Part shown: positions 1 through 64,000 of the stretch, piece after piece
Layout: every line of letters begins with the position of its first letter
How positions within the stretch are numbered: the first letter of the stretch is position 1
Source: a bacterium
Lineage (GTDB): Bacteria > Zhuqueibacterota > QNDG01 > JAFGCO01
Direction of reading: 5' to 3'
DNA: 64,000 bases
Assembly: GCA_016932575.1 (NCBI GenBank)
Contig: JAFGCO010000046.1
Span: forward strand, 1 to 64,000
Notes under the pieces: generated by a model
What the model was told of the DNA's origin: nothing
Seen by the model: the letters and a program-made list of their open reading frames with translations, nothing else
The model's database searches: none
Made by a program: the position numbers and the translations under genes

Positions 1-84
1 GAGAGGTGTCCGAGTGGCTGAAGGAGCACGCTTGGAAAGCGTGTGTAGTGAATGCTACCGCGGGTTCGAATCCCGCCCTCTCCG
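1..84 (+). tRNA. tRNA-Ser(GGA), 5' base cut by window edge
   Basis: This is a class II tRNA with a long variable arm (about 46-58). The anticodon loop TTGGAAA gives anticodon GGA, reading UCC/UCU. The T arm is GCGGG-TTCGAAT-CCCGC at 60-76. The 3' acceptor strand CCTCTCC (77-83) needs GGAGAGG on the 5' side, but the window opens at GAGAGG, so exactly one base lies outside. The discriminator is G84 and no CCA is encoded. Confidence 0.96.
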
Positions 85-203
85 CAAACTGGTTTTCAGC
101 AGTTGGTCGTCTTTAAAAAATAATCGTTTTTCATTGAAAGACAATGAAAGATTTCCTAACTTAATGATGGTCAACTGAAAGAGCTGTCATATGTGGGTTC
201 ACT

Positions 204-276
204 GGGGCAGTAGCTCAGCTGGGAGAGCGGTACGTTCGCAACGTACAGGTCGGCGGTTCGAGCCCGCTCTGCTCCA
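204..276 (+). tRNA. tRNA-Ala(CGC)
   Basis: A complete 73-nt cloverleaf. The acceptor GGGGCAG (204-210) pairs with CTGCTCC (269-275) and contains the G3:U70 wobble, the main alanine identity element. The anticodon stem GTACG/CGTAC closes loop TTCGCAA, giving anticodon CGC. The T loop is TTCGAGC, the discriminator is A276, and CCA is not encoded. It sits between tRNA-Ser and the SRP RNA, all on the same strand. Confidence 0.96.
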
Positions 277-281
277 CGATT

Positions 282-562
282 GAGGCTGTGCTAGACGGGG
301 AGCCAGCGGTGCCCTGTAACCTGCAAGCCGCTATAGCAGGGTTGAATTCCCAAATTGAGGTTATTTTCTCTCCGGAAACAAGCCCGGCAAGCGGCAATGA
401 TCGCGCGAGTCCTGCGCAATGAGCCACTGCCCAACCCCGTCAGGACCGGGAGGTAGCAGCGGTCAGCAGATTGACTCATGTGCCGCAGTGAATCTTGGCG
501 GGAGTCGGCTACCAGACTGTGGATTCGGAGTAGAAATAATCGAAGTTGGGTGCACAGCCTTT
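282..562 (+). ncRNA. ffs: Signal recognition particle RNA, large bacterial type with Alu domain
   Basis: The RNA scaffold of SRP, which partners with Ffh in co-translational membrane targeting. The ends pair: GGCTGTGC (284-291) with GCACAGCC (552-559). The 5' part (about 288-345) matches the Alu-domain core of Bacillus-type scRNA, with GTGCTAGACGGGG and a later AGCAGGG. The S-domain helix 8 is clear at 437-462: GTCAGGACC, a GGGA tetraloop (448-451; GNRA type, usual form GGAA) and AGCAGC. A T-rich run at 560-569 after the closing helix probably ends transcription. At about 280 nt this is the long form, not the 4.5S form usual in Gram-negatives. dnaX follows directly, the scr-dnaX-ybaB-recR order seen in Firmicutes. 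Confidence 0.93.
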
Positions 563-588
563 TTTATTTTAATCAACCAAGAAGATTT

Positions 589-2322
589 ATGGCTTACCTT
601 GTATTGGCAAGAAAATGGCGCCCTGATTCCTGGGAAAAACTAATTGCTCAGGATCATGTGACCTCTACCTTAAAAAATGCCATTCAATATCAGCGATTGG
701 CACATGCATACTTGTTTACAGGTCCCAGAGGTGTGGGAAAAACCAGTGCAGCGCGTATTCTGGCCAAAACCTTGAATTGTGAAAACGGACCAGTGGTAAC
801 ACCTTGCAACACTTGTTCCAATTGTCTAGAAATTGCGGAAGGACGAAGTGTCGATGTTTTTGAAATTGATGGTGCTTCGAATCGCGGTATTGATGAGGTA
901 CGCAATTTACGAGAAAATATCAGATATACACCTGCCAAAGGCAATTATCGAATCTATATAATCGATGAAGTCCATATGCTGACAACAGAGGCGTTTAATG
1001 CCCTTCTGAAAACTTTAGAAGAGCCACCCCAACATGTACTTTTTATTTTTGCCACAACAGAGCCTCATAAAGTCCCGGCAACCATTGTATCCCGATGTCA
1101 GCGTTTTGATTTTCGAAGGGTGAGTACCCAGCATATTATTTCGCATTTGAAAACGATTTGTCAAGATGAGAAAATTAAGATCGAAGAAAATGCACTTCTT
1201 CTGATAGCACGTAAAGCCGAGGGAAGCATAAGAGACAGTCTGTCTATTTTAGATCAGATGATATCATTCACAGGTGATCAGATTCAAGTTGAAGATGTTA
1301 TCAAAGCACTGGGTTTGATCGATGAAGAGTTGTTTTTTAAAGTAACTGAAGTGATAGCAGAGCGCAACTTGAGTCAATGTTTTCATCTGGTTGACAAGGT
1401 CTTTAAAAGCGGATATGATCTGCAAGAGTTTCTGCACGGATTAGGAGAACATTTACGTAATATTCTTATTGTGCGTTCTACAGGTGAATTGGATTTTATC
1501 GAAAAGACAGCCGATTTTAAAAAAAGATATCGGGAGGTTTCTCAAATATTTCAGGAAGAGGATATACTCAGGATGATTCGAATTATTACGGAGACATCTG
1601 CCGTCTTGAAATATTCTGAGAATTCGAGAATAGCTCTTGAGATGGCTATAGTGAAAATGGCCAAGCTGGATAAAACAGTAACCCTCGAAGATTTGATGGC
1701 TAAATTATCACAATTGCCGATGAATCCAGGTGATAGTGCATCATCCGTTGCGGATGATACTCCACCGACAGTACCCAGTTCGTCCGGACCTGAATCAGGA
1801 GAAAAAACTTCAGTTGGAACAGATACTTCCGTTCCCAAAAAAACATCGAATCGAGAAACCGATAGACCTGATGGTTCTGGATCAACCGGGAAAATGTCAT
1901 CCGTTCAGGATAAAGATATAAAATCGCATGAATCCGGTTGCTCGACCATTGATATAAAAACGATACAGCTTCATTGGGAAGATATTGTCGATCGTGTAAA
2001 AAGAAAAAAAATTACGGTGGGTTCATTTTTACAGGAAGGAATTCCTGTACGTATGGATGGAGATGTTTTGGAAATCGGTTTTGGCCTTTCAAATGGTTTC
2101 CACATTGATGCAATTTTAAGAGGCAAATCGCTTGTAATTCAGGCCCTCAAAGAAGTGCTTGAGATGAATTTGAAATTTCGATGTGTTAAAGGTGATTATA
2201 AAAGTGAAGAGACTGTTCAACCCACAACAACAGATAAGAAAGCACAACTTGAAGCGCTGAAAAAAGATAATGAAGTTGTGCGGAAGCTCATGGACGAATT
2301 TGATGTTGAAATCGCAGATTAG
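589..2322 (+). CDS. dnaX: DNA polymerase III subunit gamma/tau
   Basis: Clamp-loader ATPase of the replisome, 577 aa. The start at ATG 589 (MAYLVLARKWRP, the canonical DnaX N-terminus) is chosen; a longer in-frame start at 478 would lie inside the SRP RNA. Visible: Walker A GPRGVGKT at residues 45-52, zinc cysteines C64/C73/C76/C79, Walker B DEVH, and the sensor-1 region with SRC. A Ser/Thr/Pro-rich linker at about residues 380-450 leads to a tau-type C-terminal domain. A run of seven A at 1837-1843 (codon 417) sits in the linker; a -1 shift there meets a stop at 1863-1865, giving a gamma-sized protein of about 425 aa. Likely operon with ybaB and recR. Confidence 0.96.
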   Translation: MAYLVLARKWRPDSWEKLIAQDHVTSTLKNAIQYQRLAHAYLFTGPRGVGKTSAARILAKTLNCENGPVVTPCNTCSNCLEIAEGRSVDVFEIDGASNRGIDEVRNLRENIRYTPAKGNYRIYIIDEVHMLTTEAFNALLKTLEEPPQHVLFIFATTEPHKVPATIVSRCQRFDFRRVSTQHIISHLKTICQDEKIKIEENALLLIARKAEGSIRDSLSILDQMISFTGDQIQVEDVIKALGLIDEELFFKVTEVIAERNLSQCFHLVDKVFKSGYDLQEFLHGLGEHLRNILIVRSTGELDFIEKTADFKKRYREVSQIFQEEDILRMIRIITETSAVLKYSENSRIALEMAIVKMAKLDKTVTLEDLMAKLSQLPMNPGDSASSVADDTPPTVPSSSGPESGEKTSVGTDTSVPKKTSNRETDRPDGSGSTGKMSSVQDKDIKSHESGCSTIDIKTIQLHWEDIVDRVKRKKITVGSFLQEGIPVRMDGDVLEIGFGLSNGFHIDAILRGKSLVIQALKEVLEMNLKFRCVKGDYKSEETVQPTTTDKKAQLEALKKDNEVVRKLMDEFDVEIAD

Positions 2323-2340
2323 CATAAGGAGGCATCTGGT

Positions 2341-2682
2341 ATGAAGCCGAATATGGCTCAGTTGTTTGGACAAGTACAAAAGATGCAGGAAGAAGTTGAA
2401 AAAATACAAAAAGAACTTGAGAATATGACCGTTGAAGGATCAGCAGGCGGGGGTATTGTTACGGTAACTGCCACTGGGAAACGAAAGATTTTAAAAATTC
2501 AAATAGATTCTGAAGTGATCGATAAGGAAGATGTTGAAATGCTGGAGGATTTAATCGTAGCTGCTACAAACCAGGCGTTGGAAAAATCTCAGGAACTCGA
2601 ACAGGAAGAGATGAAAAAAGTGGCAGGTGGTATGTTAGGGAATCTTCCCAACGGAATGAAGATTCCGGGACTAAACTTGTAA
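2341..2682 (+). CDS. ybaB: YbaB/EbfC family nucleoid-associated protein
   Basis: Small dimeric DNA-binding protein of 113 aa, usual family length. It shows the N-terminal coiled coil (MAQLFGQVQKMQEEVEKIQK), the GSAGGGIVTVTATGK beta segment and a C-terminal helix followed by a Gly/Met-rich tail. A strong AAGGAGG lies just upstream of ATG 2341. It lies between dnaX and recR, a deeply conserved order linking it to recombinational repair and chromosome maintenance; its precise role is not settled in the family. Confidence 0.94.
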   Translation: MKPNMAQLFGQVQKMQEEVEKIQKELENMTVEGSAGGGIVTVTATGKRKILKIQIDSEVIDKEDVEMLEDLIVAATNQALEKSQELEQEEMKKVAGGMLGNLPNGMKIPGLNL

Positions 2683-2696
2683 ATGAAAATATTATA

Positions 2697-3308
2697 ATGA
2701 AATACGGTTCAAAAGTTTTAGAGTGTCTGATCGACGGGTTTTCTCATCTGCCGGGCATCGGGGAAAAATCAGCACAACGGATAGCATTATATCTCCTGGA
2801 ATCCGGACAGCAAGATGTTAATGTTTTAATCTCGGCTTTAACGGATCTGCAAAATAAGATCAAACGTTGTTCAATATGTTTTAATTTTACTGAAGAGGAT
2901 CCGTGCAGTTTTTGCAGAGATGAACGCCGCGATCGAAAAACCATTTGTGTTGTTGAAGAGCCCAAGGATGTTCTTGCCATTGAACACAGTGGCGGATATT
3001 ACGGATTGTATCATGTACTGGGAGGGGTTCTTTCTCCGTTAGATGGCATAGGTGAAACTGATTTGCATATTCAGTCGCTGATGGATCGAATTGATAATTC
3101 GATACAGGAAATTATCTTAGCCATGAATCCTACAATGGAAGGTGAGATGACGGCTTCACGTCTGGGTGAAATATTACAATCGAAAGGGGTTCGAGTTACA
3201 CGGATTGCCCGAGGTATTCCTTTTGGCGGATCTTTGGAATTTAATGATATGGTAACAGTGGCCAAAGCGCTGGAAGGACGAATGGAGATAAAATCAACGG
3301 ATTCCTGA
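2697..3308 (+). CDS. recR: Recombination mediator protein RecR
   Basis: 203 aa, standard length. It acts with RecO/RecF to load RecA on gapped DNA. Visible in order: helix-hairpin-helix LPGIGEKSAQRIALYLL (residues 18-34), four-Cys zinc finger C58-x2-C61-x8-C70-x2-C73, a Toprim domain (VVEEPKDVLAIE followed by a Gly-rich stretch) and the C-terminal ARGIPFGGSLEFND Walker-B-like segment. Third gene of the dnaX-ybaB-recR unit, 14 bp after ybaB. Confidence 0.96.
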   Translation: MKYGSKVLECLIDGFSHLPGIGEKSAQRIALYLLESGQQDVNVLISALTDLQNKIKRCSICFNFTEEDPCSFCRDERRDRKTICVVEEPKDVLAIEHSGGYYGLYHVLGGVLSPLDGIGETDLHIQSLMDRIDNSIQEIILAMNPTMEGEMTASRLGEILQSKGVRVTRIARGIPFGGSLEFNDMVTVAKALEGRMEIKSTDS

Positions 3309-3366
3309 AATGTATTATATTCAATAATTATTCAACTTGTGTTCAATCAGTCCTTATTGTGAAAAG

Positions 3367-3987
3367 ATGATGAATTTACCAACCCAGTTGACATTATTGC
3401 GCATTTTACTCACACCTGTTGTTGTGAGTTTACTTTTTCTGGAGACTCTGGGATTTAAAATTGGTTCCCTTATGGTATTTATCGTTGCATCACTGACAGA
3501 TTGGTATGATGGATATTTTGCACGAAAGAGCGGCATAATTACTATGTGGGGGCAATTTCTGGATCCGCTTGCAGATAAAATTCTCGTTTCTTCTGCATTG
3601 ATATGCTTCAGCATCCTTGGATATGTTCAAGAATGGATCGTATTGATTATTATTGTTCGAGATTTGATTATCACTGCAATTCGATCTTACGCAATTATTC
3701 AGAATCAACCTTTTCACACAAATTTCTTGGCAAAAACAAAGACTTCAGTTCAAATAATCGCAATCTATTTTATTTTTATTTATTATCTTTTTACTTGGCA
3801 AATGGATCTCACTCAGGCAGAAGGATTGGTGGGATGGATTCATCATGCACATGTGATTTCCGGTATCATGTATGTGATTATGGTCATTACGCTCTTATCT
3901 GGGATTATCTATCTTATTGAAAATAGAGAATTGATCCGCAAGGGCTTCACCAATTTATTTCGTATTTTTGTTCCTACTGATATATGA
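3367..3987 (+). CDS. pgsA: CDP-diacylglycerol--glycerol-3-phosphate 3-phosphatidyltransferase
   Basis: Makes phosphatidylglycerophosphate from CDP-diacylglycerol and glycerol-3-phosphate in the inner membrane. The CDP-alcohol phosphatidyltransferase signature DG-x2-AR-x8-G-x3-D-x3-D is complete (from YDGYFAR to FLDPLAD). About 206 aa with several membrane helices. The start is set at ATG 3367 (MMNLPTQLTLLR) or ATG 3370; an in-frame TTG at 3337 adds ten residues unlike the family and is rejected. The next enzyme of the pathway, PgpA, is encoded 181 bp downstream, so the two steps are neighbours. Confidence 0.93.
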   Translation: MMNLPTQLTLLRILLTPVVVSLLFLETLGFKIGSLMVFIVASLTDWYDGYFARKSGIITMWGQFLDPLADKILVSSALICFSILGYVQEWIVLIIIVRDLIITAIRSYAIIQNQPFHTNFLAKTKTSVQIIAIYFIFIYYLFTWQMDLTQAEGLVGWIHHAHVISGIMYVIMVITLLSGIIYLIENRELIRKGFTNLFRIFVPTDI

Positions 3988-4168
3988 TCCAATAAAACCA
4001 TTATTTAAATTATTTTTTATGATGACTGCCAAGACTTAAAGGCAATATGCCGAATTAAACGATAAAATGATGTATTCAATCCCTTTGATTTTGATTGAAA
4101 TCTGTCTCAATTTTACTAATGATCGGCGCGCAGCGCTGTAAAAATGCCAACTGATAAAGGACGATAAT

Positions 4169-4627
4169 ATGTTGCGACGATTAATTTATATTGTAGCTAC
4201 CGGGTTATACAGCGGATACTCGCCATTAGCACCTGGAACGGCCGGGAGTGCTTTGGGATTACTCATTTTTATGCTTATACCGGGTTTCAGGAATTGGATT
4301 CTGCTTTCAGCCTGTATTATTTTCTTTTTAATCGGTGTCTGGTCTGCTACTCAGGTGGAAAAAATGGAAAACAAGAAAGACGCTTCCATAATTGTGATTG
4401 ATGAAATTGTGGGCATGTGGATTGCCCTTTTATTTATACCTGTTTCTATGAATTGGATTTGGTGGATGGGTGCGTTTGTATTATTTAGAATTTATGATGT
4501 CATCAAACCCTTTCCCGCAGGCAAATCACAAGAGTTGCCGTCCGGCTGGGGTGTGATGGTTGATGATGTATGGGCCGGATTTTATGCAAATGTAACTTTG
4601 GAGATAGTCTATCTATTTTTCGGATAA
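4169..4627 (+). CDS. pgpA: Phosphatidylglycerophosphatase A
   Basis: Removes the phosphate from phosphatidylglycerophosphate to give phosphatidylglycerol. 152 aa, family size, with the signature segments SPLAPGTAGSALG near the N-terminus and IVIDEIVGMWIALL mid-protein, and a conserved C-terminal half with FRIYDVIKPFP and VMVDDVWAG. Four hydrophobic segments. AAAGGACG lies upstream of ATG 4169. The stop is 5 bp before cinA, so pgpA-cinA-thpR-recA looks like one transcription unit. The 181 bp before it (3988-4168) shows no gene. Confidence 0.94.
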   Translation: MLRRLIYIVATGLYSGYSPLAPGTAGSALGLLIFMLIPGFRNWILLSACIIFFLIGVWSATQVEKMENKKDASIIVIDEIVGMWIALLFIPVSMNWIWWMGAFVLFRIYDVIKPFPAGKSQELPSGWGVMVDDVWAGFYANVTLEIVYLFFG

Positions 4628-4632
4628 GATGA

Positions 4633-5874
4633 ATGATTGCAGAAATTATTTCCATTGGTGACGAACTGCTCAATGGAATTACAGTTAATACAAATGCTTC
4701 ATTTATCGGTCAGCAGTTGACCTGCGCAGGTATTGAAGTCAGTTGGATTGAAACCGTGGGTGATGATGTCGATCGCCTGCGTGACACATTAATGCATGCT
4801 TCAAAGCGCGTAAATATAATTATCATAACAGGGGGATTGGGCCCTACCCATGATGATATAACAAAAAAAGTCGTTGCTGATTTTTTCAAACAGCCGCTTG
4901 TATTTCAGCCTGTCATTTATCAAAGATTAGAAGCTTTTTTTAAATCACGCGGCCGAACGATGTCTCCGTTAAATCGTTCACAGGCGGAAATACCTCGTGG
5001 GGCGGAGATACTGGAAAACCGGTTAGGTACTGCACCGGGTTTTTATTTGCTAAAAAACCGAGTTCATATATTTGTGCTGCCAGGTGTACCTGGAGAGATG
5101 CAAAGGATGATGCAAACGTCAGTTTTACCAAAACTCAAGCATATCGGTTTACCCGGTATTCATTTTCTCAAGACTCTGCATACTATCGGTATTTCAGAAT
5201 CTTCTTTAAATGAAGCATTTATCACTTTTAAAGACATGTTTCCTGGTGTTCGGCTGGCATCGTTGCCAAATGCCCAGGGTGTGTCCCTTCGTCTTTCAAT
5301 GAATGCTTCCGAAAAATCCGGCGGGAAACCTATTTTTAAAAGGGCAGTGGAATTCACGCGAGAGGCTGCAGGTCAATATTTGTATGGTGAAGATGAAGAT
5401 ACAATTGAATCTGTTGTTGGCAACCTGCTTTTAAAACATAATTATTCAATCGCAGTGGCAGAATCCTGTACGGGTGGATTGATCGGTCATCGACTGACCA
5501 ACATATCCGGCAGTTCTCAGTATTTTCAATGCGGTGTGGTGACTTACAGCGACTGGGTTAAAATTGATTTGCTGAAAGTACCCGAATCAGTCATTCGAAA
5601 GTACGGGGCAGTCAGCAAAAAGACAGCCATAGCCATGGCGAAGGGCGTGATTCATTTGAGTGGAGCGGATGCAGGATTATCTGTCACCGGGATTGCCGGT
5701 CCAACCGGAGGATCAAAAGGCAAACCGGTAGGCCTGGTATATATCGGCTACATAGACAAATATCATCATACTGTTGAAAAATTTATTTTTTCACAAGATC
5801 GGATATTGAATAAAATGCGCTTTTCAGGCTATGCACTCGATTTGGTGCGTCGTATGCTGCAGGATAGTACTTGA
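4633..5874 (+). CDS. cinA: CinA family protein (competence/damage-inducible; NMN deamidase type)
   Basis: 413 aa, full-length two-domain form. The N-terminal MoaB/MoCF-like domain shows ISIGDELLNG and ITGGLGPTHDDITKK; the C-terminal CinA domain (about 260-413) shows AESCTGGLIGHRLT and VTGIAGPTGG. In characterised members the C-terminal domain deamidates NMN for NAD recycling and the N-terminal one acts as ADP-ribose pyrophosphatase. Its placement immediately upstream of thpR and recA is the classic cinA-recA arrangement. Confidence 0.95.
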   Translation: MIAEIISIGDELLNGITVNTNASFIGQQLTCAGIEVSWIETVGDDVDRLRDTLMHASKRVNIIIITGGLGPTHDDITKKVVADFFKQPLVFQPVIYQRLEAFFKSRGRTMSPLNRSQAEIPRGAEILENRLGTAPGFYLLKNRVHIFVLPGVPGEMQRMMQTSVLPKLKHIGLPGIHFLKTLHTIGISESSLNEAFITFKDMFPGVRLASLPNAQGVSLRLSMNASEKSGGKPIFKRAVEFTREAAGQYLYGEDEDTIESVVGNLLLKHNYSIAVAESCTGGLIGHRLTNISGSSQYFQCGVVTYSDWVKIDLLKVPESVIRKYGAVSKKTAIAMAKGVIHLSGADAGLSVTGIAGPTGGSKGKPVGLVYIGYIDKYHHTVEKFIFSQDRILNKMRFSGYALDLVRRMLQDST

Positions 5875-5904
5875 TTTTTTCTTGAAAAATTTTATACTGT
5901 AATT

Positions 5905-6468
5905 ATGGCCGTTACCATCCGATCGTTTATTGCGGTTCAATTAACTGATACGATTCGAGAGCAAATTTCAGTGTTTCAGTCCGGTTTGAAAGGACTGTGT
6001 GCTGATGTGAAATGGGTTCGCCCGGTAAGTATGCACATAACATTGAAATTTCTGGGCAATATCACATCGGATCAGATTGAAAAGATTACGCATGTCATGC
6101 GTGATATAGCGGAACCTGAGGAACCTTTTAAAGTAGCCATTCGGGGAGTAGGGGCTTTTCCCAATGCAAAACGTCCCCGTGTCCTGTGGCTTGGTATTCA
6201 TACAGAGGGCGAGGCACTCGAGAATATGGCTATTGGATTAAACAAGGCACTGGAGTATATGAATATTGAACGTGAAAAACATTCTTTTAAGCCCCATTTG
6301 ACATTGGGCCGTGTTAAATCAAATAAAAATATTGAAGCGGTTATTTTTAAAATGTATTCTAATGGATTTGAAAGTGAATCCTTCCGGGTGCATCATATTC
6401 ATTTATTGCAAAGCAGACTCAAATCATCAGGGGCTGAGTATCAGATATTAAAATCCATTCAACTGTAA
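5905..6468 (+). CDS. thpR: RNA 2',3'-cyclic phosphodiesterase (LigT/2H family)
   Basis: 187 aa, family size. The two catalytic HxTx motifs of the 2H phosphoesterase fold are present: H44-I-T46 (HITLKFLGN) and H131-L-T133 (HLTLGRVK). Family members hydrolyse 2',3'-cyclic phosphate ends of RNA and can join tRNA halves in vitro. It lies between cinA and recA, as in many bacteria; the functional link is unknown. Confidence 0.93.
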
Positions 6469-6479
6469 AGGATGATAAC

Positions 6480-7583
6480 ATGCCAGACGTAAAAAATAAT
6501 GAAAAGATGAAAGCCTTGGATTTAGCGATTTCTCAGATTGATCGCCAATTCGGAAAAGGTTCGGTTATGCGGTTAGGTCAATCCAGGGCCGTTGAAGCAA
6601 TCCAGGCCATTTCTACCACATCACTTAAGCTGGATATTGCATTGGGTGTCGGCGGAATACCGCGTGGACGGGTGGTTGAAATATTTGGTCCGGAATCTTC
6701 CGGAAAAACCACATTGGCTTTACACGTAATCGCCAAAGCACAAAAACAGGGAGGGATGGCAGCGTTTATTGATGCGGAACATGCACTGGATGCAATTTAT
6801 GCCAAAGCATTGGGAGTGAATACTGATGACTTGCTAATTTCACAGCCCGATACCGGCGAGCAGGCTTTGGAGATAACAGAGACATTGGTCAGGAGCGGTG
6901 CTCTTGATGTGATTGTCATTGACTCAGTCGCTGCATTGGTTCCCAGGGCGGAGATTGAAGGTGAGATGGGTGATGCCCAGATGGGACTACAGGCACGTTT
7001 AATGTCTCAAGCATTGCGAAAATTAAGCGGCGCCATCAGTAAATCCAGAACAAGTGTGATATTTATCAATCAGATCCGTGAGAAAATCGGTGTCATGTTT
7101 GGAAATCCGGAGACCACAACCGGGGGGCGCGCATTAAAATTTTATGCTTCTGTACGCATCGATATCAGGAGAATCGGCGCGATCAAGGAAGGCACGGAGG
7201 TCGTGGGCAATCGCACCAAAGCCAAAGTCGTTAAGAACAAGGTCGCTCCTCCTTTTAAGGATGCCGAATTTGATATTATGTACGGAAAGGGGATTTCACA
7301 CACAGGTGATGTCATCGATCTTGGTGTTGAATTGGGGATGATTGAGAAAAGTGGCGCCTGGTATTCGTACGGAGATGAACGAATAGGGCAGGGACGAGAG
7401 AATGTTAAAATTTTTCTGGAAAAAGAAGAAAACCTGGATATTTATCAAAAAATAGAACGGCAGATTAAAGAAAAAATGGGATTGATCAAATCTGCTGAAG
7501 AGCCGGAAAAACAAAAAGCGGAGCCGGTTGAAAACAGCACATCTTCAATGTCCGAAATGAAGAATGCTGTCAGCGACAAATAG
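6480..7583 (+). CDS. recA: Recombinase RecA
   Basis: 367 aa. The ATP-dependent strand-exchange protein and SOS co-protease. Walker [10 protein letters not shown] lies at residues 70-78; the DNA-binding loop region [18 protein letters not shown] and loop 2 [16 protein letters not shown] are intact. The C-terminus has the usual charged tail. AAGGATG lies 5' of ATG 6480, 11 bp after thpR. No LexA-type palindrome was recognised upstream; the gene is internal to the operon. A hairpin at 7652 probably ends the unit before recX. Confidence 0.98.
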
Positions 7584-7651
7584 CCAGCAGTGAAAAATCA
7601 GGCAGGGTATTGTTAGTCATCATAGAAATCAAGTTGATAAAATACATAGGG

Positions 7652-7687
7652 AACCCTGTTGAGAGTTGTCAACTCCAGCAGGGTTTT
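7652..7687 (+). terminator. Hairpin terminator after recA
   Basis: AACCCTGTTGAGAGTTG pairs with CAACTCCAGCAGGGTT (one bulged base, one G-U pair), a long GC-rich stem, followed by TTTT at 7684-7687. It lies between recA and recX, so recX may be expressed partly by read-through, as known in other bacteria. Confidence 0.75.
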
Positions 7688-7714
7688 GTATAAAGCATAT
7701 CATCACTCTATATT

Positions 7715-8377
7715 ATGTTCGGAATAATGACGACGTTTCACATCACTTCTATCGAACCTCAGAAAAAATATCCCCATCGACGGAATATTTATCTAGATAA
7801 TGCATTTGCGTTCGGATTAGACGAAGAGGTCGTGTTAAAGCATCATCTTCATGTGGGGGACACTCTTTCGGAAGCAACCATTCAACATGTTTTAATGGAA
7901 GAAGAGGCGGTCCGTGCTAAAAAAAAAGCATTGTCTCTTTTGTCTTACAGAGCGAGAAGTGTTGAAGAAATTCGAGACCGGCTCAATCAGAAGGGGTATG
8001 ATGATAGAATAGTGAATTCTATTGTGGAAGATTTTCTCCGTGTTGGTTTGTTAAACGATGAATCCTTCGCTTCTGCTTATATCCAAACCCGTATGATACA
8101 AAGGCCCGCAAGTAAGCGACTTCTTATTCAAGAACTCAAAAAAAAAGGTGTTAAAGAATCGATGGCTGCCAGAGTCGTTACAGAGGGATATGGTGAAAAA
8201 TCCGAAATTGAGGTGGCAAAATCGTTAATCGAATTACGATTCAAACGGTTTCGGCGGGGTGACCGACTGAAGAATAAAAAAAAGATTTCGGATTTTTTAA
8301 TTCGAAGAGGATTTGACTGGGACATCATCAATGAACTACTGCGATGGAAGGAAGAGTCGGATAGTGAAATAACATGA
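7715..8377 (+). CDS. recX: Regulatory protein RecX
   Basis: 220 aa. RecX binds RecA filaments and restrains them. The three tandem three-helix RecX repeats are recognisable (ALSLLSYRARSVEEIRDRLNQKGYDD, then LNDESFASAYIQTR, then KKISDFLIRRGFDWDIINELL). An N-terminal extension of about 60 residues precedes them, common in the family. The start is uncertain: ATG 7715 and ATG 7727 are both possible and neither has a clear ribosome site. It follows recA across a probable terminator. The 282 bp after it (8378-8659) shows no gene. Confidence 0.9.
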   Translation: MFGIMTTFHITSIEPQKKYPHRRNIYLDNAFAFGLDEEVVLKHHLHVGDTLSEATIQHVLMEEEAVRAKKKALSLLSYRARSVEEIRDRLNQKGYDDRIVNSIVEDFLRVGLLNDESFASAYIQTRMIQRPASKRLLIQELKKKGVKESMAARVVTEGYGEKSEIEVAKSLIELRFKRFRRGDRLKNKKKISDFLIRRGFDWDIINELLRWKEESDSEIT

Positions 8378-8659
8378 TTGAAGAGGTTTTGTGTCAGAAG
8401 GCTGTTCATTCATAAAATGAGTATCATCATAAAGTTAGACTGCGGATTAAGAAAATGGGAATAAACCTGAAAGAACCTTTTTATTCGGCCCATATTTGGC
8501 TCAAGGATATTCATTTTATCCATGAGTTGAAGATCGATAAATAGAAATATGAGTTCATATCCAGCCGGATACAAGAGCATTGCAATTTATTCCAAAAGTC
8601 TTTATATTTATTGACTTGTAAAAATAGTATAGATGAAAGAAAGTGAGAAATAATTATTT

Positions 8660-11278
8660 ATGAAATCTTCGGAAGTGCGGCAATCATTTCTTGATTTTTT
8701 TGCAAAGTATGACCATAAAATTGTACCAAGTGCGCCCGTCGCACCATTGGATGACCCGACTTTGCTGTTTACCAATGCCGGGATGAATCAGTTCAAGGAT
8801 GTATTCCTTGGCATGGGAACACGTGCCTACAGAAGGGCGGCAGATGCGCAAAAATGCATCCGTGTGAGCGGAAAACACAATGATCTGGAAGAGGTAGGAC
8901 ATGATTCTTACCACCATACTTTTTTCGAAATGCTCGGCAACTGGTCATTTGGTGATTATTATAAGGAAGAAGCCATTCGATGGGCCTGGGAACTGATTGC
9001 CCAGGTGTGGAATTTACCGAAGTCACAGCTTTATGCAACTGTTTTTTCAGAAGATAAGGAAGCTGAATCTTTATGGAAAAAAGTGACAGATATTGATCCC
9101 TCTCATGTGTTGCGGTTTAATGAAAAAGACAATTTCTGGGAAATGGGTGCAAGTGGTCCCTGTGGACCTTGTTCGGAAATCCATATTGATCTGGGTGAGG
9201 AGTTTTGCGATAAACAGCATGTGAAGGGACACAAATGCGGACTGAATGCCGGTTGTGCACGTTTTATTGAATTATGGAATCTGGTGTTTATTCAATACAA
9301 TCGTGATGAATCAGGGAACCTTCATCCATTACCCCGTAAACATGTGGATACTGGCATGGGATTTGAGCGGGTAACGGCAGTTTTACAGGGTAAGAAATCC
9401 AACTATCAAACGGATATATTTACACCTCTGCTTGATCGGATCAGTCAGCTGTCTTCTGTTGAGTGGAAAGAGAGCAAGCAAATTTCAGCCTTTCGGGTGA
9501 TTGCAGATCATATCCGAGCGTTAACATTTGCCATCACTGATGGCGTACTGCCTTCAAATGAAGGCAGGGGATATGTGCTTCGAAGACTTTTGCGCAGGGC
9601 GGCCCGATATGGACGGAATCTGGATATGCACGAACCGTTCATTTACAAACTTGTGCCGACCTTAATAAATACAATGGGGCACGCCTATCCTGAAATACAA
9701 GAACGCGAGAAACACACAATACATGTGATTCAATCTGAAGAAGAGCGGTTTAATGACGTATTAGACAGGGGTATAGAAATGTTTGAAATCCTTGTCGCAG
9801 ATATATTAAAAAAAGGTCAAAAGATCATACCGGGAGCTGAAGCATTCCGGCTTTATGATACTTATGGATTTCCATTGGATCTGACCCAGCTGATGGCACA
9901 CGAAAAAGGCCTGTCTGTGGATGAAACTGGATTTCATAAGGAAATGGATGAGCAAAGGAAGCGGGCTCGTAAGAGCGCTCAATTCAACATGAAGTCGAGT
10001 GATGACTGGATTATACTTACCGAAGGTGATGATTCGAATTTTATTGGATACGAAACCACGGTTTCTGATGCCAATATCCGGCAGTATCAGACATCAGACG
10101 ATCTGGTTTTACTGATTTTGGATCAGACCCCTTTTTATGCAGAGTCGGGTGGTCAAGTGGGAGACAAAGGTATTGTCAGCGGAAATGATTTCCAAATTCG
10201 AATTGACAATACACTGAAGCAGGGTGACCGGTTTATCCATATCGGCCAATTCGAATCGGGAAATGCAATCAACGATCCGGCTGTGAAAACCCGGGTAAAC
10301 CGTGATGAAAGACTCGCCACGGCCCGGAATCATACAGCCACCCATTTGCTGCATAAATCATTGAAACATGTTCTGGGTGACCATGTGAATCAGGCGGGAT
10401 CCCTCGTTGAACCGGATCGGCTTCGCTTCGACTTTACACATTTCGAGCCAATGAGCGTTCAACAGATTGATCAGGTGGAATGGAAAGTCAACCGATGTGT
10501 GCGTGAAAATCTGACCGTGGAATCGTTTACCACTTCCCTGCCAGACGCAAAGGCACAGGGTGCTACTGCTTTGTTTGGTGAAAAATACAGCGATACTGTC
10601 CGCGTAGTAAAAATTGATGAGTTTTCCATGGAATTATGCGGCGGAACACATCTTGATTCCACGGGACAGATCGGCTATTTTCGGATTATGAGTGAAGAGT
10701 CTGTTTCTGCCGGAGTACGACGTATCGAGGCAATTACCGGAGAGGCTGCGGACCACTTTCTGAGGATACAGAAAAAAACACTGCAATCTGCTGCAGCCCT
10801 TTTAAAATGCACTCCAGATGAAATCGGATCCAGAATTGAATTGCTTATTGAAGATCGAAAGAATCTTGAACGCAAACTGCGTCAGGCACAAAAGATGTCC
10901 GCGGGATCCGATCTGGAAGCGCTGCTGCAGAAAGCAGTATCCGTTCAAGGTGTTCCTGTGGTTACCGGATATATCGAATCATCAGATGTGGAAACTTTGC
11001 GAAATTTTGGTGATCAGATTCGAAATAAAATGCCGTCCGGTGTTGCGGTTTTGGGAGCAGTGATCAAAAGCAAAGTGAATTTACTTTGTGTGATTACGGA
11101 TGATCTGATCAAAGAGCGGGATTTAAAAGCGGGTGAGGTGGTGAGAGAAGCAGCGAAAATTGTTGATGGTAGCGGGGGCGGAAAGCCACATATGGCGCTG
11201 GCCGGAGGCAAGGATAAATCCAAATTACAGACAGCTCTCGATGCAGTACCGAAGATTATCCAGTCTTTTTTAAAGTGA
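8660..11278 (+). CDS. alaS: Alanine--tRNA ligase
   Basis: 872 aa, full-length. Class II catalytic core at the N-terminus (FTNAGMNQFKDVFLG, RRAARYGR), the editing domain with HTATHLLH and the C-x3-H metal site in CGGTHLDSTGQIG, and the C-terminal C-Ala domain ending GSGGGKPHMALAGGKD. It charges tRNA-Ala with alanine, recognising the G3:U70 pair seen in the tRNA at 204-276. No T-box-like leader was recognised in the upstream 280 bp. Confidence 0.98.
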   Translation: MKSSEVRQSFLDFFAKYDHKIVPSAPVAPLDDPTLLFTNAGMNQFKDVFLGMGTRAYRRAADAQKCIRVSGKHNDLEEVGHDSYHHTFFEMLGNWSFGDYYKEEAIRWAWELIAQVWNLPKSQLYATVFSEDKEAESLWKKVTDIDPSHVLRFNEKDNFWEMGASGPCGPCSEIHIDLGEEFCDKQHVKGHKCGLNAGCARFIELWNLVFIQYNRDESGNLHPLPRKHVDTGMGFERVTAVLQGKKSNYQTDIFTPLLDRISQLSSVEWKESKQISAFRVIADHIRALTFAITDGVLPSNEGRGYVLRRLLRRAARYGRNLDMHEPFIYKLVPTLINTMGHAYPEIQEREKHTIHVIQSEEERFNDVLDRGIEMFEILVADILKKGQKIIPGAEAFRLYDTYGFPLDLTQLMAHEKGLSVDETGFHKEMDEQRKRARKSAQFNMKSSDDWIILTEGDDSNFIGYETTVSDANIRQYQTSDDLVLLILDQTPFYAESGGQVGDKGIVSGNDFQIRIDNTLKQGDRFIHIGQFESGNAINDPAVKTRVNRDERLATARNHTATHLLHKSLKHVLGDHVNQAGSLVEPDRLRFDFTHFEPMSVQQIDQVEWKVNRCVRENLTVESFTTSLPDAKAQGATALFGEKYSDTVRVVKIDEFSMELCGGTHLDSTGQIGYFRIMSEESVSAGVRRIEAITGEAADHFLRIQKKTLQSAAALLKCTPDEIGSRIELLIEDRKNLERKLRQAQKMSAGSDLEALLQKAVSVQGVPVVTGYIESSDVETLRNFGDQIRNKMPSGVAVLGAVIKSKVNLLCVITDDLIKERDLKAGEVVREAAKIVDGSGGGKPHMALAGGKDKSKLQTALDAVPKIIQSFLK

Positions 11279-11337
11279 GATCTGATAAAACAGACACATT
11301 AAAAAACATACAGTCAATAAAAATGTAAAGAATAACC

Positions 11338-12090
11338 ATGAAAACCACATACGAAACATTAATGTCTATTAAAAAGAAGCGCGGAGCCGGGTATCTGGTT
11401 TTGATCGATCCGGATAAGAAAGAAATGCGGGAATTGGTATGTCTGGCCAAACAGTGCGAAGCTTCTGATGTTGACGGATTGCTGATAGGGGGGAGTCTGT
11501 TGTTTGAAACGGTTTTCGATCATTGCGTTAAAAAAATAAAAGAAGCTGTTTCGATTCCCGTGATTTTATTTCCTGGCAACAGCCGGCAGGTTTCGGGAAG
11601 TGCGGATGCAATATTATTTATGACAATGATCAGTGGCCGGAATGCCCACTATCTGATTGGTGAGCAGGTGATTTCTGCGCCGATAGTCCGTTCATTAAAC
11701 CTGGAAGCGATTCCTACAGGCTATATGCTCATCGAATCTGGCAAAACCACAGCTGCCGAATTTATGAGCAACAGTCAACCTATTCCAAGGCACAAACCGG
11801 AAATTGCCGTGGCTACAGCCATGGCAGGAGAATTATTAGGTCTGAAGATGCTTTATCTTGAAGCTGGCAGCGGAGCTGATAAACCGGTTCCGGATAATAT
11901 GATCAGAGAAGTCGTAAAATCGGTTCGTATTCCCGTTATTGTCGGAGGCGGGATTCGCGATCCACAAATTGCCCGGGACAAAGTGCTCGCCGGTGCAGAT
12001 TTTATTGTGACAGGAACAGTCATGGAGGATATGGCAAATCATTCAATGTTGAAAGAATTTGCGAAAGCAGTTCATCATGATGTACATTGA
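11338..12090 (+). CDS. Geranylgeranylglyceryl phosphate synthase family protein (PcrB/GGGPS)
   Basis: 250 aa TIM-barrel prenyltransferase. Family marks: the LVLIDPDKK motif, DGLLIGGS, the phosphate/prenyl-site segment VILFPGNSRQVSGSADAILFMTM, a Tyr/Glu segment MLYLEAGSGAD, and the phosphate-binding loops VGGGIRDPQ and ADFIVTGTV. Members join sn-glycerol-1-phosphate to a polyprenyl diphosphate by an ether bond, the first committed step of archaeal lipids. It looks closer to the larger group II GGGPS form than to short Firmicute PcrB. Its partner genes (G1P dehydrogenase, DGGGP synthase) are not in the window. Neighbours are alaS and a PHP phosphatase. Product chain length cannot be read from sequence. 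Confidence 0.9.
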   Translation: MKTTYETLMSIKKKRGAGYLVLIDPDKKEMRELVCLAKQCEASDVDGLLIGGSLLFETVFDHCVKKIKEAVSIPVILFPGNSRQVSGSADAILFMTMISGRNAHYLIGEQVISAPIVRSLNLEAIPTGYMLIESGKTTAAEFMSNSQPIPRHKPEIAVATAMAGELLGLKMLYLEAGSGADKPVPDNMIREVVKSVRIPVIVGGGIRDPQIARDKVLAGADFIVTGTVMEDMANHSMLKEFAKAVHHDVH

Positions 12091-12117
12091 GAGAAACACA
12101 GATTCTGCCGGGAAAAT

Positions 12118-12882
12118 ATGATCGATATACATACACATCTTTTGCCTGATGTTGATGATGGACCGATGAACTGGAATGAGTCACTGGAATTGTTAAAACA
12201 GGGTGAAGAAGACGGGATTCGGGGTGCTGTGTGTACATCGCATGTGCTGAATCGATTGGATGAATCACTCGAAAAGCGGCTTATTGATACTTTTCAGGAG
12301 TTGAAAGAAAGAGCCAGGCAGGAAGGCATCAGGATGGCTTTGTGGCTGGGTTCAGAAATTCATTGCCAGTCGATTTTTGAACATACGAATATCATTGCCA
12401 CTATCAATGGTAATCGTAAATATTTACTTTTTGAATTGCCATTAGGTGATTTCCCCAATGATACGCATGCAAGAATATTTCAGCTCAATCTGGAAAAAAT
12501 TACACCTATCCTTGCCCATCCTGAACGGAATATGCATATTATGAAACATCCGGAAACTGCTTTTGAGATGGTCACCCGCGGTGTGCTGATGCAGATGAAT
12601 GCAGGCAGTATAACAGGTGTATTTGGAAAGAAAGTGAAAAAGGCGGCAGAAATATTGATGGATCATCGACTTGTTCATTTTGTAGGCTCGGATTGCCACG
12701 GCATAGCTTCCCGTCCGATGATCCTCAGCAAGGCATTGAAACTTGTACAGAAACGATGGGGAAGCGAACGTGCAAAAAATCTTTTTCATCGATATCCGGC
12801 TTTAGCCATAAAAGGTGAGGCAATTCATGCGGATCCACCTGTTGCATTTAATAAAGAGAAAAAAAACTGGCTGGGGTGGTGA
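12118..12882 (+). CDS. CpsB/YwqE-type PHP-domain tyrosine-protein phosphatase
   Basis: 254 aa PHP-fold metal-dependent phosphatase. The N-terminal H5-x-H7 (IDIHTHLLPDVDDGP), the GSEIHC strand, ILAHPERN and FVGSDCHG motifs supply the metal ligands of the CpsB/YwqE family, which dephosphorylates tyrosine kinases that control capsule or exopolysaccharide export. No polysaccharide kinase (Wzc) or polymerase gene is nearby; gmhA downstream is the only sugar-related neighbour, so the target is not shown here. Confidence 0.88.
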   Translation: MIDIHTHLLPDVDDGPMNWNESLELLKQGEEDGIRGAVCTSHVLNRLDESLEKRLIDTFQELKERARQEGIRMALWLGSEIHCQSIFEHTNIIATINGNRKYLLFELPLGDFPNDTHARIFQLNLEKITPILAHPERNMHIMKHPETAFEMVTRGVLMQMNAGSITGVFGKKVKKAAEILMDHRLVHFVGSDCHGIASRPMILSKALKLVQKRWGSERAKNLFHRYPALAIKGEAIHADPPVAFNKEKKNWLGW

Positions 12883-12915
12883 ATCAATTAAAGTTATTAT
12901 TTAGGAATTATTTTA

Positions 12916-13503
12916 ATGATTGATCAAAAACAAATTGAATTGTTTATTCAAGATTCCCTGAAAGAGACGTCAGAGATGATTCGGAAAATCGGATCTTCTT
13001 GCTGCTTGTCGATTATCAATGCTTCTCATGCTATTATTGGTGCATTTCAAACCGGAAATAAACTGCTCATATGCGGAAACGGTGGGAGTGCTGCAGATAG
13101 TCAGCATATTGCAGCGGAAATGGTGGTACGCTTTCAGAAAGAAAGGTCTGGTTTGCCCGCCATTGCCCTGACTACGGACACGTCCATTCTTACAGCGGGG
13201 GGCAATGATTACGGATTTGATCATGTGTTTGCCCGGCAGGTTGAGGCTTTGGGGCAGCCCGGAGATATATTTTTAGGTTTGAGTACAAGCGGTTCCAGCC
13301 GTAATGTTGTACTGGCCATGGACAAGGCCAAAAGTATGAATGTTACTTGTATTGCAATGACCGGTGAGAAACCGGGCCCGCTTTACGAATTGGCAGATAT
13401 CGCCATTCAAATTCCTCATATTGTGACTGCCCGTATTCAGGAAGGCCATATGGCAGTTGGTCATCTGATCTGCGATATTGCAGAACAGGAACTGTTTCCG
13501 TGA
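12916..13503 (+). CDS. gmhA: D-sedoheptulose-7-phosphate isomerase (SIS domain)
   Basis: 195 aa single SIS domain. CGNGGSAADSQHIAAEMVVRF and LSTSGSSRNV are typical of GmhA, which makes D-glycero-heptose-7-phosphate for the LPS inner core. The C-terminal EGHMAVGHLICDIAE helix carries the His/Glu residues used in catalysis. This supports a Gram-negative envelope. No other heptose genes (HldE, GmhB) are in the window. Another DiaA-like SIS role is possible but less likely. Confidence 0.86.
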   Translation: MIDQKQIELFIQDSLKETSEMIRKIGSSCCLSIINASHAIIGAFQTGNKLLICGNGGSAADSQHIAAEMVVRFQKERSGLPAIALTTDTSILTAGGNDYGFDHVFARQVEALGQPGDIFLGLSTSGSSRNVVLAMDKAKSMNVTCIAMTGEKPGPLYELADIAIQIPHIVTARIQEGHMAVGHLICDIAEQELFP

Positions 13504-13569
13504 ATAAACAAAGTAAAAAATGTTGTACCTTGTGATCATATCTGCCGTTCATTAATATAAGTAATTGTC

Positions 13570-15627
13570 ATGCTTGGTTTTATCAATACATCCATTCTGA
13601 TCGGATTGATCGGAATCTCTATTCCTTTACTGATTCATCTGCTTGCTCGTCAAAAGGTAAAAAAGGTCTATTTCAGCAGTCTCGCATTTATCAGACAGAT
13701 TCAAAAGCAGCATTTTAGGCGAATACGAATCCGACAGATATTGCTACTTATTATCCGGTGCCTTGTTGTATTATTTATTGTCATGGCTTTTGCTCGACCT
13801 ACGCTAAAGACAGGAAATCTGTTTCTTGGAAAATCGAGAGTTACGGCAGTTATTGCAATGGATCAATCAATGAGTATGGCGAGAGGAGATGTTTGGACAA
13901 GGGCGCAGACAGCTGCAAAACAAATAGCCCGGATTTTGAATAACTCGGGTGATCAGGTTGCTGTCATTGGTCATTCTAAGACAAAGGCTTCATTTTGGCC
14001 TGCCCAATATTCCAAACTGCTCGAAAAGATTCAAAATGCCATGCCTCAATATACAGCCCAGTCAGCAGAATTGCTCTTGGAGGCGGCGGATAACATTTTA
14101 ACATCCGCAGAATTCAATCGGGAGCTCTACTGGATCACTGATTTGCAGGCAACCGCATTTTCAGATACTGTGGATAGTTCGCTCCATTTTTCCAGTATTG
14201 ACCATTGTTATGTGATGCCAGTCCAGGAAAAAATATCCAATATCGCTTTGACGGATGCTGGCATTGAAAATCAAATCATTTCGCCAGGAGGCGTATTACG
14301 TGTTTTTGCTCAGATCGAAAATTATTCCGATAAGCCATTTGACGCTGTTCTTGTGCGGTTATCTATGAACCAAGCCTCGGTGGCCCAAAAAATGGTGGAT
14401 TTGCCCCCCGGAGGAAAACAGCGGGTAATTTTTTCCGTGACACCTCGGGAATCCGGCTGGATTGATGGTGAAATCAAGCTGGAGGACGATGAATTTTTAC
14501 CGGATAACACCCGATATTTTTCTATATTCATACCATCCAGAATACATATTCTTATTTTAGGCAATAAGGGGCAAGATTTTCTGCCTATCCGATTCGCTTT
14601 AAATCCTGAGCATCAACGAAAAAATTTTGTTATTTCAGAAAGATATTATGGCATGGATTGGACAGAGTATCTTAACCAGACAGATGTTGTCTATGCTGTT
14701 AATTATCCTCTCTTTAATGAAATGGAAATACAGGCAATCAAACAGTTTTTAAACAGGGGCGGGGGATTCATCCTTATTCCGGGATCTGAAACCAATCTTC
14801 GGCAGCTAAACGACGGACTATTCAAAATTTATGGTTTGGTTTTTGGCAATCTTATCAGTTCTGAGAAAGCTGATGGTTATCGTTCATTCGGACAGATCGA
14901 TTATTTGCATCCTGTATTTGAACGAATTTTTGAAAAAAACCATGAACAGATTAGGTCCCCGCAGTTTTGGCAGTCAATAGAGGTTGTGAATGCAGGCAGC
15001 AGTCAAATTCTCATCAGATTTAAAGACGGCGGCCCTTTTTTACTGATTCTGCCCTACGAAAGAGGAAATTTCATTTTAATGACCAGCGGTATTTCGCCTC
15101 CATGGTCTGATTTTCAAACCCTTCCATTTTTCGCACCTTTGATACACCGCTTGGCACTTTATGGCGCAATGACATTTATTCGAGAAGAAAGTCAGGTTTG
15201 TGGGAAACCAATTCACTATATATTAAAATCGGTTCCGGACGACAACATCCCATATTCAGTGAAACTACCATCAGGAGATATAAATAAAGTACTCCCGGAA
15301 AAAGCTGGAAGGCAGATACGGCTCAGTCTGAAAACCACAGATATGCCGGGCATATACCGATTTTTAAAAAACGATTCTATATTAACAGCGAAAGCAGTTA
15401 ATATCAATCCGGCGGAGTCAGATTTTCAGCCGATCGGTTATGAAACCCTGAAAGCAAAATTATCTGATTTTCCTGTTTCCATTATTTCGGAACAGACGTC
15501 ATTAGAAGCGGCTGTCCGACATACTCGCTGGGGCCGTGAAATCGCATGGGAAATGCTGTTGATTGCCATGGTTCTTTTATTAGCCGAATTATTTTTGGCA
15601 AGAACAAGGACACATGATTCAAAATGA
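13570..15627 (+). CDS. BatA-type membrane protein with von Willebrand factor A domain
   Basis: 685 aa. The N-terminus (residues 1-80) is the double-transmembrane BatA domain: a helix at 8-25, a basic loop with LARQKVKKVYFSSLAFI, and a helix at 56-76 ending FARPTL. A VWA domain follows with the MIDAS motif D98-x-S100-x-S102. The middle holds a beta-rich periplasmic-type region and a glutamine-amidotransferase-like segment (FLNRGGGFILIPG); a last hydrophobic helix lies at about 655-675. Such proteins are common in Bacteroidetes aerotolerance-type loci, but no BatB/BatD or MoxR ATPase is adjacent. The stop overlaps the larA-like start by 4 bp (ATGA), implying translational coupling. Confidence 0.85.
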   Translation: MLGFINTSILIGLIGISIPLLIHLLARQKVKKVYFSSLAFIRQIQKQHFRRIRIRQILLLIIRCLVVLFIVMAFARPTLKTGNLFLGKSRVTAVIAMDQSMSMARGDVWTRAQTAAKQIARILNNSGDQVAVIGHSKTKASFWPAQYSKLLEKIQNAMPQYTAQSAELLLEAADNILTSAEFNRELYWITDLQATAFSDTVDSSLHFSSIDHCYVMPVQEKISNIALTDAGIENQIISPGGVLRVFAQIENYSDKPFDAVLVRLSMNQASVAQKMVDLPPGGKQRVIFSVTPRESGWIDGEIKLEDDEFLPDNTRYFSIFIPSRIHILILGNKGQDFLPIRFALNPEHQRKNFVISERYYGMDWTEYLNQTDVVYAVNYPLFNEMEIQAIKQFLNRGGGFILIPGSETNLRQLNDGLFKIYGLVFGNLISSEKADGYRSFGQIDYLHPVFERIFEKNHEQIRSPQFWQSIEVVNAGSSQILIRFKDGGPFLLILPYERGNFILMTSGISPPWSDFQTLPFFAPLIHRLALYGAMTFIREESQVCGKPIHYILKSVPDDNIPYSVKLPSGDINKVLPEKAGRQIRLSLKTTDMPGIYRFLKNDSILTAKAVNINPAESDFQPIGYETLKAKLSDFPVSIISEQTSLEAAVRHTRWGREIAWEMLLIAMVLLLAELFLARTRTHDSK

Positions 15628-16877
15628 AAGATAAAATGACCAATATTTTATACAATAAAGAATACATAAAAATTTGTATTCCTGAATCCCGACTGGATGG
15701 TGTGCTCAGTCCAAAATCAGATATGACCGAACCGGATCATGTTATTTTAAATCGGGCACTTCTGCATCCATTCGATTCTCCAAAGCTGGATGAATTTATT
15801 CGGAAGGACGAATCTCTGCTGATCATTGTCAATGACAGTGCGAGGCATACGCCGACAGCCCGGATTCTGGAGATGATCAGACCGACCATAAATAAATCGG
15901 ATGTCCAATTTTTGGTGGCTACAGGTGCTCACAGACCTCCATCGATAACTGAATTAGAATTGATATTCGGATCTTATTATCAGACACACAGGTCTCAAAT
16001 TTTTTATCATGATTGCTGGAGAGATACAGATCTGGAGTCAGTCGGCACAACCGATTTTGGTACACATGTGCTCATCAATCGTCGTGTTTTAAAGGCTTCA
16101 AAAATTCTGATTATCGGTTCTGTAGAGCCCCATTATTTTGCCGGATTTACCGGTGGGAGAAAGGCTTTGGTTCCGGGGGTGGCCGGATTTCAAACCATTG
16201 AACAGAATCATAGCCATGCGATGTCCGCTTTATCAGAACCCATGAAACTGATGGGAAATCCGGTACACGAGGATATGGTCGAAGCTGTACGGATGCTCGA
16301 TAAAAAAATATTTTCCATTCAGATGGTTTTAAATAATGATAACCGTGTTGATGCTGCATTTACGGGTGACATCCATGTATCCATGAATATGGCTGCTGAA
16401 AGGGCGAGAGAAGTATATGGAATTCAGGTTTCTCATAAAGCGGATATTGTTCTGGCTGTTACAGTGCCACCCCTGGACAGCAATTTATACCAATCCCAGA
16501 AAGCTATGGAGCATGCCAGGCTTATTTTAAATACGGGAGGAATTTTAATTCTTGTCTCTGCGTGCTCCAATGGTATCGGACCGGATGCTTTTTATCGTTT
16601 ATTGACATTGAATAAGGATTTCAATACTGTGATGGAAATCATACAGCAGGGATACAAACTGGGGTACCATAAGGCGGCCAAATGGATTGGTTTACTGCGT
16701 CAGGCATCACTTTTTGGGGTTACTCAGCTTGATCCCGAAATCCTTGGAGCCATTCATATGACTTCCTTTACATCTCTTCAGAAAGCAATCGATCATGCTT
16801 TAGAGGAGAAATCCGGAAAAGTGTGGGTGATGCCGTCGGCCAGCGTTACTGTACCGATTTGTCAGACAATCCAATAG
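15624..16877 (+). CDS. LarA-like nickel-dependent racemase (DUF2088 family)
   Basis: 417 aa, family length. The residues that hold the nickel-pincer cofactor in LarA are all in place: H103 (ATGAHRPP), H170 (EPHYFAGFTGG), K180 (GGRKALVPG, the residue that tethers the cofactor) and H196 (EQNHSH). The catalytic Asp/Arg region NDSARHTP is at 70-77. The substrate is unknown; the family includes lactate and other 2-hydroxyacid racemases. Cofactor-making larB/C/E are not in the window. Translationally coupled to the VWA protein (ATGA overlap). Confidence 0.85.
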   Translation: MKDKMTNILYNKEYIKICIPESRLDGVLSPKSDMTEPDHVILNRALLHPFDSPKLDEFIRKDESLLIIVNDSARHTPTARILEMIRPTINKSDVQFLVATGAHRPPSITELELIFGSYYQTHRSQIFYHDCWRDTDLESVGTTDFGTHVLINRRVLKASKILIIGSVEPHYFAGFTGGRKALVPGVAGFQTIEQNHSHAMSALSEPMKLMGNPVHEDMVEAVRMLDKKIFSIQMVLNNDNRVDAAFTGDIHVSMNMAAERAREVYGIQVSHKADIVLAVTVPPLDSNLYQSQKAMEHARLILNTGGILILVSACSNGIGPDAFYRLLTLNKDFNTVMEIIQQGYKLGYHKAAKWIGLLRQASLFGVTQLDPEILGAIHMTSFTSLQKAIDHALEEKSGKVWVMPSASVTVPICQTIQ

Positions 16878-16881
16878 CAGA

Positions 16882-16903
16882 AAAACGGAGAATCTGTTTT
16901 GTG
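16882..16903 (+). terminator. Weak hairpin after larA-like gene
   Basis: AAAACGGA and TCTGTTTT (one G-U pair) form an 8-bp stem with loop GAA. The T's of the 3' arm could act as the release tract. It lies just after the LarA-like stop and before the convergent ydeI remnant. Confidence 0.4.
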
Positions 16904-16918
16904 TTTATAATGGAGCGT

Positions 16919-17320
16919 TCATTTTAATCCAAGTTTTTGGCCTTTTTCCAGAAGATCAATGGATTCTTTGATGCGTCTTTCTCTGGTCTCCTGACGTTTG
17001 GCAACCACAATCCATCCAATATACTGCTTTTGAAAGGCAGCTGATAATTGATTGAAATATTCTTCCGCTTTTTTATTTATATCTAACGCGAATTGAAGTT
17101 TTTCTGGCATATCATACTGAATATTGGGTTCACTCGACTTATCCCATAGACCATTCTTCTTTGCTGTTTGTATTTTTGACAGACCCGCTATGGTCAGTCG
17201 ATTTTCTTTAATTAATTTTTCAGCGCGCTTTTTATTCATCTCGGACCATGCGCTGCACTCGTTTCTGGGCGTAAACTTTCGGACGTATTTCTTTTCATCG
17301 ATTTTTTTAATGATACTATC
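16919..17320 (-). pseudogene. 5'-truncated YdeI/OmdA family remnant
   Basis: The C-terminal two thirds of a YdeI/OmpD-associated protein. Conserved family residues start at the codon at 17318-17320 (DSIIKKIDEKKYVRKFTPR, then SAWSEMN) and run to the stop at 16919. An in-frame TAA (17321-17323) sits directly before the first conserved codon. There is no ATG, GTG or TTG until the internal ATG at 17239, which would leave only 106 residues starting mid-domain. The N-terminal part ending in the family's W-I-D segment is absent in every frame upstream. I read this as a gene that lost about 70 N-terminal codons; expression of the 106-aa remainder cannot be excluded. Confidence 0.75.
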
Positions 17321-17528
17321 TTAATGAAATAAAAAACCAAAGGAAAAATAATTTGATTTTTTATGTGATTATCGTTAATATAATAACAAATAAAATATTC
17401 GTGAATCTCAATACATGGCGCAATTCGATCGTAATTGACTTATGCTTGGGTAAATCCGTAAACTATGATGTCCCTGACAAGTATGAGATTTTACGGTGAG
17501 CATCATCAATCAATTCAGGGGATTGACA

Positions 17529-17822
17529 ATGAAATTTGAAAAACAATTTGACGGACAAAAAGAAGCCAGGCTGGGATCAGAGAAAAATCCTGCGAAGGTG
17601 CGTGTCCAGACCAAAAAACGGAGAAAAGAACTTGAAGCCGTATTCAAGGAACACGGGTGGGCATATTCCATCGAATTAGCGCCGGATAAACAGGAAGATA
17701 CAGCGGAACTTGAAATATTGCTGAATCCGGTTGAAACAATCACTGGTGAAAAGAAAATCGGACGCAATGATCCATGTCCCTGCGGAAGCGGAAAAAAGTA
17801 CAAGCATTGCTGCGGTAAATAA
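17529..17822 (+). CDS. SEC-C motif protein (PBPRA1643 family)
   Basis: 97 aa. The C-terminal 22 residues are a zinc-binding SEC-C motif with the cysteine pattern C-x-C and C-C around [18 protein letters not shown]. The N-terminal [22 protein letters not shown] and the middle resemble the PBPRA1643 family of small SEC-C (SWIM-related) proteins of unknown role. The start at ATG 17529 follows GGGGATTGACA; an in-frame upstream start at 17496 adds eleven residues not typical of the family. It stands alone between the ydeI remnant and the 18.1 kb small unit. Confidence 0.85.
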
Positions 17823-18028
17823 TCACTTGACATTCCATCCAGATTAACGGAGATCCTTATGACTGCGTATCTCAGGTTTATTTGAACTGCCACATACAAA
17901 CAACCTGTCCTGATCCAAACCACGGTTTCCGATTTATTAATTTGAGTATTTTTGTAATCCATATAGATTTTTTTGTTGGATTCAGAGTCAGGTTGAAATT
18001 GACCGCAAAAAAACGGCTCTGAAAAATC

Positions 18029-18057
18029 TTGATCTAACTTAAATTTATTGCTATATT
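18029..18057 (+). promoter_or_regulatory. Candidate sigma-70-type promoter for the 36-codon unit
   Basis: TTGATC (18029-18034), a 17-bp spacer, and TATATT (18052-18057). The predicted start of transcription (about 18064) lies about 10 nt before ATG 18074. Seen in sequence; use in this organism is inferred, because FCB bacteria often use other promoter forms. Confidence 0.45.
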
Positions 18058-18073
18058 TTAACAGTGAATTGAT

Positions 18074-18184
18074 ATGAACAAAGAAAGGACGCATTCTTTG
18101 GCTTCAAAGGTCTTGATAGATTGGATTGGAGTTGCACTTGACATCATTCTCAAGGGCATTGTGCCCGCTTATCTGATATTTTAG
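18074..18184 (+). CDS. Possible 36-aa membrane-active small protein
   Basis: ATG 18074 to TAG 18182-18184 encodes 36 aa: a short basic start (MNKERTHSLASK) followed by a hydrophobic stretch, VLIDWIGVALDIILKGIVPA and then YLIF, long enough for one membrane helix with two acidic residues. A promoter-like pair lies just upstream and a perfect 10-bp stem terminator begins 2 bp after the stop, so the unit is self-contained. No clear ribosome site is visible. It could be a small membrane protein, a type I toxin-like peptide, or a leader for ackA 68 bp downstream. I do not recognise it as a family. Confidence 0.4.
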   Translation: MNKERTHSLASKVLIDWIGVALDIILKGIVPAYLIF

Positions 18185-18185
18185 G

Positions 18186-18221
18186 AGGTCGATTCAACAG
18201 ACAGGACGAATCGACCTTTTT
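18186..18221 (+). terminator. Strong hairpin terminator between small ORF and ackA
   Basis: AGGTCGATTC (18186-18195) and GAATCGACCT (18208-18217) form a perfect 10-bp stem with a 12-nt loop, followed by TTTT. It ends the small upstream unit, or works as an attenuator for ackA, whose ATG is 31 bp further on. Confidence 0.8.
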
Positions 18222-18252
18222 CATTTGATTGGCAGGAGGACGTTTTCTATCC

Positions 18253-19677
18253 ATGAAAATTCTTGTCTTAAATTGCGGGAGTTCTTCGGTAAAGTTTCAA
18301 CTGATTCAGACCGAAGATGAAAAGGAACTGGCCAAAGGCCTTGTGGAGAAGATCGGCTCCGGAGACGCAGTGATCACTTATCAGCCTGCAGAAAAGAATC
18401 GGATGCGAGAAGTCAGGGAAGTATTAAACCATGAAATTGCCATTGAAATCGCACTTGCCATGCTGATGCATCCCCAGCATGGTGTGATGGGTGACAAGTC
18501 GGAAATCAATGGTATTGGACACCGGGTGGTTCATGGCGGTGAAGAATTTACTGAATCGGTGTATATCAACGAAAAAGTCAAGGGAGCCATTCGTAAATGT
18601 ATACAATTTGCGCCGCTTCACAATCCCCATAATCTGAGCGGGATTGAAGCTTGTGAAACTTTGCTTTTCGGTGTGCCTCAGGTTGCTGTGTTTGATACAG
18701 CGTTTCATCATACGATCCCCCCCAAGGCCTATGTTTACGGTCTCCCTTATGCGCTGTATAAAAAACTGGGTATTCGCCGATACGGATTTCATGGCACATC
18801 TCATCGGTTTGTATCTGAAAAAGCGGCGGAATATTTAAGTAAACCTGTTGCCAAATTAAAGCTGATTACCTGTCATCTGGGCAATGGTGCCAGCATTACT
18901 GCTGTGAATGGAGGAAAATCTATAGACACATCCATGGGATTTACTCCCCTTGAGGGTCTGGTAATGGGTACCCGCTGCGGCGATATCGATCCGGCATTGG
19001 TGCCGTATATTATGGAGAAGGAAAATCTGTCCACAAAAGAGATGAACAACATTATGAATAAGCACAGTGGTATGATGGGATTAACAGAAACCTCCAATGA
19101 CAATCGTGAAATTGTCGCTGAAGCACTCAGGGGAAGTGTTCAGCATCAATTGGCTTTGGATATATATGCCAACCGGGTCAAGAAATATATCGGGGCATAT
19201 ATGGCGGAAATGGGTGGATTGCATGCTATTGTATTTACAGGCGGTATCGGGGAAAATTCTTCATATGTTCGTAAATTGATATTATCGGAAATGCAGGGAC
19301 TGGGAATTACAATCGATTTGAATAAAAATGATAAGAATGAAATAGAAATCAGCACAGGGAAAATCAAGGTTTTGGTCATTCCAACCAATGAAGAGCTTGC
19401 CATAGCCCGTGATACCTGCAAGGTGCTTCAAAAGCGGAAAAAAACAAGCGGGAAAGTGACTCCATCAGGGGAACATTCAGAAGATGACTCGCGGCTAAAC
19501 AGAGAAGAGAAGGCACAATTGGTGCTGCTTTGGGCGCAGTCCCCGGATATCACTCCGGAGGAATTGGCTCAGCGTCTGGAAAAGAAGTTGGGCCGATCTC
19601 TTCCAGTCATGCTTATTGAGCAGGAATTGGAACATTTCGGACTCATTTCGACATCTGTGGAGAATGATCATGATTAA
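18253..19677 (+). CDS. ackA: Acetate kinase with an additional C-terminal domain
   Basis: 474 aa, about 75 longer than usual AckA. Residues 1-394 are a complete acetate kinase (MKILVLNCGSSSVKFQL; HRVVHGG; FDTAFHHTIP; RYGFHGTSHRFV; HLGNGASITA; FTGGIGENS; IPTNEELAIARDT), which converts acetyl phosphate and ADP to acetate and ATP. Residues 395-474 are a polar linker and then a helical segment, LNREEKAQLVLLWAQSP to IEQELEHFGLIS, shaped like a small winged-helix or three-helix domain. The start is ATG 18253, with AGGAGGA upstream; an in-frame TTG at 18229 is rejected because it precedes that site. No pta gene is adjacent. The 3' end overlaps the next gene by 8 bp. Confidence 0.93.
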   Translation: MKILVLNCGSSSVKFQLIQTEDEKELAKGLVEKIGSGDAVITYQPAEKNRMREVREVLNHEIAIEIALAMLMHPQHGVMGDKSEINGIGHRVVHGGEEFTESVYINEKVKGAIRKCIQFAPLHNPHNLSGIEACETLLFGVPQVAVFDTAFHHTIPPKAYVYGLPYALYKKLGIRRYGFHGTSHRFVSEKAAEYLSKPVAKLKLITCHLGNGASITAVNGGKSIDTSMGFTPLEGLVMGTRCGDIDPALVPYIMEKENLSTKEMNNIMNKHSGMMGLTETSNDNREIVAEALRGSVQHQLALDIYANRVKKYIGAYMAEMGGLHAIVFTGGIGENSSYVRKLILSEMQGLGITIDLNKNDKNEIEISTGKIKVLVIPTNEELAIARDTCKVLQKRKKTSGKVTPSGEHSEDDSRLNREEKAQLVLLWAQSPDITPEELAQRLEKKLGRSLPVMLIEQELEHFGLISTSVENDHD

Positions 19678-20167
19678 GATCGATGACAATAAAGCAGGAT
19701 GGGTTGTTTCTATGAGCTGGCTAAGCGCGCTTGAGGAGGCAGCGAGGGATTTTCACGGCACTCGGCCAAAATTATTTTGTGAACGGGCTTATGAACATGC
19801 GGTTCAGCACTATATGAGACAACTTGGTGACGAATTTGGTGTACAGACTGAAAAAACGGATACGATCCGGGGAGCTGTCGAACAGTACATTCAATTGGGT
19901 GTGATCGGGCGCCTGTTCCGGGATGCCAGTGATTTCGAGTTGTCAGAAACCAATCCATTTCACCTTGAGATTACGGTGCATCATTGCCGATATATGAAGA
20001 GCTGTCAGATGTTGATAGATGAAGGATTTACCATCAAAGATCTGACTTGCGCGAGGTTGGGATGCTTTCGTGCGGCAGTGAAGGGGCTTGCCAATGTAGA
20101 ATGTGATTATGAATTGCGGTCGTTTAATATTGAAGGTGATTGCCAAGGTTATATTGAAAGATTATAA
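19670..20167 (+). CDS. Cys-rich V4R-like protein coupled to ackA
   Basis: 165 aa, function not recognised with certainty. The start at ATG 19670 has GGAG seven bases upstream and lies inside the ackA end. The C-terminal half carries HHCRYMKSC, LTCARLGCF and a final GDCQGYI; the spacing resembles 4-vinyl-reductase (V4R) small-molecule-binding domains and L-2-amino-thiazoline-carboxylate-hydrolase-like proteins, both of which end in a GD-x-C motif. The four to five Cys plus His residues could bind a metal. Overlap with ackA and a 5-bp gap to the HEAT protein imply co-translation of the three. Confidence 0.7.
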   Translation: MIKIDDNKAGWVVSMSWLSALEEAARDFHGTRPKLFCERAYEHAVQHYMRQLGDEFGVQTEKTDTIRGAVEQYIQLGVIGRLFRDASDFELSETNPFHLEITVHHCRYMKSCQMLIDEGFTIKDLTCARLGCFRAAVKGLANVECDYELRSFNIEGDCQGYIERL

Positions 20168-20172
20168 AAGCC

Positions 20173-22002
20173 ATGTCAAATGTTTTCAATAAATCTATTC
20201 CCGAGCTGGTTCATATTGTCAGGGAAAGCGAGGACGTCAGCGCTCGAAGGGAAGCCTTAATTGCTTTGGGCTATGAGCAGGATCCTTCCCTGTATTCGCT
20301 TTTCATGGAACAACTTAGTGACAAATCGAGAAGCATCCGTCACGCTGCGGTGATTTCATTGGGGCGCTATGGCAATCCTGCGGCCATTGATGAATTGGTC
20401 AAACCGAAAATTCTAAATGCACCCGTGATGAATATCAGATGGGCAGTGGTCGCTGCTCTTGGTAAACTGGGTAATTACAAAGTGATCGACTATCTGGTTC
20501 AGGCGGCGGCAGATCCGGAATGGATTGTTCGCAATCAGGCAGTTACAGAACTCAAAGAAAAAATACTCGAAATCATTGAATCCCATGAACCCCGTGCCAG
20601 TCGAATTCTGGTTCGGCTGCTGGCGATGGATGATGAAGAGATTGTTGAACTGGCTGTGGAAAATATGACAAAACTTGGAGTTTCCAGCCATGGATTGCTT
20701 TTGGAATCTTTGAAAAGCCCATCGGCTACCATGAGGAAAAATGCATCACTGGCTTTGGGCCGCATGAAAGTGCTTGAAGCTGTGTCGCCTCTTATTTCAC
20801 TTTTACACGATGAGAACTGGCAGGTTAGACGGAATGTTGTCGAATCCCTGGGACTGATTCAGGATCCGCAGTCGATCGAATCCCTGGTGCAGCGTTTGGG
20901 CGACAATGTTGAAAAGGTTCAGCGACAGGCCCGATTATCCCTGGTTGCTTACGGCAGTCTGAGTACGGATCCGCTGCTTAACGCACTGATTCATGAAAAG
21001 AGTAAATTTGTTCTCCGGGCTATGTTGTTGACACTGGGAGATATCGGGGATCCGAAATCTGTTCCAGCCTTAATTAAGCATCTGGGAAGCAGTTATTTTG
21101 TAGTACGACGGGCAGCTGTGCAGGCACTGATTCGATTTGGATCGGATATCATCAAGCAATTGCTTTATATATTGAGTTTCAATGAATCGGATATTGGATC
21201 ATTTTTAAAAGATATCAGCAATACCAAACATCCACATCTTCAATTACGTGCCATCCATGCTCTTGAGGGGCTTGAAGACCATCGCGCTGTAAAGATCCTG
21301 AAGCGTCAGGTCGAAGTGGGAACCGAGGAAGTTAAGGAGGCTGCCAGAAGCGCACTGATTCGAATTGGGTGTGCGGCCTGGAGCCGATGCAGTGCTTTGC
21401 AGGTACTTCGCGAAATTGGCGATAAGAAAATACTCCCGAATATAATTCATATGCTGCATGATGATTCTGAAAATGTGCGCCTGGAAGCCGTGCTGGCTCT
21501 GGGCAAGATTAATTCGGGTCGCGTGATTCAGCCATTAATCGAGGTGGCCTCGTCGGATAGTGATCCATATGTTCGATTTGAAGTCATACGCCAGCTGAGA
21601 ATTATAGGTGTCGGCTATCCTGAAGTTTTGGAGCTCGCATTATGTGCGTTAAGCGATACAAACCGAGATGTACGCAGTCAAGCAGCCTGGTTATTGGGGA
21701 ATTTTCAAGATAAAAGATCAATTCCGGCATTGTTGAAGGCCACTTCCGATGCACATTGGAGTGTGAGAGAAAGCGCGGAAATCGCCCTGCACAATTTTGG
21801 AACCAAAGCTGTTCCTCAGTTGATTGATGCACTTAAAAGCCGTTCCTGGACGACTCAGTTGCGTGCCGCTCGGTTGTTGGGAGACCTGGGAGACAAACGA
21901 GCAATTGGTTCGCTGGAGAAACTGCATAAAAAATCCAGGTTGAGAAAAGAAGTTTACCAGGTTATAGAAGAAGCATTGCAGAAAATAGGAGAAAAATGTT
22001 GA
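20173..22002 (+). CDS. HEAT-repeat protein (PBS-lyase-like repeats)
   Basis: 609 aa built almost entirely of about 30-residue HEAT/PBS-lyase repeats from residue 20 to the end. Repeated motifs such as (S/D)-x2-VRxxAxxALGxxG are seen as KSRSIRHAAVISLGRYG, ENWQVRRNVVESLGLIQ, DSENVRLEAVLALGKI and AHWSVRESAEIALHNFG. No signal peptide or membrane segment, so a cytoplasmic scaffold is likely. There is no catalytic motif. It lies 5 bp after the V4R-like gene; a hairpin at 22112 closes the unit. The link with acetate kinase suggests a sensing or assembly role, which is inference. Confidence 0.87.
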   Translation: MSNVFNKSIPELVHIVRESEDVSARREALIALGYEQDPSLYSLFMEQLSDKSRSIRHAAVISLGRYGNPAAIDELVKPKILNAPVMNIRWAVVAALGKLGNYKVIDYLVQAAADPEWIVRNQAVTELKEKILEIIESHEPRASRILVRLLAMDDEEIVELAVENMTKLGVSSHGLLLESLKSPSATMRKNASLALGRMKVLEAVSPLISLLHDENWQVRRNVVESLGLIQDPQSIESLVQRLGDNVEKVQRQARLSLVAYGSLSTDPLLNALIHEKSKFVLRAMLLTLGDIGDPKSVPALIKHLGSSYFVVRRAAVQALIRFGSDIIKQLLYILSFNESDIGSFLKDISNTKHPHLQLRAIHALEGLEDHRAVKILKRQVEVGTEEVKEAARSALIRIGCAAWSRCSALQVLREIGDKKILPNIIHMLHDDSENVRLEAVLALGKINSGRVIQPLIEVASSDSDPYVRFEVIRQLRIIGVGYPEVLELALCALSDTNRDVRSQAAWLLGNFQDKRSIPALLKATSDAHWSVRESAEIALHNFGTKAVPQLIDALKSRSWTTQLRAARLLGDLGDKRAIGSLEKLHKKSRLRKEVYQVIEEALQKIGEKC

Positions 22003-22111
22003 TACCGGATGGCTTATTTAGTGCCGGTCATAGAGTCATTGATAATGACTGAAAGTTGAAATGATTGTAAGAATAAGCTGAATAAATACTTACTTTTTTT
22101 TCTTGGATCGG

Positions 22112-22137
22112 GGCAAGTAATTTTTCTTGCCTTTTTA
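22112..22137 (+). terminator. Hairpin terminator after the HEAT-repeat gene
   Basis: GGCAAG (22112-22117) and CTTGCC (22126-22131) form a 6-bp stem with an AT-rich 8-nt loop, followed by TTTTT. It lies 110 bp after the HEAT gene and just before the UPF0316 gene. Confidence 0.65.
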
Positions 22138-22168
22138 TTATATTCGATATATTGATGCTAAAATAACT

Positions 22169-22801
22169 ATGGGAACAATTTTCGATAATGTCGTTTTTAC
22201 TTGGGTCGTCCTTCCGATATTAATTTTTTTGGCCCGTGTAATCGATGTGACCCTGGGTACAATTCGTATTGTTTTTATCAGCAGGGGCAGCCGGTATCTG
22301 GCGCCAGTACTGGGATTTTTTGAAGTGTTTATCTGGCTTCTGGCAATCCGGCAGGTATTGGCCAATTTATCCAATATTTTTTGTTATATAGGATATGCGG
22401 CCGGATTTGCCATGGGGAATTATATAGGAATCATTCTTGATGAGAAACTTGCCGTAGGACGACTGGTGTTGAGAATTATTACGCAGAAAGACGCTGATCA
22501 GCTTCTCGATTCACTTCGCAGGAAGGGATTCGGGGTGACCCAGGTGCCAGCCGAAGGCAGCCGCGGTAAAGTCATCCTGGTTTACACAGTGATTAACCGT
22601 AGAGATCTGGAACGGGCAATTCGCAGCATAGATAAATATAATCCGAATGCTTTTTATACCATTGAAAATGTACGAATGGTTCGAGAGGGTGTTTTTCCGC
22701 AACAGAAATCCGTCGTCAAACAATTTTTCCCGAAAGCACCGAAAATCTACCGCCGATTGCGTCTGTATCGTCATTTATTGCTCAGAAGAAAGGGAAAATG
22801 A
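22169..22801 (+). CDS. UPF0316 / DUF2179 membrane protein
   Basis: 210 aa. Three N-terminal membrane helices carry the DUF5698 signature (ARVIDVTLGTIRIVFISRG; FFEVFIWLLAIRQVL; GYAAGFAMGNYIGIILDEKLA). A cytoplasmic DUF2179 domain (about 95-165) follows with the repeated beta-alpha pattern LLDSLRRKGFGVTQVPAEG and the usual IENVR end, then a basic tail. The start at ATG 22169 is chosen over an upstream in-frame codon because family members begin at this hydrophobic segment. Biochemical role unknown in the family. Confidence 0.85.
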   Translation: MGTIFDNVVFTWVVLPILIFLARVIDVTLGTIRIVFISRGSRYLAPVLGFFEVFIWLLAIRQVLANLSNIFCYIGYAAGFAMGNYIGIILDEKLAVGRLVLRIITQKDADQLLDSLRRKGFGVTQVPAEGSRGKVILVYTVINRRDLERAIRSIDKYNPNAFYTIENVRMVREGVFPQQKSVVKQFFPKAPKIYRRLRLYRHLLLRRKGK

Positions 22802-23013
22802 TGCCGATATCAGTCTCTTTGTGAAGATTTCATATACACCGGATATCCGGTTAACCATCATAGAGAGCATGAATTGTATGTTTAATATTGTTATCCATAT
22901 CAGTTGATCCATGCTGATGACGATTTTCAGATGAATATATACTCAGAAAGGAGCATCAGGGCATATTTTATTTTTCATTGATATATTACTGAGATTGTAA
23001 CAAAAAAGGAGAT

Positions 23014-23847
23014 ATGATGGATACAAGATACTCAGCGGATCCGGTAAGGTATCTGCGAATGACAACCCAGGAACTTCGGGACACATTTTTATTACAAAAT
23101 CTTTTTATACCGGGAAGCCTTTGTACAGTATACTCGGAAATCGATCGAGTTGTTATCGGAGGAGCCATTCCGACAAAAAAAACAATTGAATTGTCGTCCG
23201 CCGACGAATTACGGGCTGACTATTTCTGTCAGAGAAGGGAACTTGGTGTTATTAATATCGGTGAATGTGGAACCATTGAAGTGGATGGAACTGTTTATAA
23301 AATGGATAATTTGGATGCATTATATATTGGTCAGGGCAGTAAAGCAATTCAATTGACAAGCAATAATCCTGATAATCCGGCTTGTTATTATCTGCTTAGC
23401 TATCCCGCTCACAAGTCATTTCCGACAAAACAGGCAAAAAAAGCGGAAGCAGAGGCAGTGCACTTGGGCTCTGATGCTGAATCTAATAAAAGAACGATTT
23501 ATAAGTATATCCATCCAGCCGGTATTCAAAGCTGTCAACTTGTGATGGGTTTTACTGAACTTGCAGAAGGCAACATCTGGAATACCATGCCCCCCCATAC
23601 ACATGCTCGACGTATGGAAGTCTATCTCTATTTTAATATTCCAGGTGACCATGTGGTTTTTCATCTGATGGGGCCGCCGGATGAGACCCGGCATCTGGTC
23701 GTTCGGGACCGTCAGGCAGTGATCAGTCCGAGTTGGTCTTTACATTCCGGTGCAGGTACTGCGCGATATAGTTTTATCTGGGGTATGGGTGGAGAAAATC
23801 AGGCGTTTGACGATATGGACGGGATTGAGATGAAAATGATGAAATAA
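23014..23847 (+). CDS. kduI: 5-dehydro-4-deoxy-D-glucuronate isomerase
   Basis: 277 aa cupin enzyme of pectin and uronate breakdown: 4-deoxy-5-ketouronate to 2,5-diketo-3-deoxygluconate. The zinc ligands are visible at H195 and H197 (PPHTHARRMEVYLYF), E202 and H244 (SLHSGAGT), at nearly the same numbers as in E. coli KduI. GGAGAT lies just before the tandem ATG at 23014/23017. No kduD or lyase is adjacent, so it is an orphan here; with the GH5 and CBM-like genes it fits polysaccharide use. Confidence 0.94.
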   Translation: MMDTRYSADPVRYLRMTTQELRDTFLLQNLFIPGSLCTVYSEIDRVVIGGAIPTKKTIELSSADELRADYFCQRRELGVINIGECGTIEVDGTVYKMDNLDALYIGQGSKAIQLTSNNPDNPACYYLLSYPAHKSFPTKQAKKAEAEAVHLGSDAESNKRTIYKYIHPAGIQSCQLVMGFTELAEGNIWNTMPPHTHARRMEVYLYFNIPGDHVVFHLMGPPDETRHLVVRDRQAVISPSWSLHSGAGTARYSFIWGMGGENQAFDDMDGIEMKMMK

Positions 23848-23864
23848 ATTTCATCTCCAGCAAG

Positions 23865-23916
23865 AAGACCTGTCTCAAATGATTAAATTACTGTACTTTC
23901 TTTGGGGCAGGTCTTT
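23865..23916 (+). terminator. Long hairpin after kduI
   Basis: AAGACCTGTCTCAAA (23865-23879) and TTTGGGGCAGGTCTT (23901-23915) form a 15-bp stem (two G-U pairs) around a 21-nt AT-rich loop. Only a short T stretch follows, so termination is likely but not classic. Confidence 0.55.
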
Positions 23917-24020
23917 GGCTCATTTCAAAGATTCTTTGTTTTATCAATGAGAATTTCATTCCTCAGGTTGCCAACCGAAAGCTCTGTATTAAAAGGCATC
24001 GATAAAAAATTGAATATCAT

Positions 24021-24062
24021 TAATGTATGGATATGCTTATGTAATGTATGGATATGATTATG
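24021..24062. repeat. Two tandem copies of a 21-nt unit
   Basis: Unit TAATGTATGGATATGCTTATG at 24021-24041 is repeated at 24042-24062 with a single C-to-A difference. AT-rich, intergenic, between kduI and the PKD protein gene. Function unknown; it could be replication slippage. Confidence 0.8.
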
Positions 24063-24279
24063 TGATCGAATATTTTGCGGCAATGCCTGAAAAATGTGCA
24101 GATTGTCGTTTATCAATATAAAAAAAGACAATGATCTTGTTTTTATTAAATCATATAATTCTATAAATAACAGTAAGATATAGGCACTTTTATTTCTCAA
24201 AACAAAGATTGGTCTGTTTTAATGATCTGGTATATTATTTGCCTGATCATGGCTGTAAACAAAGATTAGGGGGGTCTGC

Positions 24280-27200
24280 ATGTTTTCAAGTCTTAGGGGA
24301 TATCATAACAAGTATTTGATTCCGTTTTTTCTTACATGTTTTTTTTCAATTTATCAAACTTTATATTCTGTTAATATCAACAACATGCGAATCATTGAAG
24401 AAGTGACTCTGGAAAAAAAAGGATACAGTCCTGACATTGCATTACATCCTACAGACGGATCATTGCATGTTGCCTGGGTGAACGACACTTGGGACATCCA
24501 GTATAAAGTCAGAAATTACAATGGGGCATGGAGTCAGGTAAATACAGTTCCTGATGCCGGTTTACATGTGCGGGGTATGGAAGAAGACGGATTTGAAAGG
24601 AAATGTCTGGGGATGTGCATTGATTATCAGGGAACGACGCATATTGTATTCAGTGAATCAGGCGGTGATGTTTACTATGTATCCGGAGTGCTTGGAAAAT
24701 GGAGCGATCCAGTACGGCTGGTCAAGAAAAGTGGTTACAGCATCTATCTCGACATTGTATCGGTTGGTAATAATATATATGCCGTTTATGAAGATGCAGA
24801 CAGAGATGATGTTTATGGGATCTATCGAATTGGCGGATCCTGGAAAGGACCTTATTTGGTAGCTCCCGGAGAATATCCTTCGCTGGCAGTTGGCAGTCAG
24901 AATCGTGTTTATTTTTTATGCAGAGGAGGCCGACAAATCACAGAGCCATTTCATCAGGCGAAATTTGCCGTATTGAAATCTGGCCAAACTGCCTGGCAGT
25001 TTAAAACCAACATGACCAATCCGGAAGGTCGTACAGGCCAGGGACCGCGTCTGACTGTTTCAGGCGGTGAAATTTATTTGGCGTGGTCTATGGGCATCGA
25101 TGATCCTGATGTTAATAAAAAAACCCGCTTATTTTGCGCTACTGCGAACGAGCCGGGAAACAGCTGGACTCCCAGATTGGACGAGGTAACATTGGATCCC
25201 TGGGATCAGCCCTATTATGAAAATACGGGTGATCCGCATTCGAATGTGAGCGTTTATTCGGATGGTTTGGTTATCCATATGAATGGCGGAAGAAATGAAC
25301 GTTTTCGTCTATGGGATGGAAATGACTGGACCGTTCTTAAAGAAGCACCCTGGAATGATGACGATGACTGGGGAGCCAAAAATATACTCCAGGTTGTGAA
25401 TGACGGCCGGACGGCGTGGATTGTCCGGTCATCTTCGGGAGCTTCGGATTGTGAAATCGCTATCAGCGGTATAACCAATCCTTCAGGTCAAATTTTAAAA
25501 CCTCCGCCGCCGGATGCGGTTCAGGACCTGAAAATCATCACCAAAAAGGTATTATCCACAACGGGATTCAGCGGAGATGTTTCAGTTGATCCCACGGATG
25601 GGAGCCTTCATGCTGTCTGGGTTCAGGACGGTGGCATTCAATATGCGATTCGATCCACTGATGGACCATGGAGCTCTGCAGAAAATGTGCCGACAGGGGG
25701 CAGAACGGTTCATGGCGAACATCAGAGCTGGCCAAGACCCTGTCTGGCATTGGATGTTGATCATACAGGGGCAAGTCATCTGATATTTTCAACATATGCC
25801 GGTAAACTTTTCTATCTCAGAGGGCAGGGGGGAATTTGGGAAACGCCTGTCGAGATTTCAGACCATGATAATTATCTTATTTATCCTGATATTGAAGTCT
25901 GGCAGAACACCATTTCGGTTATCTACGAATATGTCCATGCTCCTAATTGCCATATCTATACAATTCAGTCGGTGAATGGTCAATGGGAACAGCCTGTTTT
26001 CCTTGGGGAGGGTGATAATCCTGTGTTTGCCCAGGGCAAGGAAGGGCGGCTGTACTTTTGTTATCGAAGCGTGATAAACAATCATGATTTGAATTTTGGG
26101 TGGTGCCTTCCGGGTTTTACTGATTGGGAAACCAAGTCGTCAATTATCGCTCCTGAAAATCAAAGCGGTGCCAGCCCCGGGATGTGTGTATGGGACGATC
26201 AAATATATATTGCCTGGAATAATGATACAGGAGAGGAATCTTCGGACTATAAGTCTCAATTGTTTTGTACAATCGGAAATGAGCCTGGTCAGAATTGGTT
26301 GACTGGCCAGGGCAGTTATGGCCCGATCTATTCTGAAAATACGAGTGATCCACACACACGTATCAGCGCTTATTCCGACGGGCATGTGCTCTATTTGAAT
26401 GGACGCCGGATGGAAAATCGTTTTGCCATATATAATGGTGAAACCTGGAGTGTAACTCGTACAGGTCCCTGGGCTGACGGGTATCCAAATGTGGATACAG
26501 ATGGGAAAACAGTCTGGGTGATGGTTACTTCAAACAGCAAACTCTCTGATCAGGTCTCTGTTACTGGTATTCAGAAACCGGACGCCGAAACTTATGAATT
26601 TGAAACTCCGGGTCCGCAAATAGCAGTGGATGTGGATACAGTTGAGGCCGAGATCGGTCAAACCTTTGATTATCATTTCAGTCAGTTATTTGAGGATGGT
26701 CAATCTCTTACAATTACCAGATCAACCGTGACTTCCCTGCTGAACGGAATGGTTTTTGATGAAATAGCACAAACATTGACCTGGACGCCTCAGTCTTCCG
26801 ATATAACAGCGGATCTGTGGGGAGAAGGCCCGGGGAAACATCTGTTTGGTATTACGGTCACCACGTCGTACGGAAAATCGATGACGCTGTATTTTTGGAT
26901 TAAAGTCGTGAATGCGAGCCAGAACCAGTTTCCACAGATCACATCGAGCCCTGTGACTGAAGTTGATGCAGGAGATTCATATGCTTATACGGTCATTGCC
27001 TTTGATCCTGAAGGTGATGCCTTGACTTTTCATTTAAACCAAAGTCCGGGAGATATGACCATTCATGCACAGTCTGGCGCAATTTCATGGAATCCTGTCA
27101 GTGAGGACGAAGGTGCCCATGATGTCGAGGTGATTGTGACAGACACGCATGGCAATTTTGTTACACAATCTTTCACACTGAATGTCGGTGTTCAGAGCGT

Positions 27201-28506
27201 TCCTGCACCCGATGCCCTTTTTACAGTTGATGTAACGGAAGGTATTTATCCGCTTCAAGTCGTATTTTCAAATCAATCGACAGGCATTATCGATACTTAT
27301 ACCTGGGATTTTGGTGATTTTGAAACCGGCTCTGTGCAGAATCCTGTTCATGTATTTCAATGGGCAGGTGTGTATACAGTTCAACTTATTGTCAGTGGTC
27401 CGGGCGGTGCAGATACACTGAGAATTCCGGATTTGATTCATGTATTGGAGCCCCCTCCTGAGGCTGGATTTATTGTCAACCAGCCAAGCGGTTCTGCTCC
27501 GCTGACTGTTCAGTTTACAGATACATCTCATGGAGCTGTCATTTTGTGGCATTGGGATTTTGGCGACAGCACCCAAAGTACATTACAGCATCCTGAACAT
27601 ATCTATCATGAGACCGGATGGTATTCAGTATTTTTAAGGGTAACCGGACCCGGAGGAAGCGACTCAGTACTGATTGAAAATCTGATTCAAGTGGGATCAG
27701 CCCCTCCGATTGCAGCGTTTTCATCTGATACAACCTCTGGTGAACCGCCCCTGACAGTACATTTTATCGATCAGTCGCAGGGAAACGTTAACAGTTATTT
27801 TTGGGATTTCGGAGACAGTACAACAAGCACTTTACAGCATCCTGAACATACTTATTCTGATATCGGCATTTATTCGGTGTTTCTGAAAGTATCCGGCCCC
27901 GGCGGCTCGGATTCTGTTGCGGTTGACAGCCTGATTTGTATTGGTTTTAACAAACCGATTGCCGTTTTTTCAGCGGATACGACGTGGGGACAGGCACCGC
28001 TGACTGTACAGTTCAGTGATTGGTCTTATGGAGAAGTTAATCAATATGCATGGGATTTTGGCGACGGGGAAACAAGCATTGAAATTGATCCGGTTCATCT
28101 CTATCAGAATTCAGGAGAATATACAGTATGTCTCATTGTCAGTGGTCCAGGCGGAGCGGATACTCTGACTGTTCATCAGATGATTCATGTAGGATCAACT
28201 CAGGTCGCTGCGCAGTTGAAATGCCCCCAACAGTTTCATCTTCATCCAAATGCGCCCAATCCTTTTAATCCAGCCACACAGATTATTTTTGATTTGCCTC
28301 AGTCTGAGCAGGTAAAGATCACTGTTTTTGATTTGTGCGGACACCGGATCGCCGTGCTTAAAGAAGGTCTGTGTTCAGCAGGGCGACACTCTGTTGCCTG
28401 GAATGGTTTTGACGATAACGGTAGCGCTGTGGCTTCAGGGATGTATGTGATTGTTATGGAGGCCGGCAGGTACCGGGCACAGCGTAAAGCGATATTCATG
28501 AAATAA
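24280..28506 (+). CDS. Large secreted protein: duplicated propeller-like region, cadherin-like domain, four PKD domains, sorting domain
   Basis: 1408 aa. A hydrophobic N-terminal export signal (IPFFLTCFFSIYQTLYS) is followed by two homologous blocks of about 370 residues (about 37-410 and 425-775), each opening with a DPTDGSLHAVWV-type strand and ending (Y/S)ENT(G/S)DPH(S/T) plus a Trp-rich segment, resembling BNR/sialidase-like propellers. A cadherin/He_PIG-like region (about 780-970) leads to PKD domains at about 976, 1058, 1141 and 1224 (each with WDFGD). Residues 1319-1408 form a FlgD-like/type IX sorting domain starting at NAPNPFNP and ending in a basic strand. Probably surface-displayed, binding or degrading glycans; no catalytic residues identified. 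Confidence 0.85.
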   Translation: MFSSLRGYHNKYLIPFFLTCFFSIYQTLYSVNINNMRIIEEVTLEKKGYSPDIALHPTDGSLHVAWVNDTWDIQYKVRNYNGAWSQVNTVPDAGLHVRGMEEDGFERKCLGMCIDYQGTTHIVFSESGGDVYYVSGVLGKWSDPVRLVKKSGYSIYLDIVSVGNNIYAVYEDADRDDVYGIYRIGGSWKGPYLVAPGEYPSLAVGSQNRVYFLCRGGRQITEPFHQAKFAVLKSGQTAWQFKTNMTNPEGRTGQGPRLTVSGGEIYLAWSMGIDDPDVNKKTRLFCATANEPGNSWTPRLDEVTLDPWDQPYYENTGDPHSNVSVYSDGLVIHMNGGRNERFRLWDGNDWTVLKEAPWNDDDDWGAKNILQVVNDGRTAWIVRSSSGASDCEIAISGITNPSGQILKPPPPDAVQDLKIITKKVLSTTGFSGDVSVDPTDGSLHAVWVQDGGIQYAIRSTDGPWSSAENVPTGGRTVHGEHQSWPRPCLALDVDHTGASHLIFSTYAGKLFYLRGQGGIWETPVEISDHDNYLIYPDIEVWQNTISVIYEYVHAPNCHIYTIQSVNGQWEQPVFLGEGDNPVFAQGKEGRLYFCYRSVINNHDLNFGWCLPGFTDWETKSSIIAPENQSGASPGMCVWDDQIYIAWNNDTGEESSDYKSQLFCTIGNEPGQNWLTGQGSYGPIYSENTSDPHTRISAYSDGHVLYLNGRRMENRFAIYNGETWSVTRTGPWADGYPNVDTDGKTVWVMVTSNSKLSDQVSVTGIQKPDAETYEFETPGPQIAVDVDTVEAEIGQTFDYHFSQLFEDGQSLTITRSTVTSLLNGMVFDEIAQTLTWTPQSSDITADLWGEGPGKHLFGITVTTSYGKSMTLYFWIKVVNASQNQFPQITSSPVTEVDAGDSYAYTVIAFDPEGDALTFHLNQSPGDMTIHAQSGAISWNPVSEDEGAHDVEVIVTDTHGNFVTQSFTLNVGVQSVPAPDALFTVDVTEGIYPLQVVFSNQSTGIIDTYTWDFGDFETGSVQNPVHVFQWAGVYTVQLIVSGPGGADTLRIPDLIHVLEPPPEAGFIVNQPSGSAPLTVQFTDTSHGAVILWHWDFGDSTQSTLQHPEHIYHETGWYSVFLRVTGPGGSDSVLIENLIQVGSAPPIAAFSSDTTSGEPPLTVHFIDQSQGNVNSYFWDFGDSTTSTLQHPEHTYSDIGIYSVFLKVSGPGGSDSVAVDSLICIGFNKPIAVFSADTTWGQAPLTVQFSDWSYGEVNQYAWDFGDGETSIEIDPVHLYQNSGEYTVCLIVSGPGGADTLTVHQMIHVGSTQVAAQLKCPQQFHLHPNAPNPFNPATQIIFDLPQSEQVKITVFDLCGHRIAVLKEGLCSAGRHSVAWNGFDDNGSAVASGMYVIVMEAGRYRAQRKAIFMK

Positions 28507-28660
28507 TATTTCAAATTGAAATGGAGCTCTGAACAATATCATTTGTTGGATATTTTATAAAATTATAAATAACAATTCGTTAAGAATTATCCGATTTTTG
28601 GCCTGAAATTTGTTTATTAATTAATATATCTTGAATTAACAAATTTTATAGGGTAGTATT

Positions 28661-29146
28661 ATGCCTGTTCGACAAATTCGTATTGCACTGATCGAAGATT
28701 CTCCCACTGTCCGTATGTTTTATAAAAAACTGTTTGAAAAAGCGGGATTCGAAGTGCTCGAAGCCGAGAATGCCAAGGAAGGATGGAATATCATCTGTAA
28801 TCAAAAACCGGATGTCATCGTACTTGATATGATGATGCCGGAAATTCCGGGCATTGAATTGTTGAAACGTATTCGGTCATATGATTATTCAAAAAATATT
28901 CCTGTTTTGGTTTTGACTTCGATTAAAGAACCGGATAAAGTGAAAGAAATCTATAAATATGGCGCGGATCATTACACTTTAAAAGGAATGGATAGTCCGG
29001 ATATGATAAAGCAAACTGTGTATCAATTATTGAAAAAAGAGCAGGAAAAACAAGTGCATCGGAAATTGGAAGGGCAGGATAGTGACAATGTTGATATACC
29101 CGATATTGATCGTCATTTCTTTTGGTTTGAGTCTGATTTGGGATAA
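28661..29146 (+). CDS. Receiver-only response regulator (CheY-like)
   Basis: 161 aa single REC domain. Phosphoacceptor D56 (VIVLDMMMPE), acidic pair E12-D13, switch residue T86 and K108 are all present. A charged tail of about 35 residues follows the domain, with no DNA-binding or enzymatic output. No histidine kinase is near, so its partner is unknown. It stands alone between the large PKD protein and a convergent FMN-binding gene. Confidence 0.92.
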   Translation: MPVRQIRIALIEDSPTVRMFYKKLFEKAGFEVLEAENAKEGWNIICNQKPDVIVLDMMMPEIPGIELLKRIRSYDYSKNIPVLVLTSIKEPDKVKEIYKYGADHYTLKGMDSPDMIKQTVYQLLKKEQEKQVHRKLEGQDSDNVDIPDIDRHFFWFESDLG

Positions 29147-29205
29147 GCGGTTTTCTTTTAGGATGCATTCCTTATATTAATCCATATTTTCATCACTTAA
29201 CTGTA

Positions 29206-29298
29206 TTAAAAGTGTTCCGGTCCAGTCAGCGTGGTCTCGTACCCAAGCCTGACAAGTGTGGTTTGTGAATCATACAGCCCGGCTTCTTCTGCGAATAA
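29206..29298 (-). pseudogene. Possible decayed RHS/YD-repeat core fragment
   Basis: On the minus strand, 31 codons after the FMN-binding gene's stop read LFAEEAGLYDSQTTLVRLGY and then ETTLTGPEHF to a TAA at 29206-29208. The pattern FA..GLYD..T.LVR.GY closely resembles the RHS-repeat-associated core (FAGGLYD..TGLVRFGYRDYD). There is no start codon and nothing else of an RHS protein around it, so at most it is a relic. Chance resemblance is possible at this length. Confidence 0.35.
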
Positions 29299-29301
29299 TT
29301 A

Positions 29302-29688
29302 TTATTTCGCTTTCGCGGCATTCATAATCGCTGCCTGAATAAAACGGCTGGAAATGGTTGCCCCAGTAACAGCGTCGAAAAGAAGTCCTTCATTGCTGAT
29401 GGATTTATGAATTTTGCCTTTCACTTTGTAACCCGGAACGGTGAGCACATAGATAATCCAAAAATTCGTCAGCCTGGAGTTTTTGACTGTAAATTGCACT
29501 TTCGCGGCCGGGACATTTATGATTGTATAGTATTCCCCTTTGTAAATACCGTCATTCAACTGGTGTGGCATTGAATTGGATTCGGCGATTTTACAGGCAT
29601 GCTTCCCTGCAAAATGAAAGAACAGACTTCCCATGATAACAGCGAGAATTATAGCCAGTAACACTCCAAGAAATATTTGTTTTAACAT
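29302..29688 (-). CDS. Membrane-anchored FMN-binding domain protein
   Basis: 128 aa. One N-terminal membrane helix (residues 4-26) precedes a single FMN-binding (RnfG/NqrC-type) domain: DGIYKGEYY, then DAVTGATISS with the ApbE flavinylation pattern D105-x2-T108-G-A-T111. FMN is expected to be joined covalently to T111 on the outer face of the inner membrane. The start at 29688 has GGAGGG four bases upstream on the minus strand. No Rnf or Nqr genes adjoin, so its redox partners are unknown; small stand-alone domains of this type serve in extracytosolic electron transfer. Confidence 0.88.
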   Translation of the reverse strand: MLKQIFLGVLLAIILAVIMGSLFFHFAGKHACKIAESNSMPHQLNDGIYKGEYYTIINVPAAKVQFTVKNSRLTNFWIIYVLTVPGYKVKGKIHKSISNEGLLFDAVTGATISSRFIQAAIMNAAKAK

Positions 29689-29954
29689 AATTCCCTCCAA
29701 CTGACGATAGTAATAGCGTAAATAATTTTTCTCAGACGATATTATTTATTTGGTGCAGAATATTTAAATCAAATATAAAGAATAAAACAAACAAAATGTA
29801 CAACAAATTTTTTTTATATATCTTGGTATAATATTAAGACTCATGGATGCCAGGTGATAAAATTAATGATAAATAATATAAAATCTCTTCTTGTATTTTC
29901 AAATTGGCCGTGTTATTTTCATGTATACCCTTTACTCATCGTTTGGAGGATACT

Positions 29955-31175
29955 ATGCTAAGCCGTTTGGAACTGCTGTTTTCAATCAATGTTACAGGAT
30001 TAAAAAAATCAGTCATCCGTGAACTGCTCAAACTGACACAAGATCCTGAAACCATTTCATTTGCAGGTGGGTTACCATCTCCCGAAACATTTCCTGTTCA
30101 GCAGGCAGCGGACCTGGCGAAAGAAGTCATTCTCAAAGACGGTGTTTGGGCATTGCAGTACGGTGCTACGGAGGGAGATCCACGACTAAAAGAGCAGATT
30201 GTCAGGTTGATGAGAGACGATGGTGTTCAGGTGAAACCTGAAAATATACTGATTATCAGCGCTGCTCAGCAGGGATTGGATATGGTTGGTAAAGTGTTTG
30301 TCAACCGGCATAATCCGATAGTTATTGGCAGGCCTTCCTATGTTGGCGCCATTGGTGCATTTCGCAGTTATGCGGCAAATTTTGTCGGAGTAGATCTTGA
30401 TGAGCATGGACTCAGGACAGATCTGTTGAAAGAAACACTAAAAAAGATGAGACTGGAAGCAAATTTACCGAAATTTATATACACAGTACCAGATTTTCAA
30501 AATCCTGCGGGTGTGACCATGTCACTGGAACGTCGTAAAACCCTTCTTGATCTGGTCAGAGAATATCAGATTTTGGTTATTGAAGATACGCCTTACCGGC
30601 ATTTGCGCTATGTAGGCAATTCGATTCCCACGCTTTATCAACTGGACAACAATGAAGGCTATGTCATTTCAGTTCATACATTTTCTAAAATTTTATTCCC
30701 GGGAATACGTCTGGGATGGATTATGGCCAGTCCGCAAATTCTGGAAAAGTTCATCATTGCCAAACAATCCATGGATTTATGTACTTCTGCGCTGTCTCAG
30801 GCCATTGCGTATGAGTACTGTGAGCGGGGATGGCTGAAGCCGCATATACAGGAAAATGTGGAACTGTATCAAAAGAAACGAAAAATCATGCTGGAAGCTC
30901 TTGATATGTATATGCCCAAGCAACCGGATATTTGCTGGACCCGTCCTGAGGGTGGATTGTTTCTTTGGCTGACTCTTCCTGCATCCATCGATGCCGACAC
31001 CATGTTTTTTCAGGCGTTGGAGGAGAAGGTTGCCTATGTTGCAGGTTCTGGATTTTATACTGATGGTGGTGGCAGGCACTGTATGCGGATTAATTTTTCA
31101 TATCCCAGTGAAAACGAAATTGTTGAGGGTATAAAAAGACTAAGTCGGGTCATCAGGAAAAATCTTGATAATTAA
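29955..31175 (+). CDS. PLP-dependent aminotransferase, 2-aminoadipate (LysN)-like
   Basis: 406 aa fold-type I class I/II aminotransferase. It shows ISFAGGLPSPETFP, the substrate/PLP region YGATEGDPRLKEQI, VPDFQNPAGVTMS, EDTPYRHLRY, the PLP lysine in HTFSKILFPGIRLGW and the C-terminal RINFSYP. This pattern is typical of LysN/ARO8-type enzymes acting on 2-aminoadipate, aromatic or branched amino acids. The start at ATG 29955 has GGAGG upstream; longer in-frame starts are rejected. The substrate is not settled by sequence. Confidence 0.88.
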   Translation: MLSRLELLFSINVTGLKKSVIRELLKLTQDPETISFAGGLPSPETFPVQQAADLAKEVILKDGVWALQYGATEGDPRLKEQIVRLMRDDGVQVKPENILIISAAQQGLDMVGKVFVNRHNPIVIGRPSYVGAIGAFRSYAANFVGVDLDEHGLRTDLLKETLKKMRLEANLPKFIYTVPDFQNPAGVTMSLERRKTLLDLVREYQILVIEDTPYRHLRYVGNSIPTLYQLDNNEGYVISVHTFSKILFPGIRLGWIMASPQILEKFIIAKQSMDLCTSALSQAIAYEYCERGWLKPHIQENVELYQKKRKIMLEALDMYMPKQPDICWTRPEGGLFLWLTLPASIDADTMFFQALEEKVAYVAGSGFYTDGGGRHCMRINFSYPSENEIVEGIKRLSRVIRKNLDN

Positions 31176-31232
31176 CTTGATATATTCACTGAATTTTACT
31201 ATGTTTTCTAAGTTTTATTAAAAAGGTGAATC

Positions 31233-32354
31233 ATGGGCCTGAATATCAAAGTGTCACATTTAACCAAAGGGTTGATGATCTTTCTCCTGCTCTCTCTCGG
31301 GGTTATGGTCGGGATTCTAGTATGGACCACAGAGAAAGACACATGGATTCAGCTGACCCGTTTTCAATGGAAATTCATTCCCATTATTGTTGGATTGGGC
31401 ATCGTTCGATGGTATGTGGATGGTATGGCCTTTGTTACAATGGCGAAACATGGTTCCCGATCTACTGTCACACCTGGTCGGGCGGCGGTTATTCGGCTTG
31501 AAGGCAGTCTGGTGGGAAGTCTGGTGCCGGTTCTGGTGGGTAATTTTTCAATGCATGCTTATTTGCTTCATAAAGAAAAATTAAAACTGCATGAGAGCAT
31601 GGCTTTGACTGTTCTAAGGGCTATTTTACCGGTCTTTATATTTCTGGTGAATATTCCCATTCTTATGTTCATGAAGGGAGATCCCAACAGCAGTCAGTTT
31701 TTTGACGCCCTGATCAAGGCCATTTCTCTGCCTATCGTAGGGATTCTCATTTTTATGGTGCTTACGCTTTTTTATCCTTCGCGAATCAAACATTTTGGTC
31801 TGGCTGTTGTTCGCCTGTTGAGCCATATTAAGATTATACACAAAGACCGGTTATTTGCCGTTCAGAAAAAATTATTTCGCGAAATCAATCAATTCAGTGG
31901 TATATTCTGGACCTATCTGCGGGGACGGAAGCTGATGCTTTTGGCAGCCATCGGCTGGCTTGGGCTTACCTTTTTCATGGATTATATTATCGCTATGGCC
32001 ATATTGTGGGGGTTTGGATATTTTCCGCCATTTTGGAAAGCCCTGGCATTTCAGAATTTGATTCGCCCCATTATTTTTTTCGCGCTGACACCCGGAGGGG
32101 CCGGAGTCTGGGAATTTACTTATCTGGGTTTCTTCTCTTTATATATGCCTCAGCATTTGATTGGTATTTCTGTGCTAATATGGCGAATGGTGCTGACATA
32201 TCTTCCCTCTGCTTTTGCGGCGTTTTTGCTCATTAGAGAATTCAAAGAGGATACCCGTTTGAAAACCATGCTTTTGGAAGAAGGGCACCTTCCTGAGGAT
32301 AAGTTTAATGAAAATTCAAATTCCATTAATCAGAATCATGAGGATATTCAATAA
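31233..32354 (+). CDS. UPF0104/lysylphosphatidylglycerol-synthase-TM-like flippase family protein
   Basis: 373 aa integral membrane protein with about eight hydrophobic helices. The family marks are the RLEGSLVGSLVPVLVGNF segment and, near the C-terminus, TPGGAGVWEFTYLGFFSLY, matching the TIGR00374/LPG_synthase_TM group (AglD2/MprF-membrane-domain-like), often linked to lipid-carrier or glycolipid movement. There is no soluble synthase domain. The short tail is acidic. It precedes the V-ATPase genes by 45 bp and could be co-transcribed with them. Confidence 0.82.
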   Translation: MGLNIKVSHLTKGLMIFLLLSLGVMVGILVWTTEKDTWIQLTRFQWKFIPIIVGLGIVRWYVDGMAFVTMAKHGSRSTVTPGRAAVIRLEGSLVGSLVPVLVGNFSMHAYLLHKEKLKLHESMALTVLRAILPVFIFLVNIPILMFMKGDPNSSQFFDALIKAISLPIVGILIFMVLTLFYPSRIKHFGLAVVRLLSHIKIIHKDRLFAVQKKLFREINQFSGIFWTYLRGRKLMLLAAIGWLGLTFFMDYIIAMAILWGFGYFPPFWKALAFQNLIRPIIFFALTPGGAGVWEFTYLGFFSLYMPQHLIGISVLIWRMVLTYLPSAFAAFLLIREFKEDTRLKTMLLEEGHLPEDKFNENSNSINQNHEDIQ

Positions 32355-32399
32355 ATTATTCCGAACGACGGATCACCGAACAATGCAGGAAAACAAATA

Positions 32400-32726
32400 A
32401 TGAAAGAAGTGATTGAAGAAATACTTCAGGAGGAAAAAGCAGCCCGCGAGCGAGTGGAAAAAGCGAGAGAAAATGCAAAGAATATCCGTTTGGAAGCTGA
32501 AAAAAAATCCAGAAATATCGTGTCCAAAGCCCATGAACAGTCGCAAGTTGAAGGGAAAAAACTGATTGAAAATGCGCGAAAGGATGCGGAGAATGAAAAA
32601 ATAAGGGCAATTGAAGAGGCCATACGAGCCGGTGAGACTCTTTGGGATGAGAAAAAAGAGAAGATTGATAAGACCGTTGATAAAATTTTTAAAAGGATTG
32701 TTCGCATAAAAAATAATGCAAAATAA
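32400..32726 (+). CDS. V/A-type ATPase peripheral stalk subunit G/H
   Basis: 108 aa, almost entirely an Ala/Glu/Lys-rich coiled coil (residues 5-85) of the AhaH/NtpG/VatG kind, which pairs with subunit E to form the peripheral stalk. A short basic C-terminus follows. First subunit gene of the ATPase locus. The assignment rests on coiled-coil character plus position, because the family is poorly conserved. Confidence 0.8.
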   Translation: MKEVIEEILQEEKAARERVEKARENAKNIRLEAEKKSRNIVSKAHEQSQVEGKKLIENARKDAENEKIRAIEEAIRAGETLWDEKKEKIDKTVDKIFKRIVRIKNNAK

Positions 32727-32810
32727 AAAGAAAGGGATATTTATTATTCGCTGAATTATTGGGTATAACTAATATATAACGATCAAATAATAAATGTATG
32801 AGTTGAATAT

Positions 32811-33842
32811 ATGAGCAGCATTGACACATATGGATTAATTAATGCCAAAGTACGGACAATGAGGTCTTATTTTTTGACCGAGGCCCAATACAGGCAGCTT
32901 GTCGAATCAAAATCACTGAGGGAATTTTGGGCATTGCTCAGTCAGACCCGGTACGCACCTCTGGTGGAAAAGGTCAATTACCAGGAGCCGGTTCAGGTGG
33001 AGCAATCTTTTCTTCTGGCTGAAATTCAGCAATTAAACCAGATTAAAAAGTACAGCCATAAACGGACATCGGATGTTCTGAACCGCCTGATGGAAAGGTA
33101 TGACGGAGAAAAACTAAAGATTATTCTGCGTTCGTGGTTTCGGCAGGGAAAAGGATCAAATGAAATATTGCCGGATCGCATCTTGTATGATTTTCCGATT
33201 CAGGCGATGGTCCAAGCCAAAGATATTCATGAAATCATTTTTTTGCTGGAAGGCACACCTTTTCAAAAAGTATTGTATGAAGCTCGACAAAATTATATCG
33301 AAACCAGAAGCCTTTTTCCGCTTGAACTGGCCATTGATCGCCGTATTTATCAACGGCTGCTTGATATCAAATCTTTTATAAACCGCCGGGACCGACGTAT
33401 TGTTGAGCGGCTAATCGGTGTGGAGATTGATTTAAAAAATCTGGAATGGATCGGTCGGTTTAAAAAATATTATCAGTTGTCATCGGCTCAAATTGCAGAT
33501 TATTTATTACCGCATGGATATCGTCTGGGTAAAGAACAGATTCGTCAGTCTCTTGGAGGTGATTCAATCACAAAAATCCTTTTGCAGATAATGAGGGGCA
33601 TGAATGCGGATTTGCCCGCGGAAATGGAAGGTGAGCTTGCCCTGAAAGCCTTGGATCTCTTTTTAAAAGAGGTTTTGATGAGGGAAGCCCGCCGGGCGTT
33701 TGGTGAGTTTCCCTTTTCTATAGGTTCTGTTTTGGGGTATTTTTATTTGATGCGTCTGGAAATGCAGAATCTGCGAATGATGGTACAGGCAAAGCAATAC
33801 AATCTGCCACCTGCAGATATCGATGGGATGTTATTTTACTAA
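32811..33842 (+). CDS. V/A-type ATPase subunit C (V0 d / AC39)
   Basis: 343 aa. A funnel-shaped adaptor joining the central rotor shaft to the membrane c ring. Family features include the N-terminal YGLINAKVRTMRSYFLTEAQYR, the internal repeats LLDIKSFINRRDRRIVERLIGVEIDLKNLEWI and the C-terminal SVLGYFYLMRLEMQNLRMMVQAK. Located between the stalk subunit and subunit I (12-bp gap), the usual order in bacterial V/A-ATPase loci. Confidence 0.92.
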   Translation: MSSIDTYGLINAKVRTMRSYFLTEAQYRQLVESKSLREFWALLSQTRYAPLVEKVNYQEPVQVEQSFLLAEIQQLNQIKKYSHKRTSDVLNRLMERYDGEKLKIILRSWFRQGKGSNEILPDRILYDFPIQAMVQAKDIHEIIFLLEGTPFQKVLYEARQNYIETRSLFPLELAIDRRIYQRLLDIKSFINRRDRRIVERLIGVEIDLKNLEWIGRFKKYYQLSSAQIADYLLPHGYRLGKEQIRQSLGGDSITKILLQIMRGMNADLPAEMEGELALKALDLFLKEVLMREARRAFGEFPFSIGSVLGYFYLMRLEMQNLRMMVQAKQYNLPPADIDGMLFY

Positions 33843-33854
33843 TATGAGGCCGTA

Positions 33855-35816
33855 ATGTTTACACCGGAAACCATGGAACAAATACATGTACTTTTTTATC
33901 AGGGGGATGTGGAGGCTGTTGCCGATACTCTGGTACGCCATGGCGCTCTGCAATTGGTGGATGCGGCGGATATGGAAACATGGGCGGAAAGTCTGCAAAA
34001 AGCAGGAACCGGAGAAGAGTCTGCAGAACTTCTTGAAAGACAGGAGCGCGTTGAAAGTTTGTTTCATCAGGTGGGAGAGCGGGTTGATTTTTCATCTGCC
34101 AAATTTTCTGAAATGGACTGGGAGCAAATGGATAATCAGGTAAGAAAAGTGAAATTGGAATTGGACGGATTGATCCAGTCACAGGAAGAAAAAGGCCGTG
34201 AGTTAAATCACTTGCGAGAGTTGAAAAAGCATCTGGAGGAATCACCCAGAATCGGTGTTTCAATTGAAAACAAAGAAGCTTATACCTATTTGGCTGTTGA
34301 GGCCGGTCGTGTTGCTGATGAAAATATGACCATTCTCAAGAAATCGCTATCGCCTGTTTTACATGTGATGTCTTCTGTGGGCAGTTTTGGTGGAATGAGC
34401 ACAGTGATTCTGGTTGGATTGCGCCGTGATCGTGAGAAACTGCTGAGCGCCATGCGGGAAGCAGGCGCTCAACCTGTAGATACGAAAGAAGAAGCAGAAG
34501 CTCTGGCACCGGAAGCCGTTCAGGAGTTAAGCGAAAAAATTCATCATGCACAGATCCAATTTGATGATTTGATAAAAAAGATCAGCACATGGAAGAACGA
34601 TTATTTTGTTTTTTTAAGCAATGCGCTTTATCAAATCAAACGGGAAGCACTTAAAGAGCAAATCCAGAAGTATTTCAGAAGAACCGAGCATACATATTTA
34701 ATTTCCGGATGGATTCCTCTGAAAGAACGGGACGGGTTTATTAAAGAAGTCCGAAAAGCAACACAGAATCGGTGTGTTATAGAGAAGCATACTGCAGATG
34801 AATTGACATCGGTTCGGCAGGGAAAAGTTCAAGTACCGGTTCAAATGAAAAACTACAAAGTTTTCAAACCTTTTGAACTTATCACCGGTGCCTATGGTAT
34901 TCCTGCCTATCGTACAATTGACCCAACACCTATATTGGGTCTCAGTTTTATGATCATGTTCGGGATGATGTTCGGAGATGTGGGGCATGGTCTGGTGCTG
35001 ACATTATTGGGGATCGGATTTTTGATCAGGGGAAAATCAGAAATGCAAAAACATGCCGGGCTTCTTCTGTGTTATGTAGGCGGATCCAGTATGGTGTTTG
35101 GATTTCTGTTCGGGAGTTTATTCGGTTTTGAAGATCTCAGCTGGCTGCAGCCGCTTTGGATGAGACCCATGGATTCTATTTCTGAGTTGTTCAAATTTTG
35201 TATCTATTTCGGTATCGGAATGATTTTTACATCGATATTGATCAATATCGTTAATGCTGTCAGGTTAAAGAAATATTGGGATATTCTTTTTGACAACGCC
35301 GGATTTTTTGCAGCGCTTTTTTATTGGAGCGGAATTGTGATTGCAAGTCGCATTGTTACCAGCGCAGCCCCGACTCAAAATATTTTTGTGATATACGCAC
35401 CTGCCTTTATGATTTTTGCTATGGTGCTGCTCTTTTTCAGGGAACCGATCATTCATCTGGCTCAGGGAAAACGTAAACTTTATCCGGAGGGTGCGTTAAC
35501 CGGGATTGTCAGCAGCATCATTGAATTGATGGAAATCTCACTTGGATTTCTGGCCAATACAGTTTCTTTTATCCGTATTGCTGCATTTGGTTTGGTTCAT
35601 GCAGGGCTGGCCATGGCGATATTTTCACTTTCTGATGCTGTAGGCGGATTGGGTTCAGTATTTGTGATTATATTCGGAAATGTATTTATCATTCTTCTGG
35701 AAGGACTGGTGGTTTCTATTCAATCGGTTCGTCTTGAATTTTATGAATTTTTCAATCGTTTTTTTAAGGAAGGACGTGTGAGTTACAGACCCCTCCGTTC
35801 TGAATTGATGAAATAG
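33855..35816 (+). CDS. V/A-type ATPase subunit I (membrane stator a subunit)
   Basis: 653 aa, standard size. The N-terminal cytoplasmic half (1-330) is coiled coil and alpha/beta; the C-terminal half holds about seven to eight membrane helices, starting at the conserved PILGLSFMIMFGMMFGDVGHG. The essential Arg of the ion channel is expected in the segment FLANTVSFIRIAAFGLVHAGLA near the C-terminus. It forms the ion half-channels facing the c ring. Confidence 0.95.
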   Translation: MFTPETMEQIHVLFYQGDVEAVADTLVRHGALQLVDAADMETWAESLQKAGTGEESAELLERQERVESLFHQVGERVDFSSAKFSEMDWEQMDNQVRKVKLELDGLIQSQEEKGRELNHLRELKKHLEESPRIGVSIENKEAYTYLAVEAGRVADENMTILKKSLSPVLHVMSSVGSFGGMSTVILVGLRRDREKLLSAMREAGAQPVDTKEEAEALAPEAVQELSEKIHHAQIQFDDLIKKISTWKNDYFVFLSNALYQIKREALKEQIQKYFRRTEHTYLISGWIPLKERDGFIKEVRKATQNRCVIEKHTADELTSVRQGKVQVPVQMKNYKVFKPFELITGAYGIPAYRTIDPTPILGLSFMIMFGMMFGDVGHGLVLTLLGIGFLIRGKSEMQKHAGLLLCYVGGSSMVFGFLFGSLFGFEDLSWLQPLWMRPMDSISELFKFCIYFGIGMIFTSILINIVNAVRLKKYWDILFDNAGFFAALFYWSGIVIASRIVTSAAPTQNIFVIYAPAFMIFAMVLLFFREPIIHLAQGKRKLYPEGALTGIVSSIIELMEISLGFLANTVSFIRIAAFGLVHAGLAMAIFSLSDAVGGLGSVFVIIFGNVFIILLEGLVVSIQSVRLEFYEFFNRFFKEGRVSYRPLRSELMK

Positions 35817-35925
35817 ATCTGATTTGAGCGGTGTGTAAAGAAATTTGTAAATTGATTCTGTATGCTGTTAATGATAAACAATATTTGGTTATAAAAGTGA
35901 AGCATTGTTGAAAAAGGAAAATCAT

Positions 35926-36228
35926 ATGATTAAACACATTGTCATGTGGACCCTAAAAGAAAAGGCGGAAGGCAAATCAAAGCAGGAGAACATCTCGCTG
36001 CTCAGGGATAGGCTGGAGGCCCTGCCTGAGTTAATTCCGGAAATTCAATTTTATGAAGTTGGTTTGAATATCAGTAAATCAGATTCGGCTTATGATATGG
36101 TGCTGATTTCTCACTTTGCCGATCAACAAGACCTGAAAGCTTATCAGGAACACCCGGATCATGTCAAGGTTGCCGAATTTGTATCAAGAATTCGTGATCA
36201 GGGGGCGGTTGTTGATTTTGAAATATAA
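35926..36228 (+). CDS. Dabb (stress-responsive A/B barrel) domain protein
   Basis: 100 aa single Dabb ferredoxin-like barrel: IKHIVMWTLKEKAEGKS, a middle MVLISHFADQQDLKAYQEHPDH and a C-terminal strand VVDFEI. The start ATG 35926 has AAGGAAA just upstream. These domains dimerise; some are stress-induced and some are enzymes, but most have no known reaction. It lies inside the ATPase locus between subunits I and K without belonging to the complex; a role in ATPase assembly or regulation would be speculation. Confidence 0.9.
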   Translation: MIKHIVMWTLKEKAEGKSKQENISLLRDRLEALPELIPEIQFYEVGLNISKSDSAYDMVLISHFADQQDLKAYQEHPDHVKVAEFVSRIRDQGAVVDFEI

Positions 36229-36323
36229 TTGGCCGGCTGGTGGAAGGGGATGGCATTGTTCTTTTCAAATTCAACATATTTCATTATGTTATCAGAGGTT
36301 TAAAATGAGGAGGTAGTCAACCA

Positions 36324-36716
36324 ATGACTGTTGCGCAAAAAAATTTTCAAAGAAAGCTTGCAGGATTTAGCATGCTGACCGTTTTTATTATTTTTGTGGC
36401 TTTGGGATTTGGTGCAGTGAAGGCTTTTGCACAGGCAGAAACATTTTCTCATGATGATTTATCTCAGCAGACAGAAGGCACTCAAAAGCATACGGATAAA
36501 GATGTTGTAAAATTTGCTTTTCTTTCTGCAGCTATCGCAGTGGGTGTAGGAGCGATTGGTGGTGGTGCGGCTGTGGGATATGTTGGAGCTGCGGCTATGG
36601 GAGCAATCGGAGAAAAACCGGAACTGGCGATCCGGGCCCTTTTATTTGTCGGATTGGCGGAAGGAATTGCCATTTACGGATTAATTATCGCAATTATGAT
36701 TCTGGGTAAGGTCTGA
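36324..36716 (+). CDS. V/A-type ATPase proteolipid subunit K (c ring)
   Basis: 130 aa. The rotor-ring subunit: a two-helix hairpin (62-94 and 102-128) with the ion-binding glutamate E113 in FVGLAEGIAIYGL. Unlike most proteolipids it begins with a signal-peptide-like segment (residues 11-36, ending AFA-Q) and a polar loop of about 25 residues, so the N-terminus may be cleaved, as known for the Thermus protein. The first helix lacks the Gln used in Na+-binding rings and G follows E113, which favours proton use (inference). A strong GAGGAGG lies upstream. Confidence 0.92.
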   Translation: MTVAQKNFQRKLAGFSMLTVFIIFVALGFGAVKAFAQAETFSHDDLSQQTEGTQKHTDKDVVKFAFLSAAIAVGVGAIGGGAAVGYVGAAAMGAIGEKPELAIRALLFVGLAEGIAIYGLIIAIMILGKV

Positions 36717-36763
36717 CCGCTTTCTGCTCAGGAGAAACGAATCAGTTACTGTCGCGAAAGCGG
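36717..36763 (+). other. Hairpin between the K and F genes
   Basis: CCGCTTTC (36717-36724), directly after the K stop, pairs with GAAAGCGG (36756-36763) around a 31-nt loop. No T run follows, so it is not a classic terminator. A structure at this point could protect the proteolipid message, which is needed in excess; that is inference. Confidence 0.45.
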
Positions 36764-36826
36764 GCAGCGGCAGGATTGATCTGCCTGATATGAAGATTGT
36801 ATGATTGCTTTGATTGGGAGCATCTA

Positions 36827-37132
36827 TTGAAATTTTATGTGATCGGTGATGCCGATACTGTGCTGGGTTTCAGTCTGGCTGATGTGGATGGCAAGGTTGT
36901 CAATACACCGGAAGAAACCAGCGAAGCCCTGAAGAATGCATTTCAAAATGAAGACCTGGGAATCATTGTCATTACGGAACGGGTGGCTCAACAGATTCGC
37001 CATGAAGTGGATCAGTATATATACAAGACAACATTTCCACTGATTATCGAGATTCCGGATCGGGAGGGACCGATTCAGGGACGGGGATCTGTTCGTGATA
37101 TGATTCGTGCAGCCGTGGGGATTCAGCTGTAG
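36827..37132 (+). CDS. V/A-type ATPase central shaft subunit F
   Basis: 101 aa Rossmann-like subunit of the rotor shaft. Conserved segments: FYVIGDADTVLGFSLADVDG, LGIIVITERVAQQIR and the PLIIEIPDREGP end strand. The start is TTG 36827 with GGGAG six bases upstream; no in-frame ATG exists near the N-terminus, and an ATG at 36801 is in another frame. A short hairpin (37133-37147) follows the stop. Confidence 0.9.
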   Translation: MKFYVIGDADTVLGFSLADVDGKVVNTPEETSEALKNAFQNEDLGIIVITERVAQQIRHEVDQYIYKTTFPLIIEIPDREGPIQGRGSVRDMIRAAVGIQL

Positions 37133-37147
37133 AAGCGGCCCCCGCTT
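37133..37147 (+). other. Small hairpin after the F gene
   Basis: AAGCGG (37133-37138) and CCGCTT (37142-37147) with loop CCC. It is a compact stem, without a T tract, between subunits F and E. The 3' arm repeats the CCGCTTT motif found after subunit K. Confidence 0.4.
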
Positions 37148-37174
37148 TACTGTTCAAACAACAGAAGGTTTATT

Positions 37175-37804
37175 ATGGAAAACCAAAACGCTTCTTCTGA
37201 TATTTTGCGGCAGGAAATATTGGAGCAGTCGAAAACCGAAGCGGAAGGTATTTTGGAACAGGCCAGTAAAGAACAGGACCGGTTGGTACAGAAGGCTCAA
37301 AAAGAAGCCGAAGAGATACTGAAAAAGACTTTGAAAAACGCGGAAGATCAGGCAGGTTTGATTAAAAGGAAGATATTGTCCAGTGTACATCTTGAGGTTA
37401 AAAAACAGCAGTTAAAAACCCGGGAAGCCATTATTGTCCAAATCATGAAAGTGATTCAAGATATGCTGAACGATTTCCGGCAGAGTCCGGATTACGCTGA
37501 TTTTCTCAGGGATAGTATTATAGAAGCTGTGACAGCATTGAAAACAGAACAGATTCAACTTATGGCAGGACCTGTCGAAAAGAAATTATTAAAAAAGGAA
37601 TTCATCAAAGAGTCAGAAAAAATCATTCAAATGAAAAAAAAGATTAAGGTGACATTAACCATCATGCAGGATACATTGGATGATGGCGGGATTGTGGCCG
37701 TTTCAAAAGACGGGCGCATGCGTTATGATAATTCGTTTTCCGCACAGATTAAACGGCATGAACACGATATCCGGTTGATGATTGTGCAGGATGTTTTGTC
37801 ATGA
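37175..37804 (+). CDS. V/A-type ATPase peripheral stalk subunit E
   Basis: 209 aa. The N-terminal 90 residues are an Ala/Glu/Lys/Gln coiled coil (EILEQSKTEAEGILEQASKE), which pairs with subunit G/H; the C-terminal globular half (about 100-205) contains DDGGIVAVSKDGRMRYDNSF, the well-conserved VatE segment that binds the top of the A/B ring. Standard size. The stop is followed by 252 bp without a gene that contain a dispersed repeat. Confidence 0.92.
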   Translation: MENQNASSDILRQEILEQSKTEAEGILEQASKEQDRLVQKAQKEAEEILKKTLKNAEDQAGLIKRKILSSVHLEVKKQQLKTREAIIVQIMKVIQDMLNDFRQSPDYADFLRDSIIEAVTALKTEQIQLMAGPVEKKLLKKEFIKESEKIIQMKKKIKVTLTIMQDTLDDGGIVAVSKDGRMRYDNSFSAQIKRHEHDIRLMIVQDVLS

Positions 37805-37831
37805 TAAAGAATAAAGAAAGATTGTCAAGTA

Positions 37832-37879
37832 TCGTTGGTTGAGAGACTGATACGGAGCATGGGAGAGACGGAGAGACGG
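37832..37879. repeat. Dispersed 48-bp repeat, copy 1
   Basis: This stretch in the gap between subunits E and A matches 48596-48643 in 43 of 48 positions (TCGTTGGTTGAGAGAC, ACGG, GCATGGGAGAGA and following). Flanking purine-rich sequence with an ACAGGAAATA motif also recurs near the other copy, in a different order. Same strand in both copies. The origin is unknown. Confidence 0.75.
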
Positions 37880-38056
37880 AGAAAAAGAATCAAGAAACAG
37901 GAAATAAAAAATAAAATTAAAGAAAACCAAAACAGAATACACAGTGTTTTTAAGATGTATGGAGTTTGGGAACTCATCGTTTAAAAAGAAGCAAAAATAT
38001 GATTGTTGATGAAAAATCCGCGCATATCCAAAAAAGCAGATGGTAAGGAGTCGTCA

Positions 38057-39829
38057 TTGTATGAAGTAATTGGACAGGTAAGTCGCGTACTGGGGCCTGT
38101 AATTCACGCGAAAGGGATTACAAAGGCTCAGATGCTTGAGCTGGTGGAAGTGGGTGAGGACCGGCTGATCGGAGAAATTGTCCGGCTTCAGGGCAATGAG
38201 ATTACTGTTCAGGTCTATGAAGATACCACAGGACTGGCGCCGGGTGCAAAAGTCTATGGATCCGGGATGCCGCTTTCCGTGGAATTGGGACCAGGTCTGC
38301 TGTCTTCGATTTATGATGGTGTGCAGCGGCCTCTGGAGGTCATTAAAGCCCAATCCGGACAATATATTCATCGCGGCGTTCGTATCCCTTCGATTGATCG
38401 TCAGAAAAAATGGAGTTTTACACCCGTTGCCAGAGCAGGAGACCGGATTGAGCCCGGTCAGGTTCTCGGAACGGTTCAGGAAACAGAGCAGGTTATTCAT
38501 AAGATTATGGCGCCCCCCAATATTTCTGGTGAAATCAAGACAATGATAACCGAGGGCGAATATACTGTTGAAACAACGATCGCAGTAATCAAGGCAGCAT
38601 CAGGTGAAAATGAAATTTCCATGATACAACGCTGGCCGGTACGACAGGGCAGGCCGATTCAGGAACGCCTCCCGTCCGATATTCCGTTGATTACCGGACA
38701 GCGTGTGATCGATACCCTGTTTCCTGTGGCCAAAGGGGGAGCTGTGGCTGTACCCGGCGGATTCGGTACGGGAAAAACCATGGTTGAACATCAGGTGGCC
38801 AAGTGGTCGGACGCAGATGTGGTGGTTTATATCGGATGCGGTGAGCGGGGAAACGAAATTACGGATGTGCTTCAGGAATTTCCAAAGCTGACAGATCCAC
38901 GTTCAGGACGACCGCTGATGGAGCGAACGATTCTCATTGCCAATACCAGCAACATGCCCGTCGCTGCCCGTGAAGCCTCTATTTATACGGGCATCACAAT
39001 GGCGGAGTACTACCGTGATCAGGGATTTCATGTGGCAATTATGGCTGATTCTTCATCCCGGTGGGCCGAGGCGCTTCGTGAACTTTCAGGACGTATGGAA
39101 GAAATGCCTGCAGAAGAGGGATTTCCGGCCTATCTGCCTACAAGACTGGCAGAGTTTTATGAACGGGCCGGTATGGTTAAGACCCTCTCAGGAGAAACCG
39201 GATCTGTGACAATCGTCGGTGCGGTGTCTCCTCCCGGCGGTGATTTTTCTGAACCCGTAACTCAGCATACCAAACGGTTTGTACGGGCTTTCTGGGCGCT
39301 GGACCGGGATCTGGCCAATGCCCGGCATTATCCGGCCATTTCCTGGCTTGATTCATACTCTGAATATGTTCAGGATATTACACCATGGTGGACGGAAAAC
39401 GTCGATTCAGAATGGCCGGAACTGCGGCGGGAAATTCTTGATTTGCTTCAGCGTGAAGAACGGCTGCAGCAGGTGGTCAAACTGGTAGGCGCCGATGTGC
39501 TTCCCGATTCGCAACGTTTGATTCTGGATGTATGTGATCTTTTTAAGAATGCTTTTTTGCAGCAATCCGCATTTGATCAAATTGATACATACGCCACAGT
39601 TCAGCGCCAGGTGAAAATGCTGAAGATCATTGTCACATATTACCGCCTGGGTGCGGAAGCCATACAACAAGGCGCCACATTAATGAAATTACGCCGGCTT
39701 CGTGTTTTGTCCGAACTATCAAAAATGAAGTTCAGCATTGCCAATGATGAAGCGGATAAACTGGATACGCTGCAGCAACGCTTGGAACGTGAGATGCGGC
39801 GTTTGGGAGAAATATATGCCGGATTCTGA
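38057..39829 (+). CDS. V/A-type ATPase catalytic subunit A
   Basis: 590 aa. ATP-hydrolysing or -synthesising subunit of V1/A1. P-loop GGFGTGKT at residues 234-241, the bulge domain at about 110-190 that marks A subunits, and [23 protein letters not shown]. The start is TTG 38057, with AAGGAG at 38045-38050 six bases before it; it yields [15 protein letters not shown], the normal N-terminus. In-frame codons at 38003 and 38009 would add 16-18 residues unlike the family. It overlaps subunit B by 14 bp. Confidence 0.96.
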
Positions 39830-41213
39830 TAAAAAATTATACAGTGCCCGGGAATATCAGGGGATTCAGCAGATTGTTGGACCTCTGCTGTTTATTGAAA
39901 ATATTCATGACGTGGGATATAATGAACTTGTGGAGATTCGCGATACCAGGGGCAATGAGCGCCTTGGTGTCATACTCGAAACAAGCGAGGGCGCGGCCGT
40001 GGTTCAGGTGTTTGAAGGGACAACAGGACTGGCCCTGGACCAAACCCGGGTTCGGTTTCGAGGGGAACCGCTTCAACTGCCTGTCAACCGGGAAATGCTG
40101 GGTCGTGTATTTGATGGTCTGGGAAGACCCATTGACGGGGGACCGGCACCTGTCGCTCAGGAGCGAAGGAATGTGAACGGCTCTCCTATCAATCCCACAG
40201 CCCGTACCTATCCCACCAAATTCATACAAACCGGTATTTCTGCGATTGATGGAATGAATACCCTGGTCAGGGGTCAAAAGCTCCCTGTATTTTCAGGATC
40301 GGGGCTTCCGCATAACCGTGTGACGGCCCAGATTGTACGCCAGGCCAAAATTGTGGGCGAAGAAGTGAATTTTGCTGTTGTTTTCGCGGCCATGGGTGTC
40401 AAGCATGATGTGGCTCGTTTTTTTATTGATAACTTTGAAGAAACAGGTGTGCTTGAAAATGTGGTCCTTTTTCTGTCTCTTGCGGATTCCCCTTCAGTTG
40501 AACGCTTAATGACTCCGCGGACAGCACTGACCATGGCCGAATACCTGGCGTTTGAAGAAGATATGCATGTGCTGGTCATTTTAACCGATATGACCAATTA
40601 TTGTGAAGCCCTGCGTGAGATATCCACTCTGCGTGGTGAAATTCCCTCCAGAAAAAGTTATCCCGGTTATCTGTATTCAGACCTGGCTTCGCTGTACGAG
40701 CGTGCCGGTATGGTTGAGGGATCTGAGGGATCCATTACCCAGGTACCCATATTGACCATGCCGAATGACGACATTTCTCATCCCATTCCTGATTTAACCG
40801 GCTATATCACCGAAGGACAAATTGTGCTTGAGAGGGACCTTTTTCAGAAAGGCATTTATCCGCCAATTGCCGGGCTGCCCTCTCTTTCCCGACTAATGAA
40901 AGACGGGATTGGGCCGGGTATGACACGTGAGGATCATGCCCATATTGCCAGTCAGCTTTTCGCAGCTTATGCCAAGGTAAAAGATGTCCGTGCACTGGCG
41001 TCTGTGATTGGTGAAGAAGAGCTTACTCCCCTGGACAATACCTATCTCGAATTCGGCAACATGTTTGAAAAGGAGTTTCTCTCGCAAAAGGAAGATGAAG
41101 AACGCTCGATTGAAGATACTCTGGATATCGGATGGAAAGTGATTTCTCACCTTCCTAAAGAAGAACTGTATCGGATTTCCGAAGAAGAACTGATCAAGTA
41201 CTATGGAAAATAA
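39816..41213 (+). CDS. V/A-type ATPase non-catalytic subunit B
   Basis: 465 aa. Alternates with A in the hexameric head. It shows [18 protein letters not shown] in place of a P-loop, [34 protein letters not shown] and the conserved [30 protein letters not shown]. The start ATG 39816, preceded by GGGAGA, lies inside the end of the A gene, so the two are translationally coupled. In this genome the next ATPase gene (D) is separated from B by two protease genes. Confidence 0.96.
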
Positions 41214-41294
41214 CATCTGACAATATTATACGGAACAAGTTCACCTGAAAAAGCTTTTAAATAAGGAGTTATTAATATTCAATCTGGTTACTTT

Positions 41295-44258
41295 ATGACG
41301 AACACCAAAAACCAAATGTCCTGTTTATTCAGCCTTGTGCCATATCAAGCTCAACCTCCATTGATCAAAAATTATCCTTCATTGCCAGTATTTGTTTTTA
41401 AAGAAGCCCTGTATTTTCTTTTTCTGTTTTTCACATCGATTTGTATCGCACGAGGTCAACTATCCACAGCATCTCAAGTGAAATCCAGCGTTTCATATTG
41501 CCCCATTCAAAAAGATGCTCCTGTAAAACCGGGTGTGGTTGTTGTTAAAAAGCGGACCCCTCTTGACAAAGGCAGTCAGTCCCGCTGGCAAAGAACACTT
41601 CAGCGGGTCAGAACCCGGTCTGTTTCGCCGGCATTTCCGTCCCATGCGGGAAAAGCATCTCCGCTGGCCTCCATCTACCATGTGGAGGTTCCTTCCGAAA
41701 CGGATGTGTACCAGGCTGCTGAACAATTGATGGAAGATCCTGAGGTAGCCTGGGCAGAACCCGTGTATATCCGGCGGCTGAGTTATGATCCAAACGACCC
41801 GCAAATCGGCATCCAATGGCATATCGCGAAAACTCAATGCCCGCTGGCGTGGGATCTGTTTCAGGGAGACACCACAGTTGTGATCGGGATTGTTGATACC
41901 GGTATTGAGCTGGATCATCCGGATCTTAAGGCCAATCTTTGGCGGAATCCCGGTGAAATTCCGGATAACGGTATCGATGATGACAGCAACGGCTATGTGG
42001 ATGATGTGGTTGGCTGGGATTTCGGGAACAATGACAACAATCCGAATCCACGTCTGGTATCGTCGGCTTCCGACCGGTATCATGGTACCAATGTTGCCGG
42101 AACTGCCAGTGCGGTAACGGATAATATCGTGGGTGTCGCGGCGCCGGCTTTTAATGCCAAGGTGATGGCCGTAAAAGCCACGGAAGATGAGGATGATGAG
42201 CAGAGCGTGAAATTTGCCTATCAGGGAATTGCCTATGCAGCAGATCAGGGCGCAGATGTTATCAATTGCAGTTTTGGCGGACCCGGGGCATCCAATGCAG
42301 AGCGAACTGTTATCGAATATGCCTACAGTCTGGGAATTGTGATTGTCGCTGCGGCAGGCAATGACGGCAAATACGGATCCGACTATCCTGCTGCGTATCG
42401 GGAAGTGCTTTCAGTGGCTGCTACTGACCGGTCTGATAACCGCACTTATTTTACAAATTACGGCCAAAATGTGGATATTTCCGCGCCCGGACAATCCATT
42501 TACACAACAGACAGAAAGCAGGACTATGCTTACGTAAGCGGAACAAGTTTTGCCTCTCCTGTGGCGGCCGGCATTGCAGCGCTGGTCAAGGGCTATCATC
42601 CGGACTGGGCAGGCGATCAGGTGAAAGAACAGATTCGCGTATCTGCATTTCCGATTGGTGATGCTGAACTGGGTTGGGGACGTGTTGACGCTTATCGCGC
42701 GCTGACATTTTCCTCTCCGGCAATAAGAATTCAAAATGTCGATATACAGGAATCCTTGGATAACAATCAGGACGGGATCGTGGATCCGGGTGAAACCGCT
42801 GAAATTGTTTTTGAGCTCAAGAATTTTCTGTCGCCTTCGGGGGATATTTCAATTGATGTTTCAACAACAAATTCTGATGTTGTTGTGGAAAATTCTCATT
42901 TTTCGTTTGCCGGTCTGAACACACTCGAGGTAACGAGCAATATCGAAGATCCGCTTCGTATTTATATCGGTGAACAGGCGGAACGAGGACAGGAGGTATT
43001 GATCCAGGTACAGATACAGACAGACACCTATTCAGATCAGGACCATTTCTCTTTTCAAATTTCTCCGGATTACCAGACCATTGAAGCCAGGCATGTACAG
43101 CTTACTTTGTCTTCTACGGGTCGTCTGGGATTCACAGACTATCCGGACAATGTAAATGGCGTGGGATTTGTTTATCAGGATCTTGAAAATTTGCTTTTTG
43201 AAGGTGCGTTTATGGCTGCTGTCAGCCCGGATTCGGTTTCAGATGTTGCGAGGGGGCCGGATGGGGAAATTGCCAACACAGATTTCAGTGCGACCCCTGA
43301 AGGAGAACTGGTCCTGATTAAATCAGGCGAATTCGGAGATTCAGAAGCATATACAACATTTAACGACAGAGGCGCTGTCAATGCTGTCGGCATTAAAATT
43401 AAGCAGACTGCCTATGCATTTGATAATGATGTGGATGGTGATTACATTCTGCTGACTTTTACAATGACACCGGATTCAAATCAAACCATTCAGGGATTGT
43501 ACGCCGGATTGTTTATGGATTGGGATGTGGGAGAGAATGGATTGAATTCCACTTATAATCTGCCGGGGTTTGATGAAACCAACCAGTTGGCGTATATTTA
43601 TGATTCGATGAGCAATAAGAATATGCATGGCGGACTGCGTATATTTTCCAACGGCTACAATATCCAATATGCTTCGATTTATAATCCGGATGATATTTGG
43701 GATGGTTATACGGATCAGGAAAAGTGGAATCATCTCACCGGCGGCATTCAGCCCATCGTGAAGAATGATCCGAACGATCATTCCCATCTTCTGGGTGTGG
43801 GTCCGATTAATCTGGCACCGAATGATACGGCAATGTTCGGATATGCCGTACTGGCCGGCGAGAGTCTGAATGATTTGAAAAACAATGCGAGCGCAGCATT
43901 GCTTCAGTGGGAATCGCTGGCTCTCAAAGATACCGTACCTGGTTCGGGTGCGGAACCGGATACCAATTTTGTGCTCTATCCGCCAAAGCCGAATCCATTT
44001 ATCGGTAAAACTGAAATTCCATTCGAAATTCCGGCCACGGCCCATGTAACGATATCTGTTTTTGACCTGTTAGGCCGGCTTGTCGTGCGGCTTCTTGATC
44101 AGACAGTGACTGTGGATCAGATGAATATCCAGCAGTCTGTCGTATGGGATGGGTATACAAAAAGGGGGATCCGTACGGCCAGCGGAATTTATTTCATTTG
44201 TCTTGAGTATCTCACTTACCGCAAAGTGCAGAAAGTGATCATTCTGGGAAATGATTAG
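41295..44258 (+). CDS. Secreted subtilisin-like serine protease (S8) with sorting domain
   Basis: 987 aa. A hydrophobic export segment (about residues 36-56) precedes an inhibitor-I9-like propeptide (about 75-160). The catalytic triad is complete: D201 (IGIVDTGIELDHPDL), H263 (YHGTNVAGT) and S418 (GTSFASPVAAG), with the oxyanion Asn in AAAGNDG. Beta-rich regions follow; residues about 895-987 are a type IX-like sorting domain starting PPKPNPF. The start is uncertain because AAGGAG lies about 30 bases before ATG 41295. It sits between ATPase subunits B and D and is followed within 9 bp by a PrsW protease gene. Confidence 0.92.
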   Translation: MTNTKNQMSCLFSLVPYQAQPPLIKNYPSLPVFVFKEALYFLFLFFTSICIARGQLSTASQVKSSVSYCPIQKDAPVKPGVVVVKKRTPLDKGSQSRWQRTLQRVRTRSVSPAFPSHAGKASPLASIYHVEVPSETDVYQAAEQLMEDPEVAWAEPVYIRRLSYDPNDPQIGIQWHIAKTQCPLAWDLFQGDTTVVIGIVDTGIELDHPDLKANLWRNPGEIPDNGIDDDSNGYVDDVVGWDFGNNDNNPNPRLVSSASDRYHGTNVAGTASAVTDNIVGVAAPAFNAKVMAVKATEDEDDEQSVKFAYQGIAYAADQGADVINCSFGGPGASNAERTVIEYAYSLGIVIVAAAGNDGKYGSDYPAAYREVLSVAATDRSDNRTYFTNYGQNVDISAPGQSIYTTDRKQDYAYVSGTSFASPVAAGIAALVKGYHPDWAGDQVKEQIRVSAFPIGDAELGWGRVDAYRALTFSSPAIRIQNVDIQESLDNNQDGIVDPGETAEIVFELKNFLSPSGDISIDVSTTNSDVVVENSHFSFAGLNTLEVTSNIEDPLRIYIGEQAERGQEVLIQVQIQTDTYSDQDHFSFQISPDYQTIEARHVQLTLSSTGRLGFTDYPDNVNGVGFVYQDLENLLFEGAFMAAVSPDSVSDVARGPDGEIANTDFSATPEGELVLIKSGEFGDSEAYTTFNDRGAVNAVGIKIKQTAYAFDNDVDGDYILLTFTMTPDSNQTIQGLYAGLFMDWDVGENGLNSTYNLPGFDETNQLAYIYDSMSNKNMHGGLRIFSNGYNIQYASIYNPDDIWDGYTDQEKWNHLTGGIQPIVKNDPNDHSHLLGVGPINLAPNDTAMFGYAVLAGESLNDLKNNASAALLQWESLALKDTVPGSGAEPDTNFVLYPPKPNPFIGKTEIPFEIPATAHVTISVFDLLGRLVVRLLDQTVTVDQMNIQQSVVWDGYTKRGIRTASGIYFICLEYLTYRKVQKVIILGND

Positions 44259-44267
44259 GAGGCCCGT

Positions 44268-45320
44268 TTGCTTGGAGATATCATTATTGCCAACGTGATT
44301 GCAAGCGCTTTTCTGATTTTGTTGATTTATTTGCTTGATACAAATGAGAAAGAGCCGCCATGGACCCTGGTGCGCATCTATGCGATTACAATTATTCTCA
44401 CCTATCTTTACGGTAAACTGATTGGAATGGGCGTTAAAAATCTGCATGTGCCTGTGGGACACTGGTTCGCAAATTTCTATTTAGCCGGCTTTTGTGAAGA
44501 ATTTATGAAATTGATTGTTGTGCTCATTTTTGTCTGGCCGCTGAAATCCTTTAATGATGAAATAGATGGTATCGTATATTTTCTTATTGTCTCCGCGGGC
44601 TTTACGGTACTTGAAAACGTCGGATATTCGTTTCGATTTGTCCTTAATCCGTATTTGATGGGGGTGAAAACCGGTGAAATGGCCCATTACCATCAGGCTC
44701 TGACCAATATTGTACTGATACGGTGGTTTTCAGGACACATTTTTGTCAATGTAATCAGCGGAGCCTTTTTAGGTTTGGCAAAGAAGCGGAAGAATATGTG
44801 GTTTGTATTGGCAGGATTTATCATTTCGGTTTTGCTGCATGGATTTTGGAATCAAATGGCCGTCTGGGGATTTTTATGGATCTATGCCCTGGGTTTCCTG
44901 GGTGTGGATATATGGATCTTTATTGTTATGACAAAACGCTCTTTTTATTTTCAATTTATGAAACGATTAAAGAGCCGGCTCAAAGAGCTGATTCAGGAAG
45001 CAAGGCAATTGGCAGTCGATACAGATCTGGTTGTTCTGATGGAATCCGTACGGGCGCATATCGGTGCGATTGGAAGGATGCAGGGAGAGGTGATGGTCGA
45101 ACAGGCAAAAGCCATTACGCAAATCCTGCCGTCAAATATCAAGAATACACCGATAGGCGGTGAAAACGGACTGGTCCGGCGGTTTTTGAAAGTATACGGT
45201 ATTTTGGGGCAGGATCGAAAGGCCACCAGCGGATGTTTCTGGCTGGAACTTTATCTGAAATTCATGCTGACCGGATTTTTTCTGCTGACCATTATCATGC
45301 GATTAATGCTGGCCAAGTGA
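44268..45320 (+). CDS. PrsW family intramembrane metalloprotease
   Basis: 350 aa with about eight membrane helices. PrsW-family active-site motifs are present: AGFCEEFMKL (E-E-x2-K), VSAGFTVLENVGY (F-x4-EN), SGHIFVNVISG and LLHGFWNQ. Members cleave membrane proteins such as anti-sigma factors. A cytoplasmic tail of about 100 residues (about 235-335) is an addition to the core. The start is TTG 44268 with a perfect AGGAGG five bases upstream. It lies 9 bp after the secreted S8 protease; a joint signalling cascade is inferred, not shown. Confidence 0.88.
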   Translation: MLGDIIIANVIASAFLILLIYLLDTNEKEPPWTLVRIYAITIILTYLYGKLIGMGVKNLHVPVGHWFANFYLAGFCEEFMKLIVVLIFVWPLKSFNDEIDGIVYFLIVSAGFTVLENVGYSFRFVLNPYLMGVKTGEMAHYHQALTNIVLIRWFSGHIFVNVISGAFLGLAKKRKNMWFVLAGFIISVLLHGFWNQMAVWGFLWIYALGFLGVDIWIFIVMTKRSFYFQFMKRLKSRLKELIQEARQLAVDTDLVVLMESVRAHIGAIGRMQGEVMVEQAKAITQILPSNIKNTPIGGENGLVRRFLKVYGILGQDRKATSGCFWLELYLKFMLTGFFLLTIIMRLMLAK

Positions 45321-45556
45321 GCGCTTTCTATATGATTTGAAAAATGTCACTTGCTTTTATACAGCATGTTGATATATTTGTTATCAGGCAACTGTGAAAA
45401 CAGATGTGTTTGGGATTCCGCGAAGAATGTCACTGTCTTTTTTGATGGGTAAAAATAGATTGACAGATCGGTCGTACTGAAAAATCGAGATGAATCTGCG
45501 GCATTCTCAGGTAGGATATGATTTTAAAACAAATTGAATTATGAGATATTCTTGTT

Positions 45557-46186
45557 ATGGCACGTTATAAGGTTATTCCGACAAAAACCAATTTAATGCG
45601 ATTGAAACGGGATATTTCTTTTGCCAGGGAAGGATATGAACTTCTTGAGCAGAAACGCCAAATATTGGTTGTGGAATTGATGGGATTGATAGATAAGGCG
45701 GCTGATGCGCAGGAAACCGTGGAAAAGGCCCTTGCTGAAGCCTATGATGTCCTCCAAAAATCGATCCTGTCCATGGGCAGGCAGCGTGTAGCCCAGGTGG
45801 CACCTGCAGTGAATATTGATACTGATTTAACCCTGTCCATGCGGAGAATCATGGGTGTTAACATTCCTAAAGTGGACGTGGAAATTAAAGACAAGGCCCC
45901 ATATTACAGTTTGGGCGACACCTCATTTTGGGTGGATGAAGCCGTGACTCAGTTTAAAGGAGTGCTGCATAACTTGGGTGCTTTGGCAGAATTACGTATT
46001 TCTCTTATGCGGCTGGCCCAGGAAGTGCAGAAGACCATGAGGCGGGTGAATGCGCTGGATAAAATCGCAATTCCAGATTATCAGGAATCCATCAAATATA
46101 TAGAAGATACATTGGAAGAAAACGAGAGAGAAACATTTGCGACTCTGAAGATTATTAAGGAGCGGCTAAAGCAAAGGAAGGGGTGA
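45557..46186 (+). CDS. V/A-type ATPase central shaft subunit D
   Basis: 209 aa. Helical rotor shaft running into the A3B3 head. The N-terminal VIPTKTNLMRLKRDISFAREGYELLEQKRQILV and the C-terminal RRVNALDKIAIPDYQESIKYIEDTLEENERE are diagnostic. It lies 4.3 kb away from subunit B, with the protease pair between, and has its own 236-bp upstream gap, so it may have a separate promoter. The gene completes a plausible full set: G/H, C, I, K, F, E, A, B, D. Confidence 0.95.
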   Translation: MARYKVIPTKTNLMRLKRDISFAREGYELLEQKRQILVVELMGLIDKAADAQETVEKALAEAYDVLQKSILSMGRQRVAQVAPAVNIDTDLTLSMRRIMGVNIPKVDVEIKDKAPYYSLGDTSFWVDEAVTQFKGVLHNLGALAELRISLMRLAQEVQKTMRRVNALDKIAIPDYQESIKYIEDTLEENERETFATLKIIKERLKQRKG

Positions 46187-46191
46187 ATTCC

Positions 46192-46686
46192 ATGACAGGC
46201 AATGAGCCTATTGGACGAATTCTGCTGTATGTGGATGGCTCGGAAGAGTGCATCACAGCAGCGCAATACGGTATCGCGCTTGCCAAGAGAATGCATGCGG
46301 AATTAATCGCAATTTATGTTGTGAATGTCAGTTTGTTGCAGGAATTGACCAAGGCCCGAATCTTTGTTAAAATTGAAGAAATGGATTATGAACACGATTT
46401 GGAACAGGATGGCAAGCGTTATTTGCACTACATTGCTGAAATGGCAAATTCCAAGGGGTTGGAGATTGAGACAGAATTGACAAAAGGTGTTGTAAACAAG
46501 GAGATTGTTCGTTTGGTTGATGAATTGAACGCGGACTTGCTTATAATGGGCGAATTGAATCCGGTGCTCTCCAGGAGCGATACATATCATGATGAGGCGG
46601 AATTGATTTTTAGAAAGGCCAAATGTTCGGTTCTTGTTGTCAAAGATGCGGATTCAGTTGAGAGATTATTTGCTCAATTAAGTTAA
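46192..46686 (+). CDS. Universal stress protein (UspA family)
   Basis: 164 aa with one Usp Rossmann-like domain: ILLYVDGSEECITAAQYGIALAKRMHAELIAIYVV at the start and CSVLVVKD at the end. The usual ATP-binding G-x2-G-x9-G(S/T) motif is replaced by MGELNPVLSRSD, so it is probably of the non-nucleotide-binding UspA type. ATG 46192 is used, with AGGAAGGGG nine bases upstream; an in-frame GTG at 46183 overlaps the D stop. It lies 5 bp after ATPase subunit D and 31 bp before a PtsN-like gene. Confidence 0.88.
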   Translation: MTGNEPIGRILLYVDGSEECITAAQYGIALAKRMHAELIAIYVVNVSLLQELTKARIFVKIEEMDYEHDLEQDGKRYLHYIAEMANSKGLEIETELTKGVVNKEIVRLVDELNADLLIMGELNPVLSRSDTYHDEAELIFRKAKCSVLVVKDADSVERLFAQLS

Positions 46687-46717
46687 TGTCCGAGGTTTTT
46701 TGGAGGAGGTTTTTACG

Positions 46718-47173
46718 ATGCGTATTTCTGATTTTTTAAATGAATCACTGATTACTGTGTCATTAAGTCATACAGATAAAACAGCGATTATCGAAGATTT
46801 ACTGGATCTGGTTGTGAAATCAGGAAAAATAACAAATCGTGCTGATGCGTTAAAAGCGGTTTTAGACCGTGAAGCGCTGATGAGTACCGGATTGGAAAAA
46901 GGTATTGCAATTCCGCATGCAAAATCTGCTGTAGCAAAAGAGATATGCATGTCTTTAGGCATTTCGAAAGAAGGCGTGGATTTTGATTCGGCTGATGAAC
47001 AACCTTCGAAGCTCATCTTTTTTCTTCTGGCACCAGAGGCTGCAGCAGGTCAGAATGTTCAGGTGCTGGCTCAGATTGCCCGTTTAACCAGTGATCCCTT
47101 ATTTTGTGAAACCCTTGAATCCGCACAGTCTCCGGAAGAGGCTTACGAAATCATACGCAAATCGGAGAGGTAA
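46718..47173 (+). CDS. PTS EIIA-type 2 domain protein (PtsN/fructose-type IIA)
   Basis: 151 aa single EIIA domain with the phospho-His site H67 in GLEKGIAIPHAKS. No EIIB, EIIC, EI or HPr genes are near, which points to a regulatory PtsN-like role rather than sugar import. The start ATG 46718 has GGAGGAGG upstream; the in-frame TTG at 46700 overlaps that site and is rejected. Last gene of the ATPase-D, Usp, EIIA trio, followed by a terminator at 47252. Confidence 0.9.
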   Translation: MRISDFLNESLITVSLSHTDKTAIIEDLLDLVVKSGKITNRADALKAVLDREALMSTGLEKGIAIPHAKSAVAKEICMSLGISKEGVDFDSADEQPSKLIFFLLAPEAAAGQNVQVLAQIARLTSDPLFCETLESAQSPEEAYEIIRKSER

Positions 47174-47251
47174 TCTCCTTTCTGAGTGGTCGATGAGGCG
47201 GAATTATATTCTCTGTACTCAATTGTCCGGTTTTGAATTTTATTTTATATT

Positions 47252-47287
47252 AAGCTGTTCATCGAGAAGATGAGCGGCTTTTTTTAT
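47252..47287 (+). terminator. Rho-independent terminator after the EIIA gene
   Basis: AAGCTGTTCAT (47252-47262) and ATGAGCGGCTT (47270-47280) form an 11-bp stem with two G-U pairs and a 7-nt loop, followed by a run of T. It separates the V-ATPase/Usp/EIIA region from the convergent GlmU-like gene. Confidence 0.8.
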
Positions 47288-47376
47288 GCTGCACGATTAA
47301 AAAATAAAATACACAGGAGCGCTGATAAAATGAAAAGATGAACTCTGGAAAAGAAGCCGGCAGATGATTCTGCTTG

Positions 47377-48399
47377 TCAATCCATCTCCCCGGTCAAATA
47401 GGCAAACGGCCCGATGATGCTTTTCTTTTCAATTTTCCGTTTTTCGATAACACTGAATTCAATTCTGCATCCGTCTTTGATATCGGCATCCAAAAGCTTT
47501 ACCTGAGGACCAATCACACAATGGCTGCCGATTTTGGTTTTTCCCAGAATTGTTGTGCCAGGATAAATCAGGGTGTCTTTTCCGATTTTTACATCCGGTT
47601 CAATGTAGACTGAAGCCGTATCCGGAATAGTAACGCCGTTTTCCATCCATTTCTTTTTGATCTGCAGGCCCATCATTTCATGGGCTTCGGCCAGGTGCAC
47701 GCGGCTGTTGATGCCCATCAATATCGTGGGATCATCGCTGGTGAGTGATTCCACCAAATCTCCCCGGGATACCAGCATCTGAATCACATCTGTCAAATAA
47801 TATTCTTCCTGATCGTTATCTGTGTTCAGTTGATCCAGACAGGGGAACAGCTTTTCCGATTGAAAACAGTAATGGGACGTGTTGACCTCGGTGATTTTCT
47901 TTTGTTGTACAGTTGCGTCCCTTGCTTCCACTATGCATTGAATTTTACCCTGGTCATTCCGGATAATTCTTCCGTAGGAAAGAGGAGGATTCATCATCGC
48001 TGTCATCATTGTTGCGGCTGCTCCGGATTTTTGATGTTTTTGAATCATATTTTTAAGTATTTTTCCTGTGAGAAAAGGTGTGTCTCCGGCGAGGACCAGA
48101 AGGTCACCTTTGAAATTTTGAAGCACATCCCTGCAGACCATCACAGCATGACCGGTTCCCAGCTGCTGTGTCTGCTCAACATAGGTAAAATCCATTCCAA
48201 GGGTTTCACGGACAAGATTGGCCTGATGACCGATGACCAGCACGATATCATCTGTTTTGGCATTTCGGCACGCCTGAATCACATAATTCACCATAGGTGT
48301 TCCCATGAGTGTATGCAGTACTTTGGGTAATTCGGATTTCATACGGGTGCCTTTGCCGGCAGCCAGAATGACTGCAATGGTTTTACGGGGAGATGACAT
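47377..48399 (-). CDS. GlmU-like UDP-GlcNAc pyrophosphorylase lacking most of the acetyltransferase domain
   Basis: 340 aa. The N-terminal nucleotidyltransferase (1-230) has the full signature LAAGKGTRMKSELPKVLH, plus QLGTGHAV and LAGDTPF, so it should couple UTP to GlcNAc-1-phosphate. The C-terminal left-handed beta-helix starts (GVTIPDTASVYIEPDVKIG) but stops at IGPFAYLTGEMD, where full-length GlmU (about 456 aa) would continue with its active-site His and acetyl-CoA site. No continuing frame is seen past the stop. Either a natural short form, with acetylation done by another protein, or a different sugar-nucleotide enzyme. Confidence 0.85.
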   Translation of the reverse strand: MSSPRKTIAVILAAGKGTRMKSELPKVLHTLMGTPMVNYVIQACRNAKTDDIVLVIGHQANLVRETLGMDFTYVEQTQQLGTGHAVMVCRDVLQNFKGDLLVLAGDTPFLTGKILKNMIQKHQKSGAAATMMTAMMNPPLSYGRIIRNDQGKIQCIVEARDATVQQKKITEVNTSHYCFQSEKLFPCLDQLNTDNDQEEYYLTDVIQMLVSRGDLVESLTSDDPTILMGINSRVHLAEAHEMMGLQIKKKWMENGVTIPDTASVYIEPDVKIGKDTLIYPGTTILGKTKIGSHCVIGPQVKLLDADIKDGCRIEFSVIEKRKIEKKSIIGPFAYLTGEMD

Positions 48400-48541
48400 A
48401 TTTTCTTTCTTCTAAATTCTTTTCCTGATTTGATTTAAAAATATACAAAATTGTCCGGGAAAATACAAGGAACAAGAAAAAGTAACAGGAAATAAGAATC
48501 ATGGGGAAATAGGGGATATACGGGAAATAGAAGAGATGCTG

Positions 48542-48573
48542 TTGAGTTATTGAGTCGTTGAGTCGTTGAGTCT
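48542..48573. repeat. Four tandem 8-bp TTGAGTNN units
   Basis: TTGAGTTA, TTGAGTCG, TTGAGTCG and TTGAGTCT lie head to tail. Partial units recur at 48592-48606 and 48653-48663. This is a microsatellite-like stretch in noncoding DNA, next to a dispersed repeat. Confidence 0.85.
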
Positions 48574-48595
48574 TAGGGTCAAATGAGCCGTGGAG

Positions 48596-48643
48596 TCGTT
48601 GGTTGAGAGACCGAAACGGTGCATGGGAGAGAGGGAGAAACGG
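48596..48643. repeat. Dispersed 48-bp repeat, copy 2
   Basis: 43 of 48 positions match 37832-37879 in the V-ATPase locus, in the same orientation. This copy is embedded in TTGAGTCG-rich simple sequence, which copy 1 lacks except for the leading TCGTTGGTTGAG. Confidence 0.75.
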
Positions 48644-48812
48644 GGTGAAGAGAGTCGTTGAGTCACAGGTCACGAGGAAAAAAGATAGATTCAAATTGAG
48701 AAAAGGACGGGCGAAATGACAATATTTGACACTTGCTCCTGGCAAATCGGTTGATTTTTATATAATAGTTCATTATCATAGCTGAATATGAATATAACAA
48801 CAGGAGGGTGAA

Positions 48813-49904
48813 ATGAAGTTTGGTTTGTTATGCCTGTCAATAATGCTGTTTTTGCTGACTGCCTGTTCATTGAATACGAAAAAAGGATCTGATTTTATCA
48901 TCAGACGGGGAATCAATATTTCTCACTGGCTTTCACAGAGCGACCGAAGGGGAGAAGCAAGGACGGCCTGGTTTACAGAGAAAGATGTCATCACCCTCAG
49001 AGATCTGGGATTCGATCATCTTCGCATTCCAATCGATGAAGAGCAAATGTGGGATGAAGAGGGCAGGATGATGGATGAGGCATTCGATTTGTTGAATAGG
49101 GGTCTGGATTGGTGCGAGAAATACAATTTAAGGGCTGTTGTGGATCTGCATATTTTACGTGCTCATTATTTTAATGCTGAAGAGATCCCGTTATGGACAG
49201 ATCCTGATGCGCAAGAGCACTTTCTGGATTGCTGGCGTGATTTATCTGCTCGGTTGAAAGACAGGCCCAAAGAGTCAGTTGCCTATGAGCTGATGAATGA
49301 GGCCGTGGCTGAAGATCCTGAAGACTGGAACCGCCTGCTGGCCAGAGCATATGGAGTGATCCGGAAGAATGAACCCGACCGGGTCATTATTATTGGTTCC
49401 AATCGCTGGCAGATTCCGGATACGTTTGATGTGCTGAAAGTCCCGGCAGATGATCCGAATATTATTTTAAGTTTTCATTTTTACACACCAATGGTATTCA
49501 CCCATTACAAAGCTCCCTGGTGGAGGCATGGCTGTGAATATTCGGGTCCGGTCAAATATCCCGGACAGATTATAGACGAACATAATTTAAAGGGATATCC
49601 CGATGTTGTCGTCGGGACGATTAAGCAGTTTAATGGTTTTTATCAGCGCGATGTTTTTGAAGCTGAATTGGAAAAACCGCTGACAAAGGCCAGAGCGCTG
49701 GGACTCCCGCTTTTTTGCGGAGAATGGGGCAGTTTGCCAACCACGCCTGAAAAAGACTGGCTGAAGTGGTATGAAGATGTCCGGGCTATTTTTGAAAAGC
49801 ACGGGATTGCCTGGGCATTATGGGACTATAAAGGAGATTTCGGGATTGTCGAAAAAGGCGGAGGTGCACCAAAGGAGAAATTGATTGAGGTGTTGCTTGA
49901 TTAA
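48813..49904 (+). CDS. Glycoside hydrolase family 5 (cellulase-like) lipoprotein
   Basis: 363 aa. Signal peptide with lipobox LLTAC (lipidated C18), then a GH5 TIM barrel. Acid/base E163 in YELMNEAV and nucleophile E304 in FCGEWGS are present, along with the conserved R71 region (DHLRIPID), H113 (VDLHIL) and HFYTP with the active-site Tyr/His. Probably a beta-1,4-glucan or mannan hydrolase anchored in the outer or inner membrane; the exact substrate cannot be read. The convergent neighbour encodes a CBM-like secreted protein, with a shared terminator between them. Confidence 0.92.
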   Translation: MKFGLLCLSIMLFLLTACSLNTKKGSDFIIRRGINISHWLSQSDRRGEARTAWFTEKDVITLRDLGFDHLRIPIDEEQMWDEEGRMMDEAFDLLNRGLDWCEKYNLRAVVDLHILRAHYFNAEEIPLWTDPDAQEHFLDCWRDLSARLKDRPKESVAYELMNEAVAEDPEDWNRLLARAYGVIRKNEPDRVIIIGSNRWQIPDTFDVLKVPADDPNIILSFHFYTPMVFTHYKAPWWRHGCEYSGPVKYPGQIIDEHNLKGYPDVVVGTIKQFNGFYQRDVFEAELEKPLTKARALGLPLFCGEWGSLPTTPEKDWLKWYEDVRAIFEKHGIAWALWDYKGDFGIVEKGGGAPKEKLIEVLLD

Positions 49905-49996
49905 ATTGAAAGGCAGTTAACTCTTTGAATATTAATATGATGGTGTTTGTTCAATCCTTTGGGTATCGCTGATAATATATTTCAGTGAGGGAATGC

Positions 49997-50033
49997 AAAA
50001 AGGGACTGATGTCACTTTCATCAGTCCCTTTTT
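49997..50033. terminator. Bidirectional terminator between GH5 and CBM-like genes
   Basis: AAAAAGGGACTGATG (49997-50011) and CATCAGTCCCTTTTT (50019-50033) form a perfect 15-bp stem with a 7-nt loop. The A run on one side and T run on the other serve both strands, ending the GH5 gene and the convergent minus-strand gene. Confidence 0.92.
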
Positions 50034-50056
50034 TGCCTATTATCTTCTCGTCAATT

Positions 50057-51202
50057 TTATTCGAGCAGCATTATTTTTGTCGTTTGAATCCTGGTTTTGG
50101 CGTCTGTTTTCGTGGTTAATTGGACCACATAGGAACCTGAGCTCATTGCCGTTCCGGTCTCATCGGTTCCATTCCACTGAATTTGATGCTCACCGGAATG
50201 CTGATGCCTGTTTATCAGCGTTTTTACCAGCTGGCCGCGAATATTCATAACACGTAAATCAACATGAGAGTAAGAAGGCAGAGAATATTGTATGACTGTT
50301 GTGCTGTTGAATGGATTGGGATAACTGCTGAGTAAAGTATATTTGTCTGGGCGTTCACCCTCTGTCTTCTCCACATCGACCACGACTTCCGGGAATTCCA
50401 CGGCATTATCGATGATCATAATATCATCAAAATAAATGGGTATATTGTTGCCGCCAACATATAATTTAAACGCGTTACGGGTATCCGTTTTCGGTGCAAT
50501 AAATTCGAAGGGTCCAAAATACCCATTTCCTGAAATCGTTATGGGGCCGCCGCCGTAATACTCATAATCTCCGCCGTTTTCCTGCATGGCCCAGCTGATG
50601 GTTTTGTCACTGGGGGTTTCGCTGATAAAAGAGATTTCGTATGTATGGCCGCTGTCTATAGGAAAAGCCTGAAGCATCTGAATGTGCCAGTCAACTGTGC
50701 TGCCGTTGATGATGTCGATATAAACGGCTCCCCCTTCTGAAATGCCGGCATTTTCCTCCCATATTATTGAAGATTGTGCACCCTCATTATTCTGAGTCGA
50801 CCATTGCCGTGTATTGCAGTTGAAATAACTGTTTAGAATCAGATTGCCTTTTTGGACATCCCCTACATAAACGCCGATTGTATCTGAGAATGCTTCATTG
50901 TCCTCTTCATCTGTGGCTTTGGCGTAGAGACGATAATAGCCTGATACAAGATTATTCCATTCGGCTTCCCACGGTTCATGACGAACACGGGCGATTTGAA
51001 CGTTGTTCACATAAACCCGGACATCATGAACGGTCGAATTTTCCACGGAAGCATTCAGTTTAACAATAAAATCCTGACAATCATCAATTTGGCTGCCATG
51101 AACCAGATTGGCGATGCTGACCTGCAAGTTTTCAGCAATGAGTGCTCCGGACATGATACTGAATACAAATAGCATGGCAATAAAGTATCTTGATTTTTTC
51201 AT
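50057..51202 (-). CDS. Secreted Ig-like and carbohydrate-binding-module-like protein with sorting domain
   Basis: 381 aa. A signal peptide (MKKSRYFIAMLFVFSIMSGALIA) leads to a bacterial Ig-like domain (about 27-113), then a jelly-roll region (about 118-275: NLILNSYFNCNTRQWS, VDWHIQMLQAFPIDSGHTYEIS) like CBM4/9 families, and a type IX-like sorting domain (about 293-381) beginning SSYPNPFNSTTVIQYSLP. No catalytic domain. A likely surface glycan-binding partner of the convergent GH5 enzyme (inference from position). Confidence 0.85.
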   Translation of the reverse strand: MKKSRYFIAMLFVFSIMSGALIAENLQVSIANLVHGSQIDDCQDFIVKLNASVENSTVHDVRVYVNNVQIARVRHEPWEAEWNNLVSGYYRLYAKATDEEDNEAFSDTIGVYVGDVQKGNLILNSYFNCNTRQWSTQNNEGAQSSIIWEENAGISEGGAVYIDIINGSTVDWHIQMLQAFPIDSGHTYEISFISETPSDKTISWAMQENGGDYEYYGGGPITISGNGYFGPFEFIAPKTDTRNAFKLYVGGNNIPIYFDDIMIIDNAVEFPEVVVDVEKTEGERPDKYTLLSSYPNPFNSTTVIQYSLPSYSHVDLRVMNIRGQLVKTLINRHQHSGEHQIQWNGTDETGTAMSSGSYVVQLTTKTDAKTRIQTTKIMLLE

Positions 51203-51313
51203 GGTTCTCCTCCTGTCGGATTTTCTGTTTTGAATAATGATATTTGACTTTTAAAATTACATCGAAAAATGCTGAATGTCAAGTAACTATTGATTTGTAA
51301 AAATGACTTGATC

Positions 51314-51350
51314 TTGCCGAAAAAAATATTATCTTGAATTATCACGGCAA
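51314..51350. promoter_or_regulatory. Inverted repeat in the divergent promoter region
   Basis: TTGCCG (51314-51319) and CGGCAA (51345-51350) flank a 25-nt AT-rich core between the minus-strand CBM-like gene and the metal cluster. It could be an operator or simply a hairpin; it does not match a Zur or Fur box that I recognise. Confidence 0.25.
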
Positions 51351-51375
51351 TGACAATATCGATCCGTATTTAAAA

Positions 51376-51684
51376 ATGATTACATTGAAGAAACTTCAAT
51401 TCACATTATTATTTGTGCTCGGGCTTTACCTGGCCATTTCTTTATTTGTCGGTTTCGCACATAATCATGATATGGATGGAACCTATCATGATGATTGCCC
51501 CGCATGTCTCTGGGAAATTCAGTTCCGAAACACAGATACAACCACACCTGTCATGTGGGTACTGGTTTGCGATTCCGTTCGTGCCGGCCCTTTTCAGGTG
51601 CCATCTTCAACATTTGTTTCTATTACTCACATATTTTATTCTGTTCCCGAATCGCGGGCACCTCCCAGTTTTCATTCAGCATAA
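51376..51684 (+). CDS. Small His/Cys membrane protein at head of metal cluster
   Basis: 102 aa from ATG 51376. One N-terminal membrane helix (7-27) is followed by H29-x-H31, H38 and C41-P-A-C44 (FAHNHDMDG, DDCPACLW), a probable extracytoplasmic metal site, a second weaker hydrophobic stretch (about 57-90) and a C-terminal SRAPPSF. The His-rich plus CPxC plus RAPP layout is shared by small proteins found beside metal-transport genes (DUF2946-like). An in-frame start at 51334 would add 14 residues that precede the helix. I do not assign a firm family. Confidence 0.7.
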   Translation: MITLKKLQFTLLFVLGLYLAISLFVGFAHNHDMDGTYHDDCPACLWEIQFRNTDTTTPVMWVLVCDSVRAGPFQVPSSTFVSITHIFYSVPESRAPPSFHSA

Positions 51685-51764
51685 TTAATTTTAAACAACA
51701 TTGACATTCCATGCCGGAATGGCGATGCCCAACTGTTTTTTATGAATGAAACAAGGAGGAACTC

Positions 51765-53021
51765 ATGATGAGGATCATTGTATCCTTTTTCTGCATCTGT
51801 GGATTATGCAATACCATCTTTATGCCGTCCGTGTATGCACAATCCAAAGCGGAAACGGACAGCCTTTTAAAAAAGCTGCAAAGAATAGAAAATCGTTTGC
51901 AGCAGTTAGAGAAAGAAGAAAAAGAAAGCAATATTCAGGAACTTCTGAACAAAGCAAAAATGATGAGCCGGAAGAAAAAAGAAGGCATCGATGAGCATAA
52001 AAAATTTCACAGCGGTCTGCGCCAGCAATCGGCGATGAATCCCAACATCAGTGTGGGAGGTGAATTTTATTTTGCGACAGGAAAATCGCAAAGTGATTTA
52101 AACCGTTTGCCCTCTGAAAAAGAGTGGGGAACCGGAAAGCTGTTTTTACGCGAAGTCGAACTGGGTGTAGAATCCGCTTTGGATCCATACAGCCGGGGTA
52201 AGGTATTTATCGGTCTCGGAAATGAAGAAGCCTCTGTTGAAGAAGCCTATCTTGTCTGGCTGAACTGTCCTTTAAACATGAATTTAAAAATGGGAAAATT
52301 CAAAACTCAGTTTGGCCAGTTAAACCGATATCATGATCATGCCTTGCCGCAGTTCGACAGGCCGCGGGTTCTGGTTCAGTTTTTTGGAAACGAAACCCTG
52401 CATGGTCTGGGACTGGCCGGGAATTTTTTACTTCCCCGTTTATGGGCGCATGTGAATGAACTGGATTTGGAAGTGATTTCAGGCGGGAACGGGTTCAGTT
52501 TTACACATGAGGGCCGTCATAATTTTGTTTACGTCACGCATTTAAAAAATTACTATGATTTAAGCCGAAGCACATATTTTGAAGTCGGTCTGAGTGGCGC
52601 GGCAGGTAAAAATGATCCGAAAGAAGTGCGCGAAACATGGATAGGCGGAGCAGATGTCACTTTAAAGTGGCAACCCCCGGACCGGGCCAAATACAAGGGG
52701 CTTGAATGGCGGACTGAATTTCTGATATCGAAGCGTCAAGAGGGACCGGACTGGATAAATGCATACGGTGCTTTTTCGTCCATTCAGTTCCGTCTGGCCG
52801 CCCGAACCCTGATCAGCGGCCGGCTGGATATGACTCAGCTCCCCTGTGACAGGGATATGTGGGAGCGTGGAGGCGCCGTGGCTTTTGATTACTGGCAGAG
52901 CGAATTTGTATTTATTAGGTTGCAATACACCTATATTGACCGGAATTTTGATGAAAATGACCAGCGCCTGATCCTGCATACATGCTGGGCCATGGGTCCG
53001 CATCGGCATGAGGCTTATTAA
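51765..53021 (+). CDS. Outer-membrane porin-like protein in the metal cluster
   Basis: 418 aa. A signal peptide (to about residue 25, VYAQ) and a periplasmic coiled coil (27-65: LLKKLQRIENRLQQLEKEEK) precede a beta barrel from about 80, with alternating aromatic strands such as NISVGGEFYFATGK, KVFIGLGNEEASVEEAYLVWL and FKTQFGQLN, and a last strand VFIRLQYTYID before a His-containing end, HRHEAY. This resembles the phosphate-selective-porin-like barrels with an N-terminal coiled coil. AAGGAGGA precedes the ATG. Position between the His/Cys protein and the ZnuA-like protein suggests metal passage across the outer membrane. Confidence 0.8.
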   Translation: MMRIIVSFFCICGLCNTIFMPSVYAQSKAETDSLLKKLQRIENRLQQLEKEEKESNIQELLNKAKMMSRKKKEGIDEHKKFHSGLRQQSAMNPNISVGGEFYFATGKSQSDLNRLPSEKEWGTGKLFLREVELGVESALDPYSRGKVFIGLGNEEASVEEAYLVWLNCPLNMNLKMGKFKTQFGQLNRYHDHALPQFDRPRVLVQFFGNETLHGLGLAGNFLLPRLWAHVNELDLEVISGGNGFSFTHEGRHNFVYVTHLKNYYDLSRSTYFEVGLSGAAGKNDPKEVRETWIGGADVTLKWQPPDRAKYKGLEWRTEFLISKRQEGPDWINAYGAFSSIQFRLAARTLISGRLDMTQLPCDRDMWERGGAVAFDYWQSEFVFIRLQYTYIDRNFDENDQRLILHTCWAMGPHRHEAY

Positions 53022-53201
53022 TTAAGTATTGTCTGAAGAATAAGGATCATGCACAGAAAAAAGGCATTTTGAATAACCAAAAAAATCAAAGGATCGTAAA
53101 ATCACCGGTCCTGCAAATTAACCAATCGGACAAAGCCTCTGTTCCAATTCAGGTAAAAAACGGGCTGAGGTCTTGAAAAACATCAATGAAGGAGCATCAA
53201 G

Positions 53202-54233
53202 ATGAAGATAAACAAGATGATATTAATCAGTCTCATTGGATTCGTTTCCATTTGGAGTCATGCCAAAATTAACGTGGTGACCACATTTTCTGATTTCGCT
53301 TCAATTACGGAATTTCTTGGAGGAGATCTGGTCGAGGTTGAATATTTATCTCACGGCGATCAGGATCCGCATTTTGTACCGCCCAAACCGAGCCTGGCCC
53401 TGAAATTAAAAAAGGCGGACCTGCTTGTATCTACCGGAATGGATTTGGAAATGTGGCTGACCACGCTTCAGGACAAAGCCAGGAACAAGCGGATCATGGA
53501 CGGGGCTCTCGGCTTTGTTACCGTATCTCCGGGCATTGATATTCTGGAGAAACCCGAACAGGCACTCAGCCGCTCGGAAGGTGATGTGCACATCTTTGGA
53601 AATCCACATATTCATACCAGTCCGATAAACTGGATCACAATCTCAGAGAATATATTAATTGGATTAAAGCGGGTCGATCCGAAAAACAGCCAGACCTATG
53701 AAGAACGGCAAAAAGCGTTTACGGACCGTGTCCACAGAGCCATGTTCGGGGATGCACTGGTCGATTTGATCGGCGGTGAGCAGCTAATTGAATTGCATAA
53801 GGCCGGCACCCTGTTTGAATTTTTAAAAGCCGAATATGAAGGCAGACCGCTCGAGATCCAGCTTGGCGGATGGCTGAAACAGGCCTTGCCTTTTCGGGAT
53901 GTAAATATTGTGGCGTATCATAAAAACTGGTCCTATTTTGCCAGGGAATTCGGATTGAATATTATCGGATATATTGAACCCAAACCAGGCATCCCTCCGA
54001 CCCCTAAGCATGTTGAACACATGATTCAGCTGATCAGGGACAGGAACATTCAGGTGATGCTTGTGGCATCATATTTCGAAAAACGCAAACCCACGACCAT
54101 TGCTCAGAAAACCGGGATTCGGGCCCTGTTTCTTCCGCTTTCCGTGGGCGGCCAGGAAGGGGTTGACGATAATTTCAAGCTGATGGATTTCTGGCTTCAG
54201 CAATTGAATGATGTCATCAGTAAAAAGGAGTAA
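53202..54233 (+). CDS. ZnuA/cluster 9-type metal-binding lipoprotein-like periplasmic protein
   Basis: 343 aa with a short signal peptide (to about residue 21). Cluster A-I binding protein fold with metal ligands H57 (GDQDPHF), H136 (GNPHIH) and H240 (VAYHKNWSYF). A helical insertion of about 40 residues (about 185-228, ending LGGWLKQALPF) lies before the third ligand. Where many relatives have a Glu (VEPYF), this protein has VASYF, so the fourth ligand may differ. No lipobox seen. It should deliver zinc or manganese to the two permeases that start 3 bp downstream. Confidence 0.9.
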   Translation: MKINKMILISLIGFVSIWSHAKINVVTTFSDFASITEFLGGDLVEVEYLSHGDQDPHFVPPKPSLALKLKKADLLVSTGMDLEMWLTTLQDKARNKRIMDGALGFVTVSPGIDILEKPEQALSRSEGDVHIFGNPHIHTSPINWITISENILIGLKRVDPKNSQTYEERQKAFTDRVHRAMFGDALVDLIGGEQLIELHKAGTLFEFLKAEYEGRPLEIQLGGWLKQALPFRDVNIVAYHKNWSYFAREFGLNIIGYIEPKPGIPPTPKHVEHMIQLIRDRNIQVMLVASYFEKRKPTTIAQKTGIRALFLPLSVGGQEGVDDNFKLMDFWLQQLNDVISKKE

Positions 54234-54236
54234 AGC

Positions 54237-55052
54237 ATGTCTGAGATATTCAGCTTTCTCTCCATCCAGATTGTGCTGCTTCTTGTTGTCACATCGGTGC
54301 ATACCTATTTGGGTCTGCATGTGATTCGCCGCGGCATCGTGTTTTCTGATCTGGCATTGGATCAATTGGCCGCCCTGGGGGTGATTGTGGGCGTTGGTCT
54401 CGGTATTCAGGGCGGAACCACAATGTCATATTTGATATCCTTTGCAGCGGTTTTACTGGGATCTGTATTTCTGGCTTATGTTAAACCCAGAGGCCATCAG
54501 ATTCCTCATGAAGCCGTGATCGGTATTCTTTACGGACTGGCTCTCGTGGCATCGGTTATGGTGGCCGATAAATTTTCAGGCGGAGCCGCTTATGTCACGC
54601 AAACGCTTTCCGGATGCATGCTGTGGATCAGCTGGCCCCTGGTCATTGTGACTGTGATTGTTTATATCATTTTAGCAGTTTTTCATTTTCTATTCCGGGA
54701 TAAAATGATTGCTATCACAGAAAAACCGAATGGTTCAAAACAGGAAAATTTCTGGGATTTCCTGTTTTTTATTTCTCTCGGGATTATCACCGTTCTCATC
54801 GTACCGATCGCGGGTGTGCTTCTGGCCTACGGTTTTCTCATGATTCCCGCGGCAACAGCGGCATTGTTTACCCGGGGATGGGGAAGCGGGCTGAAAATTG
54901 GATGGAGTGTTGGATTTGGCGCTTCGGTTGCGGGTTTGTTTTCATCATATGCTTTCAAGCTGCCTTACGGGCCAACACTTGTACTGGCTCTTGGTCTGTG
55001 TTTTATGGTGGGATTGGCAGTTAAGCTTGTTGGTGGAAACCCTGCCAGTTAA
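54237..55052 (+). CDS. ABC-3 family (ZnuB-like) metal permease, first of two, divergent
   Basis: 271 aa with about eight membrane helices. It is ABC-3-like in VIRRGIVFSDLALDQLAALG (29-48) and IAGVLLAYGFLMIPAATAALF (191-211). The cytoplasmic loop at about 155-180, where ZnuB has the conserved D...A...G segment, instead reads through KQENFWDFLFF. QIPHEAVIGI (88-97) replaces the usual D-x3-G helix start and is shared with the next gene. It starts 3 bp after the binding-protein stop. No ATPase gene follows the pair. Confidence 0.88.
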   Translation: MSEIFSFLSIQIVLLLVVTSVHTYLGLHVIRRGIVFSDLALDQLAALGVIVGVGLGIQGGTTMSYLISFAAVLLGSVFLAYVKPRGHQIPHEAVIGILYGLALVASVMVADKFSGGAAYVTQTLSGCMLWISWPLVIVTVIVYIILAVFHFLFRDKMIAITEKPNGSKQENFWDFLFFISLGIITVLIVPIAGVLLAYGFLMIPAATAALFTRGWGSGLKIGWSVGFGASVAGLFSSYAFKLPYGPTLVLALGLCFMVGLAVKLVGGNPAS

Positions 55053-55068
55053 AAAATAAGGATATTTT

Positions 55069-55911
55069 ATGGGTGAAATATTCATTTTTTTGTTTCCGCC
55101 GTTTGTTGCATGCCTGCTCATGGTGCTGATGTTTGGTTATCTGGGGATTCACGTGCTCAAGCGGGAAATTATTTTTATTGACATTGCCCTGGCGCAAATC
55201 GCAGCCGTGGGATCCACACTGGCCTTTGTGATCTGGCGTGTAGAAGAAGACCATGTGCTTGCATATCTGACGGCTTTTGGATTTACTGTGCTTGCGTCGC
55301 TGTTTTATGCACAAGCAGGCAAACGGATTAAGCAAATTCCTCATGAAGCGATTATCGGCGTTTCCTATGCTGTCGCTGCGGCAGCCGCGCTTTTTATGAT
55401 GGCACTTGCCGCAGGCGGAGATGTGCATCTTGAACACATGCTTACCGGCAGTATTTTGTGGGCCAAATGGTCCGATATTCTCGTTTGTGCCGTTGCATTC
55501 GTATGGATTGGTTTGATCCACTGTATTTTTTACTGGCGTTTTATCCGGCTATCTGAATCCATGGAACGGTCGGATTATCATGAGAAGTCGCCCTGGTGGG
55601 ATTTTCTGTTTTATGTCACCATGGGTGTGGTGATCACGATTTCAATTCGTATTGCCGGCGTGCTGGTTGTTTTTTCGCTGCTTATTATACCTGCCACGTT
55701 TTCAGCACTTTTTGCAACAGGATGGGGTGACCGTCTGCGTATTGCCTATGCATTGGGAATTTCGGCCACTCTTGCCGGATTGATTTTTTCATACACCCTG
55801 GATTTTTCATGTGGCCCCTCAGTGGTGACATTTCTGGGAATCGGACTCATTATCGGGGTCGTTATTCGGAAAAAAGAAGGGAGGAAGAGCGGCGAACTGA
55901 AACCTCCCTGA
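55069..55911 (+). CDS. ABC-3 family (ZnuB-like) metal permease, second of two, divergent
   Basis: 280 aa, paralogous to the preceding permease: IFIDIALAQIAAVG (35-48), QIPHEAIIGV (89-98), a loop with SPWWDFLFY (174-182) and IAGVLVVFSLLIIPATFSALF (195-215). About eight membrane helices and a charged tail (RKKEGRKSGELKPP). The cytoplasmic D...A...G segment of ZnuB is missing here as well. The pair may form a heterodimer. 17 bp separates the genes, and the next gene downstream is convergent, so the operon ends here. Confidence 0.88.
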   Translation: MGEIFIFLFPPFVACLLMVLMFGYLGIHVLKREIIFIDIALAQIAAVGSTLAFVIWRVEEDHVLAYLTAFGFTVLASLFYAQAGKRIKQIPHEAIIGVSYAVAAAAALFMMALAAGGDVHLEHMLTGSILWAKWSDILVCAVAFVWIGLIHCIFYWRFIRLSESMERSDYHEKSPWWDFLFYVTMGVVITISIRIAGVLVVFSLLIIPATFSALFATGWGDRLRIAYALGISATLAGLIFSYTLDFSCGPSVVTFLGIGLIIGVVIRKKEGRKSGELKPP

Positions 55912-56156
55912 AACAAACAGGAAAACGGATAATATGGATGATGCTGCCGGTGATGTCGTCATCCAAAGAAAATACAGCGTGTGCCAATAACACATGATAT
56001 CGAAGAAAATGAATGCAACAGGATGGGTGAAATGATGATGCGCACCAGGTTTCAAGGATGATAATCAATCGTGGCCGATTCCGCATGAAAAAAACAGGAT
56101 GGCAAAAGTGCCGTGAATCAGAATATAAACGATGGTTCCATGAATCAATGAACGCC

Positions 56157-56723
56157 TTAAAAGAAAAGGAAATATCGCGGCGCCCGTTTTATGTATTCGC
56201 TGTAAGATTCACCGTATTTCTCAAGACAGAAACGTTCTTCCGCCAGTGTTCCAATATGAATGCCGATGCCGCTCAATACATTGAAAGCAATGATCAGCCA
56301 GGAACCGGTTGCCAGACCGACACCATAATAAGCAACCCATGAAAAGAAATGAATCGGATTACGGGAAATGCGGTATACGCCTTTTGTTACAGGCTGATCC
56401 AGAGGCGTGATCGCAAATGCATGCACGGCCAGTATATAAAGAATCATGCCTGTTCCAAACAAACAAAATCCCCATAACAGCAATTGCCGGTCGGACCGGA
56501 TCGGAAGAAATATCGTTAATATCAGCATCATGTAATAAAGAGATATCGTGATCGGCATCACCCGTTTTACAGCCATCGTATCACGGGGATGAAACATCAG
56601 CCGCCGGATGATTTGACGACGATTTTGATAGCATAATGGCTGGAAGAACATGACAGCCAGATAGAAGGCCAGAAGAATCCATCCGTTCAGCCAGCCGATT
56701 GACAGCTCGGGATTCCAATGCAT
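56157..56723 (-). CDS. Isoprenylcysteine/phospholipid methyltransferase-like membrane protein
   Basis: 188 aa with about five membrane helices. The C-terminal half carries the ICMT/PEMT signature: GVYRISRNPIHFF, a Gly/Ala-rich helix and AEERFCLEKYGESYSEYIKRAPRYF, which binds S-adenosylmethionine and the isoprenoid or lipid substrate. The substrate is unknown. Its start is 1 bp after the thyX stop, so it is co-transcribed with thyX. Confidence 0.85.
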   Translation of the reverse strand: MHWNPELSIGWLNGWILLAFYLAVMFFQPLCYQNRRQIIRRLMFHPRDTMAVKRVMPITISLYYMMLILTIFLPIRSDRQLLLWGFCLFGTGMILYILAVHAFAITPLDQPVTKGVYRISRNPIHFFSWVAYYGVGLATGSWLIIAFNVLSGIGIHIGTLAEERFCLEKYGESYSEYIKRAPRYFLFF

Positions 56724-56724
56724 A

Positions 56725-57666
56725 TTAACCTTGATCGTTCAGTTGCCAGGGAATGTCCACTTTCATCAATTTCAATTTTTCCTCAAACTCGGCACGTTCG
56801 AAATGCGGCTTAAGCTGTCCATGTTCGTCTTTTTTCAGCCATCCCTGCGATTCCGAAAATTCAAACATTTCTTTTTTGTCACCCTCCAGCATGGCTTTCA
56901 GCAGACGCTGCTCGGTCACTGAAAACCTGAGGGCGTTGAGATCATAATCAAGAAAAGCCTCCCAGGTCAGCGGCACCCAGCGTTTGACAATTTCATTGCC
57001 GATCGTATCGGCAAATTTTCTGATTTCATACTGCGCATTCAGTTCCATCCGTAATTTTAAGAAATGGAGGAGATTGTGCAGGTCTATTTTCCAGTAGGCT
57101 TCTGTATAGGTGCACAGAGGAAGATCTTTGCGGGCCTGTTCACGGGCCATGCCCTCTTCGATGCGCTCTTCATAGATTTTTCTGGACCTGGCATGCAGTT
57201 CTGCTTCTGCCCTGGTGAATTTTTCGCCCGTTTTTTGATCGAAAAATCCTGCGCTTCCCTGTCGATTGGATTGTGACTGCACCCTCCAGTCTTCCGAAGA
57301 TGTTTTCTGCGCGGTGTCAATGGCAATCGAATAGCGGGTCGAGTATTCATTGACACTGGCTGTCCGGTGACGAATCCACTGCCTCCAGCAATCCATGGGA
57401 ACACGCACATGCAGTTTTATTTCGCACATCTCAAAGGGTGATGTATGCTGATGGCGCAGCAGATACCGGATCAGGGTCCGGTCCTGCCGTACCTTGGTGG
57501 TTCCCTCGCCGTAACTGACCCGCGCTGCCTGAACAATCGCGGCGTCATTGCCCAGGTAATCCACCACACGGACAAATCCATCATCGAGTACCTTGAAAGC
57601 CCGGCCGAGGATGGCATCAAGCTCCGGAACGGTTTTTCGGGAAATCGATTCAAAATTTTGATTCAT
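56725..57666 (-). CDS. thyX: FAD-dependent thymidylate synthase
   Basis: 313 aa. Makes dTMP from dUMP with methylenetetrahydrofolate and FAD. The ThyX signature RHR-x2-S-x-NE-x-S-x-RYS is intact at residues 99-113. N-terminal VRVVDYLGNDAAIVQAARVSYG and DLHNLLHFLKLRMELNAQYEIR fit the family. A C-terminal extension of about 60 residues after the conserved core is typical of the longer Bacteroidetes-like forms. No thyA in the window. Confidence 0.97.
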   Translation of the reverse strand: MNQNFESISRKTVPELDAILGRAFKVLDDGFVRVVDYLGNDAAIVQAARVSYGEGTTKVRQDRTLIRYLLRHQHTSPFEMCEIKLHVRVPMDCWRQWIRHRTASVNEYSTRYSIAIDTAQKTSSEDWRVQSQSNRQGSAGFFDQKTGEKFTRAEAELHARSRKIYEERIEEGMAREQARKDLPLCTYTEAYWKIDLHNLLHFLKLRMELNAQYEIRKFADTIGNEIVKRWVPLTWEAFLDYDLNALRFSVTEQRLLKAMLEGDKKEMFEFSESQGWLKKDEHGQLKPHFERAEFEEKLKLMKVDIPWQLNDQG

Positions 57667-57695
57667 GGGTGATCCTTACGATATCGATGCGATGC

Positions 57696-59606
57696 TTATT
57701 TTTTGGGTTTTTGCGATTTTTTACTCAGATACATTTTTGTGGTTTCACTCAGCAGGTTCTGGATGCCGGACGCCATGTCCTGAATGTTGTCCAGCGAGCC
57801 GTCCAGCAGGAGAACACTGTGAAAAAGGCTGTTCACTGTTTTGACCAGAAACGGATCAGTGGGATCTTTTTGATAAATGGTCAGCATGTTTTGAATGATC
57901 GGATGTTTTTGATTGATTTCCATCACCTTGGGCGTTAATTTTACATCCTGATTGACCATATGCATGATTTTTTCCATTTGCGAAGACATGGCTTTGTCTT
58001 TGCCCACAAGTACGGCCGGACTGTCCACCAGACGCTCAGAAATCCGTACAGTCTCCACCTTTTTGCCTAAAATATCCTTGATCCGCCTGGCCAGTTTGTC
58101 CATGGCCTTTTCGTCCACTTTTTCGGTTTCTTTATCCGGGGAGGGCTCCTGTTTTGGTATCTCTTTTAAAGCATCGAGATCGACCTGATCGGCAGAGAGA
58201 ATTTTCTTTTCTTTGTATTCCATCAGACCGGGAAGCACAAACTCGTCAATGGGATCAAGGCAGTAAATAACTTCGATATCCTTTGCCCTGAAAATTTCGA
58301 GTGCGGGATTGTTGACAAGGACTTCGCGAGTCGGACCGGACAGAAAATAGATGGTGTCCTGCTTTTCTTTCATGCGCCCCACATAATCGTCCAGGGACAT
58401 CAGCTCATCGTCGGTTTTGCAGATCGACGAATTGAACCTGAACAGGGCCGCGACCTGTTCCTTATGAGCGAAATCGGTGTATCCTTCCTTTAATATGCGG
58501 CCGTGCTGGGTCCATAAATTCTTATAGTCTTCTGAATTTTTCTCTGCAAATTCTTTCAAATGTGCTAAAAATTTCGCGGTGACCGAGTTCCTGATTTTAA
58601 GCATATAGGGATTTTCCTGCAGGGTTTCACGGCTGATGTTCAGAGGCAGGTCGTCGCTTTCCAGCACGCCCCGGACAAATCGCAAATACACGGGTAAGAT
58701 ATCTTTGGAATGGCTGTCAATTAACACCCGTTTTACAAAAAGATGGATGCCCTCTTCGTCTTTGCCGAACCCCATCATTTCATAATTTGTTTTCGGGACA
58801 AAAAGCAGGGTATGAAATTGCAGAGGCACATCCGCAGAAAAGTGCATCCAGGTCACGGCATCGTCGCTCTGATGGGCGATAAATTTAAAAAATTCGTTGT
58901 ATTGTTTGTCTTTGATTTGCGATTTGGGCTCCCGCCAGATTGCGGAAACCGTATTGATTTGTTCCTTGCCTACATAGATCGGAAACGGAACAAAATTGCT
59001 GTATTTTTCGATTGTCGATTTAATCCGGTATTCTTCGGTGAATTCAGCGGCATCCTCCCTTAAAAATACTTTGATCGTTGTGCCCCGTTTAACTTTTTCT
59101 TTGACCGGTTCAATTTTAAAACTGCCTTTGCCGTCGCTGATCCAGAGATGAGCGGGCTCTTTCAGGTCAGCGGATTTTGATATCACCTCGACTTTTTCAG
59201 CAGCCATAAAAACCGAGTAAAAACCGACGCCGAAACGTCCGATCAGGTTGATGTCCTTCTGCTTGGAATCAGAGATATGTTTGAGAAATTCCGAGGTGCC
59301 TGACCTGGCAATGGTTCCGATATTTTGCTGCAGTTCATCGCGCGTCATGCCGATTCCTGTATCAGCGATTGTGATTTGTTTATTGTCCTTATCCAGGGCA
59401 ATGCGAATTTCCAGATCCGAATCCGGATCTGCCACTTTATCGCCCATGACCTGTTTTAAACGCACCTTGTCAAGCGCATCGGAAGCATTTGAAATCAATT
59501 CACGGATAAACACATCCCGATGGGTATAAAGAGAATGGGTGAGAATGTTCAAAAGCTGACTGACCTCAGCTTTGAATTTGTAATTTTTCGCCTGTGTTTC
59601 GGTCAT
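57696..59606 (-). CDS. htpG: Molecular chaperone HtpG (Hsp90)
   Basis: 636 aa, full length. N-terminal GHKL ATP-binding domain (ELISNASDALDKVR, IADTGIGMTRDEL, LIGRFGVGFYSVFM), middle domain (GVLESDDLPLNISRETLQEN with the catalytic Arg) and C-terminal dimerisation domain ending in a Lys-rich tail. The start ATG 59606 has AGGAGG upstream on the minus strand. A CIRCE-like or heat-shock promoter was not recognised. It is located between hemerythrin and thyX on the minus strand. Confidence 0.97.
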   Translation of the reverse strand: MTETQAKNYKFKAEVSQLLNILTHSLYTHRDVFIRELISNASDALDKVRLKQVMGDKVADPDSDLEIRIALDKDNKQITIADTGIGMTRDELQQNIGTIARSGTSEFLKHISDSKQKDINLIGRFGVGFYSVFMAAEKVEVISKSADLKEPAHLWISDGKGSFKIEPVKEKVKRGTTIKVFLREDAAEFTEEYRIKSTIEKYSNFVPFPIYVGKEQINTVSAIWREPKSQIKDKQYNEFFKFIAHQSDDAVTWMHFSADVPLQFHTLLFVPKTNYEMMGFGKDEEGIHLFVKRVLIDSHSKDILPVYLRFVRGVLESDDLPLNISRETLQENPYMLKIRNSVTAKFLAHLKEFAEKNSEDYKNLWTQHGRILKEGYTDFAHKEQVAALFRFNSSICKTDDELMSLDDYVGRMKEKQDTIYFLSGPTREVLVNNPALEIFRAKDIEVIYCLDPIDEFVLPGLMEYKEKKILSADQVDLDALKEIPKQEPSPDKETEKVDEKAMDKLARRIKDILGKKVETVRISERLVDSPAVLVGKDKAMSSQMEKIMHMVNQDVKLTPKVMEINQKHPIIQNMLTIYQKDPTDPFLVKTVNSLFHSVLLLDGSLDNIQDMASGIQNLLSETTKMYLSKKSQKPKK

Positions 59607-59661
59607 TTTGATTTATCCTCCTGTGTGACAATCAATAGATAATGATTCGATAATGACATTC

Positions 59662-60141
59662 TTAGGGTTCCAGAATAATGCCGCTAATAATTTTTTGGCA
59701 CTTTTTATCGGCATCCATTTTTGGGAAGATATCATCCATTTCGATTTTTGCGTGTCTTTCAGTATCTTCAATAATGTCGGACATCAGTTGAAAAATGGCT
59801 TCGGTTTCTTCCGGTTCATTTTCAACCATTTTTTCCAGAATATCCATATCGCGTTCCGTATAACCGTGCTCTTTTTGAAGCATCAGCACCCTGTCCACCA
59901 GTTCGACAGACGGCATGGCAAGCAGCGCGGCAGGAAAAAGAAAACGCTCTTCAATCTGAAAGTGATGGCGCATGTCCGATTTGAATACGGGAAGCATTTC
60001 CCTGAGTTTTTGAAGGCGGTCCCGGGGTGCCAGATTCAGCATGGATTTGAGTTTTTCAAGATAATCGAGCACGATTTCATGTTCCTGTGCAATCCTGATA
60101 AATTTGCTTTCCACTTTATCCTTGCGGAATGACATGGCCAT
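59662..60141 (-). CDS. Hemerythrin HHE-domain protein
   Basis: 159 aa four-helix bundle with the di-iron ligand pattern H21 (AQEHEIVLDYL), H60-x3-E64 (HHFQIEERFLFP), H92-x3-E96 (KEHGYTERD) and H130-x3-E134 (TERHAKIEMDDIFP). Likely binds O2 or NO, or serves in iron-sulfur repair as RIC-like proteins do. GGAGA lies before the start on the minus strand. It is 55 bp upstream of htpG in the same direction, so a shared stress transcript is possible. Confidence 0.88.
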   Translation of the reverse strand: MAMSFRKDKVESKFIRIAQEHEIVLDYLEKLKSMLNLAPRDRLQKLREMLPVFKSDMRHHFQIEERFLFPAALLAMPSVELVDRVLMLQKEHGYTERDMDILEKMVENEPEETEAIFQLMSDIIEDTERHAKIEMDDIFPKMDADKKCQKIISGIILEP

Positions 60142-60418
60142 TCTCCTTTTAAAAATTTTATTTATATTGTTGACCGTACTGTAAAGTTACAAAATCTGAT
60201 ACGGTTTCACAATTATTTTTCATTTTGAATTGACAAAAGTGAAATACTGAGGGCGGCAATAATGATCTGGATTTGTGTGCATAAAATTATTATATTGCTT
60301 CTCCGCCGGTTATAAAACAGAACAGAATGGTGTGTGACAATTTAAAACAAAAGATGCTTAGCTTTTTTATGACGGATGATCCTGCTCGAAGGATTCAACG
60401 CTTAAAAGGATGGGTTTT

Positions 60419-61408
60419 ATGGATAAAATAAGATTATTCTATTACATGGCGATAAGAAGGGTGATCACTTTTAAACGGCTGATTAATTTTATTTCTGTCA
60501 GTGTTTCCTATTTGTTCCGAATGAAAAAAGTCCGAGCCATTCCGCCTGCATTGATGGTTGAACCGACCGATTACTGCAATTTGAAGTGCCCGCTTTGCCC
60601 GACGGGCAACAATACCCTCAACCGATCGAAAGGCTTTATGGATCTGGAAATATTCCGGTCGATGATTGATGAAATTGGCGATTCTGTGATCCATTTAACC
60701 ATGTGGGGATATGGAGAGCCGCTGATGAACCGGGATTTCTCGCAAATGGTCGCCTATGCAAAAAAGAAGAATATTTATGTCCGGACAAGCACCAACGGCA
60801 GTTTTTTTAAAACCGATGACAGTGTGGACCGGCTGATTGACAGCGGTCTCGACGAATTGATCGTATCTCTGGACGGGGCCACTCAGGAGACGCTGGATCA
60901 GTATATGGTCGGTGCGAAACTGGAAGAGATTTTAGAGGGTCTGGAACGGCTGAGGCAGAGAAAAGCCGAAAAGAAGGCCAAGTATCCGATTACCGTGCTT
61001 CAGTTTCTTGTGATGCGGCATAATGAACATGAAATTCCGAGAATGAAAGAAATCAGCCGCGAGTACGGCGTGGACAGGCTGGCCTTAAAAACGATTCGCG
61101 ACACGCCGGCTCCCCAGTCTAAAGTGAAAAACAAACGGTACAGGCGGCTGGTGAAAATCAAGAATATCTGTTCGCGCGTCTGGTTTTCTTCGGTGGTCAA
61201 CTGGGACGGCGGAATCATTCCCTGCTGTCATGATCTGCATGCCCATTTTGTCATGGGGCAGTTAGACAGCGGCAAATCCGAAACATTTACATCGGTGTGG
61301 AACAATGAAAAATATCGTAAATTCAGGGCACAGATCATCCGGGACAAAAACAGCATCTCTATCTGCAGAAACTGTCATGGCAGTTTTCAGAGCCTCGAGG
61401 CGCATTGA
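60419..61408 (+). CDS. Radical SAM protein with SPASM-like C-terminal domain
   Basis: 329 aa. The N-terminal 40 residues include a hydrophobic/amphipathic stretch (LINFISVSVSYLF), then the SAM cluster motif C53-x3-C57-x2-C60 (TDYCNLKCPLC), the GEPL segment (GYGEPLMNRDF) and a SPASM-like C-terminus (GGIIPCCHD, ICRNCHG). The reaction is unknown; related proteins modify peptides, tRNA or sugars. The start ATG 60419 follows AAAAGGATGG; ATG 60410, three codons earlier, overlaps that ribosome site and is less likely. No obvious peptide substrate gene was found in the 268 bp upstream. Confidence 0.87.
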   Translation: MDKIRLFYYMAIRRVITFKRLINFISVSVSYLFRMKKVRAIPPALMVEPTDYCNLKCPLCPTGNNTLNRSKGFMDLEIFRSMIDEIGDSVIHLTMWGYGEPLMNRDFSQMVAYAKKKNIYVRTSTNGSFFKTDDSVDRLIDSGLDELIVSLDGATQETLDQYMVGAKLEEILEGLERLRQRKAEKKAKYPITVLQFLVMRHNEHEIPRMKEISREYGVDRLALKTIRDTPAPQSKVKNKRYRRLVKIKNICSRVWFSSVVNWDGGIIPCCHDLHAHFVMGQLDSGKSETFTSVWNNEKYRKFRAQIIRDKNSISICRNCHGSFQSLEAH

Positions 61409-61912
61409 ATGGATCGACGGATCATATTTGATCTTTCGGGCACAGCATTTAAGCAACGTGTGTTATGATTTAAATAGTATTGTATAATAAATTTTTCTTG
61501 ATTTTTAAAAAGTAATATTGTACTTTTTGTAACAAAAGCCCTCATCTTCAGTTCCTAAAGGCAGTGACTGCAGCGGAAAAATAAATTGATATCAATAGAG
61601 AGATATTTCAGCCTCAGAAATATTACAATATATTTTGCTATTAAGAAGCAATTTGGATGACACGGGTCATTTAATCACCAGCACAGCAAAAAGCCATTTC
61701 ATAATCTGACCTAAAATCACGCTTAGTTAAAACAAATGATGAACGGATATGTTTAGCCGTATACCCCCCCTGTATGACAGACTAAAATGATAATGATATC
61801 ATGTGTGTGAGAAGGGTTTGTCCGGATAACAATGCACTGATAGTATATCCCGGTTCGTGTGTTTTATAAAAATGGTTAAACATTCAAATGAAAGTTTAAG
61901 GAGGGAAAGAAA
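61409..61912. other. Gene-free stretch before the last gene
   Basis: 504 bp, AT-rich, without a convincing reading frame. A short GATAATGATATCAT element at 61789-61802 resembles half of a Fur box but is incomplete. AAGGAGGG lies immediately before ATG 61913. A leader or promoter for the secreted protein is likely here; no terminator for the radical SAM gene was recognised. Confidence 0.55.
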
Positions 61913-64000
61913 ATGAAAAGGTCTGTCATTCTCGTTTTACAGAGTCTCATACTCTGCGCTGCCGGAATTGCCCAGGATTATACATGGCAGCAGATTCCGG
62001 TTCCCGATCCGGAGGGGATCGAATGTGCCGCGCTCGGTCCCCAGGATCAGATGTATCTGGGCATGAATAACGGGCAGCTCATATGGAAAACCACGGACAG
62101 GGGGGCTAATTGGATTTCGTGCCCGGTTTTTGATTATGTATCATCGAAACAAACACCCATTGTTTATGATATCGAAGTGTCGCCTTCCGGAAAGATATGT
62201 GCGAATATCAACGCTGGTGTCAGTTACATTGCTGGATTTCCGAATTGCGGTTTCTTCTGTTCTTCGAATGGAGGAAACAGCTGGGATATAGTGGGCTGGC
62301 ATGATAAATATTGCGGCACCCGGTATATGACCATGGCCCCGAACGGAGATATTTATTATGGCGATTATGACGGGCTTTGGGGAATTAATGCATCAGGTGG
62401 GAGTATGGGTTATTTTGGCCCTTATCTGGGATATGGTCCTATTGTACCCCATGGGAATAGTAAAAAAGAGGTTGTTTTTGCTGATAATGGTTTGCTTCAT
62501 TTTTACAGAAATGGTGAAAGTGTTTTGCCGCATCATGAAGTAGTTGGCAGCGTATATATCAATAATCTTTCTTATATCTATAACATTTTCCATGGTGATG
62601 TATCTCGTTCCAAAGACGAGGGAGCAAACTGGCAAAAGGTCCGGGAATCCGATACCCCGATACATGAGATTGAAATCGACGGCAACAATATTATTTACCT
62701 GGCAACCGCGGACGGGGTGGTCTATTCCCTCGACCATGGCGATCACTGGAATGACGCCGGACTGTCTGGCATCACTGTCCGTGAATTGGACTGGAACGCC
62801 AGGTGCAATCTCCTGGCAAAAGCGGAGGTCCAGGGTCAGAGCAGGATTTACTTCGGAGAATGCAAGTTTATTGAAGGAACCCTGGATATTAAACAGCCGG
62901 CTTCTGACGGATATGAAGCCAATATGCTGGATGAATTTGAAATCAAGTGGGACTGGACCGGAAACGTCGGCACGCAGGTTCAAATTGATCTCTACGAAGA
63001 TCATGCATTCAAGAAGACGATCGCCGGCGAGACACCGAATGACGGCGATCATGACTGGATCGTCACCCGCCATGCGGATGCGGCATCGGTTTACCAGTTT
63101 AAAATCACCTCCAAGGCCGATGCCGGAATTTGTGCATTCAGCCCCTTGTTTTATATTGTCGACAATAATAATTACCAGCAGTTTAAATTTTATGAGGCCA
63201 GTGAAATCACCGATGAATACGTTCCTGTGATTGACGGCAGTCTCGACGACGCCTTGTGGGATCAGGTGGATGAGGATACGCTTGACTATGGAAGAAAGAG
63301 CGGAGAATATCAGATGGCCTGGGACCAGTATTCGGACGCTCTGGTCACCTGGAAGGCGGTGTGGTGCAAGAATACAAATAAAGTATATGCCGCCGTCCGG
63401 GTGCAGGATGATATTCGCGGCGCTTTTGATAACGGCGAAGGCAGCGGCAATTACGCGCCCCATAAAGACGAATCCATCGAAATTATGACAGACGGCAGTT
63501 TTGACGGGGGCAACTACTGGGAGCTGACCGGACCGGCGCAGTTCTGGCGCGTGACCGCGTATAATCTTCGCAATCTGTTTCATTATCCGGTTTTCGGAGG
63601 AGACGGACCTTATGAAGGAGACGATTTTATTACGGCCGTTCAATTGGGCGGCAATGGCGACTGGACCTGTGAAATGGCATTGACAATCTATGATGATTAT
63701 CCGACCGAAGAAAAAAATCTGCTTCAGGGCGACATGATCGGCTGGGACCTCTGGTACAATGATTCGGACAATGAGACCAATCAGGGATCCTATTATGATC
63801 AGGATCATCAGATCGGCTGGTGCTATCTCGGACCGAGCTGGAAAGAAGCCGATTATTCCGGGGATCTGATTTTAGCTGAAATGGGCAGTTTTGTCCAGAA
63901 TACGGTGGATGTTGATATTGTCACGGATCCCTGTGATGCCGGTTTTACTGTGGATGGCGATGCTTATTCGGGGAGCGCATCCCTGACCTGGGACATAGGA
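61913..64000 (+). CDS. Secreted propeller plus CBM9-like protein, 3' end outside window
   Basis: 696 codons open from ATG 61913 to the window end, no stop, so the C-terminus is unknown. AAGGAGGG precedes the ATG. The signal peptide is MKRSVILVLQSLILCAAGIA-Q. Residues 20-320 hold Asp-box-like repeats of a BNR/sortilin-type propeller (TTDRGANW, SSNGGNSW, SKDEGANWQ, DHGDHWND). Residues about 440-620 fit a CBM9-like jelly roll (VIDGSLDDALWDQVDE, then YAAVRVQDD and KDESIEIMTDG). Likely a surface glycan-binding protein; a sorting domain is expected past the edge. A long frame on the opposite strand is a shadow of this gene. Confidence 0.85.
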   Translation, partial: MKRSVILVLQSLILCAAGIAQDYTWQQIPVPDPEGIECAALGPQDQMYLGMNNGQLIWKTTDRGANWISCPVFDYVSSKQTPIVYDIEVSPSGKICANINAGVSYIAGFPNCGFFCSSNGGNSWDIVGWHDKYCGTRYMTMAPNGDIYYGDYDGLWGINASGGSMGYFGPYLGYGPIVPHGNSKKEVVFADNGLLHFYRNGESVLPHHEVVGSVYINNLSYIYNIFHGDVSRSKDEGANWQKVRESDTPIHEIEIDGNNIIYLATADGVVYSLDHGDHWNDAGLSGITVRELDWNARCNLLAKAEVQGQSRIYFGECKFIEGTLDIKQPASDGYEANMLDEFEIKWDWTGNVGTQVQIDLYEDHAFKKTIAGETPNDGDHDWIVTRHADAASVYQFKITSKADAGICAFSPLFYIVDNNNYQQFKFYEASEITDEYVPVIDGSLDDALWDQVDEDTLDYGRKSGEYQMAWDQYSDALVTWKAVWCKNTNKVYAAVRVQDDIRGAFDNGEGSGNYAPHKDESIEIMTDGSFDGGNYWELTGPAQFWRVTAYNLRNLFHYPVFGGDGPYEGDDFITAVQLGGNGDWTCEMALTIYDDYPTEEKNLLQGDMIGWDLWYNDSDNETNQGSYYDQDHQIGWCYLGPSWKEADYSGDLILAEMGSFVQNTVDVDIVTDPCDAGFTVDGDAYSGSASLTWDIG

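Follow-up and report, generated by a model that had tools for sequence, protein, structure and literature searches.

A cluster of five genes in a bacterial DNA of 64,000 nucleotides (the whole stretch that was analysed, hereafter the window) encodes a ZnuA-like metal-binding protein and two ABC-3-type permeases, and the lack of a ZnuC-like ATPase to go with them is well supported. With no ZnuC-like motor in the cluster or as a recognisable stray gene, another energy source probably moves the metal, and we consider it fairly probable that these genes specify an ABC-3-derived, binding-protein-dependent importer, likeliest for Zn2+, that runs without an ABC ATPase, probably on the membrane potential or on protons. 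From the sequences, we infer the lack of any ATPase at all and the energy source, as well as the direction of import, the substrate, the pairing of the permeases as a heterodimer, and the position of their coupling helix.

The five open reading frames (51376-55911) are all on the plus strand and are flanked on either side by minus-strand genes (50057-51202 and 56157-56723), with 3 bp between the ZnuA-like gene and perm1 and 16 bp between perm1 and perm2 (Table 1). A preliminary description of this DNA had given the same gene order, strand, and tight spacing, which the open reading frames bear out apart from a second gap reported there as 17 bp, and had noted that no ABC ATPase occurs in the cluster or the window, which holds for the entire 65 kb contig (C69) that contains it. 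A comparison of metal-box palindromes upstream of the operon yielded no site in common, and a search of plasmids yielded no match.

Table 1. Features of the metal-uptake cluster, with positions in the window.
Feature	Position	Strand	Description
Small His/Cys protein	51376..51684	+	One N-terminal hydrophobic segment; H-x-H, C-P-A-C, and C-terminal R-A-P-P motifs
Outer-membrane beta-barrel, porin-like	51765..53021	+	16 predicted strands, N-terminal coiled coil, without plug domain
ZnuA-like (cluster A-I) periplasmic metal-binding protein	53202..54233	+	PF01297, E 2e-43
ABC-3-type permease 1 (perm1)	54237..55052	+	PF00950, E 3e-21
ABC-3-type permease 2 (perm2)	55069..55911	+	PF00950, E 4e-24
perm2 residues 163-174	55555..55590	+	Counterpart, by alignment, of the presumed coupling helix in canonical ABC-3 permeases

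The source genome (G000) is a 4.41 Mb draft of 72 contigs that is 94.5% complete, and outside the cluster it contains no second ABC-3 permease or ZnuA. We examined its approximately 30 ABC ATPases in their gene context, twenty being compared with NCBIfam or named from it and the remainder named by eye from sequence and neighbours, and most lie beside a permease of their own; they include LptB, CysA, LolD/MacB-like, MsbA, FtsE, PstB, MlaF-like, FetA, and SufC-like proteins, ABC-2 and ABC-F types, and an EcfA1-EcfA2 pair. Searching this genome with a ZnuC profile derived from the ATPases of canonical loci revealed no ZnuC-like ATPase, the top match being CysA at 177 bits as compared with 340-405 bits for the references. 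Five further stretches with weak ABC_tran matches were judged by eye not to be ABC ATPases; RsgA-like, Der-like, CpaF-like, and AAA-type P-loop proteins account for them, and one adjoins a MiaA-like gene.

ATPases of the MsmK type are common to several sugar importers, and the permeases described here could likewise still need ATP and borrow a non-cognate ATPase that is shared with another system, such as EcfA1-EcfA2. The adjacent EcfA1 and EcfA2 genes (L176:8160-9816, on contig C65) are unlinked to the operon, and no EcfT was detected in the source-genome assembly, so that either the draft may lack an EcfT that the organism has or the pair may be an orphan; a stray ATPase pair of this kind counts against an ATP-free reading of the operon. 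We nevertheless regard a borrowed ATPase as unlikely. The source genome has no FecCD permease, and hence lacks a further type II importer permease of this sort from which an ATPase might be borrowed. In addition, ECF modules are near-universal among the relatives whatever type of ABC-3 permease they have, with EcfT present and often at a separate locus, and because this is also true of relatives with canonical permeases only, ECF modules do not track the operon, and EcfA1-EcfA2 is retained only as a less likely partner.

Surveys of 59 genomes, comprising the source genome and 58 relatives, distinguished two main classes of ABC-3 permease, canonical (E < 1e-50) and divergent. Canonical permeases mostly have a ZnuC-like ATPase adjoining, and all 25 of the ZnuC-like ATPases found in the 59 genomes (E < 1e-55) adjoin canonical permeases, whereas the operons of divergent permeases read small protein, barrel, ZnuA, permease, and in some cases a further permease, without an ATPase. 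By hand count, 17 genomes have canonical permeases only, 7 have both classes, 28 have divergent permeases only, and 7 have neither clearly; a ZnuC-like ATPase is present in 24/24 genomes with a canonical permease and in 0/28 of the divergent-only genomes, by the same hand count. The suggestion in the preliminary description that an unlinked ATPase is shared is thus unsupported in its most obvious form, a ZnuC gene at another site, both here and in the source genome, and an ATPase matched to these permeases and co-occurring with them was sought and not found.

A dedicated ATPase could in principle be present and too divergent to be recognised, or be absent from the assembly, as might happen in a draft as fragmented and incomplete as that of the source genome. 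We consider this very improbable, as about 25 of the divergent-only genomes without a ZnuC-like ATPase are at >=90% completeness, with some rated 98-100%. A deeper search of four near-complete genomes of this kind reached at most 153 bits, as compared with 221-392 bits for ZnuC matches elsewhere, and the comparable candidates in these four genomes are nearest to CysA, MlaF, EcfA, LolD-like, or ABC-2-type ATPases.

The ATPase-less gene order extends well beyond these relatives. A scan of species genomes identified at least 557 relatives, the best 80 of which belong to KSB1, Bacteroidota, Acidobacteriota, Gemmatimonadota, Planctomycetota, Zixibacteria, Calditrichota, Omnitrophota, Myxococcota, Latescibacterota, and others. 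Among 109 motor-less loci, some of which represent the same genome twice and many of which end at contig edges, a ZnuA gene is found in 102, and an ABC ATPase lies in the same-strand run in only two, neither of them ZnuC-like; in control canonical ABC-3 loci, an ATPase is found in 20/24. The recurrence that the preliminary description had proposed to look for is therefore confirmed across many phyla, with no ZnuC-like ATPase in the operon at any of the 109 loci, and an assembly artefact is rejected because the operon recurs in more than 100 loci. At 8/109 loci, ABC ATPases lie no more than 5 kb from the permease; these candidates were set aside, as none is ZnuC-like and the closest families for most of them are exporter-type or SufC-type ATPases, with the assignment being weak for those at L155 and L115.

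In a maximum-likelihood tree, a branch with 100/100 support separates the motor-less permeases from the sampled canonical permeases and is present in 200/200 bootstrap trees, the tree being midpoint-rooted and its canonical set consisting of 25 rows, mostly from one phylum. The perm1 of the window nests in the motor-less clade, and the tandem copies split into a perm1 group and a perm2 group, both of them embedded among the single permeases.

The predicted structure of perm2 (AF2 model, mean pLDDT 93) matches the PsaC fold (VIA Z 27.1 over 263 residues, rmsd 3.4). Type II importers dock on their ATPase through a coupling helix that lies between TM6 and TM7, and a conserved Gly of this helix matters for uptake (PMC5136619, PMC8660799). 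We located the coupling helix of the present permeases via alignment, from its place in the sequence and the literature rather than from a structure of their own, and the canonical ABC-3 coupling motif is presumed to be F-D-x-E-x-A-x(3)-G, corresponding to perm2 residues 163-174. When 249 windows of 12 residues are ranked by entropy, this segment comes first in the motor-less family, as its least conserved stretch, and stands in the middle, at rank 128, in canonical permeases; the family compared here spans many phyla, and the canonical set consists of 25 rows drawn mostly from a single phylum. The motif residues are well kept in canonical permeases (F 96%, D 92%, A 100%, G 76%); in single-permease relatives, F and D are mostly gone, with A168 at 82%, Gly at 73%, and V174 at 58%, and in the perm1 and perm2 groups the whole motif (canonical F163, D164, A168, and the Gly) is lost. 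The perm2 model likewise has no regular helix at 165-174. Judged by alignment, the presumed coupling helix is decayed in the tandem-permease branch, which includes the window.

This decay bears in two ways on the idea of a borrowed ATPase. The part of the A...G..V motif kept in single-permease relatives looks as if something still docks there, as a borrowed ATPase would, and to that extent it speaks against ATP-free transport; its complete loss in the tandem branch, the window's own, argues the other way. Because the single permeases keep A168 and the Gly while the tandem copies lose all of the motif, the linked ATPase was probably lost first and the loop decayed later, or else the single-permease members still dock something. 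L107, L121, and L126 are among the single-permease loci that have kept part of the motif though no ATPase is linked to them.

The ZnuA-like protein matches PF01297 at 149 bits (cut-off 29), and its H57, H130, H136, and H240 are invariant across 76 relatives, with H57, H136, and H240 being the likely metal ligands. Alignment with a PsaA-type protein indicates that the Glu serving there as third ligand is replaced by His240 and that the Asp serving as fourth ligand is lost, and because of these two changes the ligand set would suit Zn2+ better than Mn2+.

In MntC, an essential Asp-His-Asp triad lines the metal path (PMC8487065). The corresponding positions here are occupied by D38, Q43, and E93 (D-Q-E), conserved at 96-99%, although D38 sits one alignment column off the canonical Asp, and the first Asp is mostly absent from the canonical permeases of this phylum as well. 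A further residue, H28, is at 98% in the motor-less family, at a position occupied by F or Y in canonical permeases. As these residues are near-invariant at metal-site positions, handling of metal within the membrane is apparently retained but altered.

The same residues bear on whether this is an importer at all, since the permease pair could instead be a metal sensor, a scaffold, or a route for export or envelope delivery assembled from ABC-3 parts. The dedicated porin-like barrel, the small His/Cys protein, and the loss of recognised energy coupling would all be compatible with such a role. We nonetheless find it quite improbable, and inward transport fits best, because titratable intramembrane residues are near-invariant at the metal-site positions and because the gene for a periplasmic binding protein is so regularly present at the motor-less loci.

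The barrel gene is visible in 94/109 motor-less loci as compared with 0/24 canonical ABC-3 loci, and His/Cys pairs and an R-[AG]-P-P C-terminus recur in most upstream open reading frames of relatives from several phyla (L078-L157). The small protein matched no Pfam or NCBIfam family, and neither database gave the barrel a name from its sequence. The AF2 model of the barrel (mean pLDDT 88.9) has 16 strands and no plug, and its best Foldseek matches, MOMP, OprO/OprP, and DcaP, are the nearest solved folds, at about 10% identity; what sets the barrel apart from these porins, besides its sequence, is its linkage to a metal-uptake operon. TonB-dependent receptors, by comparison, have 22 strands and a plug domain. 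The "outer-membrane gate" of the preliminary description is better described as a plug-less, 16-stranded barrel of porin-like type.

The system most closely resembles ZnuABC, PsaABC, and MntABC (ABC-3, type II-like), with which it shares a cluster A-I binding protein of the PF01297 family, permeases that score above the PF00950 cut-off, with the PsaC fold in the perm2 model, and adjacent genes. It differs from them in that operon and genome have no ZnuC-like ATPase, the coupling motif is eroded, the D-H-D triad has become D-Q-E plus His28, the two permeases are unequal, and a porin-like barrel and an R-A-P-P protein are part of the operon. The AztABC zinc transporter supplies the top NCBIfam models, AztB for the permeases and AztC for the binding protein, at scores far below the equivalog thresholds (48 and 61 of 280 bits for AztB, 86 of 350 bits for AztC), and it has an ATPase, AztA, whereas none lies beside the genes described here.

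There is precedent for transport after the loss of a motor, as BtuM and solitary BioY transport without the ECF ATPase module (PMC6072759). In these, too, the membrane part of an ATP-driven importer acts without its ATPase, although they have no periplasmic binding protein and carry vitamins rather than metal ions. Their fold is unrelated to that of ABC-3 permeases. In TRAP transporters, a periplasmic binding protein feeds a secondary transporter, but the membrane proteins are different ones with no ABC ancestry.

On the reading that we prefer, metal would enter the periplasm via the dedicated porin-like barrel, with the small His/Cys protein possibly helping, and would there be bound by the ZnuA-like protein, which would dock on a perm1-perm2 heterodimer, or on a homodimer in the single-permease relatives. 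The metal would then cross the membrane at the altered site formed by Asp38, Gln43, Glu93, and the new invariant His28, driven by the membrane potential or by proton exchange. The preliminary description had proposed a carrier that has diverged and dispenses with ATP. That proposal, in which ATP-free transport itself is the inferred part, is favoured by the decay that the presumed coupling helix shows in this branch and by the new invariant residues throughout the family. Whether the motor-less loci as a whole represent a multi-phylum class of binding-protein-dependent secondary metal transporters, descended from an ABC importer by ATPase loss, whose permeases have a remodelled metal and proton chemistry and became a heterodimer by duplication in one branch, and which have a porin of their own, seems to us an evenly balanced question.

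Searches of the open-access literature, which leave most subscription journals outside their scope, found no description of ABC permeases that lack ZnuC or an ATPase, and no NCBIfam equivalog matches the permeases or the binding protein. ABC importers are defined by their ATPase, and if ATP-independence were shown, the system would approach a new class. The ABC permease fold could then serve as a secondary transporter or a potential-driven channel, and the loss and replacement of ATP coupling would become directly testable. Annotation by family would label these proteins components of a zinc ABC transporter and would then assign the wrong energetics to many environmental bacteria. A porin-based, TonB-independent route across the outer membrane for a scarce metal is also suggested by the operon.

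One of the surveyed genomes (G006) carries two full copies of the five-gene operon, on separate contigs (L068 and L069). In the window, the adjoining minus-strand gene at 50057-51202 encodes a secreted protein with a CBM_4_9 carbohydrate-binding domain and a C-terminal sorting domain of the type IX secretion kind.
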